45,317 nucleotides of DNA. Source: Candidatus Saccharimonadales bacterium (GTDB lineage: Bacteria > Patescibacteriota > Saccharimonadia > Saccharimonadales > JANWIN01). How positions within the stretch are numbered: the first letter of the stretch is position 1; the number at the start of each line of letters is the position of its first letter. The translations under genes and the position numbers were made by a program. Location: assembly GCA_025449905.1 (NCBI GenBank), contig JANWIN010000012.1:1-45317 (forward strand), in the 5' to 3' direction. Positions 1-45,317 of the stretch are shown here, in pieces. The notes beneath the pieces were generated by a model. That model had not been told where the DNA came from. It did not search any database and saw only the letters and a list, made by a program, of their open reading frames with translations.

Positions 1-2
1 CC

Positions 3-470
3 TTACCTATAATTCATTTTATGAAGGTTGATGTAGAAGGCTTGGAATACGAGGTTTTAAATAGTAATAATTGGCAAAAATTCAGACCGCACGTTATTTG
101 TATTGAGTCTAATCATCTTTTAAAAGACTGGCACGGGCTGTTAAAAGAGGCGGGCTACCAACTAATCTATACGGACGGACTAAATGAATATTTTATAGCC
201 AGCGAAGTAAAAGAAAGCTATAAACTCCAAAATATTACTGAAAAAATAATTAATGAAACCTCAAATGTTTTAAAAGACAGACAATTCAAAGCTTGGAAAA
301 AGGATGTTAACAAAATAAAAAATTTGGAAAATAAGAATCGCAAACAACAGATTGCTTTTGACAGAGCAAAATCACTAACTCTTAAAGATCAAAAATTAAC
401 CAGGCGCGCTAAGCGAGCAGTTTACGGGCTTACTATTGATTGGCTGAGGTATAGAAAAGGTAAAAGCTAA
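3..470 (+). CDS. FkbM-family methyltransferase, C-terminal part (5' truncated by window edge)
   Basis: Frame stays open upstream of the ATG at 21 (LPIIHFMKVDVEGLEYEVL); the KVDVEGLE motif is typical of FkbM methyltransferases. Confidence 0.7.
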   Translation, partial: LPIIHFMKVDVEGLEYEVLNSNNWQKFRPHVICIESNHLLKDWHGLLKEAGYQLIYTDGLNEYFIASEVKESYKLQNITEKIINETSNVLKDRQFKAWKKDVNKIKNLENKNRKQQIAFDRAKSLTLKDQKLTRRAKRAVYGLTIDWLRYRKGKS

Positions 471-549
471 TCATGTCTGCGAGATTTATTAAAATTAAGA
501 CAAATAATTTGGGTTTGCCTGGCAGCCGGCAAAATCATAAGGTATAAGT

Positions 550-1737
550 ATGCCAAAAACCCCTCATATTAAAGTCGATGCCTTCCCATTAGTCGATAAA
601 CATTTTAGCGGCGTAGGCCACGCAACATTGGGCATAGTCCAGGGCTTAGACGAGCTAGCCGGCGAGGGCAAATTGACTTATTCATTAATTGCCCCCCGGC
701 GCTGGGCTTATAAGCTGGATAAGTACAATCTTTTAAACTACAAACGGATTATTAAAAACCCGTTTCCTAATCGAGTTATCCGCGGTTTTATGAAGTTTCA
801 TCTTAAAGTACCAATGGATTTAATTTTAGGGCCGGGCAATTATTACTTCCCGTCATTCTTGGCCTGGCCAACATGGTTTAGCCGTTCATCAGTAGTCATC
901 CATGACGTCACCTATCTGGCTGTACCAGAATGTGTGCAAAAAGATAACCGCGACTATTTGGCCAAAGTAGCGCCGTTTTCCATTAAAAATTCAAAAAACA
1001 TCATAACCGTCTCTAACTTTAGTAAAAAAGAAATCATTAAATATTATAAATACCCGGCTGATAAAATATCAGTTGCCTATAACTCTGTTAACCAAGCGCT
1101 GTTTTACCGGCGCACCACACAGGAAGTGAAAAGCGTTAGACTGAAATACGATATTTATCGGCCGGATTATATTTTGTCGGTTGGCAACATTGAACCCAGA
1201 AAAAATCAAGAACGGCTAATTGAAGCCTATATGTCACTGCCAAAAGATATAACTGATAAATATGCACTGGTAATAATCGGCGCCGGCGGTTGGAACAACG
1301 AAGCTATTCTTAAAAAAATGCAGGATGCTAAAGAAAAAGGCTTCGTCATTATCAATCCCAAGCATTTTGTGGCTGATGAAGATATGCCGGCGCTTTACAC
1401 AGGGGCAAAATTTTATATATTTCCGCCAATATATGAAGGTTTTGGTATGTCGCCGCTGGAAGCCTTTGCTTGCGGTACGCCGGTTATTGCTTCTAATGTT
1501 ACATCTGTGCCAGAAGCTGTCGGTGACGCCGCGGTTTTTATAAATCCTTACGACGCCCGCGACATTGCCCAAAAAATGAAAAATATGCTTAAAGATTTAG
1601 ATGAAGACCCAGATAAATATTTAGAGGTTATGAAGAAACAAATTGCTAAATTTAGTTGGCACCAAAGCGCAATCACTACAGCCGCTAGCGTAACAGGCAA
1701 GTCAGAAGAATATTTTAAGGATAACAATGAGTATTAG
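550..1737 (+). CDS. GT4-like glycosyltransferase (group 1)
   Basis: ORF; motifs [20 protein letters not shown] and [37 protein letters not shown]. Confidence 0.9.
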
Positions 1738-1740
1738 GGC

Positions 1741-2982
1741 ATGAAAATAGGCGTCGATTTAAGGGCACTGCAAATAGGGCACGAATACCGCGGTATCGGC
1801 GAAGTCGTTAGACGGACGCTTAATACAATCTTTAGCCTCGCCGAGCAGGATAAAACCGGGACTTACGAGTTTATTTTTTTTGAATACAAAGATAAAGATC
1901 CTAAAAAATATTTAAATATTCCACGCGGGCTAAAGTACAAAGAAATATTTTTAGGCAAACAACCCAAGAAAGATACCAGTAGGGAAACTTCCGATAAATT
2001 TAATTACAAACTTCGAACGCTTTTCGGTGATCCCGTGCCACAGGCAGCAGACTGCGACGTTTTCTTACAGTATGATTATTCCTTAGGCGTTCCCAAACAT
2101 ACTAAAAGCCTAGTTTTTGCTAACGACCTTATACCTTTAATATATTGGCGCCATAACTTTACTTCGCCGTGGCTGCATATAAAACACAGAGCTCTGCGCT
2201 CAACACTTAGAACCATACTGCACAACTATGAATACAAACACGTGCTAAAGCGTTCTTATAAAAATGCAACTAAAGTAATTTCCATCTCCGAATACACCAA
2301 AGCCGATTTAGTTAAGCACCTGCACATTAACCCTAAAAAAATCAAGACTATACTTTTAGGCATCAGCCCATTGCCGCTGGATGATAAAGCCCACGAGGCC
2401 AAAAGCGAAACAAAGACACCGACTAAGCCATACTTATTATTTATTGGGGCGGCTGACCCGCGTCGCCGGGCAGTAAACGACCTAATTGCCGCTTTTAATA
2501 ACTTAAAAGCCGAAGGCCGTGATTTGCAGCTAGTACTGGTTGGTGAAAATTTTCAGTCAGCGGAAAATATCCCGACTTTAGTAGTTCGCCAGGCGGTCAC
2601 GGCTTCGTCATATAAAAATGATATTTTAACTCTAGGCTACATTAATGATGAGACTAAGCATAAACTTTACCAAAATGCCTTAGCTTTTGTTTTTCCCAGC
2701 CACTACGAAGGTTTTGGCCTGCCGATACTGGAAGGGATGCTATATGGCTGCCCAGTCATTACTTATAAAAATTCATCTATTCCAGAAGTCGGCGGCGAGC
2801 AGGCCATATATGTTAAAAATTGGCAGGGTATTTGGGAAGCTGTCCGCAAGCTAATGGATTATTCGCCTGATGAAAGAAAAACATTAATCGATGCTGGTAA
2901 AAAACATGCTGCCAGCTTCAATTGGGATAAAACCGCCGAAGAACTATTTACCGAGCTAAAGAGCCTAGCAGGCAATAGCTGA
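1741..2982 (+). CDS. GT4-like glycosyltransferase (group 1)
   Basis: ORF; LLFIGAADPRRR and FPSHYEGFGLPILEGMLYGCPVITYKNSSIPEVGG motifs. Confidence 0.9.
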   Translation: MKIGVDLRALQIGHEYRGIGEVVRRTLNTIFSLAEQDKTGTYEFIFFEYKDKDPKKYLNIPRGLKYKEIFLGKQPKKDTSRETSDKFNYKLRTLFGDPVPQAADCDVFLQYDYSLGVPKHTKSLVFANDLIPLIYWRHNFTSPWLHIKHRALRSTLRTILHNYEYKHVLKRSYKNATKVISISEYTKADLVKHLHINPKKIKTILLGISPLPLDDKAHEAKSETKTPTKPYLLFIGAADPRRRAVNDLIAAFNNLKAEGRDLQLVLVGENFQSAENIPTLVVRQAVTASSYKNDILTLGYINDETKHKLYQNALAFVFPSHYEGFGLPILEGMLYGCPVITYKNSSIPEVGGEQAIYVKNWQGIWEAVRKLMDYSPDERKTLIDAGKKHAASFNWDKTAEELFTELKSLAGNS

Positions 2983-2987
2983 TTTAT

Positions 2988-3581
2988 TTAATTACTTTGG
3001 GACTGACTTGTGACATATTCACCAAAAGCTTGCTGTATCTTTGAGTAGTCCGCAGAGACTTTGTCGTAGTTTCCTTTATCGACACTCAGGGTTAAATAAT
3101 AGGTCTTGTTAGAAAACGGAAAGATGATCATGTTATAAACGGTGTTTTTGTCAGTGTAGTGAATTTCTACAACCTTATGTTTGTTAACAGTAGTTACTTT
3201 CTTGTCGACTAGTTTAAAATTATTAATTTCTTTGGATAGTTTTTTGGCCACACCATCTGGAAGATCTTCAATTTTAAAGTCACTAGCAAGCTTGCCAGAT
3301 TGAGCACGGGCTGTGACAGTAGCGTCAGGATTATGCCGGCGGACCTTTAAAATTACATTGGCATTGATTTCATCTGGCAGTAAGGTATCGCTTTCTGTCC
3401 AGCCAGCCGGGTATTTTATTTTACCCTTAGTTTCTGGCTTTTGACTGCTAGCAGTATTACCATTTTTTGACCTGGAAGAATCACTGTTATTTTTACCCAA
3501 GTTGTAGCTAATAACGCCAACAACAAGTATAAACAATACAATTAAAACTAATCTTGGATTTATTTTTTTAAATCGAGACAT
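2988..3581 (-). CDS. Membrane-anchored secreted protein, unknown function
   Basis: N-terminal TM segment (LVLIVLFILVVGVISYNLG) then Ser/Asn-rich linker and soluble domain; -10-like TATACT 7 nt upstream of the ATG. Confidence 0.75.
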   Translation of the reverse strand: MSRFKKINPRLVLIVLFILVVGVISYNLGKNNSDSSRSKNGNTASSQKPETKGKIKYPAGWTESDTLLPDEINANVILKVRRHNPDATVTARAQSGKLASDFKIEDLPDGVAKKLSKEINNFKLVDKKVTTVNKHKVVEIHYTDKNTVYNMIIFPFSNKTYYLTLSVDKGNYDKVSADYSKIQQAFGEYVTSQSQSN

Positions 3582-3626
3582 GGATACAAGTATATTTTAG
3601 GAAAGAATTTTATGCAAAGCTGGCAA

Positions 3627-4193
3627 TTAGTCATTAAGTTTTAATGACGAAAAGAGGGTTGTAAAATTCTGGTAATAACGAGCATTGTCTTGGCCCAAAC
3701 TTTCGCAATAAGCTATGACTTGTATTTTTTTGCCCAAGGCAATTATCTCTACTCGGTTTATTTTTTGCTCTTTTTTGCCGTATTCCATTTCCAACAGAAC
3801 TCCTTTAGCTTCGCCGAACTTTACCAGGTTCAAAGCCGAGTTCTCATTAGTAAGCTTAACGTCTGGATGCAGTTTTTTAACTTCCTTTAAAAGCCCGTCT
3901 CTAAGATCGCTAGTACTGGTAGTACCGCCCCTAGCTAAACTAGACTGAGAGATTATACAACTTGCACGAGAGTCTCCCGGTGGGCGGTAGCCATACAAAA
4001 AACCCGGGTTTAAAGCGGTGAGTTCACTGCGCGGTATTACCTCAAATTTTTTACTTATGTTAAATGTCAAGCCAATCGAGCTATCAGCTACGCTGTTATA
4101 GTTATTTTCTGGCCGAGTTAGCAGCCACCCGACTATTACTAGAATGGAAATTAATCCAAAGGCAATCAATAAACGCATGAATCTATTTTCCAT
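3627..4193 (-). CDS. Membrane-anchored secreted protein, unknown function
   Basis: N-terminal TM anchor (LLIAFGLISILVIVGWLL); same architecture as the neighbouring gene; extended -10-like TGCTAAGAT 7 nt upstream of the ATG. Confidence 0.75.
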   Translation of the reverse strand: MENRFMRLLIAFGLISILVIVGWLLTRPENNYNSVADSSIGLTFNISKKFEVIPRSELTALNPGFLYGYRPPGDSRASCIISQSSLARGGTTSTSDLRDGLLKEVKKLHPDVKLTNENSALNLVKFGEAKGVLLEMEYGKKEQKINRVEIIALGKKIQVIAYCESLGQDNARYYQNFTTLFSSLKLND

Positions 4194-4223
4194 ATCGGTA
4201 ATCTTAGCAGGTCGAGACGCTCT

Positions 4224-4251
4224 AAAACAAACAACTCCCCGAAGGGAGCTG
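4224..4251 (-). terminator. Intrinsic terminator downstream of the 318-aa surface protein gene
   Basis: Minus strand CAGCTCCC-TTCG-GGGAGTTG (8 bp, one G-U, UUCG loop) followed by TTTGTTTT. Confidence 0.85.
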
Positions 4252-4274
4252 CTTGCTTAGTGAACTAACTGAAT

Positions 4275-5231
4275 CTATTCGTTAGATACAGCAGTCCAAG
4301 TGTTGGTTGCAGTACATGCTCTAAGCGTAGCGTCTGCACCACCATCGGTGTCTAGGAACAGCGAACCTGTTACACAGGTTGATGGGTTAGCTGAACCAGA
4401 ACTAATTGTTGTTCCTGCGGCTAAGCGGATATCAGCTGTGCCGTAGTCAACAAGCGAGCTTCCACCTACATCAGAGAATGCAGCGTGATACAGGTCTAGG
4501 CCGTAGTTAAAGTGCGTGCCTGACGCCGGGCTGGTGTAGGCTACACCATAAGCAGCGTTACCAACTGTAGCCGTGCTACCGTCACCGCTGTCAATAACTG
4601 CGGTGAAACCGTTAGCCAGCGTACCAGTAGTTGAACCATCAGAGCCGATTAGACCTATGACTCCGGCTTTAGTACCTGCGGTGTCACTAGTATCAACGTT
4701 GTAAGCACCGACTACACCAGAGTGGTAAACGTAGTCATTGCCACTTGCTGTTGGAGTTAGCGTACTACCGTGAAGATTACCCATTATAGGCGACAGGAAT
4801 ACACTATCGTCACCGGCAGCTCCTTCTAGTGTCAAATCACCGGCTAGGTTTTGGTAAGAGCCTGCTGAAGTTGTTCCTAAAGTAACATCTGAAGTAACCG
4901 CACCATCTGCTCGGTCAGCGTTACCAAGCGCTACAGCATTGCCGAGCTCACTCTTATCGACTGAATTACTGGCAATATCTACTTTGCGTACGCTAGCAGT
5001 TCCAAGATCTTCAGTTTGAATAGTACCATTTCTAATATCGCCCGATTCAATTGTGCCTTGTGCAATTTTAGCGCTAGTAACAGCGCCGCTCATAAGATCA
5101 TTGTTCGAAACACAATCGTCACAAGCTAGAGCCCCAGCTCTGGTAGAGCCCAGCCCAGCAATTGCTAATGCAGCAGTTAATGCTACAGCAATGGCTACAG
5201 CCGTGCTTTTTAAGTTAATAGTATACGTCAT
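4275..5231 (-). CDS. Secreted repetitive surface protein
   Basis: Signal peptide (STAVAIAVALTAALAIAGLGSTRAGA); N-terminal SGAVTSAKIAQGTIESGDIRNGTIQTEDLG repeats; Gly/Ser/Thr-rich body. Confidence 0.8.
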   Translation of the reverse strand: MTYTINLKSTAVAIAVALTAALAIAGLGSTRAGALACDDCVSNNDLMSGAVTSAKIAQGTIESGDIRNGTIQTEDLGTASVRKVDIASNSVDKSELGNAVALGNADRADGAVTSDVTLGTTSAGSYQNLAGDLTLEGAAGDDSVFLSPIMGNLHGSTLTPTASGNDYVYHSGVVGAYNVDTSDTAGTKAGVIGLIGSDGSTTGTLANGFTAVIDSGDGSTATVGNAAYGVAYTSPASGTHFNYGLDLYHAAFSDVGGSSLVDYGTADIRLAAGTTISSGSANPSTCVTGSLFLDTDGGADATLRACTATNTWTAVSNE

Positions 5232-5287
5232 TTAAAATGCCCCCTTCTTAATTTTGTTATATATACATTTGGGATTTGTACCTCTTA

Positions 5288-5316
5288 ATACTAGAAGATA
5301 CACTTGGGGCCGTCAA
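5288..5316 (-). promoter_or_regulatory. Sigma70-like promoter for the 318-aa surface protein gene
   Basis: Minus strand TTGACG-17 nt-TAGTAT, with an AAGGGGG Shine-Dalgarno before the ATG. Confidence 0.65.
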
Positions 5317-5447
5317 CCTGCTTACGCTTGCTTGTGGAAAAGTACTCAAGCTTCATTGTTCGATTATACCAACTTCAATATTTAAATTTATTGACAGAGA
5401 TGGGGTTAAAGTAGACTAAAGGTGTGACTTAAGCTATCTTGTAGGCA

Positions 5448-7538
5448 GTGTTTAAACGACCTATTAGCAGAAAACGGGACTGGTTGGCGCGCGCCATTGA
5501 CTTATTGCCTGTAGTTGCACCGGTATTTTTAGCTGTTTTCAGCTTAGTAGCTGTAGCTTTTTTAGTGGGTGACTCTTTTAAAGATGAATACATCTGGTCA
5601 GTTGGCTTGATTGCCGCGTCACTAGCCAGCTGGTTGGTAGCCAAACATGCTAGGTTTAACAATACCCCCGGCAGCAGTTATGAAAAAAAACTGTGCGGAC
5701 TCTTATTAATAGTAGGCGTAATTATCTGGACCGGTTTCAACGGCCTACATACCTCACAGCATGTTTATACCAATCGAGACCCGGCAACCTATGCGGTAAC
5801 CGGCGCTTGGCTGACTAAACATGACAACTTACACATTGCTAAACCCAATGTTGTTAGTAACTTGGCAGGGGTGAATTACACCAGCGCTGGCTTTGGCCAA
5901 AGTACAAAGGATAGAGAGATATTTGCCCAAGGAGTGCACTTACTGCCAGCTTTACTGGGTCTAGGCGGCCGAGTTGTCGGCGTTGGTGCGATGCTTCATA
6001 TTAACGTTATTTTTGGCGCAGTAGCCCTAATGGCGATTTATGGCTTTGCCAGATTCTTAGTCAGACCGCGCTGGGCGCTGGTGGCTACAACCATCTTAGC
6101 CGGCTCACTGCCCCTTATTTATTTTTCCAGAGATACCTACACCGAGCCCTTAACAGCGGCCTTCATCTTTGGCTGTTTGTCCTTAATATGGCTGGCGCAA
6201 ACCACAAAAAAATATAGCCTTTGGTTTTTAGCCGGTATCCTAGCCGGCGCCGGCGCCATGGTACGAATTGACGCCTATTTAACTATTGCGGCCATAGTCG
6301 GTGCAGCCATGATGTTTGTGATTCTGGCCGACAAAAAAGACCGAAAAAGACAATCAATCCAAACCGGCTTATTGTTACTAGGCACTGCTATAACAGCGGT
6401 CATTGGCTGGCTGGACGTTTCGCGCTTGTCCAGCGGCTACTACATCGACCAACTGTCACACATTAAACCCGAATTATTCTTGATTCTTGCTATCTTTATA
6501 GCTGGCATACTAGGAGCATTGTTAGCTTGGCATACAGGAATATTAAAATGGCTGGACGATAAAACCCGCCGCTGGCGGGGCACTGCGGTGGTTGTATTAG
6601 TTATAGTTTTTGGATTAGCTTTAGCCAGCCGTCCCCTTTGGTATCAATCATACCGAGTACCACACAACCCCGCTAAACTGCTGGCTGCCGGCAGGGATCC
6701 TAACCCCAAAAGAACCTACAACGAAAGCACGCTGAATTGGTTAGCTTGGTATATTGGCCCAATTATGGTGATTGCCGGCTTTGGCGGGCTGGCGATTGTG
6801 TCTTATAGATTACTCAAGTCTGAAAAACACAGAGCCCTGCTGTTATTGCCAGCTGTAACAGTTGTTGGTATAACCTCAGCACTCTATTTGGTAAGACCGC
6901 GGATTGCACCTGATCAAATTTGGGCTTCTCGGCGGCTCTTGCCAATTATTATGCCTGGCTTTTTAGTAATGGGTGCTGTCGGTTTAGAGCAGCTCTATGG
7001 ATTTAAATCGCCTAAACTAAAAATTCGCGGCCAGACTCTAGCGACGATTGCGGCGACTGCAGCGGTTATTAGTCCTTTAGTGGTTACCTATCCGTTTATT
7101 CACCGTCGTAATTATGTCCCAATGCTGGGGCAAGTCTTAACAACTTGTGACAACCTGCCAAAAAAATCTGTAGTGTTTTGGACTGGCCTTGGCCGGCTAG
7201 AAGCAGTTCAACCAACCAGGACATTTTGCGATGCTGCTGCCTATGGCATTAAAGAACCAAACCAAACAAGTTTAGCCCAGTTGGCTAAGCAGGCTTATGC
7301 CAAAGGCTACCAGCCTATCTTGGGTGTTTTTGGCCGAGATTTTATATATATAAAGAATAAAAACTTAGGCCAGATGTCACTGGTAAGCAGTATTGACTAC
7401 GGTGTTATTGATCAACCGAAAGACTTATTCCCGCGTAATTGGCACACCGTTAATAGGCAAGTCATGCTGGGCGAGCTGCAACCTGACGGCAGCGTTAAGC
7501 CGCTCACTCGAGTAGTTAACGGCCAAACACAAAACTAA
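5448..7538 (+). CDS. Polytopic membrane protein, GT-C/GT39-like glycosyltransferase
   Basis: About a dozen TM segments; early luminal NRDPATYAVTGAWL and later RDTYTEPLTAAFIFG, resembling dolichyl-phosphate-mannose mannosyltransferase-like proteins. Confidence 0.65.
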   Translation: MFKRPISRKRDWLARAIDLLPVVAPVFLAVFSLVAVAFLVGDSFKDEYIWSVGLIAASLASWLVAKHARFNNTPGSSYEKKLCGLLLIVGVIIWTGFNGLHTSQHVYTNRDPATYAVTGAWLTKHDNLHIAKPNVVSNLAGVNYTSAGFGQSTKDREIFAQGVHLLPALLGLGGRVVGVGAMLHINVIFGAVALMAIYGFARFLVRPRWALVATTILAGSLPLIYFSRDTYTEPLTAAFIFGCLSLIWLAQTTKKYSLWFLAGILAGAGAMVRIDAYLTIAAIVGAAMMFVILADKKDRKRQSIQTGLLLLGTAITAVIGWLDVSRLSSGYYIDQLSHIKPELFLILAIFIAGILGALLAWHTGILKWLDDKTRRWRGTAVVVLVIVFGLALASRPLWYQSYRVPHNPAKLLAAGRDPNPKRTYNESTLNWLAWYIGPIMVIAGFGGLAIVSYRLLKSEKHRALLLLPAVTVVGITSALYLVRPRIAPDQIWASRRLLPIIMPGFLVMGAVGLEQLYGFKSPKLKIRGQTLATIAATAAVISPLVVTYPFIHRRNYVPMLGQVLTTCDNLPKKSVVFWTGLGRLEAVQPTRTFCDAAAYGIKEPNQTSLAQLAKQAYAKGYQPILGVFGRDFIYIKNKNLGQMSLVSSIDYGVIDQPKDLFPRNWHTVNRQVMLGELQPDGSVKPLTRVVNGQTQN

Positions 7539-9426
7539 CTTCAGCCGTGCCATTATTGTCATAAGTTAGATAATAAGTATTGCCGCGCCGTATACCTATT
7601 TCATCCCGGTGATCTTTATCCCAGTCGCCGGCTAGACCAATATCGCTGGCTTGACCAAAACTAAAGCTGACTTCAGCCTTACCGTTTTTATCATAGTTTA
7701 AGTAATATTTATTAAGTCGTTTTAGTCCAACTTCATCCCGACCGTCCTTGTCCCAATCGCCAGCCAGCGGTGTGTCGCTGTCCTGACCAAAACTAAAGGA
7801 AGCTTCGCTATCGCTGTCATTGTTATAGTTAAGATAAAACTTACTGCCGCGCCGTATACCTATCTCATCGCGACCGTCCTTGTCCCAATCGCCAGCAATT
7901 GGCGCGTCACTAGCTTGACCAAAACTAAAGCTGACTTCGGCATCACTGTCGCGGCCGTAATTTAAATAATAAGTACTGCCACGCTTTAGGCCTATCTCAT
8001 CGCGGCCATCACCGTCCCAGTCGCCGGCAATCGGCGTATCATCATCACGTCCAAAACTGAATGAATCGTCACTACTGCCGTCATTGTTATAATTAAGTAA
8101 ATAAGTACTGCCACGCTTCAGCGCAATCTCATCGCGACCATCGCCGTCCCAGTCGCCAGCCACGGCCACATCCGGTTCGTTATCGTTATTTGTTAATGAA
8201 GCGTCCTTAACATCACCAGCGGCCAGATTGCCATAAGTTGTATCACTGCTGGAAGGATTGCCAGTGATTAGGGTGTATTTAATGTCGCCATCAGCATCAC
8301 TATCGTCAAGCCCAGTAATAGTCACTTCGTTATTTTCCGGGTGATTCCAATTAGAGGGCGTGATAGTTTTACTGGTGACGCCGCTAAGGGTAGCCTCGGC
8401 TGTGTTAGAAATGCTCAAGGGAATAGTGACATTAGCCGTGGGCTGGGTGACCAGCGAAAAACGAACCTCGGCTGTAGCACCCGATTCGCTAGAGCTGGAA
8501 TCGGTGACCGAAACTTTAATCGGCGTGGTCAGCGTGCTGCCAAACCAGTCATTATACAGCCGCCAAAAATTACGGTTGCCGTAAGCACTGCAAGAATTAC
8601 CAGTACCATATAGGTTATCTAAAGCTGCTTGGTTAGGTGTATAAGGCGTGTAGTTATAAAGACCGGCCGTAGCTTGGCTGCTCATATATATATTCTTGCC
8701 GCCACAGCTGGAATTAGGATTGTACTGAACAAAGCTGGTTTGACCGCCTTGATGGTTATATGAATCACCATTTTTAGCGTAGCGTTGAAACTGACGAGCG
8801 GCGTAATAAATTTGATTGAAAAAGCCTTCATACTGGTCATAGCAACCATTATTGTTGCCGTCAACACTGTGCGGCAGATCAGAATCAGGACAGCCATAGC
8901 CCATAGCTTTAGTGTATTGAACCTTCCACGGCCAATCATCAGTTACCAAGCTTTCCTCTTTTTGCAGGGTTACCAGTAAAACTTTCGGGCTGATGTCACA
9001 AGCAGTAGCGATTTTAGAAATGATAGTCGCGGCGCTTTTCTTGACACCGCCGGATGAAGCTATAGAACTAGTGCAATAACTATCAGCAGCTTTAGATGGA
9101 ATGGTCTTAGTAGCGTTTTTTAGACAGGTATAAGGCGGGGGATTACCGCGTGAGCTGCCATACTGAGCGCGAGTAGTTGAGCCACTGTAAATTTCTTCAC
9201 CCTGGGTATCGCAGTCGGGTACCTTGCTATTTAAAAAACTTTGAATCTCGCCGGCGCTCATGGAAGTATGTTTAAAGAAGATGGCATCATCAATTATTCG
9301 GCCAGCCTTAAAACTACTGCCCGATAAAGCCGAAACAGACGATAGCGGAAATGCCAAGATTATAGCTAAGCAAAGTATTCCTAGAGTCTCGAAAAAACTA
9401 AGCTTGATTACCGTCGTCTTAGACAT
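7516..9426 (-). CDS. Secreted protein: lysozyme/transglycosylase-like N-terminal domain, Calx-beta-like region, FG-GAP/VCBS-type repeats
   Basis: Signal peptide; ISPKVLLVTLQKEESLV...AMGYGCPDSD...GFFNQIYYAARQFQRYA; five repeats with the AGDWDGDGRDEIGLKRG core. Confidence 0.75.
   Translation of the reverse strand: MSKTTVIKLSFFETLGILCLAIILAFPLSSVSALSGSSFKAGRIIDDAIFFKHTSMSAGEIQSFLNSKVPDCDTQGEEIYSGSTTRAQYGSSRGNPPPYTCLKNATKTIPSKAADSYCTSSIASSGGVKKSAATIISKIATACDISPKVLLVTLQKEESLVTDDWPWKVQYTKAMGYGCPDSDLPHSVDGNNNGCYDQYEGFFNQIYYAARQFQRYAKNGDSYNHQGGQTSFVQYNPNSSCGGKNIYMSSQATAGLYNYTPYTPNQAALDNLYGTGNSCSAYGNRNFWRLYNDWFGSTLTTPIKVSVTDSSSSESGATAEVRFSLVTQPTANVTIPLSISNTAEATLSGVTSKTITPSNWNHPENNEVTITGLDDSDADGDIKYTLITGNPSSSDTTYGNLAAGDVKDASLTNNDNEPDVAVAGDWDGDGRDEIALKRGSTYLLNYNNDGSSDDSFSFGRDDDTPIAGDWDGDGRDEIGLKRGSTYYLNYGRDSDAEVSFSFGQASDAPIAGDWDKDGRDEIGIRRGSKFYLNYNNDSDSEASFSFGQDSDTPLAGDWDKDGRDEVGLKRLNKYYLNYDKNGKAEVSFSFGQASDIGLAGDWDKDHRDEIGIRRGNTYYLTYDNNGTAEVSFVFGR
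7519..8172 (-). repeat. Five tandem repeats of about 44 aa (132 nt), FG-GAP/VCBS-like
   Basis: Repeated [IL]AGDWD[GK]DGRDEIG[LI][KR]RGSxYYLNYxxDxxAEVSFSFGQxSD aligned by eye in the 7516-9426 ORF. Confidence 0.85.
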
Positions 9427-9429
9427 AGT

Positions 9430-9990
9430 TTAATTAACCTTAACCGTTTGCCCCGCTGAAGTGCCTTCAGCATTAGTTGATGAATAGCTAACTGTCAATG
9501 TCCAGTTACCCCCAACCGGAAATTTACTGCGAGCGATTTTTATTGGCGGGCAAGTGGTGTGGTTGAAGTCCTGTATGCCTTTAGATGTACCCGTGACATC
9601 GGCGTAGCCAGCTTTGGTAAATTTTGCGGTGCAAGTGCCGTTCTCTTCAAAGATACCATTTACATAAGCTCGAACATCAGTTAATTCTTGGCCGGGAGCC
9701 GGCGTGGAGATAACGGGCGTAACTTGTTTTTTATCGCTTGAGCCGTCGGTTGAGCTATGTTTCTGAGAATGCTTGCTAGGAACGTTGTTACTGTCGGTGG
9801 TATCTGCTGAATCATTGTCAGTAGCATTAGTATTTTGCGTGGGGTGGCTGTCGGTGTCATTGGCTGCTTCATCGTTGTCGGCTAGAGCCCAGGCCAGACC
9901 GCCGCCAACTAAAACAACAGCGGCAGCAGCTACTAATAAAGTTTTTTTGCTACGAAAGAAGCTTTTTTTAGACTTTGTATTTTTCACCAT
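9430..9990 (-). CDS. Secreted/membrane-anchored protein with Thr/Asn/Ser-rich linker and Ig-like C-terminal domain
   Basis: N-terminal TM (TLLVAAAAVVLVGGGLAWALA), low-complexity linker; starts just upstream of the 7516-9426 gene. Confidence 0.75.
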   Translation of the reverse strand: MVKNTKSKKSFFRSKKTLLVAAAAVVLVGGGLAWALADNDEAANDTDSHPTQNTNATDNDSADTTDSNNVPSKHSQKHSSTDGSSDKKQVTPVISTPAPGQELTDVRAYVNGIFEENGTCTAKFTKAGYADVTGTSKGIQDFNHTTCPPIKIARSKFPVGGNWTLTVSYSSTNAEGTSAGQTVKVN

Positions 9991-9999
9991 ACTTTTTGA

Positions 10000-10028
10000 A
10001 TTATAGCAAATTTTAACTGGTTTGTCAA
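10000..10028 (-). promoter_or_regulatory. Consensus sigma70-like promoter for the 9990-7516 gene pair
   Basis: Minus strand TTGACA-17 nt-TATAAT (extended TGCTATAAT); ATG 9 nt downstream of the -10. Confidence 0.85.
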
Positions 10029-10069
10029 TCTTGGCAAAATGGCCAAAATATCAAATTATAGTGTCCGCT

Positions 10070-10099
10070 TTGGCTATCCTAAGCCGCCTAACGTATAAT
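10070..10099 (+). promoter_or_regulatory. Putative promoter for the glycosyltransferase at 10124
   Basis: TTGGCT-18 nt-TATAAT, located inside the track's N-terminal extension, so the GTG at 10124 is the likelier start. Confidence 0.5.
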
Positions 10100-10123
10100 T
10101 TAATCACCCAAGAGAACAAACCT

Positions 10124-11197
10124 GTGAAAATAGCCTATATTTTATCTTATAAATATCCTAATTACATTCGTACGCAATTTTTGTTGCAGACAATGGCCAC
10201 GATTCCTGATGCCGAGGTGTTAAAAGCTATAAATTCTCACAAAAATATTCTGCGTTACCCCGAAACACTAATAAGGCTGCTTTGGCTACGTCTTAAGCAT
10301 CGGCCGGATGTTTATATGCTCGGCTTTAGGGGCACAGAAATTTATTGGCCGGTTCGCTTATTAACTCTTGGCAAGCCTTTAATTTATGACGAATTCTTAA
10401 GCCCCTATCTTTGGATAGTTGAGGAGCATAAAAAGTTCAAGCCTGGAAGTTTTGGTGCTAGATTAGTTAAAACTTATGCCAAAAGTCTTGTAAAAAGCTC
10501 TAAACTAGTTTTGAGCGATACTGATGCACAGGCTGATTATTCGTCTGAGAAACTAGGTGTTAGGCGCGACAAATACCTGACTTTATACGTAGGCACCGAT
10601 GAAAAATTATTTAAACCGCTAAAACAGGTTAAAACCAAGGACTTTGTAGTTCTATTTTATGGTTATTTTTTACCCCTCCACGGCATGAAATATATTGTTG
10701 AAGCCGCTAAAAAGTTAAAAAATCAGCGAAATATTAAATTCATTATTGCCGGCGGCGCCACAAGGGAAAAAGATTTAAATGAGTTTCTTAATTCAGTTAG
10801 GAAATTCGGGCTAACCAATATTGAGCATCATGACTGGATAAATTATGAAGACATCCCGAAATATATTGCCAAGGCTGATCTTTGCTTGGGTGGCCCGTTT
10901 GGCGATACACCGCAGGCTCAAAAAGTAATTACAGGCAAGACCTTCCAATTTTTAGCTATGGCTAAAGCTACGCTGATAGGCCAGGTTAAAGAGTCAGTTA
11001 GTTTTATTGACGGAAAAAACTGCCTAATAGTCCCGCAGGGCTCCGGTGAGGCAATTGCTGAGAAGATTGTGTGGGCTTATAACAATAAAGACAAACTAGA
11101 AGCAATTGGTAAGCAGGGCCAAGCTTTATATAAAGAAAAGTTTTCACAAGCCGCCCAGAGACCTAAGCTTGAACAAGCGCTAAAAAAATTAACTTAA
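10124..11197 (+). CDS. GT4-like glycosyltransferase
   Basis: Start revised to GTG (VKIAYILSYKYPNYIRTQ); IIAGGATREKDLNEFL and LGGPFGDTPQAQKVITGKTFQFLAMAKATLIG. Confidence 0.8.
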   Translation: MKIAYILSYKYPNYIRTQFLLQTMATIPDAEVLKAINSHKNILRYPETLIRLLWLRLKHRPDVYMLGFRGTEIYWPVRLLTLGKPLIYDEFLSPYLWIVEEHKKFKPGSFGARLVKTYAKSLVKSSKLVLSDTDAQADYSSEKLGVRRDKYLTLYVGTDEKLFKPLKQVKTKDFVVLFYGYFLPLHGMKYIVEAAKKLKNQRNIKFIIAGGATREKDLNEFLNSVRKFGLTNIEHHDWINYEDIPKYIAKADLCLGGPFGDTPQAQKVITGKTFQFLAMAKATLIGQVKESVSFIDGKNCLIVPQGSGEAIAEKIVWAYNNKDKLEAIGKQGQALYKEKFSQAAQRPKLEQALKKLT

Positions 11198-12279
11198 GTC
11201 TTTACGACGTCGGTATAAATTTGACGGTAGTCTTTAACCATATTATTAAACGGTGAATTTTTTTGGGGTTTGGAGCGGATCTTTTGATTGTTTACAAGCT
11301 CAGCCATCTTTAAGCCAAACGCCGCCCAGCCCTTGGTTATATCTTGAGAGGTAATTAAATCGGAAGTTGATTCGTCAAGGTCAATAACGCTGCTAATAAG
11401 TATAGGTGTGCTAAGCTGCAGGGATTCAGTCAAGATCAGCGGCGGCTGGAACTTACTGTCCATCTTTTTAACGGGGTAAATAGTTAGATCAGCAGCTTCG
11501 AGCAAGGAAATTATTTGGTCGGTTTCACCAAGCGTGATAACGCGGCCAGGGAATTCTTTGGCGATAGCTTCGCCGGTTCCTTCTTTGTCAAAACGGCAAG
11601 CTAAAACTACAAGTGCATTTTTAGTGTTCTCAAGAAAAATTTTCAGACATTCACTAAAGCTAGCATCTACGCCGAGTCTTTCAAATTCGCCGGGGAATAA
11701 AACGACTTTTTCGGCTTCTTTAAATAAAGTTCGGCGAGTGTCAGCTCGTCTTTTTTCGTCATAAGCAATGCGCTTATCTGCAGGCCATGGCGTAATTAAA
11801 GATACTGAATCCCGCAGCTGCTTAACCTGTCTATAAACGCTTGGCGATTGGCAAACAATCCAGTCGCCCCAGAGTAGATTAGCCAATTGCTCATTACTAA
11901 TACTTACCTCGGGCAACCCAGTAACTGTCTGTACAAAAACGGTGCCGCTACGCTTAGCTTTTTTGGTGGCCGCCTTGAGCAGCTTTACGTTTTGGCTAGT
12001 TGGTATATGGGCGGTATGAACAACATTGTATTTATTAGCTTTTCGGTAAACGCCCAGAATAAACTCGTACCTAAGCCTTAAATTCCAGCCAAGGCCGCTA
12101 AAAACTTTTTCAGTGCCAATTCCAGGAATAGGGTATTTAGTAGCAGTAAAGACAGCTGGATTTATGGCACTGTCATCAGTCAGAACATTAGCTAAATCAG
12201 ACAGAAGTACAAAGCCGCCCTCCCGCGGCGGTGATTCAAAGGCTCTTGAGGCTAAGAGTAGTCTTATTTTGCCGCTCAT
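11194..12279 (-). CDS. GT4-like glycosyltransferase
   Basis: ORF with Rossmann-like halves and VVLFPGEFERLGVDASF; start overlaps the upstream stop (TGATG). Confidence 0.7.
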   Translation of the reverse strand: MSGKIRLLLASRAFESPPREGGFVLLSDLANVLTDDSAINPAVFTATKYPIPGIGTEKVFSGLGWNLRLRYEFILGVYRKANKYNVVHTAHIPTSQNVKLLKAATKKAKRSGTVFVQTVTGLPEVSISNEQLANLLWGDWIVCQSPSVYRQVKQLRDSVSLITPWPADKRIAYDEKRRADTRRTLFKEAEKVVLFPGEFERLGVDASFSECLKIFLENTKNALVVLACRFDKEGTGEAIAKEFPGRVITLGETDQIISLLEAADLTIYPVKKMDSKFQPPLILTESLQLSTPILISSVIDLDESTSDLITSQDITKGWAAFGLKMAELVNNQKIRSKPQKNSPFNNMVKDYRQIYTDVVKT

Positions 12280-13502
12280 CAACTAGCCTTCAGCTTGTGT
12301 AGTGAACCGCGGGCTTTTCTTTTGGCTTTAGCCAGGTAGTGTTTAAAAAGAGCCTTGTTCTTCTTTAAATGATTGCGAAGCGGCGTACGACTTTTTTTAA
12401 CTAATTTAACACCCAGACTTTTTCCGGCCTCCACATTACCTAAATTAAAATAAACAGATTTATCAGACGGCTGAGTAAAGCTGTAACCATTACTAATTAA
12501 AAACTCTGATAAAACACTAACAGCTTCACCAGATTTAAACGAACTAGGCTCAAGTTTAATATTTAAGCTAGCCGCCATTTTAACCAGGCGCTCGATATAA
12601 TCTTGGGCAATCGCCGGTTTATGAATGAGGGCATGATAAAGTAGGCTATAAAAATAATCTTTGGGGGCAGGGGTGTAAAAGTTTTTTTTGTCATACACTC
12701 GATTTTCTAAAATGGCCTCTTGCCACTTAAGATCATAATAATTGTCGCCCAGACAACGGAAGTCAAAATGTACCGGCTGGTTATTAATAGTGACTTGGTT
12801 ATAAACACGAGTAGGACTCTTAAATACCGGCTTAGAATTTGTAATTAAACAAGAGTCAGTATAGCTAGCTACAAATAAATCTATATCGCCGTGATCTTTA
12901 GCGTAGTATTTATCGGGCAACGGCTCAAAATTTCGCAGCACCACATAGTCAATAGTGTTATTTAGAACATACAACAGCTCTTTAAGACTGCCCCAGCCAT
13001 CCGACCCGACCACATCCTCGTGCCATTTCTCAATTTTTTGTTTGGCGGGTTGTTTAAGTAAGTCATTAATATTTTTGCCAAACAATAGAGTTAAATCATG
13101 GTCAGTTTCGCGAACCGTGTTCGTACCGTGCACACGGTGGCCGCCGCCGGTCCAATCACGGTGCCTAGACTTTGCCAAAAACAAATTTGAATTAACGTTT
13201 TTATCGCCTTTAGAGGTGGTGTGGACCTTGTAGATAGGTTTTTTATCTTCAACAATGACAACTAAAAACGAATTGGTACCAACATGTATTTCTTTTTTGG
13301 AATTAGGCGGCAGGCTAGTGCCGTAAAAGCGCGATAAATTCTCACTAAATTTCTTTTTGGTCCAATAAACTTCGTAGGTTCTGAGTATCTTAAAATTCTT
13401 GGAAATGTCAGCTATGATTTTATCTTCCACAACACGAGCGTTTTCCCAGACGATAAAGAGATGTACTTCACTTTTTGAATAGTCGTTTTTTATAGCCGGC
13501 AT
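12279..13502 (-). CDS. Putative nucleotidyltransferase-like protein of the polysaccharide locus
   Basis: KDHGDIDLFV resembles the GS/GD-x-D-x-D core of nucleotidyltransferases; N-terminal region unknown. Confidence 0.45.
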   Translation of the reverse strand: MPAIKNDYSKSEVHLFIVWENARVVEDKIIADISKNFKILRTYEVYWTKKKFSENLSRFYGTSLPPNSKKEIHVGTNSFLVVIVEDKKPIYKVHTTSKGDKNVNSNLFLAKSRHRDWTGGGHRVHGTNTVRETDHDLTLLFGKNINDLLKQPAKQKIEKWHEDVVGSDGWGSLKELLYVLNNTIDYVVLRNFEPLPDKYYAKDHGDIDLFVASYTDSCLITNSKPVFKSPTRVYNQVTINNQPVHFDFRCLGDNYYDLKWQEAILENRVYDKKNFYTPAPKDYFYSLLYHALIHKPAIAQDYIERLVKMAASLNIKLEPSSFKSGEAVSVLSEFLISNGYSFTQPSDKSVYFNLGNVEAGKSLGVKLVKKSRTPLRNHLKKNKALFKHYLAKAKRKARGSLHKLKAS

Positions 13503-13515
13503 TACCTAATTCTAC

Positions 13516-14886
13516 CTAAAACTTGAGAACTTTATTAAGCCAAAACCGCAAATATTTAAAAGGCAGCGACCAAACACCAAGGTAACGCTTAACCAAAAAT
13601 AGCATAATAATATTGGCTACAGTAATAGTGACGGCCGTCACTAATCCGGCGCCAAAAACTCCAAGTGAGGGGATTAAAACTAGCCCCATCACAATATTTA
13701 CTACCAATGAAACACCAACCGCCCCGGCTAAAGCTTTTTCATGACCGGTCATAGCTAAAATGAATAGCGTTGGCCCGACAGCAATATTTATTAGCTGGCC
13801 AACAGCCAGAATCATCAGCGAACTATCGCCAGCCGTAAATTCCGGGCCAAACAAACCAAGCACAAAACTGGGGAATAAAAACATCACTAGAAAGAGTGGC
13901 AGTGCCAAAAGGAAGCCGAAAGCACTAACTTTGCCAAATAAAATTTCCAATTTTTGTTTTTCGTTTTTCGCATAAAGTTCAGAAATCGTGGTGCCGGCAA
14001 TGGTATTTATGGCCGTCAATATTAACGACAAAACTAGAGAAATTTTAAGGGCAGCGCTAAAAATACCGACTTCTTTGCTATTGGCATGAGCGCCTAATAT
14101 TAGGACACTGGCTTGGCCAATCATGGTAGTGGCAAAGGCTACAAACAATAAAGGCAGACCGCTGGCTAGCAATATCTTATAGCTATATGACTGTTTAATT
14201 CGACTTTTTGGCAGGTGATGATTTGTAAAGTAAATACTGGCTCCCAGAGCGATAAAACAAGCGATAACAAAGCCCACTGCCACACCCATAAGACCGTAAA
14301 TAAAGCCCAGAGTTAATATAGACACTACGCCAAGGGCGTAAATAACAATTCGCTCGATGATTAAAGCTTCCTTGGTTCGCTTTAAGGAACGCAAAACGCC
14401 GCCGTAAATATATCTAAGGGCAAAGGGAACGGCTGATAGCGAAAAAACCCGCAGATATGAGGTTAATGATGGATTATGAAAAATATTGTTAGAAATCCAA
14501 CCGGCAAATATAAACAGCAAAATAGAAATAGCTAGGGTGTTATAAAAAGCTAATTTAAGCGAAGAATTTTTAACAGCCTGGGCTTGGTCATAATCTTTTT
14601 TGTTAAGCAGTGGCGGGATCAAACGAATAACTGTTCTATCCAGACCTAAATAGCCAAATAGGGTAAGTATCATTATCACTGAAAAACACAAGTAAAAAAT
14701 ACCGGTGCCATTTGCGCCAAATCTTCGAGCAATTAATAAATCAAAAATAAACTGGATACCGGCGGCACTGCCCAGGATAATTAAGGCCCAGATAGAATGT
14801 TTTATGACCTCGATGAAGTGCTCATCGCCGGTTGACACAAGCTGACGAAGGCGAGATTTCTCAAATCGCTTGTAACCTATAGACAT
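13516..14886 (-). CDS. Polysaccharide flippase, Wzx/MATE-like
   Basis: Polytopic; FDLLIARRFGANGTGIFYLCFSVIMILTLFGYLGLDRTVIRL typical of Wzx-family transporters; start revised to MSIGYKRF with upstream AAAGG. Confidence 0.85.
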   Translation of the reverse strand: MSIGYKRFEKSRLRQLVSTGDEHFIEVIKHSIWALIILGSAAGIQFIFDLLIARRFGANGTGIFYLCFSVIMILTLFGYLGLDRTVIRLIPPLLNKKDYDQAQAVKNSSLKLAFYNTLAISILLFIFAGWISNNIFHNPSLTSYLRVFSLSAVPFALRYIYGGVLRSLKRTKEALIIERIVIYALGVVSILTLGFIYGLMGVAVGFVIACFIALGASIYFTNHHLPKSRIKQSYSYKILLASGLPLLFVAFATTMIGQASVLILGAHANSKEVGIFSAALKISLVLSLILTAINTIAGTTISELYAKNEKQKLEILFGKVSAFGFLLALPLFLVMFLFPSFVLGLFGPEFTAGDSSLMILAVGQLINIAVGPTLFILAMTGHEKALAGAVGVSLVVNIVMGLVLIPSLGVFGAGLVTAVTITVANIIMLFLVKRYLGVWSLPFKYLRFWLNKVLKF

Positions 14887-14985
14887 GAAACCTTTCTTAT
14901 ATGGTGAATTATAACATTCATATTGCCCTCTGGCATTGAGGTCAAGCAACGGCAATCCCTTAGTAAAAGACAGAGCGTCATAAAA

Positions 14986-15014
14986 TTGACAAATAGCTTA
15001 AACTATAGTATTAT
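14986..15014 (+). promoter_or_regulatory. Consensus promoter, leaderless configuration
   Basis: TTGACA-17 nt-TATTAT, then 6 nt (AACACT), then ATG at 15021. Confidence 0.85.
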
Positions 15015-15020
15015 AACACT

Positions 15021-15788
15021 ATGTCTGTAAAAATTGGGGCCTGGAATGTAAGCGGAGCTCTTGGCAAACCAGAAATGGCCCCTGTAGTATTAGAAATGAT
15101 GCAACGAATAGGTGCTGATGTCTGGGTCTTAAGCGAGGCCCTGGATATTAATGAGGATTTGCTGGTTAGAGAAGATTTTGAAAGGGACGGCTTTGAAGTC
15201 CAAATTGTTGATAGAGAAATTACTGATACAAGAGGCGATAAAATGCTTGTAGTACTAAATAGATTGGGCCCTAAAGCCACTAAGCTGGCCTTGGCTCATC
15301 GCCAGGGTGCATCAGCAGATATATCACTGGCTTCAGACGGAAAGGCAATTAGAGTTGTGGGCGCCCACTTTGATGATCGGCGTGAGCAAAGTCGACTGGA
15401 TATGGCCCAGGCCTTTATAGATTATAAAAATGCCAATCCCAACGTACCGACTATATTAGCCGGTGACATCAACGCCATGCACGGCGATGATGACATAGCG
15501 AAACTCTTGCAAAGTCGACGCGTTAGATTAGCGGCTTTTCTTATACCAATGCCCAGGAATTTGGATGGTCGTTTAGTGGCAATGGCTGACGGTCGAACGA
15601 TGGCTTTATTGGAGCAGGCTGATATGCAAGATGCTGACTCCCTACATCAACCAACCATGCATTATCCTATAATACCGGGTGTCCAATTAGACCACATCAT
15701 GCATCCAAGCGAAGTTAGAGCCACTAATTTTGAAGCGCATGCCACATACACAAATCACCGAGCCATAACTGCAACCATCGAAACCTAA
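15021..15788 (+). CDS. Endonuclease/exonuclease/phosphatase (EEP) family protein
   Basis: IGAWNVSG..., WVLSEA, TILAGDINAMHGDDD, ...QLDHIMHP and TNHRAITA motifs. Confidence 0.8.
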   Translation: MSVKIGAWNVSGALGKPEMAPVVLEMMQRIGADVWVLSEALDINEDLLVREDFERDGFEVQIVDREITDTRGDKMLVVLNRLGPKATKLALAHRQGASADISLASDGKAIRVVGAHFDDRREQSRLDMAQAFIDYKNANPNVPTILAGDINAMHGDDDIAKLLQSRRVRLAAFLIPMPRNLDGRLVAMADGRTMALLEQADMQDADSLHQPTMHYPIIPGVQLDHIMHPSEVRATNFEAHATYTNHRAITATIET

Positions 15789-15793
15789 GATTA

Positions 15794-16735
15794 TTATTTC
15801 TTATATCGTTGTTCTTTTGTTCGTTCCAGCTGGTCTTCTATAAGGACACGGTTAATGCGGATTAAATCGGCTACAATGCCAAGGGTTAAGGACAGGAACG
15901 AAGCAATTAGTAAAATACTACCACCAATTAGTGACTGTAGGTGACTACCACCAACACCTTCAATCACAAACAACATATAGCGAATAAATGGATATAAACC
16001 AGCTACAAATAAAAAGAACGCTAAACTCAAAAATATCATATAGGGTTTATACATTATGTAAGCCCTAACAATAGCGCTCGTGGATTTTCGAACATGCTGC
16101 CAGGTGGATTTAAACAAACGTGACTCTCGGGTCTTAGGATTAGTAGTTATCGGGATGCTAGTTATAGCTAAGCGCTTTACGCCGGCTTGGATAATAGTTT
16201 CCATGCAATAGCTAAAAGTCGTAACTAGATTTAGCCGCAACAGAGACTTTCTGGAATAAGCCCTAAAACCGCTGGCGGCGTCCGGAATATTAGTGCCAGC
16301 AGCTTTATTAACGACGAAACTGCCAAAACGCTGCAATAATTTTTTAAGCGGTGAAAAGTGGGCAATTTTAGCTGTCTGTCGGTCGGCAATAACAATATCG
16401 GCTCGTCCTTCAACAATTGGCTTTACCAGCTCAGGAATTTTCTCCTGCGGGTATTGGTTGTCGCCATCAGTGTTAACTACAATATCGGCGCCCAGTTCCA
16501 GGGCTCGATTGACACCATCGCGGAACGAACGGGCCAGACCTTGGTTGCCGGCGTGACGAACAAAGTGCTTAACACTGTGATTTTTAGCAATTTCAATAGT
16601 TTTATCAGTTGAGCCGTCATCGATAATTAAAATTTCAATTTCATCAACACCATTAATTTTAGTCGGGATGGATTTAAGAACCAGCGGCAAAGTTTTTTCT
16701 TCGTTTAAACAGGGAACTTGAACTACTAATTTCAT
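15794..16735 (-). CDS. GT2-family glycosyltransferase with C-terminal TM segments
   Basis: VPCLNEEKTLPLVL, EILIIDDGSTDKTIEIA, VVNTDGDNQYPQEKIPELV, ASGFRAYSRKSL. Confidence 0.9.
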   Translation of the reverse strand: MKLVVQVPCLNEEKTLPLVLKSIPTKINGVDEIEILIIDDGSTDKTIEIAKNHSVKHFVRHAGNQGLARSFRDGVNRALELGADIVVNTDGDNQYPQEKIPELVKPIVEGRADIVIADRQTAKIAHFSPLKKLLQRFGSFVVNKAAGTNIPDAASGFRAYSRKSLLRLNLVTTFSYCMETIIQAGVKRLAITSIPITTNPKTRESRLFKSTWQHVRKSTSAIVRAYIMYKPYMIFLSLAFFLFVAGLYPFIRYMLFVIEGVGGSHLQSLIGGSILLIASFLSLTLGIVADLIRINRVLIEDQLERTKEQRYKK

Positions 16736-18117
16736 AATTTATTTCTTCCGTTTCTTCCTACACCAGTATAATCTAATCCGGCCTTCTCAACTTTATCAAT
16801 TGAATAAACATCCATGCAGTCAACCAGTAGCTTGCCGCGCATTAAAGATTTTAATTTAGAAAGATTGTAGCGCAAAAATTCCGGCCAATCAGTGGTGATA
16901 AAAACAGCGTCAGCATTTTTGACTGCCGCTTCTAGCGACTGGCAAACTTCAATATGGCGTTGCAAGTTTTCTTCGGCTTCACCCTTAGCCTTGGGATCAA
17001 AAACTCTAACTTCAGCCCTATTTCTGGCTAAGATATTAGCCAGAGCTACACCCGGTGATTTGCGCGCATCACTGGTACCGGCTTTATATGACAAACCTAG
17101 TACAGCCACTTTTTTATTCTCTAGCTTTCCAAGTATTTTCTTAGCTTTATTGGCAATGTAGCCGGGCATGGAAAAGTTTAATTCAGTCGCAGCTGTCATT
17201 ATTTGCAGATCGACACCATATTCACTGGCGCTGCTAATAAGACCGCTGACATCTTTAGGAAAACAGCCACCGCCATATCCCCGGCCAGCGTTTAAAAAAG
17301 CCCGGCCAATGCGTTTATCAGCTCCGACCACATCCATAACTTCATTAATATCTGCATCACTGTGATCAGCGAGCTTGGCAATTGAGTTAGCAAATGAAAT
17401 CTTTAACGCCAAAAATGCATTGGCGGTAACTTTGATAAGTTCAGCGCTGCTGCGGTTAGTTATGAAGTATTGACCTTTGTGTAATTTGTCGGCCGATTTT
17501 AATTTGGCAAGGCTAGCTATCCTACTGCGCTTGGCTTCAATGCTTTGGTAAAGCTTTATTATCTTATTGGCGGCTGCCTTGTTGTCACTACCGACTACTA
17601 CTCGATCAAACCATAGCGTGTCAATTATGGCCGTGCCCTCGCGTAAAAATTCTGGATTAGAAACATAAGCCGCGTTAACTTTAAAGTTAGTAAACAACTC
17701 TTGAATTTTCACACCGGTGCCAACAGGCACGGTACTTTTTTGAGCATAGATAGTACCTGATTTAAGATATTTTGCGGCTTCGCTAGCGGCCGCAAAAACG
17801 TAGCTTAGGTTTGAGCTGCCATCTGGGTTATCGGGCGTCCCGACACACGAAAAAATAATAGAACTATTAGGCACAGCCAAACTGTAATCATCAGTCGGAA
17901 TAAGGCGTTTAGTATTAACGGCCTTTTTAATTAAGACGTCTATGCCATCTTCGTAAAAAAACGAACGTCCGCTTTGTATAATCTTTAACTTTCGTGCGTC
18001 GGGTTCAATTAAATAAACAGTTTGTCCGGCATTAGATAGTACTGCGGCCGTCGAAAGGCCAACATAGCCCGCCCCCAACACCGTAATAGTAGTCTGGGTA
18101 GTTCCTGAACTCTTCAT
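16732..18117 (-). CDS. UDP-glucose/GDP-mannose dehydrogenase family protein
   Basis: VLGAGYVGLSTAAVLSNAG, NPEFLREGTAIID, GRGYGGGCFPKDVSGLI, LGLSYKAGTSDARKSP. Confidence 0.93.
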   Translation of the reverse strand: MKSSGTTQTTITVLGAGYVGLSTAAVLSNAGQTVYLIEPDARKLKIIQSGRSFFYEDGIDVLIKKAVNTKRLIPTDDYSLAVPNSSIIFSCVGTPDNPDGSSNLSYVFAAASEAAKYLKSGTIYAQKSTVPVGTGVKIQELFTNFKVNAAYVSNPEFLREGTAIIDTLWFDRVVVGSDNKAAANKIIKLYQSIEAKRSRIASLAKLKSADKLHKGQYFITNRSSAELIKVTANAFLALKISFANSIAKLADHSDADINEVMDVVGADKRIGRAFLNAGRGYGGGCFPKDVSGLISSASEYGVDLQIMTAATELNFSMPGYIANKAKKILGKLENKKVAVLGLSYKAGTSDARKSPGVALANILARNRAEVRVFDPKAKGEAEENLQRHIEVCQSLEAAVKNADAVFITTDWPEFLRYNLSKLKSLMRGKLLVDCMDVYSIDKVEKAGLDYTGVGRNGRNKL

Positions 18118-18138
18118 TACTTGAGTAAATTATATCAG

Positions 18139-19002
18139 TTAAGTGCTAATTAAGGACTTTAAATATTGGCCATAACCGCTCTTTTGCAGCGGCTCAGCCA
18201 ATTTAGCCAATTGCTCGGCTGAAATAAAACCTTGGCGGAAGGCAATTTCTTCAATACAGCCAATTTTAATTGCTTGACGCTCTTCAATGACGCTCACAAA
18301 TTGGGCGGCTTGATTCATAGCCTCAAAAGTACCGGTGTCTAACCAGGCTGTGCCGTGGTCCAGCAAACAGACTTTCAACTTACCTTTATCCAAATAGGCG
18401 TTAAGCACCGAAACTATTTCAAGCTCGCCGCGATCGCTGGGCTTAACGTTTTTGGCAATTTCAACCACTTCGTTATCACAAAAATATAGACCAGCGTTTG
18501 CGTAACTGGTTTTTGGCGTAGTTGGTTTTTCAGTTAATGACAATACGTTCATGTCCTTATCAAATTCATAAATACCATAGCGCTCAGGATCTTTAACTTG
18601 GGCAGCGAAACCAACGGCACCGTCTACGTCAGTGTATTCTTTAAGTTGTTTATCGATCTGACTGCCGTAAAAAAGATTGTCGCCTAAAATCATGGCCACC
18701 TTGTCGCTACCGATAAACTCAGCACCAACGATGAAAGCATCAGCTAGGCCGCGGGGCTCTTCCTGGACTTTATAGCTGAATTTACAGCCAATCTGATGGC
18801 CGTCGCCTAGTAACTGCTCAAAACGCGGTAAATCCTGCGGTGTAGAAATTATTAAAATTTCACGAATGCCAGCACTCATAAGCGTGCTTAGCGGGTAATA
18901 TACCATCGGCTTATCATGAATCGGCATCAGCTGCTTACTCAGCACTAAAGTAATAGGATATAGCCTTGTACCGCTACCGCCGGCTAGAATGATACCTTTC
19001 AT
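18139..19002 (-). CDS. rmlA: Glucose-1-phosphate thymidylyltransferase
   Basis: MKGIILAGGSGTRLYPITLVLSKQLMPIHDKPMVYYPLSTLM; start revised to 19002, overlapping the rmlD stop. Confidence 0.95.
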   Translation of the reverse strand: MKGIILAGGSGTRLYPITLVLSKQLMPIHDKPMVYYPLSTLMSAGIREILIISTPQDLPRFEQLLGDGHQIGCKFSYKVQEEPRGLADAFIVGAEFIGSDKVAMILGDNLFYGSQIDKQLKEYTDVDGAVGFAAQVKDPERYGIYEFDKDMNVLSLTEKPTTPKTSYANAGLYFCDNEVVEIAKNVKPSDRGELEIVSVLNAYLDKGKLKVCLLDHGTAWLDTGTFEAMNQAAQFVSVIEERQAIKIGCIEEIAFRQGFISAEQLAKLAEPLQKSGYGQYLKSLIST

Positions 19003-19847
19003 TTTTTCAACTCCTGCTTTACGTAATCTCTCAAATCTTCCCGCCAATCGTGAGGTTTAAAACCGGTGGCTTTAATTTTAGCTAAATCAAGCGTGCTATT
19101 CAAAGGCCGCTTAGCTGATCTGGGCTTATCTTTTAGATATTCAGTCGTAGAAATGTTTTTGATAAGTCCTTCAAAACCAGCTTCTTTGAAAATTTCCCTG
19201 GCAATATCGGCCCAGGAAATCGGTGGACCATCATTGGTAATGTTATAAGTACTATAAGGCGTATGCTTACTTAATAAATAGTCTATAGCCCGGACTAGTT
19301 CGCTGGTAAATGTCAGACGGCCAATTTGATCGGCCACGACGCTTGGGCTGATACCTTTTTTACCTAGCTCAAGCATGGTTCGAACAAAGTTTTTACCGTC
19401 GCCAATAACCCAGGAAGTTCTTAAAATATAATGCTTAGGCAGTTTGGTTACAATTTTATCGCCTTCAGCTTTGGTTGAGCCATAAACGTTAAGCGGGCTA
19501 TATGGTTCATCTTCAGTGTGAGGCGTTTTGCTGCCGTCAAAAACATAATCAGTTGACATATGAACTAACGTTAATTCCTTACTTTTAGCTACCTCGGCTA
19601 GATTTGCAACACCTTCAACATTTACTTTTTGGGCCAGCTTTTGTCCCTCGGTTGTCTCAGCGCCGTCAACATCGGTGTAAGCTGCGGCATTTAAGATAAC
19701 CCTAGTACCCGTCCAGTTAAAATTCTTAACAGCTTCGACCTTACTTATATCCAAGCTGTCTACATCAACAGTTCGAGCATCTTTATATTGTTCATGCAAA
19801 GCCCGGCCTAACTGCCCATTTGCGCCGATGATTAAAATTTCACTCAT
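18999..19847 (-). CDS. rmlD: dTDP-4-dehydrorhamnose reductase
   Basis: ILIIGANGQLGRALHEQY, VHMSTDYVFDG, YSPLNVYGSTKAEGD. Confidence 0.93.
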   Translation of the reverse strand: MSEILIIGANGQLGRALHEQYKDARTVDVDSLDISKVEAVKNFNWTGTRVILNAAAYTDVDGAETTEGQKLAQKVNVEGVANLAEVAKSKELTLVHMSTDYVFDGSKTPHTEDEPYSPLNVYGSTKAEGDKIVTKLPKHYILRTSWVIGDGKNFVRTMLELGKKGISPSVVADQIGRLTFTSELVRAIDYLLSKHTPYSTYNITNDGPPISWADIAREIFKEAGFEGLIKNISTTEYLKDKPRSAKRPLNSTLDLAKIKATGFKPHDWREDLRDYVKQELKK

Positions 19848-20397
19848 TTTTTAATGCATCTTTAAGTGCCGGATTATTACGATCTTTTTCGGAAATAATT
19901 AAACCCTGGCCTTCTTTAATCGGCCAATCAATGGCTAGGTCTGGGTCAAGCGGGTTACAGGCTGCCCCGGGCATATTGGGCATCCATTCCTTTTCAAAAT
20001 AATAAAGATAAACTGACGGCTCATCACTAATTGATTGAAAAGAATTACCCAGCCCGCTAGTCACAAACAAACCCTGACCGCGTTCCAGTTCAAAGCCTTG
20101 CCACTGACCGCTAGACTGTGAAGTTGAGCGCAGATCAACAATCACGGCGTAAACTTTTCCACTGACTACAGCTACCAACTTGTGAGCCGCTTCAGCGTGG
20201 ATGCCGCGGACGGCGCCCTTAAGCGTTAGGGGGGCGTTTAGCTGAGGCCGTTCATTTAACGACGGCAAACCGGACTTTTCAAAATCAGACTGACGATAAA
20301 ATTCCATAACCGAACCGCGCTCGTCGGCAATGACTTTAAATCGAACCTCGTATAGGCCATCGATTTTAGTTTGCTTTACACTGATTTCCTGGTTCAC
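19840..20397 (-). CDS. rmlC: dTDP-4-dehydrorhamnose 3,5-epimerase family
   Basis: DERGSVMEFYRQSDF, KGAVRGIHAEAAHKLVAVVSGKVYAVIVDLR; rml operon context. Confidence 0.88.
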   Translation of the reverse strand: MNQEISVKQTKIDGLYEVRFKVIADERGSVMEFYRQSDFEKSGLPSLNERPQLNAPLTLKGAVRGIHAEAAHKLVAVVSGKVYAVIVDLRSTSQSSGQWQGFELERGQGLFVTSGLGNSFQSISDEPSVYLYYFEKEWMPNMPGAACNPLDPDLAIDWPIKEGQGLIISEKDRNNPALKDALKNE

Positions 20398-21407
20398 GAA
20401 GTGGCCTTGGTTTTATAAAGTTCGTTGTCACGCATTAAATCCAGGCGCTGGCTGTAAGCCTGCCACCAGGGCTGGTTATTTTTATACCAGTCTACGGTCT
20501 TAGTTAGGCCCTCTTCAAATGTGACGCTTGGCTGCCAACCTAGTTTTTCATTGGCATAGGAAGAATCAATATCATAACGCATATCATGGCCGGGGCGGTC
20601 AGCCACATACTCAATTAAATCCTGCGATCTTCCCAGTATTTTTAGCACTGCTTCGGCAACTTCAAGACCGCTTTTTTGGCTACCGCCGCCAACACAGTAG
20701 GTCTCGCCAACTTCACCTTTTTGCACTGCTAAATCAATAGCGCGGCAGTGATCATCAACATATAAATAATCACGGACAGCCTTGCCGTCACCATAAATCG
20801 GCAACGGTTTATCTTCCAAAGCACAAGCTGTAAACACAGCTACAATTCGACCAGGCGAATCCCAAGGGCCGTAGTTGTTTGAACAATTGGTGATGGTGTA
20901 GGGCAAACTATACGTTTCGCCGTAAGCCCGGACTATGTGATCACTGGCAGCTTTGGAGGCGGCATATGGACTGCGAGGCTCATAGGCGGTTTGCTCATTG
21001 AATTTTTGCGAGCTATCCAGTTCTAGGCTGCCAAAAACTTCATCAGTCGAAACATGATGAAAGCGTTTAACTTTGTGTTTGATGCTTGCACGAGCTAAAA
21101 CATCGGTGCCAATAATATTGGTTTGTAAAAATGGGCCCGGATCGGCAATTGATCTATCAACATGGCTGTGAGCAGCAAAATTAACCACCAAATCATTTCC
21201 AGCTACAAACTTATCCATAGCTGACGCGTCACTGATATCAGCTTTATGGAAATTAACGGTATTTTCAAGACTAGCCAATCGGGCTTTATCACCGGCATAA
21301 GTTAAGGCGTCAACAACGCTTATTTCGTAATCCGGGCGGTTCTTAACCAAATAATGGACAAAATTGGAACCGATAAAACCCGCACCGCCTGTCACCAGTA
21401 CTTTCAT
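20394..21407 (-). CDS. rmlB: dTDP-glucose 4,6-dehydratase
   Basis: KVLVTGGAGFIGSNFVHYLV, HVSTDEVFGSLE, SPYAASKAASDHIVRAY, VADRPGHDMRYDID. Confidence 0.95.
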   Translation of the reverse strand: MKVLVTGGAGFIGSNFVHYLVKNRPDYEISVVDALTYAGDKARLASLENTVNFHKADISDASAMDKFVAGNDLVVNFAAHSHVDRSIADPGPFLQTNIIGTDVLARASIKHKVKRFHHVSTDEVFGSLELDSSQKFNEQTAYEPRSPYAASKAASDHIVRAYGETYSLPYTITNCSNNYGPWDSPGRIVAVFTACALEDKPLPIYGDGKAVRDYLYVDDHCRAIDLAVQKGEVGETYCVGGGSQKSGLEVAEAVLKILGRSQDLIEYVADRPGHDMRYDIDSSYANEKLGWQPSVTFEEGLTKTVDWYKNNQPWWQAYSQRLDLMRDNELYKTKATS

Positions 21408-21470
21408 CACAGTTAAGTATAGCAGTCCTGGACCCCAATAACTTCATCACTCATTTGCTATAATTTTGGG

Positions 21471-21995
21471 ATGAAGCAAACCCAGTGGGGTGCAAAAATT
21501 ATCTCTTTTGAGAATTTTGCAAAGCTGCGCCCTAGACTTGGCAAAATTGTAGCTACGAGTGGCGGTTTTGATCCGATTCATCCCGGCCATATCAGTTGCA
21601 TAGCGGCCAGCAAAAAATATGGTGATACCTTGGTGGTGATTGTTAATGGTGATAATTTTCTAAAAAAGAAAAAAGGCCAGGCCTTTCAGGATCTTGAAAC
21701 TCGCTCAATAGTGGTTAGTAGCATAGTTGGCGTCGATTACGTGGTGCCTTTTGAAATTAAAAACGACCAAACCGTAACCAAAGCCCTGGAAGCCCTAAAG
21801 CCGCATGTCTTTACTAAGGGCGGGGATAGGGTCAATGAATCTACCATTCCCGAATGGCAGATTTGCGAAAAACACGACATTGAAATCATCACCGGCGTTG
21901 GTGATGATAAAAAATGGTCCAGTAGCTGGTTTTTAAAAGCTTGGGATGAACGTCAGCAAATGCCAAACTCAAAAATATCGAGTAAATCAAAGTGA
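21471..21995 (+). CDS. Cytidylyltransferase-like (RfaE C-domain-like) nucleotidyltransferase
   Basis: VATSGGFDPIHPGHISCIAASKKYGD and KKGQAFQDLETRSIVVSSIVGVDYVV. Confidence 0.85.
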   Translation: MKQTQWGAKIISFENFAKLRPRLGKIVATSGGFDPIHPGHISCIAASKKYGDTLVVIVNGDNFLKKKKGQAFQDLETRSIVVSSIVGVDYVVPFEIKNDQTVTKALEALKPHVFTKGGDRVNESTIPEWQICEKHDIEIITGVGDDKKWSSSWFLKAWDERQQMPNSKISSKSK

Positions 21996-22765
21996 AACAA
22001 TTGATAGCCTTTGATCTAGATGGGACACTAGCACCGAGCAAAACGCCCATACCAGATAAGATGGCTCAGCTAATACCGAAACTTTTAGATAAATTTCAGG
22101 TTTGTATTATGTCGGGCGGCAAATTTCAATTATTTGAAACTCAGGTCATAGCCCGGCTTAATGCATCACCCGAGCAATTGGATAAACTTCATCTTATGCC
22201 AACCTGCGGTACGCGCTATTATCGTTTTGATCCTAAAAAGTCTAAATGGTTTAAGGTTTACGCAGAAGATTTTACTAAGGAAGAAAAACAAAAAATCATT
22301 AACGCCATAAAACAAGCAGTAACTGCTCTAGATATGTGGGAAAAGAAAACATGGGGTGAGGAAATTGAAGATAGAGACAGTCAGATATCTTATTCTGCCC
22401 TTGGCCAAGATGTAGTGGCCGAACTTGGCGAGAAGGGTGTTGGCTTGAAGGAGGCTTGGGATCCTGACAATGCCAAGAAAAAGGCCCTGGTTGATTACCT
22501 AGTGCCGCTTTTACCTGAATTTGAAGTAAGAGCTGGCGGCTTAACGACTGTCGATGTAACTAAGCAAGGAATTGATAAAGCCTACGGCATGAAGAAACTT
22601 CTCACCAGGCTGAAGTTAAAAAAAGAACAGGTTTTGTTTATAGGCGATCGGTTACAAGAAGGCGGAAATGATTATCCCGTTAAAGCCCTGGGTATAGATA
22701 CAATTGAGGTAGCTCACTGGCAAGAAACAGCTGAAGCTATAGAAAAGTTACTTATCTCGGGCTAA
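21992..22765 (+). CDS. HAD-superfamily (IIB) phosphatase / phosphomannomutase-like
   Basis: IAFDLDGTLAPSKTPIPDKM, CIMSGGKFQLF, VDVTKQGIDKAYGMKKLL, VLFIGDRLQEGGNDYPV. Confidence 0.87.
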   Translation: MKQLIAFDLDGTLAPSKTPIPDKMAQLIPKLLDKFQVCIMSGGKFQLFETQVIARLNASPEQLDKLHLMPTCGTRYYRFDPKKSKWFKVYAEDFTKEEKQKIINAIKQAVTALDMWEKKTWGEEIEDRDSQISYSALGQDVVAELGEKGVGLKEAWDPDNAKKKALVDYLVPLLPEFEVRAGGLTTVDVTKQGIDKAYGMKKLLTRLKLKKEQVLFIGDRLQEGGNDYPVKALGIDTIEVAHWQETAEAIEKLLISG

Positions 22766-23860
22766 AGACTGCAGGTACTTATTTAGTTTTAATTGAAATT
22801 CGTCTTCACTAAATTTTGACGACATCTCGGTCAAAGCTGTCTCATTAAATTTTTCAAATTTATAGTTTTCTAAAACCGCTTTTAATGATTCGGTTGTTTG
22901 GTCATTAAAAAACTCACCAGTCTTACCTGGAATTACGTAATCTAGTGCTCCACCGGCTTTATAGGCAATAACCGGTGTTCCGGCGGCCAGCGCCTCGACG
23001 GCCGTAATGCCAAAATCTTCCATAGCAGGGAAGATAAAAGCTTCTGCCGACTGAAAATATTTTGGTAATTCTTCATCACTTACGTTAGTTAAAAATTCAA
23101 CACTTGGTCCAGCCATAGCTACTAATTTTTTATGTTCCGGGCCACTACCAATAACTGTCAGTGGAAGATTAAGCTCTGTGCAAGCGGCGACTGCCAAGTC
23201 GCGGCGCATGTAGGGCCGCTGGTTGCCGGCGGTTATTAAGCCAGTACGCTTAGCTGATGTTTTTGGCTTGAAGCGCTCAACTTCTACTGGCGGGTAAATT
23301 ACTGTTGAATCACGGCTATAATATTTTTTAACATTGTCTTTAGTAAAAGTGGAATTAGAAATTATGAAATCGGGTCGCTGGGCGGCTTTTTTATCCCAAC
23401 GCCGCAGGGGACCAACCAGTAACTTTAAACCCAATCGAGCTAACCAATTAAAAACTCCAAAACCAGGATTTTTAAGGTATTCATCATAACGGACCCAATA
23501 ATAGTGAGTCGGGGAGTGACAATAGTTAACATGTAAAGTATTACCACTAGTTTTAACGCCTTTGGATTCAGCACCACTCGCCGAAATGACTAAATCATAA
23601 CCAGACAGATTCAAATGACTAAACGCAAAAGCCCTAAGCGGCGGGAGAAATTTCCGCAAGCTCTTGGGCAATTTTTGCAGCCACAAAGTCTTGACTTCAG
23701 CCCCCTTAAACCATGGTAATTTTTTTGGATTGTATTGCGAGGTGTATATAGGCGCCCCAGGAAACATCTTGTGTAGTTGCAATACAACACGCTCGGCGCC
23801 GCCAATACCTACGAGCCAATCACAAACAATCGCGACCCTTAGCTGGTCCAAGTTTTTCAT
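22748..23860 (-). CDS. GT4-like glycosyltransferase
   Basis: VCDWLVGIGGAERVVLQLHKMFPGAPIYT; FPAMEDFGITAVEALAAGTPVIAYKAGGALDYV. Confidence 0.93.
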   Translation of the reverse strand: MKNLDQLRVAIVCDWLVGIGGAERVVLQLHKMFPGAPIYTSQYNPKKLPWFKGAEVKTLWLQKLPKSLRKFLPPLRAFAFSHLNLSGYDLVISASGAESKGVKTSGNTLHVNYCHSPTHYYWVRYDEYLKNPGFGVFNWLARLGLKLLVGPLRRWDKKAAQRPDFIISNSTFTKDNVKKYYSRDSTVIYPPVEVERFKPKTSAKRTGLITAGNQRPYMRRDLAVAACTELNLPLTVIGSGPEHKKLVAMAGPSVEFLTNVSDEELPKYFQSAEAFIFPAMEDFGITAVEALAAGTPVIAYKAGGALDYVIPGKTGEFFNDQTTESLKAVLENYKFEKFNETALTEMSSKFSEDEFQLKLNKYLQSLARDK

Positions 23861-25293
23861 TTTGCACCTGAACCGCTTAGTACTACCCGAGCTGTCTTAG
23901 CTAAAATAACCAGATCCATCCAAAAGCTCCAATTTTGGACATAGTACATATCCAGCTGTCGCCGTTCATCAAAAGTTATATGCTTTCGACCGGATACTTG
24001 AGCTAAACCAGTAATACCTGATTTAACGCTCAAAATGGCGTGGCGTTTTTCGTACTGTCCGATTTCTTCAGGAATCAGAGCTCGCGGGCCAACTAGGCTA
24101 AGGTCTCCCTTTAGCACATTAATGAGCTGGGGTAGTTCATCTAAGCTGGTCTTGCGTAAAAATTTGCCAAAAGGCGTAATACGAGGATCGTTGGCTATAA
24201 AGTCACCATTGGCTCGATACTCTTTGGCTAGTTGCGGCTGGCCCAGGCGCTCAAATGCCTCCTCTGGGGTAGTACCATCATATTTTTTATACTGGCTACG
24301 AAATTTGTAAACTCTAAATTTTTGATTAAATCTGGTTAAGCGAGTTTGGCGAAAAAAGACCGACCCACTGCTTATTAAATTAATTAAGGCTATAACTAAC
24401 AAAAATGGCGAACAAATAATTAATAGAAAACCTCCCAACAACAAATCAAAAGTCCGCTTCGCAAATCGCCCCCAGCCTAGTAGTGCGGTTTGGTGAATAG
24501 CTATGACTGGCACAGATGAGCGAAATAGCTCAACATCAATGTTGCCGACAAATAGCTCGCTATTACCAGGCGTAAAGCGGTAACCGGCGTGATTAGTTTG
24601 AGCGTAGCCAAGAATTTCTTGATTTTTGGTTTCATCGCTAAACAATTCTGTTTGGATGATACTGTTAATTGGCATTTTTAAATTTTTTACAGCCTCGGCG
24701 AAATTATCATAATTTTTTACTTCTGAGTATTTATCTTTGGCTGAGCGATGGCTGCCCACTGTGGCCAAAACTCGGTAGCCGGAATAACGGCTATCGACAA
24801 GCGACTGTAGCAGTTCATGACTAAGGGGCGTGTTGCCGATAATTAAAACATTGGTCAAACCCTTTTCGTAGCTGAAGAGTAAACTTCTAACTAACCGGAC
24901 AAGATTTCTAAAAATTACCAAAAACAAAAAAGCTAGAAGCAGGCCATAAATTGGTACTAGGCGGGCAGGCAGGATAGGTTTAGTAGCTAGAAAATTCCAA
25001 AATACCACGAATAACATGCCAATAAACGAACCTACGAACAGCCGCCCCAACTCTTTGAAGCGATTTTCGTAAATTGCAGCATTATAAAGCCCCAGGAGCG
25101 CAAAGATTAGAATCCAAAAGGGCAGCAGTACCAGAAAAACACTTAAATAAGTTTTGGAATGGATAGGAACTTCCAGGGGTCGATGATCCAAGGTTACCCG
25201 CAGAATATAAGCTCCGACAAAAGCCGCCAAGAGTGCCAAAAAATCGCCAACCACCAAAAAAACGTTGTAAATTAGCGAGGTGTTATTTTTCAT
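23857..25293 (-). CDS. Exopolysaccharide polyprenyl glycosylphosphotransferase
   Basis: N-terminal TM bundle; C-terminal KRTFDLLLGGFLLI...VYKFRSQY...RKTSLDELPQLINVLKGDLSLVGPRALIPEE. Confidence 0.95.
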   Translation of the reverse strand: MKNNTSLIYNVFLVVGDFLALLAAFVGAYILRVTLDHRPLEVPIHSKTYLSVFLVLLPFWILIFALLGLYNAAIYENRFKELGRLFVGSFIGMLFVVFWNFLATKPILPARLVPIYGLLLAFLFLVIFRNLVRLVRSLLFSYEKGLTNVLIIGNTPLSHELLQSLVDSRYSGYRVLATVGSHRSAKDKYSEVKNYDNFAEAVKNLKMPINSIIQTELFSDETKNQEILGYAQTNHAGYRFTPGNSELFVGNIDVELFRSSVPVIAIHQTALLGWGRFAKRTFDLLLGGFLLIICSPFLLVIALINLISSGSVFFRQTRLTRFNQKFRVYKFRSQYKKYDGTTPEEAFERLGQPQLAKEYRANGDFIANDPRITPFGKFLRKTSLDELPQLINVLKGDLSLVGPRALIPEEIGQYEKRHAILSVKSGITGLAQVSGRKHITFDERRQLDMYYVQNWSFWMDLVILAKTARVVLSGSGAK

Positions 25294-25314
25294 CTATACT
25301 AGATTGTAACATCT

Positions 25315-26655
25315 ATGAAAGGGCTAAAAAGCAGTAACCTGGCAAGGTATTTATCTTACATAATAGGCGCTATTTTTATATTACTGCCTTTTCATGCCTT
25401 ATTGACGACCTGGGCGGGCTTTAATCTTGGCGAAATAGACCTATTCAGAATCTGGAAAGAAATTTTAATTGTTCCGGTTGGCCTCGCTGCACTTTATATA
25501 GCTCTAAAAGATCCTAAATTGAAACTATGGCTTAAATCAAGCCGCCTTGTTCTGCTGATATTAACTTACATTTTGCTACATTTGAGTCTTGGTTTTTTGG
25601 CCTTAAGCAAACATAAAGTTAATCCAGAAGCGCTAATTTATAGCCTGCTAATCAATCTGCGCTTTTTAATTTTCTTTTTAGTTTGTCTAGTAGCTGCTGC
25701 TAAATCATCTTGGCTCAAAAATAATTGGCCCAAGCTAGTCCTGTGGCCGGCAGTGGTTGTAATTGTTTTTGGTTTGCTTCAACAGTTTGTACTGCAACCG
25801 AATTTCTTGAGCCATTTTGGCTATGGCCATAAAACCATTCCGGCATATCATACAGTTGACCAAAAATCTGATTACCTGCGTATTCAGTCAACCCTGCGTG
25901 GACCAAATCCGCTCGGCGCCTACATACTTTTTATTATCACTGTTCTAATTGGGTTATTTGCTTCAGCTAAAAAACGATTCTGGCAAAATTGGGTTCTAAT
26001 CATATTGTCTACTGTCGTGCTTTTTTACAGCTATTCGCGGAGTGCTTGGCTAGGACTCGGCTTGTCGATAATAATATTGGGTTATCTTTTAAGTAAAAAA
26101 CCGAAAATTAAACTAATAATTATAGAAACGATAGTTGGCGCATTAATTATTATTGGAAGCGCAGCTGTTCTATGGAATAACAGTAGTGTCATAAGCACCA
26201 CCTTGTTTCACACCGATCAAACCTCCAAGTCACCTGATAGTTCTAACGAAGTTCGCAGTGAAGCGCTAACTAGCGGCCTTAAGTCAGTTATCAAACAACC
26301 ACTTGGCGCTGGTCCTGGCACTGCCGGCCCGGCCTCATTTCGTAATAGTAAATCGCCAAGACTCTCGGAAAATTATTACCTACAAGTTGCTCAAGAAGTC
26401 GGCTTGGTTGGTTTAGCAATTTTTGTGTCAATAAATGTCATTGTAGCGATAGAGCTTTGGCGAAGTCGCAAACAGACCCTGTCGCTGATTCTATTTGCCA
26501 GCTTTGTAGGCTTAATTATAGTTAATATGCTATCGCATGCTTGGGCTGATGATACCTTGAGTTTACTGTGGTGGGGCTTAGCCGGAATTGCTCTCTCATC
26601 TGTTATACTTAAACAAAAAGCGAATGTTGAAACTTCGAAAAAAGCAAAAGCGTGA
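25315..26655 (+). CDS. O-antigen ligase/polymerase-like membrane protein
   Basis: Polytopic; central RGPNPLGAYILFIITVL, YSYSRSAWLGL, PLGAGPGTAGPAS...SENYYLQVAQEVGLVGLAIF. Confidence 0.85.
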   Translation: MKGLKSSNLARYLSYIIGAIFILLPFHALLTTWAGFNLGEIDLFRIWKEILIVPVGLAALYIALKDPKLKLWLKSSRLVLLILTYILLHLSLGFLALSKHKVNPEALIYSLLINLRFLIFFLVCLVAAAKSSWLKNNWPKLVLWPAVVVIVFGLLQQFVLQPNFLSHFGYGHKTIPAYHTVDQKSDYLRIQSTLRGPNPLGAYILFIITVLIGLFASAKKRFWQNWVLIILSTVVLFYSYSRSAWLGLGLSIIILGYLLSKKPKIKLIIIETIVGALIIIGSAAVLWNNSSVISTTLFHTDQTSKSPDSSNEVRSEALTSGLKSVIKQPLGAGPGTAGPASFRNSKSPRLSENYYLQVAQEVGLVGLAIFVSINVIVAIELWRSRKQTLSLILFASFVGLIIVNMLSHAWADDTLSLLWWGLAGIALSSVILKQKANVETSKKAKA

Positions 26656-27124
26656 AATCCTCCGAATTACCGAATATTTAATTAGCGGTGGAGCTTACTT
26701 CTGGTCCGGCTATTTGGCCTTTTTTGTTGGCGATCAAATCTTAGGACTTAATCTATGGTGGGCTAAGCTGGCAGCTAATATTTTTGGCTGGGTGGTTAAC
26801 TATTTACTTCAGCGCTTCTGGGTCTTTAAAAATCCGGCTCTAGCTAAGCATAAAACGGAAGTCACTAATCGCTACATTATTATTACTCTAGCTGATTTTG
26901 TTATTGATTATTTGATAGTTAATTTCTTAAAAGGCTTAGGTATTAGTCCCTACATTGGTCAATTTGTCTCCAGCGCCTTCTTTACCCCCTGGAATTATCT
27001 TTGGTATCGCTTTTGGGTCTTTCCAGAAAAATTTGTTAAACGTCGACCGGCTCATCAGGGCCCGGCTCGGATTGCCGCTCATCGAGCCCATGGACATAGT
27101 GCTTATCACAAAATGAGGGCCTAA
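26624..27124 (+). CDS. GtrA-family membrane protein
   Basis: ISGGAYFWSGYLAFFVGDQ...NIFGWVVNYLLQRFWVFKN; start revised to ATG 26624 inside the upstream ORF end. Confidence 0.8.
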   Translation: MLKLRKKQKREILRITEYLISGGAYFWSGYLAFFVGDQILGLNLWWAKLAANIFGWVVNYLLQRFWVFKNPALAKHKTEVTNRYIIITLADFVIDYLIVNFLKGLGISPYIGQFVSSAFFTPWNYLWYRFWVFPEKFVKRRPAHQGPARIAAHRAHGHSAYHKMRA

Positions 27125-27582
27125 TGCCTAAAGAAGACGTAATACGACCAACTAAAAAACAGCGCGAACTACTTAGCTATATCGAAGAATTTATTGCCGC
27201 TAAAGGCTATAGCCCTAGCTACCGCGAGATTATGACGGCACTGAACTATAATTCGGTGGCAACAGTCGCTCTGCATATTGATAATTTAATAAAACGCGGT
27301 CATTTAGAAAAGCGTGATCACTCAGCCCGTTCACTAGAGGTTGTTGATCCTAAAACCCGAGCAGCTGTTAAAACTAACGTCGTAAGGCCGGAACAAGAAA
27401 AATGGCTGGTTGAAAAGATAACTTACTTTTTTGACCAAGCTGAACAGGGTGCCAAAACGCCGCAGGCCAAAATTGACGAACTTTATGTTTTAATTGGCAG
27501 CTTAAGAATTTTAGGACTGGAGGGTGCCGCCCAAAGCTTCATTGCTAGGCTTAGCGAGATTAAAAAGAAAGCTGGCGAATGA
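27124..27582 (+). CDS. LexA N-terminal wHTH protein lacking a recognisable S24 peptidase domain
   Basis: PTKKQRELLSYIEEFIAAKGYSPSYREIMTALNYNSVATVALHIDNLIKRGHLEKRDHSARSLEV; only 152 aa, no Ser-Lys protease region. Confidence 0.8.
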   Translation: MPKEDVIRPTKKQRELLSYIEEFIAAKGYSPSYREIMTALNYNSVATVALHIDNLIKRGHLEKRDHSARSLEVVDPKTRAAVKTNVVRPEQEKWLVEKITYFFDQAEQGAKTPQAKIDELYVLIGSLRILGLEGAAQSFIARLSEIKKKAGE

Positions 27583-28376
27583 ATATTCTGCAGGCGCTAA
27601 TTTTAGGTGTCACCCAAGGATTGACCGAATTTATTCCAGTTTCCAGTTCCGGGCATTTGGTGATTGCTCACCGGGCTATGGGCATACCAGCCGGCGGACT
27701 GACTTTTGATGTGGCTCTGCATCTGGGGACACTGATTGCTCTTATAATCTTTTTCTACCGGGATCTTTTAAGCCTGGCCTCAGCACTTTTTAAGAAGTCA
27801 GCTCAAACGCATTTAGCTTGGCTGTTAATATTGGCAACCATACCTGCGGTTATAGTTGGCGCACTACTTGAAAGTGCAGCCGAAGATCAGTTCCGTTCTA
27901 TTATTTTGGTTTCAATAAATCTGGCTGTTGTAGCAGTTATTATGCTGGCGGCCGAACACTACTATAAAAATAGCTTTAAAAAAACAAGTCTTAACAAGAC
28001 TTCAACCGGCCAAGCTATTGGTATGGGCATGGCTCAAGCGGCGGCTATTGTGCCTGGTGTTTCACGCTCCGGTGCGACAATTACGGCTGGACTATTTGCT
28101 GGCATGGACAGGGTAGCCGCGACGCGCTTTTCGTTTCTGCTGGGAATTCCGATTACTTTCGGGGCGATTATGAAAGTACTGCTTAAAAACTCGAGCCTAG
28201 AACAAATCAATGGCGAACTAGGTATTTTTATAGTCGGTATCATAGCGGCCTGTCTTACTGGACTCTGGGCAATTCGATTTTTACTGCGATATTTGGCTAA
28301 ACACCCACTAAATATTTTTGCTTATTACCGAATTGGGCTGGCGATAGTTGTATTAAGCACAGTTTTGTTTTTTTAA
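27579..28376 (+). CDS. uppP: Undecaprenyl-diphosphatase
   Basis: QALILGVTQGLTEFIPVSSSGHLVIAHR; AAAIVPGVSRSGATITAGLFAGMDRVAATRFSFLLGIPITFGA. Confidence 0.95.
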   Translation: MNILQALILGVTQGLTEFIPVSSSGHLVIAHRAMGIPAGGLTFDVALHLGTLIALIIFFYRDLLSLASALFKKSAQTHLAWLLILATIPAVIVGALLESAAEDQFRSIILVSINLAVVAVIMLAAEHYYKNSFKKTSLNKTSTGQAIGMGMAQAAAIVPGVSRSGATITAGLFAGMDRVAATRFSFLLGIPITFGAIMKVLLKNSSLEQINGELGIFIVGIIAACLTGLWAIRFLLRYLAKHPLNIFAYYRIGLAIVVLSTVLFF

Positions 28377-28400
28377 AAAATTACTACATCCAAAATAAAT

Positions 28401-28560
28401 ACGCGGTGCTATCATTAAGACTTAACATCAAAATCGCTGGAAGCAGGTGAAATTCCTGAACTGTGCCGCAACGGTTAAAGTCCGATACAGCCTAAAAGTC
28501 TCCCGAGCAGGAGCAAAAACCCGCGCGTTTTGCCCTTGCTCAAAAAGCGAGGGTTTTTAA
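28401..28560 (+). promoter_or_regulatory. Cobalamin riboswitch (compact, cobalamin-II-like) with expression platform
   Basis: GCTGGAAGCAGGTGAAATTCCTGAACTGTGCCGCAACGGTTAAAGTCCGATACAGCC: conserved GGTGAAATTCC hairpin, CCGCAAC motif, B12-box-like AGTCCGATACAGCC; closing stem AGACTT(28418-28423)/AAGTCT(28496-28501); GCTG/CAGC core helix. Confidence 0.87.
28533..28558 (+). terminator. Riboswitch-associated intrinsic terminator
   Basis: CCCTTGCT-CAAAA-AGCGAGGG-TTTTT; the 5' arm can alternatively pair in a long hairpin with GAGCAGGAGCAAAAAC (28505-28520). Confidence 0.85.
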
Positions 28561-29994
28561 TTGAACGAAACAACTGAACTAACACACCTACCTTTATCTC
28601 CAGAGCATCTGGCCAACCCTGCATACTTACCAGTTGATGCTATTCCAGAATTGGCTTCTGCTCGCTTAATAGCTCGCCGAGATGCGTATGAAATTGTGGA
28701 GCAAAATCGTCAGCACCTGAGAGATGGGGACTTTAAGGCTGTATCAATTCCTGTAGATGCACTAGGAACGGCCCGTAGAGTAACACTTAATCGCCATATA
28801 TACGGTGAGGATAGCTCACAGGCAAGGGAGTCTTTTGAGGGTCTAATTTTAGATTCCGAACGCCTCCTAGGTGAAGCAGCCAGGAAAAATACTTATGAAT
28901 ATTTTAGGCCGACTAAACAAACTCGTGATACTCAATCTGGTGATTATCTATCCCATGGTCAATCAATCTCAGTTATGACTGAAAAAGGATTAACACCTGT
29001 TGCCGAAGCTGAAGAATTAGAACGCCGAATTAACGAATATGTTGAAGAAGCGACCTACAAAGCTATAGGAGGAATGGTTATTGACGAATCAGTTACGGTC
29101 AGAACAATATCTGAATGTACAGATTGGGCAATCGAAGCACACCGGCGCAATTCGAAGGGGGGACACGGTGGCTATGTGCCGGAAATTGAGAAATTCATGG
29201 TTCGAGATGTCAAGTTTGATCCTATTACGCATGATCGATATGAAGAACAATTGGGTCTCTCTGGCATTTTTATTAATCATGAAGTTATAACTGAAACACT
29301 AAGACGTCACAACATACAAAAAGAAAATATAAGTAAAACTGAAGTGCACAGTACTCAAATGTTGGCAGATAACGATCTCGTAGATTTTGTGGCTGAACTT
29401 GACGAAGTTGCTAGTGAAGTACATGGTTTAGATATTTTTCTCGGCGAAGTTTTAACAGAGGGGCAAACCAAGGACTACAATCATGTGAGGCAAGAAGCTG
29501 AAGGTCGCAGACAAAACCTTGCTCCTAAGCCAAAAAAGTTAGCTGAATTTATTATGGGGTTAGAGCTGGAGAACACTGATGAATGGGTGGCTCTAGGACT
29601 TGTCGAAGCGCGAGTTAAAGAAATGCTGTTCGATATTGCTGGTGAAGACTACTCAGCCGCATCAATTATATTCGATCAACAAACCGCTGCAGGTTTGCAG
29701 GAAGTAGCGTACCTACGCTCAAATGGTCTTATGGAAGAAGCTCAAACGCTTTTAGCTGACGTAAAAACACAAGCGCCAGCTCCCGGCTATTGTGGCGCGG
29801 GTAGCTGCGGACTAGAATCAATTAATCAAAATAGTAACGAAGCCAAAAAAATGAAAGAACTAGGCTTAGATTCTAAAGATGCGTTGAGGGACACAGAACG
29901 ACATTGTAGGGGATGCGGTAAAAAAGAAGTGGTTTATGATCTTAAGAGTAATAAAAAAGCCTGTCTTGCTTGCAATGCAACTGCCAAATTTTAA
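28561..29994 (+). CDS. Uncharacterised 477-aa protein under riboswitch control; C-terminal Cys-rich ribbon
   Basis: TTG start immediately after the riboswitch terminator (in-frame TAA directly before, no closer ATG); C-terminus GYCGAGSCGLE...HCRGCGKKEVVYDLKSNKKACLACNATAKF. Confidence 0.85.
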   Translation: MNETTELTHLPLSPEHLANPAYLPVDAIPELASARLIARRDAYEIVEQNRQHLRDGDFKAVSIPVDALGTARRVTLNRHIYGEDSSQARESFEGLILDSERLLGEAARKNTYEYFRPTKQTRDTQSGDYLSHGQSISVMTEKGLTPVAEAEELERRINEYVEEATYKAIGGMVIDESVTVRTISECTDWAIEAHRRNSKGGHGGYVPEIEKFMVRDVKFDPITHDRYEEQLGLSGIFINHEVITETLRRHNIQKENISKTEVHSTQMLADNDLVDFVAELDEVASEVHGLDIFLGEVLTEGQTKDYNHVRQEAEGRRQNLAPKPKKLAEFIMGLELENTDEWVALGLVEARVKEMLFDIAGEDYSAASIIFDQQTAAGLQEVAYLRSNGLMEEAQTLLADVKTQAPAPGYCGAGSCGLESINQNSNEAKKMKELGLDSKDALRDTERHCRGCGKKEVVYDLKSNKKACLACNATAKF

Positions 29995-29996
29995 AT

Positions 29997-30599
29997 ATGA
30001 GTAAAATTGGGATTTTTAGCGGCAGTTTTGATCCGATCCATGGCGGGCATTTAGCTTTTGCTTTGAAAGCAGCTCAAGAAGCGAATTTAGATAAAGTTTA
30101 TTTTTTAGCTGAGCTAAAGCCACGCCGTAAAACTCATCCTACTCATTTTGCCCATCGCCAGCAATTACTAAAAATAGCCACTAAGCCATTTCCAAAACTC
30201 GGCGTTTTAGAATTGCCTGACAAAACATTTAGCACCAATAAAACCTTGCCCAGACTTAAGGCTAAATTTCAAGACGCTCAACTTTATATGCTTCTAGGCT
30301 CTGACTTAGCTAAGTATCTACCAAATTGGCCGCACATTGATTTACTTCTTGCTGACATGAAATTGATAATTGGGGTTCGAAAACTGGACAGTGTCCAAAA
30401 AGTTCAAAAAAATCTAGGCAAACTTAAAAAAGTCCCCAAAGGCTCATTAATTATTACTAGCCAGCTAAGTGATGTTTCTTCAAAACAAATTCGTGAATCG
30501 CTAAAGAAAAATAAACCTGCTCATGGCCAGCTGAAAAGCACCGAGACTTACATTAAGAAAAACTGGCTCTATTCGGCTATTTCAGCTGATAATTTATAG
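29997..30599 (+). CDS. nadD: Nicotinate-nucleotide adenylyltransferase-like
   Basis: MSKIGIFSGSFDPIHGGHLAFALKAA; MLLGSDLAKYLPNWPHIDLLL; ISSxxIR-like SSKQIRESL; 2 nt downstream of the previous stop. Confidence 0.85.
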   Translation: MSKIGIFSGSFDPIHGGHLAFALKAAQEANLDKVYFLAELKPRRKTHPTHFAHRQQLLKIATKPFPKLGVLELPDKTFSTNKTLPRLKAKFQDAQLYMLLGSDLAKYLPNWPHIDLLLADMKLIIGVRKLDSVQKVQKNLGKLKKVPKGSLIITSQLSDVSSKQIRESLKKNKPAHGQLKSTETYIKKNWLYSAISADNL

Positions 30600-32263
30600 T
30601 GGCTTTGCAGATATTCCAAATGCTTTTCCCGGAACTTTTTAAACTCACTCTTTTTAAGGCCGCTCTTCTTAATAAAGTGGCTAATTTTTTCACTTCCAAT
30701 ATAATGAGGCAACATAACATAAGCCGCGCCTTTGTCATATAACTCGGCAGCCTCTTCAGTAGTGTCGGCAGAGCATATGAACACAATATGCGGATTTACT
30801 TTCTCCAGCCAAGTAAGGATTGTGCTGTTCATTTTTAGGTCGGTAATTGTGGATACCAAAAGCTTACTGTGTTCTAAATTCAATTCTTCCAATAACTCAA
30901 TGTCGCCAACATCACCATAGACATAATTTACGCCGCTGTTTTGCAGGGAATCTATGACTTTGGGATCATAATCAACTACCAAGTAAGAACGGGTCATTTG
31001 TTTAAAAACCTTCAAAAACTCACTGCCGCCTTTTAAATAGCCAAATAAGACTAGGTCATAATGTTTCCTTTGCTCATGCTCATCACGCACTTTGTGCCTT
31101 TCAAACAAATGCAAATAGCTTTCAAAAAATTCATAAATTTGATCCGAGTAAGTAATCATATAAGTCGATATACCAATAGTAATTAGGCTAACGAGTGTTA
31201 CTAGTGAAACAACGGTTGAACCTACTTGCCCTTGCTGCTGGGCGAGCAGGATAATTATTAAGCCAAATTCACTTATTTGGGCTCCGGTCAGAGCCGTCTT
31301 AAAGCTGGTTTTTTTAGTGTAGCCGGACAGGCCCATTATCGTCATAACAATTAACGGGTTGCCAATTAAGACTGCCAGCGAAAAGATTAAGGCTTCTGGC
31401 AAAACTAGCACAATGTGTTCGACGGTTAAATGCGAGCCAAGCGCTATAAAAAACAGCACAATAAAAAAGTCACGCAGCGGCTTAAGCCTTGAGGCTGCTT
31501 CTTGGGCATAGGGCATTGAAGCTAACATAACCCCAGCTACCAACGAACCGATTTCTAACGAAAATCCGGCCTGCTTAAACAGAGCCGCTAAACCTAACCC
31601 CCAGCCAATCGTAAACAAAAACAAAAATTCTTGACTGCGCTCGATTAAAGACGTTAAACGTTCCAGAACCAGTTTTTTAAATGCATATAATACGCCAATT
31701 AAAAGTATAATTTTATAACCCAGTGTCAAAGCATCACTAATAGAAAAACCGTTATCTTTAGCCCCGGCAACAAAAATTAGAATTGTAGCGGCAATCAAGT
31801 CCTCGACCAATAAAAAGCCGACTGAAATCTTGCCATATAAGCGTTTTTCCTCGCCCTTATCGCTCAACAACTTCAAGATAATAATCGTGCTGGAAAACGA
31901 CATAGCGATACCAATTAAAATGGCGGTTTTGTTGTTATAGCCAAAGAAGTGAGCCAAGCCGAAACCAACACTTGTAGCTATGATGAACTTAAAAACCGCA
32001 ATTTGGGCGGCCAGCTTGCCAATTTCTTTAATAACCTTTGGGTTTAGGCCAAGACCAATAATTAAAAGCAGTAGAGCGATACCAAAATCGCTAAAAATAC
32101 TGAGATTTTCAGGCGAATCAATGATATGGACAATGGCTGGCCCAACAATTACACCGGTTAATATATAGCCGATTATCATTGGCTGTTTTATCAGCCGCAT
32201 AATTAAGCTGATTCCAACCCCAACAGCAATAACCAAGCTTAATTCACTAAACGTGCCGTGCAT
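30569..32263 (-). CDS. Kef-type K+/H+ antiporter (CPA2) with TrkA-N domain
   Basis: Polytopic N-terminus (QPMIIGYILTGVIVGP, EIGSLVAGVMLASMPYAQE); C-terminal nucleotide-binding region YDLVLFGYLKGGSEFLKVFKQ...VVDYDPKVIDSL. Confidence 0.9.
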   Translation of the reverse strand: MHGTFSELSLVIAVGVGISLIMRLIKQPMIIGYILTGVIVGPAIVHIIDSPENLSIFSDFGIALLLLIIGLGLNPKVIKEIGKLAAQIAVFKFIIATSVGFGLAHFFGYNNKTAILIGIAMSFSSTIIILKLLSDKGEEKRLYGKISVGFLLVEDLIAATILIFVAGAKDNGFSISDALTLGYKIILLIGVLYAFKKLVLERLTSLIERSQEFLFLFTIGWGLGLAALFKQAGFSLEIGSLVAGVMLASMPYAQEAASRLKPLRDFFIVLFFIALGSHLTVEHIVLVLPEALIFSLAVLIGNPLIVMTIMGLSGYTKKTSFKTALTGAQISEFGLIIILLAQQQGQVGSTVVSLVTLVSLITIGISTYMITYSDQIYEFFESYLHLFERHKVRDEHEQRKHYDLVLFGYLKGGSEFLKVFKQMTRSYLVVDYDPKVIDSLQNSGVNYVYGDVGDIELLEELNLEHSKLLVSTITDLKMNSTILTWLEKVNPHIVFICSADTTEEAAELYDKGAAYVMLPHYIGSEKISHFIKKSGLKKSEFKKFREKHLEYLQSHYKLSAEIAE

Positions 32264-32335
32264 ATTCCACCCAAGTCTTCCTGCCTATCATCTTACATGT
32301 TATTCTAGCTAGGATAAGCATTTTGCGCTAGGACT

Positions 32336-32848
32336 ATGAAATTTTATTTACCGCTATCTGAAAAAAGAAAAACCCATCCCCGGAAGAATATTAAAAGCCT
32401 TAAAGCTAAGGCTAATGAAAAACGCAACACAGCTGAGAAAATTGCTGATTGGTTGACTTCATACTTCGGTAGCATTACATTCTTACTTTTAAATGTTGTT
32501 TTTTTTGGAGTCTGGATTGTCATTAACACCGGCCATACTTCGGTTGAACCTTTTGATGAATTTCCATTCAACTTCCTTACTATGGTTGTTTCGCTTGAAG
32601 CAATCTTTTTAGCCATTATCGTGCTAATATCACAAAACCGCGAATCAAGAGTTGGTGAACTTCGCGAAGAGATTGATTTGCAAATAAATACTATTGCCGA
32701 GGAAGAAACCGCCAAAATCCTGGAGCTTTTAATTATGATAGCTGAAAAACAAGGGGTTGAAGTCAGCTATGACGACGACCTTAAACGACTAATGACTACC
32801 AGTAAAGTAACAATCGAACGCGAAGTCGAAAAAGAACTAAACAACTAA
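32336..32848 (+). CDS. DUF1003-like membrane protein
   Basis: EKIADWLTSYFGSITFLLLNVVFFGVWIVINTG...PFDEFPFNFLTMVVSLEAIFLAIIVLISQNR. Confidence 0.85.
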   Translation: MKFYLPLSEKRKTHPRKNIKSLKAKANEKRNTAEKIADWLTSYFGSITFLLLNVVFFGVWIVINTGHTSVEPFDEFPFNFLTMVVSLEAIFLAIIVLISQNRESRVGELREEIDLQINTIAEEETAKILELLIMIAEKQGVEVSYDDDLKRLMTTSKVTIEREVEKELNN

Positions 32849-32861
32849 ACAATTTTTCTTA

Positions 32862-32890
32862 TTGACAAGCATAAGCCATTTTGAGATTAT
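32862..32890 (+). promoter_or_regulatory. Putative promoter of a short transcript carrying a mini-ORF
   Basis: TTGACA-17 nt-GATTAT in an otherwise unexplained 240-nt gap. Confidence 0.5.
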
Positions 32891-32990
32891 TGGCGTACCT
32901 AGTGTTTGCACGCGAGAGCAGGCCTAAGAAACAAAAATAAATTTAAAAGACTAAAGTATTGAGAGTTTTAGTTTTGGGAGATCGGCAACA

Positions 32991-33083
32991 ATGCCAATTA
33001 AAATAAAAATTTGTAATTCAAGGAGACAAAAAGTGGAAGTCAAAATTCGTCGGCCTCGCTGGCAACAATTCATCCAGTATTAG
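32991..33083 (+). CDS. Candidate mini-ORF encoding a very basic 30-aa peptide (or 16 aa from GTG at 33033)
   Basis: MPIKIKICNSRRQKVEVKIRRPRWQQFIQY; internal in-frame GTG preceded by AAGGAG at good spacing; upstream GGGAG before the ATG. Confidence 0.45.
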   Translation: MPIKIKICNSRRQKVEVKIRRPRWQQFIQY

Positions 33084-33089
33084 TCAATA

Positions 33090-33713
33090 TCACTGACTAT
33101 TGGCGGCTATTGCTTGTTTAATGGCTGCTTCAAATTCTTTAACACTAGTCGGCCTAGGGTCCATTTTTTTACCATCCAAAAAGAATGTTGGCGTACCATC
33201 CACCCCCAAATCTACACCGGCTTTTTGGTCGGCATTGATTACGGCATTTACCGCTGAACTATCAAAGTCTTGCTTAAACTTTGTGATGTCCAACCCTAGA
33301 CTTTTAGCATAGGCCTCAAAAACTGAGTAAGAATCAGAAATGCTTGACCAGCTTTGTTGATTGGCATACAGCAGATCGTGCATTTCCCAAAACTTGCCCT
33401 GTAAGCTGGCCGCTTCAGCAGCCCGGTGCGCGGCAAAAGCATTTTGGTGTTGCGGCAGGGGAAAACTGCGAAACTGAAAATGGATGTCATTTTTAAAATC
33501 TTCTTTTACCTGCTTAACTATCGGGAAATAGCTGCCGCAAATGGGACACTGAAAATCGCCGTACTCAACTAGCGTGACATTTTTAGTACCTTTGCCAAAA
33601 ATATGGTTTGACGGTTGAGCATCTCCAGAAGAACTATTATTACCGGCCAACCAAAAGATTAATCCCAGCCCCACCACACATGCTGCAAGTATTCCCAAAA
33701 ACTTCTTATTCAC
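33090..33713 (-). CDS. DsbA-like thioredoxin-fold secreted oxidoreductase
   Basis: VTLVEYGDFQCPICGSYFPIVKQV (CPIC); VDGTPTFFLDGKKMDPRPT; N-terminal TM anchor. Confidence 0.93.
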   Translation of the reverse strand: MNKKFLGILAACVVGLGLIFWLAGNNSSSGDAQPSNHIFGKGTKNVTLVEYGDFQCPICGSYFPIVKQVKEDFKNDIHFQFRSFPLPQHQNAFAAHRAAEAASLQGKFWEMHDLLYANQQSWSSISDSYSVFEAYAKSLGLDITKFKQDFDSSAVNAVINADQKAGVDLGVDGTPTFFLDGKKMDPRPTSVKEFEAAIKQAIAANSQ

Positions 33714-33762
33714 TTGTTCTATCTTACTAGATAAAAGGGCGGATTTAAAATATCATGATTAT

Positions 33763-34860
33763 ATGCTTACGTTTGTATCGTTAGTTATTTTAGTCTTGAT
33801 TGTTCTTATCTCGATTTCTCTTAAAAAAATCTATAAAAATATGCCGGCTCATGAATTAAAGCGGCGTGCCCAAGGTGGTGATTCATTAGCCAAATTGCTG
33901 CATCGAGCGGCTGCCTATGGCGCCAGCCTGACAATTCTACTTTGGTTAATTATTGGCTTAAGTTCTGCCGGCTTTTTTGTTTTACTATGCAACTCTGTGC
34001 CAGCTTGGGCAGCCTTTCTTATTTCGCTGCTGCTGCTGTGGGTGGCTTTTGCCTGGTTGCCGAAAACTCGGGTTACTAAAGCTAGTGAATATTTAGCACG
34101 GGCGCTGACGCCGCTGGTGGCTTGGCTGCTACGGCAGTTTCAACCGCTGTTAAGCCGCATTGAGCTATTTATTCATGATCATTTTAGATTGAATGTTCAT
34201 ACCGGCATTTATGAAAAAGAAGATTTATTACAGCTGCTTAAAAATCAAAAAGGCCAGCTCGATAACCGTCTAACTAAGCAGGAACTACAAATTACTAAAG
34301 GGGCACTAACCTTTAGCGATAAATTAGTGCGCGACGTTATGACGCCCCGGGGTCAAATAAAAATGGTTAAAGCCGACGACGCCATCGGCCCGGTGCTTTT
34401 AAGTGAGCTTCATGACAGCGGTCATTCACGGTTTCCGGTTTACGCGGACAAACAAGACAATCTGGTCGGTATATTATATTTACATGACTTATTGGATGTC
34501 CAAGATGGTCGTAGTGTCCGCCAACTAATGAAAAAGCGGTTGTATTACGTCAATGAAGAACTGCAGCTGGACCACGTTCTACAAGCGATTATAAAAACCA
34601 AACACCAGCTGTTTGTAGTAGTTAATAGTTTTGAAGAAGTCGTCGGCGTAATAAGTATTGAAGATATTTTGGAGCAAATTATTGGTCAGCCAATAATGGA
34701 TGAGTTTGATAAGTATGAAGATTTAAGGGAAGTTGCCCACTTGGTAGCAGCAGAAGACGCAAAGTCCCGTAGCGATGCCGTGGAACCGGCAAGTGAAGAA
34801 AAACCCCAAGATGATAAACTCAAACCAGAATCTGAAAAGACGAAGCTCAAAGAAAAATAA
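33763..34860 (+). CDS. CBS-domain membrane protein (CorC/hemolysin C-like)
   Basis: N-terminal TM segments; VRDVMTPRGQIKMVKADDAIGPVLLSELHDSGHSRFPVY...EEVVGVISIEDILEQIIG. Confidence 0.85.
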   Translation: MLTFVSLVILVLIVLISISLKKIYKNMPAHELKRRAQGGDSLAKLLHRAAAYGASLTILLWLIIGLSSAGFFVLLCNSVPAWAAFLISLLLLWVAFAWLPKTRVTKASEYLARALTPLVAWLLRQFQPLLSRIELFIHDHFRLNVHTGIYEKEDLLQLLKNQKGQLDNRLTKQELQITKGALTFSDKLVRDVMTPRGQIKMVKADDAIGPVLLSELHDSGHSRFPVYADKQDNLVGILYLHDLLDVQDGRSVRQLMKKRLYYVNEELQLDHVLQAIIKTKHQLFVVVNSFEEVVGVISIEDILEQIIGQPIMDEFDKYEDLREVAHLVAAEDAKSRSDAVEPASEEKPQDDKLKPESEKTKLKEK

Positions 34861-34903
34861 AATTGTACCAAATCGTGACGATCGTCACGATTTGGTACAA
34901 TTT
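34860..34903. repeat. Perfect 44-nt palindrome (no spacer)
   Basis: AAATTGTACCAAATCGTGACGA|TCGTCACGATTTGGTACAATTT; second half is the exact reverse complement of the first. Confidence 0.98.
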
Positions 34904-34924
34904 CGGTTGGCTTATACTAATAGA

Positions 34925-36958
34925 GTGAAATTGAACGACTCAATTACTGAAGTTAAAGGCGTCGGACCGGAGGCAGCTAAAAAGTTAAACAACCTAGGCC
35001 TAAAAACGGTCAACGACCTGATTAATTACTATCCTCGCCGTTATGATGATTACTCTGAAGTCCTGCCCATCGCCAAGATTATGCCCGGCACAGTTTCTGT
35101 TCGGGCTAAGATATTGCAAGTCAAAGGCCGTTATGTGCGCCGCGGTATGCATATTACTGAAGCCGTAGCTTCTGATAAAAGCGGTAGCGTTAAACTGGTT
35201 TGGTTCAACCAACCCTACCGCGCCGCTAGCATTAAACCCGATGCTGAATATTTTATATCGGGCCAGTTTGAACTTAACTATCGCCGTTTGAGCATTATGA
35301 ACCCATCGATGGAATTAGTGAGTTTGTTCCCGGTTAGCACCGCGCGGATAGTGCCTATTTACCCAGAAACCAAAGGTATCAAGTCACTTCAGATCCGAAA
35401 AATTATGAAAAATATAATGCCGTCTATAAAGGCGTTGAAGGAATCGCTGCCATCATGGCTAATAGTTGAGCATGGTTTGATTAGCCGAGCTGAAGCGTTA
35501 TTGGCAATACATTTTCCAGAAAACGGCGATGAACTAACTAAAGCTAAAAAACGCCTGGGATTTGAAGAGGTTTTTGAATTAACCCTAGCTAGTCTTTTGA
35601 ACAAGTATCAAATAGCTGATGAGACAGCGCTTAAGATTCCTTTTAATGAAAAGCTAGCCAAAGATTTTGTTAAACATTTAACTTTTAAATTAACCGATTC
35701 CCAGCGCAAAGCCATCTGGCAAATATATAAAGACTTGGAGAGAACTCAGCCAATGAACCGATTACTAGAAGGCGACGTTGGCAGCGGTAAGACAGTCGTA
35801 GCTACTATGGCGGCGTTGATGGCCATGGAACAAGGTTTTCAGGTAGCTTTTATGGCGCCGACCGAACTTTTGGCACGGCAGCACGCTAATACTATTCACC
35901 GATTACTTGAGCCGCTTGGTTATGGAGGGCAAGTTAGTCTGCTAATTGGTGGCCTAACGCCCAAACAAAAAACCGAGGCTCATCGACGTATTAAAGACGG
36001 CTCTATCCGACTTATAATTGGTACACATGCCTTAATTGCCGAAAAGGTAAATATGCACAAGCTGGGACTAGTCATAATTGATGAACAGCACCGCTTTGGG
36101 GTTGAACAGCGTAAAAAATTGCAAGCCAAAGCCGGCCATGCTTTGCATGTTTTAAACATGACGGCCACGCCGATTCCGCGCAGTTTGGCACTAACTCTTT
36201 ACGGTGAACTAGACATTTCAGTTATTGATGAAAAGCCTGTTAATAGAAAGCCAATAATCACCAAACTAGTTTCACCAACTGACAGACTGAAGGTATATGA
36301 AAAAATTAAAAAAGAACTTAGCGGTGGTCGCCAGATGTTCATCGTTACTCCTTTAATAAGTGACTCCGATGTTTTAGATGTTGCCTCAGCAGAAAAAACT
36401 TTTGAAGAAGTCCAAAGCGACTTTTCAAACTACAAAGTCGGCCTGCTGCACGGACGCTTAAAAGCTGAGGATAAAGCCAAAATTATGCAAAAATTTGTCG
36501 ATGGCGAACTAAATATTTTAGTCAGCACTACAGTAATTGAAGTGGGCGTTGATGTGCCCAACGCGGCGGTAATGCTAATTGAAAACCCTGAACGCTTCGG
36601 GCTGGCTCAAATACATCAGCTGCGCGGCCGGGTTGGCCGTAGTTCAGATCAAGGCTACTGCTATCTAATGTTGGACGGCAATCAGCCTCCAAGCCAACGT
36701 CTGCGAGCACTAGAAAGTAATAGTGACGGCTTTAAGCTGGCCGAATTGGACCTTGAACTGCGTGGTCCCGGAGCCATTTATGGCACACTTCAACACGGGC
36801 AGCTAGATTTACGGATCGCCAAACTCACAGACACCAAACTTATTGCCCAAGCCCGAGCCTCCGCTCAAAATTTCATCGATAAAAAAGAAAGTCTGAGCCA
36901 ATATCCAGCATTGCATAAAAATGTTTCAGCCCTTCAGGCTGTAACCACCCTTAACTGA
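34925..36958 (+). CDS. recG: ATP-dependent DNA helicase RecG
   Basis: LNDSITEVKGVGPEAAKKLNNLGLKTVNDLINYYPRRYDDYS; LEGDVGSGKTVVATMAAL; IDEQHRFGVEQR; TATPIPRSLALT; start revised to GTG 34925. Confidence 0.95.
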   Translation: MKLNDSITEVKGVGPEAAKKLNNLGLKTVNDLINYYPRRYDDYSEVLPIAKIMPGTVSVRAKILQVKGRYVRRGMHITEAVASDKSGSVKLVWFNQPYRAASIKPDAEYFISGQFELNYRRLSIMNPSMELVSLFPVSTARIVPIYPETKGIKSLQIRKIMKNIMPSIKALKESLPSWLIVEHGLISRAEALLAIHFPENGDELTKAKKRLGFEEVFELTLASLLNKYQIADETALKIPFNEKLAKDFVKHLTFKLTDSQRKAIWQIYKDLERTQPMNRLLEGDVGSGKTVVATMAALMAMEQGFQVAFMAPTELLARQHANTIHRLLEPLGYGGQVSLLIGGLTPKQKTEAHRRIKDGSIRLIIGTHALIAEKVNMHKLGLVIIDEQHRFGVEQRKKLQAKAGHALHVLNMTATPIPRSLALTLYGELDISVIDEKPVNRKPIITKLVSPTDRLKVYEKIKKELSGGRQMFIVTPLISDSDVLDVASAEKTFEEVQSDFSNYKVGLLHGRLKAEDKAKIMQKFVDGELNILVSTTVIEVGVDVPNAAVMLIENPERFGLAQIHQLRGRVGRSSDQGYCYLMLDGNQPPSQRLRALESNSDGFKLAELDLELRGPGAIYGTLQHGQLDLRIAKLTDTKLIAQARASAQNFIDKKESLSQYPALHKNVSALQAVTTLN

Positions 36959-36995
36959 TTAGAATTTTGAGGTTCTCTCTGTTACAATCTGCGTA

Positions 36996-38321
36996 ATGGA
37001 TAGAGTACTTGCAATAGATGTGGCCAAGCATGTTGGCAAAACAGTTCACACGCAAGGCTGGCTGCATAAAAAACGCTTGCTTGGCGGATTGACCTTTATT
37101 GTCCTGCGCGACCGCAGCGGCCTGGTGCAGATTGTTTTACACGAAGAAAATGAAGTTAAAAAACTGCACAACCTGCAAAATGGTACGGTGTTGAGTGTCA
37201 GAGGCGAAGTGGTAAAAGAAGAACGTGCGCCAGGCGGGTCTGAAATTCATCATGCCAAAATCGAAGTTACGGTGCCAGTTACCGAAACGCCGCCGATTGA
37301 AATTGATAAACCCATCAGCCATGATTCTGAAAATCTCGACACGCTTTTTGATAACCGGCCGCTAACCCTGCGCAACTTGCGCGAGCAGGCTATTTTTAAA
37401 GTTCAGGCTAAAGTCATGGAAGCTTTTCGAGCTTACCTCAAGCAAAATGAATTCACCGAAATGAACTCGCCCAAGCTACTGGCTGAGCCAACCGAGGGCG
37501 GGGCAGAGGTTTTTAAACTCGACTATTTTGGAAAGACAGCAACACTAGCCCAAAGTGCCCAATTTTATAAGCAAATTATGGTTGGTGTTTTTGAGCGTGT
37601 TTATGAAATGAACCCGACTTACCGCGCCGAGCCCAGTGCCACCACGCGCCACATGACCGAGTACATAACCATTGATGTCGAGATGGGCTTTACCGATTTT
37701 GAGGAGCTGCTCAATTTTACCGGAGGTGCGTTACTTAACACTGTAGGCGCGGTTCAAAAAGATTGTGTTGAAGAGCTCAAGGCGTGGGACGAGAGCGGTG
37801 TTGTTTTACCCAAAGAGGCTGAAAAGATTCCACGTATTACTATTGATGAAATTCATGAGGCATTTCATAAAGCCGGCAAGGGCGACTTCACAAAAGAAGA
37901 CGACTTGGCACCAGCCGAGGAACGCTGGGTTTGCGAATGGGCTAAAGACAAGCACGGTAGTGAAGCGGTTTTTGTTACCGGCTGGTCAGCTAAAAGCAAA
38001 ACTTTTAAGTTTTATCACCAGGCTAACGAAAAAAATCCAGAAATTGCTGACCGCGCCGATCTACTTTTTCGGGGTGTAGAGATTGCCACCATCAGCATGC
38101 GCGAGCATCGTTTAGAGCAATTAGTTAAACAGCTTAAAGCTATGGGTGGCGATCCAGACCATCCCGGCTATGTGCCCTTGCTTAGTGCTTACCGTTATGG
38201 GATGCCGCCGCACGGCGGTTTTGGCTGGGGTCTGGAGCGAACTGTTGAGCGACTTTTGAACTTGAACAACGTAAAAGAAGCAACCTTATTCCCACGCGAC
38301 ATCAACCGTCTTACACCTTGA
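36996..38321 (+). CDS. aspS: Aspartyl-tRNA synthetase, archaeal/eukaryal-type (no bacterial GAD insertion)
   Basis: GWLHKKRLLGGLTFIVLRDRSGLVQIV; LAQSAQFYKQIMVGVFERVYEMNPTYRAEPSATTRHMTEYITIDVEMGF; GFGWGLERTVERLLNLNNVKEATLFPRDINRLTP; 441 aa. Confidence 0.88.
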   Translation: MDRVLAIDVAKHVGKTVHTQGWLHKKRLLGGLTFIVLRDRSGLVQIVLHEENEVKKLHNLQNGTVLSVRGEVVKEERAPGGSEIHHAKIEVTVPVTETPPIEIDKPISHDSENLDTLFDNRPLTLRNLREQAIFKVQAKVMEAFRAYLKQNEFTEMNSPKLLAEPTEGGAEVFKLDYFGKTATLAQSAQFYKQIMVGVFERVYEMNPTYRAEPSATTRHMTEYITIDVEMGFTDFEELLNFTGGALLNTVGAVQKDCVEELKAWDESGVVLPKEAEKIPRITIDEIHEAFHKAGKGDFTKEDDLAPAEERWVCEWAKDKHGSEAVFVTGWSAKSKTFKFYHQANEKNPEIADRADLLFRGVEIATISMREHRLEQLVKQLKAMGGDPDHPGYVPLLSAYRYGMPPHGGFGWGLERTVERLLNLNNVKEATLFPRDINRLTP

Positions 38322-38331
38322 GGGTTTTGAT

Positions 38332-38634
38332 TTAAGCTGCAGTTGGAGAAACTTCTACACCAAAGCCAGTAATTGCTGCTTCTGCAAGTGCTTCGTCAAT
38401 GTGAGCAAAGACAATATCCGACCTTCGATATTCAGCCGAAACTATCATAGGCTTTGGTCTCAGCCGTCCAGCTTCCATGTTATCTAAAAGGTCTTCAATT
38501 TCTTTAATTATTTCTTGTTTATCGCCATCAGCTTCAGGATTCTGTCGCGTGCCGTTGGCCGATCTACGAACCCTCCGCATACCAGCATCAAGTACACTGT
38601 CAAGGGCAGCATCTCTTTTCTCAAAATCCTCCAT
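38332..38634 (-). CDS. Small protein, unknown function
   Basis: 100-aa ORF, third of three tandem minus-strand small ORFs; ends just past the aspS 3' end. Confidence 0.6.
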   Translation of the reverse strand: MEDFEKRDAALDSVLDAGMRRVRRSANGTRQNPEADGDKQEIIKEIEDLLDNMEAGRLRPKPMIVSAEYRRSDIVFAHIDEALAEAAITGFGVEVSPTAA

Positions 38635-38662
38635 TTTTGTCTCTCCTATTTTCTATTTAATA

Positions 38663-38899
38663 TTATACTCCGTTGTCAATAGCAATTGATGCTAGCTGTT
38701 GTCGAAGGGCAGGGCGGTCATCAACTTTGTGCCAATGAACGCGTTCCCCGCCTACCATATCGATATAGACAAAATTTCTAACTACGTCAGCAAAACCAGC
38801 TCGTCTTGGAGCCTCAAAACTTTCTGCTAAACCACCTTTTATTAATTTTAGTTGTGGTACTTGCTGAACCAGCTTGTCATTACGTCTAAAGAAATCCAT
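38663..38899 (-). CDS. Small protein, unknown function
   Basis: 78-aa ORF in the tandem small-ORF group. Confidence 0.6.
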   Translation of the reverse strand: MDFFRRNDKLVQQVPQLKLIKGGLAESFEAPRRAGFADVVRNFVYIDMVGGERVHWHKVDDRPALRQQLASIAIDNGV

Positions 38900-38916
38900 T
38901 GATTTTAACCTTTTGC

Positions 38917-39141
38917 TTAACCTGATTTTGGTTCACCAGTTTGGCCATCAAAGCCAAGCCAGGTTCGGTGAGGGCCCTCTAAAGCCCAGCTGTCTGTCGG
39001 TCGGCGAGGTACTTGATTACTCGCTGGGTAACTATCATTAGCTTCTGATTGACTAGCTAAGTGAACAGCAGCACCACCAACCTCTTGAACCCGCTGAGGT
39101 TCGGCTTCACCCTGTGGTTGTAAATTGTTTGGGTTTGTCAT
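38917..39141 (-). CDS. Small protein, unknown function
   Basis: 74-aa ORF with strong Shine-Dalgarno (GAAAGGAGAAAAAATG) directly after an attenuator-like hairpin. Confidence 0.65.
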   Translation of the reverse strand: MTNPNNLQPQGEAEPQRVQEVGGAAVHLASQSEANDSYPASNQVPRRPTDSWALEGPHRTWLGFDGQTGEPKSG

Positions 39142-39167
39142 TTTTTCTCCTTTCTAGAGAATTAAAA

Positions 39168-39269
39168 AACCTCCCGCTTCTGTTGGGAGGTTCCTTTGCT
39201 TTTTATTGAATGGTCGATTTAAGACAACGCTAAAGAACCTCCTCGTGCTGGCACGATGATTGTAAGCAT
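39168..39269 (-). promoter_or_regulatory. Putative leader-peptide attenuator of the small-ORF operon
   Basis: Leader ORF 39269..39219 MLTIIVPARGGSLALS*; antiterminator GGAGGTTC (39242..39235) complementary to GAACCTCC (39193..39186); terminator AACCTCCC-N9-GGGAGGTT-TTTT (39192..39168). Confidence 0.65.
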
Positions 39270-39388
39270 CTTTACGCTGTAAATAAATGAAACCATAAAA
39301 TATACATTACTCTGTTTACTATACTTGTCAAGTTTATAAGCTTAAGCATTTTTTACCGTGGGCTTTAAATCGTACAATCTTGTGTAGT

Positions 39389-40384
39389 ATGCACACCCTT
39401 TCGGTCGACCAGTTTACTCCTGACAGCCTAGGAGAATTATTTGAGGACGCAGATCGTATGAGGTCCAGAGTTGAGGGGCGTAGTTGGCTAAGGCGACGAT
39501 TGGCGCGTAGGCACCTGGGAATTGGTTTAACGACATTATTTTATGAACCATCTTCTAGAACTAGCACCAGCTTCCTTGAAGGAGCGGGCAAGATGGGCAT
39601 GTATCTCATTCAAATAAATGAAGCTGGAACTTATTCTTCAGCAGCCAAGGGTGAAACCCTGGAAGATACCATCAAAACCCACAATGAATACAAAAAACCA
39701 ACAGGCATTATAGTTTTAAGACATCCTGAAACTGGAGCAGCCGCTAGAGCGGCAATAGTGAGCGAAAAACCTATTATTAATGGAGGCGATGGAGCGGGCG
39801 AGCATCCAACCCAGGCACTTTTAGACGCCTACACTATCCAACGCGCTAAGGGTCGGCTTGATAATTTACGCGTCGTTATTGGTGGCGATTTACTAAGAGG
39901 GCGCACAGCTCGATCACTAGCTAAGTTACTAAGTCTTTATAGAAACAATAGCCTGTTGTTTGTTTCTAAGCCGGGACTGGCAATGGCGGATGATATAAAA
40001 CTGCACTTGCTTAATTCGGGCACTGAATTTGAGGAAGCTTTTGAAATGAATGGCGTATTCAAAGAGGCAGATATTGCCTATTGGACACGCGAACAACTTG
40101 AACGGCCATTAGACAAAAAATCTGAAATGGATGTTGCTGTAGAAGAAGTACTTGAGAGTGCAATTCCAAGAGTAGATAAAGACGTGCCAGCTCTTGGTTT
40201 TGTTATTGATGAGGCTATAGCAGATTCTATGCCACCACAGACAAGAATAATGCACCCATTACCAAGGGTAGGTGAAATAAGCCCAGCTGTAGATAAAGAT
40301 CCAAGAGCAATTTACTTTCCTCAAGTTGGGAATGGTATGTACGCTCGGATGGCACTGATTGATAAATTACTAAGCAATAGCTAA
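39389..40384 (+). CDS. pyrB: Aspartate carbamoyltransferase
   Basis: FYEPSSRTSTSFLEGA, AKGETLEDTI, VLRHPETGAA, HPTQALLDAYTIQ, GDLLRGRTARSL, MHPLPRVGEI; start revised to ATG 39389. Confidence 0.88.
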   Translation: MHTLSVDQFTPDSLGELFEDADRMRSRVEGRSWLRRRLARRHLGIGLTTLFYEPSSRTSTSFLEGAGKMGMYLIQINEAGTYSSAAKGETLEDTIKTHNEYKKPTGIIVLRHPETGAAARAAIVSEKPIINGGDGAGEHPTQALLDAYTIQRAKGRLDNLRVVIGGDLLRGRTARSLAKLLSLYRNNSLLFVSKPGLAMADDIKLHLLNSGTEFEEAFEMNGVFKEADIAYWTREQLERPLDKKSEMDVAVEEVLESAIPRVDKDVPALGFVIDEAIADSMPPQTRIMHPLPRVGEISPAVDKDPRAIYFPQVGNGMYARMALIDKLLSNS

Positions 40385-40608
40385 TTAAATTTTTGAGGCT
40401 CAGAAAAGACTGTTTCTACCACCGCTTGACGCCCAAGCCACTCTAGATCTTCACGGATATGATGTACCTTGTTGGGGTCAATTTCGTCTCTAACTCCTGT
40501 ATAGGCAACAGTATCTATATGGTGGGATGAATGATTCCTACTTTGGCCACTATCAGGTTTTATTGGAAAATCCATAGAATCCTCAAACTCAAATCTTTGG
40601 TGTATCAT
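40381..40608 (-). CDS. Small protein, unknown function
   Basis: 75-aa ORF with its own promoter-like sequence and a GGAAAGGA Shine-Dalgarno; stop overlaps the pyrB stop on the other strand. Confidence 0.6.
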   Translation of the reverse strand: MIHQRFEFEDSMDFPIKPDSGQSRNHSSHHIDTVAYTGVRDEIDPNKVHHIREDLEWLGRQAVVETVFSEPQKFN

Positions 40609-40642
40609 TTTTATTTCCTTTCCGTTGCTACCCTTTAATTTG

Positions 40643-40671
40643 ACTGTACGCTTGCACTCTTAACCCGTCAA
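40643..40671 (-). promoter_or_regulatory. Promoter for the 75-aa minus-strand ORF
   Basis: Minus strand TTGACG-17 nt-TACAGT. Confidence 0.6.
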
Positions 40672-40734
40672 GGGTTTAAAGGTTGCAATTTTTAGGTTTA
40701 TGCTTATACTTATCGGCATAAGGAGCCCTAAATA

Positions 40735-42495
40735 ATGGCCAAGGGTGAGGCTAAAAAAGAAAAAAAGTCTAAAGATCTGGAAGTTGTAGATTTAGAGTCT
40801 GAAAAAAACGAAGTAGTAGAAGACACATCGTCTGATTCGGCACAAGAATCATCAGATTCAAAACCGGAAGGCAAATTCCAGAAGTTTACAGCTTGGTACA
40901 AAGCTAATAAGAAAAAAAGCATTCCGCTGACTATTCTGGCGGTACTGGCACTGCTTTTAATTATTCCGACCACCCGCTACAAGGTCCTTGGTATTTTTAT
41001 CAAACGTGATTTCTCGATTTTAGTTTTGGACGATAAAACTCATGAACCAATAACTGATGCTAGAGCTGAAATTGACGGCGTTAGCGGTACTACCAACAAT
41101 GAAGGTAAGATTAAGCTGCACGTTAAGGTTGGTAAATTCACGCTATCAATCACAAAAAATTATTACGAAACCTACAACCAGCCCGTAACTGTAGCTGTTG
41201 GCGAGCAACAAGACGACTTTCTTGCCACTGTGAAAGCCACCGGTCGCCAAGTCCCAGTTGCGGTTAATAATAAAATCACAGGGGCAGCTGTAGAAAACGC
41301 GGCGATTAAAGTACTGGATACTCAAGCCACCACCGACGACAAAGGGCTGGCAACAATTGTTTTGCCCTTAGACAAAGACACACAGCAAGCAGTCGTGTCA
41401 GCTGATGGCTACAATGAAACTAAGACTACTGTTAAAGTGACAGAAAACAAGGACGATCAAAATAATTTGAACATAACTCCAGAAGGAAAACTATATTTCT
41501 TGTCTAAGCGAACCGGCAAAATCAACTTGATGAAGGCTAATCTAGATGGCACGGACGGAAAGGTAGTGGTAGCTGGCACCGGTAATGAAGATGAAACTGA
41601 TACTGTGCTACTAACTAATCGTGACTGGAAATATTTGGCACTTAAATCAAAGCGTAGCGGCGATAATGCCTCTTTATACGCAATCAACACCAGTAATGAC
41701 CAATTAAGAGAAATGGATAGTGGTGATGCCAGCTTTACGCCGATTGGCTGGTTCGGAAACTATTTCTTGTACAAGGTAGATAGAAATAATGTCGAATACT
41801 GGCAAAGCAAGCATTCCAGCCTAAAAAGCTACAATGCTGAGACTGGCCAACTTGTAACTCTTGATAACACAAGCGGAAAACATTCAGAGAGGTACGAGGA
41901 TTATGGAGATACTCATTTGCTTAATAACTTACTGATATTTACTAAATCCTGGTGCTGCGAAGATAATTCTCAGGATAAAAATACAATTAATGCTATTAAG
42001 CCTGACGGCAGTGGCAGACAAACAATAAAGAGTTTTAGCAATTCTGATTTCGGCTATATTAATTCAATAATATATAAACCCGAAGAAGTAATCTTCTCAG
42101 TATATAACTACAACGGGGAAGACCATTTTTACGAGTATGACAATGGGGCCTTCAATAGAAACCAGGACCTGAGTAGAAAATTCGACCGTAATTATCCGAC
42201 GTATCTTTTCTCGCCCAATGGGGAGGCAAGCTTCTGGAGTGAATCTCGGGACGGCAAGAAAACCTTACTAATTGGGGACTCTACAGGTAGTAGCGAAAAA
42301 GAAGTCGCCAGCTTAACTGAATACAATGCCTATGGCTGGTTTGGCGAAGATTACTTGCTAGCTTCAAAAGACGACAGTGAACTTTATATTCTTGGAGTTA
42401 AGGGACTAAAGGGTGAGCAAAAAGCTCTAAAGGTTACGGACTACCATAAGCCAGATTACGATTCTTACGGCTATGGCTACGGCTACGGCGGCTAG
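40735..42495 (+). CDS. Membrane-anchored extracytoplasmic protein: PEGA/carboxypeptidase-regulatory-like domains plus TolB-like propeller
   Basis: Acidic/Lys-rich cytoplasmic N-terminus, one TM, DARAEIDGVSGTTNNEGKIKLHVKVGKFTLSI, GKLYFLSKRTGKINLMKANLDGTDGKVV; tail YGYGYGYGG. Confidence 0.75.
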   Translation: MAKGEAKKEKKSKDLEVVDLESEKNEVVEDTSSDSAQESSDSKPEGKFQKFTAWYKANKKKSIPLTILAVLALLLIIPTTRYKVLGIFIKRDFSILVLDDKTHEPITDARAEIDGVSGTTNNEGKIKLHVKVGKFTLSITKNYYETYNQPVTVAVGEQQDDFLATVKATGRQVPVAVNNKITGAAVENAAIKVLDTQATTDDKGLATIVLPLDKDTQQAVVSADGYNETKTTVKVTENKDDQNNLNITPEGKLYFLSKRTGKINLMKANLDGTDGKVVVAGTGNEDETDTVLLTNRDWKYLALKSKRSGDNASLYAINTSNDQLREMDSGDASFTPIGWFGNYFLYKVDRNNVEYWQSKHSSLKSYNAETGQLVTLDNTSGKHSERYEDYGDTHLLNNLLIFTKSWCCEDNSQDKNTINAIKPDGSGRQTIKSFSNSDFGYINSIIYKPEEVIFSVYNYNGEDHFYEYDNGAFNRNQDLSRKFDRNYPTYLFSPNGEASFWSESRDGKKTLLIGDSTGSSEKEVASLTEYNAYGWFGEDYLLASKDDSELYILGVKGLKGEQKALKVTDYHKPDYDSYGYGYGYGG

Positions 42496-42540
42496 AAATT
42501 TGATTGATAAAATCTAATTAATTTGTTAGGCTCGGGATTA

Positions 42541-43524
42541 ATGTCTACTGAGGTTGCTTTTGAAGTTAAAAATGTCGCCAAATACTACGACAAGGTTAAA
42601 GCTCTTGACGGTGTTAGCTTACAGGCCCAAAAAGGCAAGATTCTTGGCCTGCTGGGCCCTAACGGTGCAGGCAAGACCACTCTAGTCAAGGTTTTAAGCA
42701 CACTACTATTACCCACAAAAGGCACCGCTATGGTTATGGGTCATGACGTTGCTACAGAACCGGATAAAGTGCGACAGCAAATTGGTTTAACTGGACAATA
42801 TGCAGCCGTTGATGAGTATTTAACCGGACTGGAAAACTTACAGATGATGGGCCGGCTCTACAGGATGAGCGTTAAAGACGCCCGCCAGCGAGCAGACGAG
42901 CTAATTAAGCAATTTGATTTAGAAGAAGCAGCTAAGCGCCCAGTCAAAACCTATTCGGGCGGTATGAAGCGACGTATTGATTTGGCTATGAGTCTTATTG
43001 CCACACCGCCGGTTATCTTTTTGGATGAACCAACCACCGGCCTCGATCCGCGCAGCCGTTTAACAATGTGGGACACGGTCAAAAAGTTGGCGGGTGGTGG
43101 AACGACAATTTTGTTAACAACTCAATACATGGATGAAGCCGATAATTTAGCTGACAATATTGTTGTTATTGACCGCGGTAAGACTATTGCTGAAGGCACA
43201 CCCGATAGCCTGAAAGCTAAGGTTGGCTCTGACCGTCTGGAAATTGTGATTGGCAAGAAAAGCACTGTAGAAGAAGCCAAAAAAATTATTGGCGGGCGGG
43301 ATGTTCAAGTTGATAAAGATAAGCAAACTGTCAGTGTGGCCAGCCGCGGTGGTGTCGGCAAACTAAAAGAAGTTTTAAGCCGCTTAGAACGAGCCAATAT
43401 TGAAGTTGACAGTATTTCACTGCACCGGCCGACGCTCGATGATGTCTTTATGTCATTGACCGGACACACTGCCACTAAAGATTCTTCTACTGAAGAAGCT
43501 AAAAAGAAAAAGGGCAAAAAATAA
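42541..43524 (+). CDS. ABC transporter ATP-binding protein (DrrA-like)
   Basis: LLGPNGAGKTTLVKVLSTLL, YSGGMKRRIDLAMSL, VIFLDEPTTGLDPRSRLTMWD. Confidence 0.95.
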   Translation: MSTEVAFEVKNVAKYYDKVKALDGVSLQAQKGKILGLLGPNGAGKTTLVKVLSTLLLPTKGTAMVMGHDVATEPDKVRQQIGLTGQYAAVDEYLTGLENLQMMGRLYRMSVKDARQRADELIKQFDLEEAAKRPVKTYSGGMKRRIDLAMSLIATPPVIFLDEPTTGLDPRSRLTMWDTVKKLAGGGTTILLTTQYMDEADNLADNIVVIDRGKTIAEGTPDSLKAKVGSDRLEIVIGKKSTVEEAKKIIGGRDVQVDKDKQTVSVASRGGVGKLKEVLSRLERANIEVDSISLHRPTLDDVFMSLTGHTATKDSSTEEAKKKKGKK

Positions 43525-44336
43525 TGGCTGATTCGGAAATATTAACTGAGCACATCGACCCGGAAGCCCACAAGAATATTTTCTGGGTTGTTAATGACTG
43601 CTGGGAAATGACCCGTCGCAGCATCCGCCACATAACTAGAAGCTTTGACCAAATTATTTCTTTAATCCTATTCCCGGTCATGTTTATGCTGCTCAACCGC
43701 TACGTTTTGGGCGGGGCAATCCACACTGGTATAAATTATGCCAATTATCTGTTTGCCGGCATTTTTGTTCAGGTCCTGGCTTTCGGCGCTAACTATACAA
43801 CTATTAACCTAGCTGTCGATTTAAAAGAAGGTATTATTGACCGATTCAAATCTCTGCCGATGGCCAGCAGCGCGTTGTTGATTGGCCACATAACTGCTGA
43901 CTTGGTACGCAACTTAATTTCAGCATTCATAATTATTGCCATGGGGTTTTTGGTTGGCTTTCGGCCAAATGCCAGCTTGACCGATTGGTTATTAGTCGCC
44001 GGCTTGGCCGTACTATTTAGCCTAGCCATTTCTTGGATGTCAGCCATACTTGGATTATTTGTTAAGAGTCTGGAAGCCGCCCAATGGATTGGTTTTGTCA
44101 TAATATTTCCGCTGACCTTTATTTCCAGCGCTTTTGTACTGACCAGCACCATGCCGGCCGGATTACGAGCTTTTGCTGAAAACCAACCGGTCACGCAAGT
44201 TATAAATGCTATGCGTTCGTTATTAGTTGGTACGCCTATGGGCAATTCTGGCCGCTTAGCTGTTATTTGGTGCGTGGGGATTATCGCTGTCTGTGCCCCG
44301 CTAGCGGTTTGGGTTTTTCAACGCCGCAACCGTTAG
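43524..44336 (+). CDS. ABC-2 type transporter permease (DrrB-like)
   Basis: Six-TM pattern; overlaps the end of the ATPase gene; NYANYLFAGIFVQVLAFGANYTTINLAVDLKEGIIDRFKSLPMA. Confidence 0.92.
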   Translation: MADSEILTEHIDPEAHKNIFWVVNDCWEMTRRSIRHITRSFDQIISLILFPVMFMLLNRYVLGGAIHTGINYANYLFAGIFVQVLAFGANYTTINLAVDLKEGIIDRFKSLPMASSALLIGHITADLVRNLISAFIIIAMGFLVGFRPNASLTDWLLVAGLAVLFSLAISWMSAILGLFVKSLEAAQWIGFVIIFPLTFISSAFVLTSTMPAGLRAFAENQPVTQVINAMRSLLVGTPMGNSGRLAVIWCVGIIAVCAPLAVWVFQRRNR

Positions 44337-44358
44337 CATTATTTGATATAATTCAAAT

Positions 44359-44982
44359 GTGAAATTACACAGGGTAGCTACGGCTGGCGTTATCAGTTTT
44401 TTGCTTTTTATACCGCCTTTGACGGTTTTGGCTCACGACGGCAGTGATGATTCAAGCTCGAGTGAGACAACCACCCAACAAGAAACCCTAAAAGAGCGCA
44501 TAGCAGAGCATAAAAAAGAATTTGCCGAGCATCTTTCTGAGGTTGAACACGAGCATTTAATGGCTCGGTGCAAATTCGCACAAGGCATAGTCGAGAAACA
44601 TCATCACCAGTTAGAAATGCGCGGCTCTAAGCGAACTGAAGCTTACGGCATGCTCGATAAACTCTTGGAAAACATCATTCCTAAACTCAAAAATAGGGGC
44701 CTTGATACTACCGAACTGGAGCAAGAAAGAGCAGCTTTAAATGAAAAGGCCGGTAAAATAAAAGATGACTTTACATCATATGCCCAAGACCTTGGAGACC
44801 TCAAAGATATGCAGTGTCAATCTGATCCCTCGGGCTTTAAAGCCGCCTTGCAAGCGGCACGCAAAGTCCATAAAGCTATCGTGCAGGACATAGTTGGACT
44901 TAGAACTTATGTAAGAGAAACAATAATCCCAACCCTTAAAGAATTACGACAACAAGTTAAAGATAGTGTAAAGAGCCAGTAG
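44359..44982 (+). CDS. Secreted coiled-coil-rich protein, unknown function
   Basis: Signal peptide (ATAGVISFLLFIPPLTVLAHDG), charged helical body; extended -10 TGATATAAT 6 nt upstream of GTG. Confidence 0.75.
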   Translation: MKLHRVATAGVISFLLFIPPLTVLAHDGSDDSSSSETTTQQETLKERIAEHKKEFAEHLSEVEHEHLMARCKFAQGIVEKHHHQLEMRGSKRTEAYGMLDKLLENIIPKLKNRGLDTTELEQERAALNEKAGKIKDDFTSYAQDLGDLKDMQCQSDPSGFKAALQAARKVHKAIVQDIVGLRTYVRETIIPTLKELRQQVKDSVKSQ

Positions 44983-44991
44983 GCCAAGAAT

Positions 44992-45317
44992 ATGGAAGAA
45001 CAAATTTATCAACCTACACCGCAAACTCCTCCAGAGCCACAGTCCAATAATGATGGGCAGGCGCCATTGACAAATCCTCCTCAGCCGCCAGCTGGCTCCG
45101 AGCAACTATTTGATCAATCGGTGCCACCTCAGCCTTATCAACCTCCGGATATTGACGCCCAACCACCAGTTGAGCCTGTACACCAACCGGAACAACCTCA
45201 AACACCGTCAAAAAAATCTAAGAAAATGCTTTTTATAATTCTAATGGCGCTAGGTGTAATTATCTTAGTAGCCATTCTCGCAATGCTAACTAAAAAAGAT
45301 AGTCCACCGGCTACGAC
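44992..45317 (+). CDS. Proline-rich membrane protein, 3' truncated by window edge
   Basis: Open frame to the end, absent from the ORF track: MEEQIYQPTPQTPPEPQ...QTPSKKSKKMLFIILMALGVIIVLVAILAMLTKKDSPPAT; Pro/Gln-rich N-terminus then one TM. Confidence 0.75.
   Translation, partial: MEEQIYQPTPQTPPEPQSNNDGQAPLTNPPQPPAGSEQLFDQSVPPQPYQPPDIDAQPPVEPVHQPEQPQTPSKKSKKMLFIILMALGVIILVAILAMLTKKDSPPAT

Follow-up and report, generated by a model that had tools for sequence, protein, structure and literature searches.

Introduction

The metE riboswitch of Priestia megaterium represses its gene through an expression platform that has been proven by compensatory mutations: loops L5 and L13 kiss, and the antiterminator is built from the 3' half of the P13 hairpin and the terminator's 5' arm (PMC10653944). 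In Streptomyces, a B12 switch controls the ribonucleotide reductase (RNR) genes nrdABS; nrdRJ lies nearby, with nrdR placed beside the gene for the AdoCbl-dependent reductase NrdJ (PMC3293853). The AdoCbl-II riboswitches (Rfam family RF01689) are compact, have no large peripheral domain, and stand upstream of B12-uptake or RNR genes. Among cobalamin importers, ECF-CbrT is a described B12 transporter (PMC12075633). In the literature, we found no paper joining cobalamin riboswitches with Saccharibacteria or Patescibacteria.

Here, we describe an element on a 45,317-nucleotide contig of a Candidatus Saccharimonadales bacterium (hereafter the window; all features lie on the forward strand). On comparative grounds, positions 28418-28560 are predicted to hold an AdoCbl-II-type cobalamin riboswitch, an identity that comparison settles, and this riboswitch very likely represses the orphan gene downstream, P0001, and perhaps also the nadD-like gene behind it. 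With RF01689 the element shares a full-length match, all core helices, and a compact form, and its relatives likewise precede B12-uptake or RNR genes; it differs in its marginal score, in the many Saccharibacterial copies that the model misses, and in an extra, variable stem in the P6 region of several relatives. With P. megaterium metE it shares P13, the composition of the predicted antiterminator and, as proposed here, the L5-L13 kissing, whereas it combines a compact aptamer with a terminator that carries the Shine-Dalgarno sequence and an orphan target in place of metE. As in Streptomyces, a B12 switch stands on RNR genes in relatives, NrdJ depends on AdoCbl, and nrdR lies beside nrdJ, but most Saccharibacteria control the P0001 family rather than a known reductase. 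The riboswitch class and the style of its platform are thus known; what is new is the orphan P0001 family that the switch marks. The expression platform and the target gene, both missing from an earlier sequence-only reading of this DNA, are the more interesting part of the locus.

Results

The element occupies the gap 28377-28560 between uppP (27579-28376) and a 477-amino-acid open frame (28561-29994). Upstream of uppP, 27124-27582 encodes a LexA-like DNA-binding domain, in which a peptidase domain was not detected; a similar gene is found directly ahead of the riboswitch operon in L191 and apparently also in L190. The sequence-only reading had placed a cobalamin aptamer in this gap and proposed a covariance-model search for it, and Rfam cmscan indeed aligned the full RF01689 model (1-81) to 28422-28498 with 36.6 bits, against a gathering threshold of 36.5 (E = 3.8e-5 for the 45-kb window, 5.1e-7 for 601 nt and 1.3e-7 for the 633-kb genome). 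This is the sole match at the gathering threshold in the window, and the sole one in the genome. The element does not belong to class I (RF00174): the best match within the clan was RF01689, and the aptamer measures 84 nt and lacks large peripheral stems. Matches to anti-hemB, mir-548, RybB and FMN in the region all stayed under their thresholds and stem from the terminator hairpin or from loop words in common. Because the RF01689 score exceeds its threshold by just 0.1 bit, we argue the case from a comparison of relatives. The same narrow score, together with a folding-energy z-score of only -0.72, speaks for the opposing view that no functional riboswitch is present and that the sequence is either a decayed remnant or a resemblance arising by chance.

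The aptamer extends from 28418 to 28501 and is closed by P1 (28418-28423 with 28496-28501). Its core (28436-28491) comprises P3 (28436-39/28488-91), P4 (28444-47/28455-58), P5 (28462-64/28468-70; UGU/GCA), P6 (28472-74/28482-84; CGG/CCG), and the L5 loop with the sequence UGCCG. On the 3' side of the aptamer lies the P13 hairpin (28500-28513; CUCC-CGAGCA-GGAG). Covariation establishes these structures. In 36 relatives selected for a P13 with at least three of four pairs (a condition that 70 of the 74 loci with a recognisable L13 satisfy), 94% of the cells in P3-P6 and P13 pair, as against 78% after shuffling; both sides change at 13 of 19 pairs, and compensatory cells number 95 versus 22 in the shuffled set. 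The covariation score of 0.419 was reached by none of 500 shuffles (0.118), and structures slid by 1-3 columns scored at most 0.100. Helix by helix, 84% of cells pair in P3, 94% in P4, and 100% in both P5 and P6, each with changes on both sides. All sequence pieces that the sequence-only reading had named are present, although one of them plays a different part: its AACTGT-GCCGCA-ACGGTT hairpin exists as a free-energy fold, whereas the structure of the family at this place is the covariation-backed pair of P5 and P6.

All four pairs of P13 covary, through variants that include CUCC/GGAG, CUCU/AGAG, UUCC/GGAA, AUCC/GGAU, CUUC/GAAG, CUUU/AAAG and UAGC/GCUA, among others. Its loop is nearly invariant: rare variants aside, variation in CGNGCA is confined to the third base (CGAGCA, CGCGCA, CGGGCA, CGUGCA). 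L13 is complementary to UGCCG of L5 with one bulge, and the proposed bulged base is this variable third one; a bulged kissing loop has been documented for another corrinoid riboswitch (PMC10653944). We infer that L5 and L13 kiss in the window, an interaction that receives almost no support from covariation since L5 hardly varies. Two loci in which L5 has changed to CGC carry a different candidate L13. These are L042 and L046, in which the variant switch (CGC for GCC) precedes two other orphan proteins of 550 and 591 amino acids.

The kissing hairpin also appears in unusual places. In L036, L069 and L193 (one genus), as well as in L062 and L065, the leader lacks P13, and codons 1-6, AUG-NUA-GCC-GAG-CAG-CUA, contain a hairpin whose loop is that of L13, CGAGCA (or CGAGCU), so that the riboswitch's kissing hairpin seems to lie within the coding sequence of these genes. 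In 13 further loci (L024, L048, L060, L061, L066, L070, L072, L075, L080, L088, L089, L092 and L094), otherwise divergent proteins share the gene start AUGGCCGNNNNAGCC. All 13 use GCC at codon 5, while GCC makes up 28% of alanine codons, a comparison uncorrected for the relatedness of the genes; there is possibly a second L13-like hairpin at their start codon.

RF01689 matches (E <= 1e-3) occur in 98 of the 396 genomes of the Candidatus Saccharibacteria order (~25%), nearly always one per genome, and the P0001 family lies directly downstream of the switch in 64 of the 77 loci whose downstream gene was read. The remaining downstream genes include DUF4430 proteins, DUF6580 proteins, and class I NrdA. 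Conversely, the family occurs in 157 of the 396 genomes (~40%). Among 41 family genes without an Rfam match at their locus, 40 have the switch core upstream, and the single exception starts at a contig end; the count leaves aside G208, G187 and G151, which have Rfam matches, and includes the close relatives L003, L004, L006 and L010. The link between switch and family is therefore constant wherever it can be checked, and RF01689 misses many Saccharibacterial copies, which calls for a clade-specific riboswitch model. When 235 genomes were drawn from across the phylum, the P0001 family appeared only in those of the Saccharibacteria order. At one locus, L063:610-1893 (+), the switch precedes a 428-amino-acid protein with an N-terminal stretch resembling the RNR all-alpha domain and a weakly TauD-like C-terminus.

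A remnant or a chance resemblance should not have the conserved core, the covarying P13, and the constant gene linkage seen across more than 100 loci, and the window itself retains every invariant position of the core. Despite the narrow Rfam score and the unremarkable folding energy, we consider that reading scarcely credible and, on this comparative evidence, effectively refuted. The sequence-only reading, a compact cobalamin riboswitch that lacks large peripheral stems and belongs to a reduced CPR genome, is accordingly upheld by the RF01689 match, by covariation, and by relatives that bear the name Candidatus Saccharibacteria.

The sequence between P13 and the start codon suggests how cobalamin binding might be converted into gene control. 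A 5' arm (GAGCAGGAGCAAAA; 28505-28518), made up of the 3' half of P13 (GAGCAGGAG) plus CAAAA, can pair at 13 of 14 positions with a 3' arm (UUUUGCCCUUGCUC; 28528-28541), forming an antiterminator. The 3' arm overlaps the 5' arm of a second hairpin (28532-28558), whose stem spans 28532-28554 and is followed by five uridines (28554-28558). The 3' arm of this terminator contains GAGGG (28549-28553), 7 nt ahead of the TTG start at 28561, so that the hairpin would sequester the Shine-Dalgarno sequence as well. P13 (28500-28513) and the terminator stem occupy separate stretches and can form side by side; P13 and the antiterminator, in contrast, are mutually exclusive. Taken separately, the antiterminator is computed at -14.7, the terminator at -13.4, and P13 at -3.4 kcal/mol. 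When the RNA is cut at 28543, before the terminator closes, the antiterminator state reaches -27.8 versus -16.3 for the P13 state; the free energy of the whole element without ligand clearly favours neither state. Across 35 loci with a similar hairpin, antiterminator arms pair better with their own partners than with those of other loci (permutation P = 0.0014), and the window ranks first of the 35. The pairing is strong in the window and its close relatives and weak in many other loci, and the antiterminator is thus not universal.

Together, the exclusive P13 and antiterminator and the terminator with its U run reproduce, in sequence and computed energies, the platform of P. megaterium metE. 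Because that scheme is proven to repress, the element is most likely an OFF switch. In the proposed cycle, cobalamin would be bound by the four-way core, and L5 (UGCCG) would then kiss L13 (CG-A-GCA, with one bulged base) and stabilise the short P13 stem. As P13 is transcribed first, a ligand-stabilised P13 could pre-empt the antiterminator. With GAGCAGGAG locked in P13, the terminator hairpin would form, transcription would stop at the five uridines, and the GAGGG ribosome-binding site would be hidden. In the absence of cobalamin, the 3' half of P13 would instead bind the terminator's 5' arm in 13 of 14 pairs, blocking the hairpin and allowing P0001 to be made. The opposite polarity, in which ligand-stabilised P13 prevents the terminator and thereby activates the gene, has a single natural precedent of such design among corrinoid riboswitches (PMC10653944). 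There, the 3' strand of P13 is also part of the terminator, but in the window the two do not overlap and it is the antiterminator that P13 excludes, which makes an ON switch very improbable here.

A related question is whether the control is mainly translational, with P13 and the hairpin hiding the Shine-Dalgarno sequence and the U run being incidental. Some relatives do appear to work in this way: in L021, L031, L039 and L059 the sole Shine-Dalgarno sequence lies inside P13, translation starts only a few bases later, and there is no terminator, an arrangement that reads as translational control. The hairpin of the window, too, covers GAGGG 7 nt before the start. Against extending this mode to the window, roughly half of the loci, the window among them (~35 of 70, picked by eye), add a GC-rich hairpin followed directly by 4-6 uridines and the start codon, the form of an intrinsic terminator, and antiterminator pairing is strongest in the window itself. 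We therefore regard a mainly translational switch as rather unlikely at this locus and retain the OFF switch acting through the terminator.

P0001 begins at a TTG codon and carries CGAGSCGLE and CxxC...CxxC motifs towards its C-terminus. It had no family match in Pfam, NCBIfam or PHROGs, and 45 family members gave no consistent Pfam match; P0001 is itself a clear member of the family profile (E = 4e-80). Searched against PDB sequences, this profile retrieved nothing beyond a weak zinc-ribbon similarity at the C-terminus. The AlphaFold model of P0001 is confident (pLDDT 80, pTM 0.77) and had no fold match in PDB or in the viral BFVD at E <= 0.001. A viral origin found no backing, as no relatives turned up in IMG/VR with the query used and P0001 has no PHROG. 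Two nucleotides behind P0001 follows a gene for a nicotinate-nucleotide adenylyltransferase-like protein (nadD-like, 29997-30599; TIGR00482 at 108.2 bits, below the cut-off of 112.45, and PF01467), which is possibly co-transcribed; the same order of family gene and nadD recurs in G187 (L191).

The genome outside the window encodes the AdoCbl-dependent reductase NrdJ_Z (585.7 bits), the sole RNR seen, the adenosyltransferase BtuR (162 bits), and, adjoining nrdJ, its repressor NrdR (TIGR00244, 201.9 bits); PduO, DUF6580 and DUF4430 were searched for in this genome and not found. NrdJ and BtuR lend substance to the suggestion, first made from the window alone, that B12 is scavenged. Across the order, NrdJ is present in 140 of 157 family-positive genomes versus 48 of 239 others (Fisher P = 7e-45, uncorrected for phylogeny). 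An adenosyltransferase role for P0001 is unlikely, as BtuR (PF02572) is present in nearly all of these genomes, the window's own included; the PduO/EutT type (PF01923) is absent. The NrdJ tails are uniform and the C-terminal zinc-ribbon tails of P0001 relatives in the same genomes are not, and the two thus do not co-vary.

In relatives, B12-related genes (DUF4430, DUF6580, class I NrdA) also accompany the switch. The DUF4430 profile matches transcobalamin-1 (E = 3e-4), and the DUF6580 profile matches 6FNP, the ECF-CbrT transporter (E = 0.0019), from which both probably serve B12 uptake; P0001, by contrast, resembles neither. In L189, L190, L191 and L148, DUF4430/DUF6580 genes are grouped in operons that also hold the riboswitch, a P0001-family gene, or nrdJ/btuR; the DUF4430 and DUF6580 genes look like an undescribed B12-uptake system. 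Three genomes (G208, G121 and G187) show the order riboswitch, DUF4430, DUF6580, P0001-family gene, and in G249 nrdJ, DUF4430 and DUF6580 share one orientation and btuR points towards them. Few family-positive genomes have DUF6580 (4 of 51); it is more frequent among NrdJ genomes that are profile-negative for the family (6 of 22), although some of these profile-negative genomes hold divergent members, as in L048 and L051. This distribution hints that the P0001 family replaces the uptake pair.

Upstream of the aptamer, 28407-28415 holds a candidate extended -10 promoter element (TGCTATCAT), proposed from sequence recurrence: TGNTANNNT is found in the 60 nt preceding the aptamer at 51 of the 78 riboswitch loci, against a shuffled mean of 7.4. 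A 16-bp palindrome with the consensus ATACTATATCTAGCGT is also present upstream of the switch at 52 of the 78 loci, compared with 0 of 390 shuffles, a count that is partly circular because the matrix was built from 39 riboswitch sites. The regions upstream of nrdR are independent of that matrix, and there a box of the same type precedes nrdR-nrdJ in 12 of 16 genomes (boxes lie upstream of the aptamer in L001 and L012-L101, and upstream of nrdR in L233-L250). A second box is present in 13 riboswitch loci, in 11 of them 31-33 bp away, which corresponds to the 15-17 bp spacer that NrdR prefers (PMC12051234). The boxes are therefore very probably NrdR operators. Such box pairs are found in a number of relatives; in the window, positions 28280-28421 contain no recognisable NrdR box, and its own promoter thus lacks the two 16-bp boxes 15-17 bp apart that would place it in the NrdR regulon.

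Discussion

Where NrdR and the B12 switch act on one gene, the resulting logic is to express that gene during a shortage of dNTPs and cobalamin. Among relatives, both B12-uptake genes and class I NrdA are under such joint control, and P0001 could therefore be of either kind. Its role is most likely to help keep AdoCbl-dependent ribonucleotide reduction supplied. A function in the acquisition or handling of B12 is our tentative assignment, at a little under an even chance. That the family instead contributes to dNTP supply independently of B12, being turned on when AdoCbl-dependent NrdJ stalls, we think improbable, though it draws on several observations. Two relatives (L053 and L078) have class I NrdA, a reductase that works without B12, behind this switch, in parallel with Streptomyces nrdABS (PMC3293853); NrdR-type boxes stand before the switch as well as before nrdR-nrdJ; and NrdJ is the one RNR that the window's genome shows. 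On the other side, the predicted fold of P0001 is neither the RNR barrel nor any fold in PDB, the NrdR-type boxes precede B12-uptake genes too and hence do not discriminate, and in three genomes the family gene lies inside an uptake operon. Some function other than these two is unlikely, but still a real prospect.

More broadly, the family may represent either a new contributor to DNA-precursor supply that works without B12 or a new type of B12-capture protein, switched on when the cofactor of NrdJ runs short and, in many species, jointly controlled by NrdR and B12; we hold the case for this proposal to be evenly balanced. Few clues say more about the function of an orphan gene than a riboswitch, and this one yields a testable hypothesis on the supply of B12 and DNA precursors in host-dependent bacteria. 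The native platform is also a candidate for cobalamin-responsive control of expression in a phylum that still needs inducible systems (PMC11665869). For the Saccharibacteria themselves, the P0001 family points to an unrecognised part of how they cope with shortage of B12 and DNA precursors.

Follow-up and report, generated by a model that had tools for sequence, protein, structure and literature searches.

An uncharacterised gene at positions 28561 to 29994 of the window (the whole 45,317-nucleotide stretch analysed, from a Candidatus Saccharimonadales genome) lies beneath a cobalamin riboswitch aptamer, and this pairing of aptamer and gene is conserved among relatives within the order. In three genomes the gene (hereafter the target) shares an operon with DUF4430 and DUF6580 genes behind the same aptamer, and the genomes of the order that were tested rely on NrdJ as main ribonucleotide reductase, with CobA and NrdR encoded as well. 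The reading we prefer, held tentatively and with somewhat less than even confidence, is that the target is a cytosolic B12 acquisition or handling protein of Saccharimonadales-type episymbionts, switched off by AdoCbl and feeding CobA and NrdJ. More generally, the family is probably part of how these bacteria cope with B12 shortage, since their DNA building blocks are made mainly by a B12-dependent enzyme.

Saccharibacteria live as episymbionts and have very small genomes, and in the open literature searched we found no description of how they obtain or use B12, nor any of this family or of Saccharibacteria B12 riboswitches (most subscription journals and preprints were not covered). A one-copy, B12-controlled family of unmatched fold offers a testable entry point to B12 use in this group; it would also mark B12 shortage as a major signal between episymbiont and host, and provide a genetic handle on that relation.

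The riboswitch leader and the protein beneath it

The features of the target locus within the window are as follows.

27124..27582, + strand: LexA-type helix-turn-helix protein without peptidase domain (PF01726, E 6e-15, residues 10-69 of 152)
27579..28376, + strand: UppP/BacA, the immediate upstream gene (PF02673, E 4e-73)
28382..28397, + strand: weak NrdR-box-like half-site TACTACATCCAAAATA (PWM only 2.6 bits)
28407..28415, + strand: possible extended -10 element TGCTATCAT (read from the sequence; an inference)
28422..28498, + strand: cobalamin (AdoCbl-II) aptamer (Rfam RF01689, model R1, covariation)
28500..28513, + strand: CTCC-CGAGCA-GGAG hairpin, a P13/L13-like switch element
28532..28554, + strand: hairpin GCCCTTGCTCAAAAAGCGAGGGT followed by a T run (intrinsic-terminator-like scan site, local fold)
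28561..29994, + strand: target protein gene (477 aa, TTG start)
28873..28875, + strand: Glu105 codon (invariant, 118/118 superfamily members)
29791..29793, + strand: Cys411 codon (first Cys of CGAGSC; invariant in 114/114 aligned)
29905..29973, + strand: C449-x2-C452 ... C468-x2-C471, a probable C-terminal zinc ribbon
29997..30599, + strand: NadD-like nucleotidyltransferase, the next gene downstream (TIGR00482, E 4.5e-31; its mechanical ORF starts at TTG 29970)

An initial sequence-only reading had described a 477-residue reading frame of unrecognised family under a cobalamin riboswitch, and both halves of that description held. The aptamer begins 45 bp beyond the end of the UppP/BacA gene. 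Its RF01689 match is real, although taken alone it only just clears the gathering score of 36.5, with 36.6 bits and a window-wide E of 3.8e-5. An order-specific covariance model, R1, places the aptamer at 28426-28496 with 74.9 bits (E 4e-17); R1 was built from 17 family aptamers, the window's own among them. Nine of its 15 pairs have changed on both sides, with 97.6% of cells paired (0/500 shuffles). In its core, its pairs, its P13-like loop and its placement in a leader the element is like the AdoCbl-II and other cobalamin riboswitches of Rfam (RF01689, RF00174, RF01482), from which it differs in that most family aptamers score below the cut-offs and the gene beneath them is not a known B12 gene.

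Downstream of the aptamer core, a GAGCA loop is present in 110 of 118 leaders, compared with 15% of random windows. The Shine-Dalgarno-like GAGGG at 28549-28553 lies in the 3' arm of the last leader hairpin and ends 7 nt before the start codon. Folding of the whole leader was no better than that of shuffled sequences (z -0.49), so the evidence for an expression platform comes from the local hairpin and from comparative data. At the position equivalent to TGCTATCAT, upstream of the aptamer, relatives carry TGCTAnACT; a sigma-70 scan did not find this extended -10. At loci L038, L040 and L042 the GAGCA loop falls within the first codons (ATGTTAGCCGAGCAGCTA), where folding of the aptamer would cover the translation start. 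This placement fits an OFF switch, both AdoCbl binding and the direction of switching being inferred. At L134 and L227, as at these three loci, the CCGAGCA loop motif lies within the opening codons of the gene under control, and at all five the coding sequence is thus constrained by RNA pairing.

The target protein had no match better than E ~0.1 in Pfam, NCBIfam, PHROGs or PDB sequences, and PADLOC and PHROG searches with the family returned only scattered single-member matches. AlphaFold gave confident models for the window protein (pLDDT 87, pTM 0.82) and for a distant family member with 103 sequences (pLDDT 92, pTM 0.84); in both the core is alpha/beta, the second half helical, and a small Cys ribbon is present. 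The protein had been called largely helical and charged; the helical C-terminal half stands, while a merely helical protein does not, given the alpha/beta core and ribbon of the model. Foldseek comparison of both models with the PDB, and of the window-protein model with viral structures, gave no match at E <= 0.001, so that the structural check proposed at the outset revealed no characterised-family fold. The fold is new with respect to the PDB only, predicted cellular structures being outside the comparison. No cobalamin-binding motif or fold was recognised, the protein belongs to neither the CobA/BtuR nor the PduO family as judged by Pfam, and no RNR barrel or R2 ferritin-like fold was found among Pfam families or PDB folds. 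No signal peptide or membrane segment was apparent in the family sequences inspected, and the protein looks cytosolic.

Conservation in the protein is highest in the two C-terminal cysteine clusters, which lie at residues 411/416 and 449/452/468/471 just as first described. Within the ribbon C449 and C468 are conserved in 100% of the family, C471 in 98% and C452 in 86%; Arg155, Glu/Asp159 and Asp281 are near-invariant elsewhere. The zinc ribbon suggested earlier is borne out as a pattern, with two conserved CxxC knuckles and strands predicted at the ribbon. Zinc binding itself is unproven and inferred from the sequence pattern. Several identities were considered for the protein and set aside. 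The weak matches to ribosomal zinc-ribbon proteins, the only ones the ribbon gives, and those to CARF or methyltransferase models are scattered or confined to the Cys ribbon; and an eRF1/VLRF1-like release factor, raised by an 'HGQS/GGQS' stretch, is contradicted by a non-conserved Gln and the lack of an eRF1 fold match.

Median identity within the family is 16% by multiple alignment, as against 75% for NrdJ in the same 16 genomes. Family medians range from 16 to 25%, and we prefer the multiple-alignment values, as pairwise identities hold unreliable extremes (7.7 to 100%) from free end gaps. The family evolves very fast, unlike most cofactor-handling enzymes.

Spread of the family and its aptamer

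Among 393 genomes of the order, pairwise search detected the family in 20, one of them the window's own (G000; 632,826 bases in 13 contigs), at identities of up to 51%. At each of the 20 loci a cobalamin aptamer lies immediately upstream on the same strand; many of these aptamers score below the Rfam cut-offs yet fall within the cobalamin clan (E 1e-6 to 0.9), and R1, run over 322 kb around family genes, recovered exactly these 20 sites and no others. A profile that includes distant members extends the family to 79 of 393 genomes; of the 56 loci added in this way, 54 have an aptamer at E <= 0.01, one of the two exceptions ending at a contig boundary. Across the order R1 has matches in 177 of 387 genomes, which represent 113 of the 155 genera sampled, and only rarely more than one match in a genome.

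We also approached the family from the RNA, starting with 54 aptamers whose genomes gave no protein match to the profile, a selection biased against the family. For 45 of them the gene directly downstream is nevertheless a superfamily member. Profile iteration places 118 of 128 in the superfamily, with the invariant Glu, Cys and ribbon criteria met; none of the shuffled controls matched, and no other ORF out of 304 fell below E 0.06. The seed profile alone reaches only 7 of the 54 RNA-first members at E 1e-3, and outer superfamily members therefore rest on iteration; their membership is supported, at the level of aligned residues, by Glu105, Cys411 and the C-terminal Cys ribbon. An RNA element can in this way reveal a gene family that diverges too fast for protein-similarity search.

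Because the association of aptamer and gene recurs across relatives, chance can be excluded as its origin. The B12 link proposed for this uncharacterised protein had been open to refutation by a match to a B12-unrelated family or by homologues without the riboswitch, and neither occurred. With the sensitivity of the first profile, no member turned up beyond the order; a contig scan with a 6-sequence alignment returned the same Saccharibacteria genomes only, and IMG/VR and phages held no viral homologues. Apart from the target family and the DUF4430 loci described below, the aptamers at L186 and L229 lead into long acidic proteins assigned to neither, that of L229 having no Pfam match.

The target usually sits between a LexA-type helix-turn-helix gene, often accompanied by UppP, and a NadD-like gene. 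The cluster of the LexA-type 152-aa neighbour, which lacks an S24 peptidase domain, is found near the target in 18 loci, and the NadD-like cluster in 15. This conserved synteny, together with the absence of viral relatives, indicates that the target is a chromosomal and mostly vertically kept gene and led us to reject a phage origin.

Shared operons, promoter boxes and B12-dependent ribonucleotide reduction

Most of the remaining aptamers head a gene for a DUF4430-type small protein followed by one for a DUF6580 membrane protein (among others at L134, L176, L191, L196, L215, L216, L220 and L227; PF14478, DUF4430, was checked in L134 and L176, and PF20221, DUF6580, in L134, L176, L191, L216 and L227). 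At L134, L191 and L227 aptamer, DUF4430, DUF6580 and target form, in that order, one operon with overlaps or gaps of <= 13 bp, the third gene matching the target at E 2e-85, E 1e-7 (cut by the locus end) and E 5e-55, respectively. In genome G141 one aptamer precedes the target (L205), and another heads a DUF4430-type gene together with a further small gene (L215). Vertebrate transcobalamins carry DUF4430 at their C-terminus (PMC4350170), from which a B12-capture role for this domain is likely by inference; on this analysis the DUF4430-DUF6580 proteins are likely a B12 capture and transport pair in Saccharibacteria. They are like the target in their aptamer, their promoter box and, in three genomes, their operon, and unlike it in being exported or membrane proteins, the target being cytosolic-looking and without a Pfam domain. 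The shared operon is the strongest functional hint for the target that we have. In G000 itself, tblastn over the full sequence found neither DUF4430 nor DUF6580.

The promoter box in question is a palindrome, AATACTAYATNTAGYGT, often present in family promoters ~80 nt upstream of the aptamer core, and often before DUF4430-DUF6580 operons. The pattern ACTAYATNTAGYGT has 10 matches in 16 genomes, 8 of them at an aptamer promoter, and its reversed control has 4. The palindrome resembles in sequence the published NrdR box (consensus acaCwAtATaTwGtg; PMC4009431), which is matched at >= 12/16 positions by 60% of family promoters and 2.9% of background. Conversely, with the family matrix 10 of 11 nrdR-nrdJ upstream regions score at roughly the 95th percentile of background or higher, and 5 of the 11 above every background window. 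NrdR promoters have a pair of boxes at helical-phase spacings of 14-17 or 24-27 bp (PMC12051234); we found one clear box per family promoter, without looking systematically for a second. The window promoter has only TACTACATCC, whose PWM score of 2.6 falls short both of the target-promoter median, 19.9, and of the 99th percentile of background, 8.65. With no more than a half-site there, NrdR control would be a property of the family and cannot be claimed for the window gene. Elsewhere in the same genome, a strong NrdR box, TCCCTATATATAGTGT, lies upstream of nrdR-nrdJ beside ftsZ-like and ftsA-like genes (G000:C1:10142; L265:10142).

All 16 genomes tested encode a large NrdJ-type reductase, that of G000 scoring 1362 bits to NF005122 (vitamin B12-dependent ribonucleotide reductase), and the NrdR gene adjoins the NrdJ gene. 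Neither the class I small subunit (PF00268) nor PduO was found in the tested genomes, whereas CobA/BtuR scored above cut-off in 14 of 16, G000 included (G000:C9:4316-4855). A second RNR-like protein occurs in three genomes, which makes NrdJ the main but not in every case the sole reductase; class III enzymes were outside the search. At L259 (G100:C1:650998-652341) a kinase-like gene adjoins the gene for a second ribonucleotide reductase-like protein, which is short (587 aa) and perhaps phage-derived. The genomes of family f35 (G055, G066, G097, G035, G081 and G093) have no CobA above cut-off and mostly no aptamer; in the absence of NrdJ data, they may have left B12 use. Two identities for the target were dropped: a novel adenosyltransferase, weakened by the separate CobA, and a class I R2-like subunit, for which there is no fold match and which would belong to genomes lacking PF00268.

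Proposed role and competing readings

We propose that when AdoCbl is sufficient the aptamer and P13-like loop would shut, with the hairpin ahead of the start codon stopping transcription or hiding the ribosome site; when AdoCbl is low, the target protein would be produced, with the NrdR box of many relatives adding dNTP shortage as a second signal. The protein might act on incoming cobalamin by capturing it, reducing it or stripping off its upper ligand, or might hand it to CobA, which would make AdoCbl for NrdJ. B12 handling, a function for the invariant Cys and Glu, and transfer to CobA and NrdJ are all inferred here, as is the OFF direction. BtuM and CblD are cysteine-based B12 handling proteins, and the target's invariant cysteine could act on cobalamin in a like manner, an inference only; the target has no sequence or fold similarity to either. 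Among the functions listed in the sequence-only reading, a cobalamin handling factor is favoured because three genomes place the target third in the aptamer-DUF4430-DUF6580 operon, its biochemical function remaining unproven. Against B12 handling stand the lack of a cobalamin fold, the fast divergence, and the absence from G000 of DUF4430, DUF6580 and a full NrdR box.

A gene repressed by B12 can equally replace a B12 enzyme, and the B12-independent backup raised early on remains possible because the main ribonucleotide reductase is B12-dependent. The target might thus keep up the dNTP pool without the NrdJ cofactor, by reducing or salvaging nucleotides or by AdoCbl-free activation of NrdJ. 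In Streptomyces, nrdABS has an NrdR box and a B12 riboswitch before a B12-independent reductase, in an organism that also has class II NrdJ. Family promoters often combine the same two signals, likewise beside a class II NrdJ as main reductase, and the invariant Glu105 and Cys411 with near-invariant Arg155, Glu/Asp159 and Asp281 would suit an enzyme. The target nonetheless has no reductase domain, the genomes tested lack the class I small subunit, no RNR, R2 or kinase fold was matched, and such enzymes are conserved, whereas family identity is 14-16%; the same control also governs putative B12-uptake genes whose operon the target shares. We consider such a bypass unlikely, and its narrower form, in which the family itself provides B12-independent ribonucleotide reduction or dNTP supply, or activates NrdJ without AdoCbl, through a fold absent from the PDB, very unlikely.

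The zinc ribbon, fast divergence, NrdR box and LexA-type neighbour would also suit a nucleic-acid- or protein-binding brake or regulator that slows replication, division or NrdJ at B12 and dNTP shortage; the DUF4430-DUF6580 operons point instead toward uptake or handling, and a simple brake would hardly need a well-ordered domain of 400 residues with invariant Glu and Cys, so that we judge this reading about as probable as a bypass. Delivery of the protein to the host cell or envelope, there to gain B12 or nucleotides, accords with an episymbiotic lifestyle and would explain the divergence (median identity 16-25%, against 75% for NrdJ), but without an apparent signal peptide or membrane segment, and with no data on secretion, we regard it as improbable. 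Least probable of all is that the gene is functionally unrelated to B12, the switch being a relic or driving the downstream NadD-like gene, usually the nearest neighbour and only a few bases off: aptamer and loop are kept under covariation, and where gene order changes (L036, L043 and the DUF4430-DUF6580 operons) aptamer and target remain together, the aptamer tracking the family and not its neighbour.
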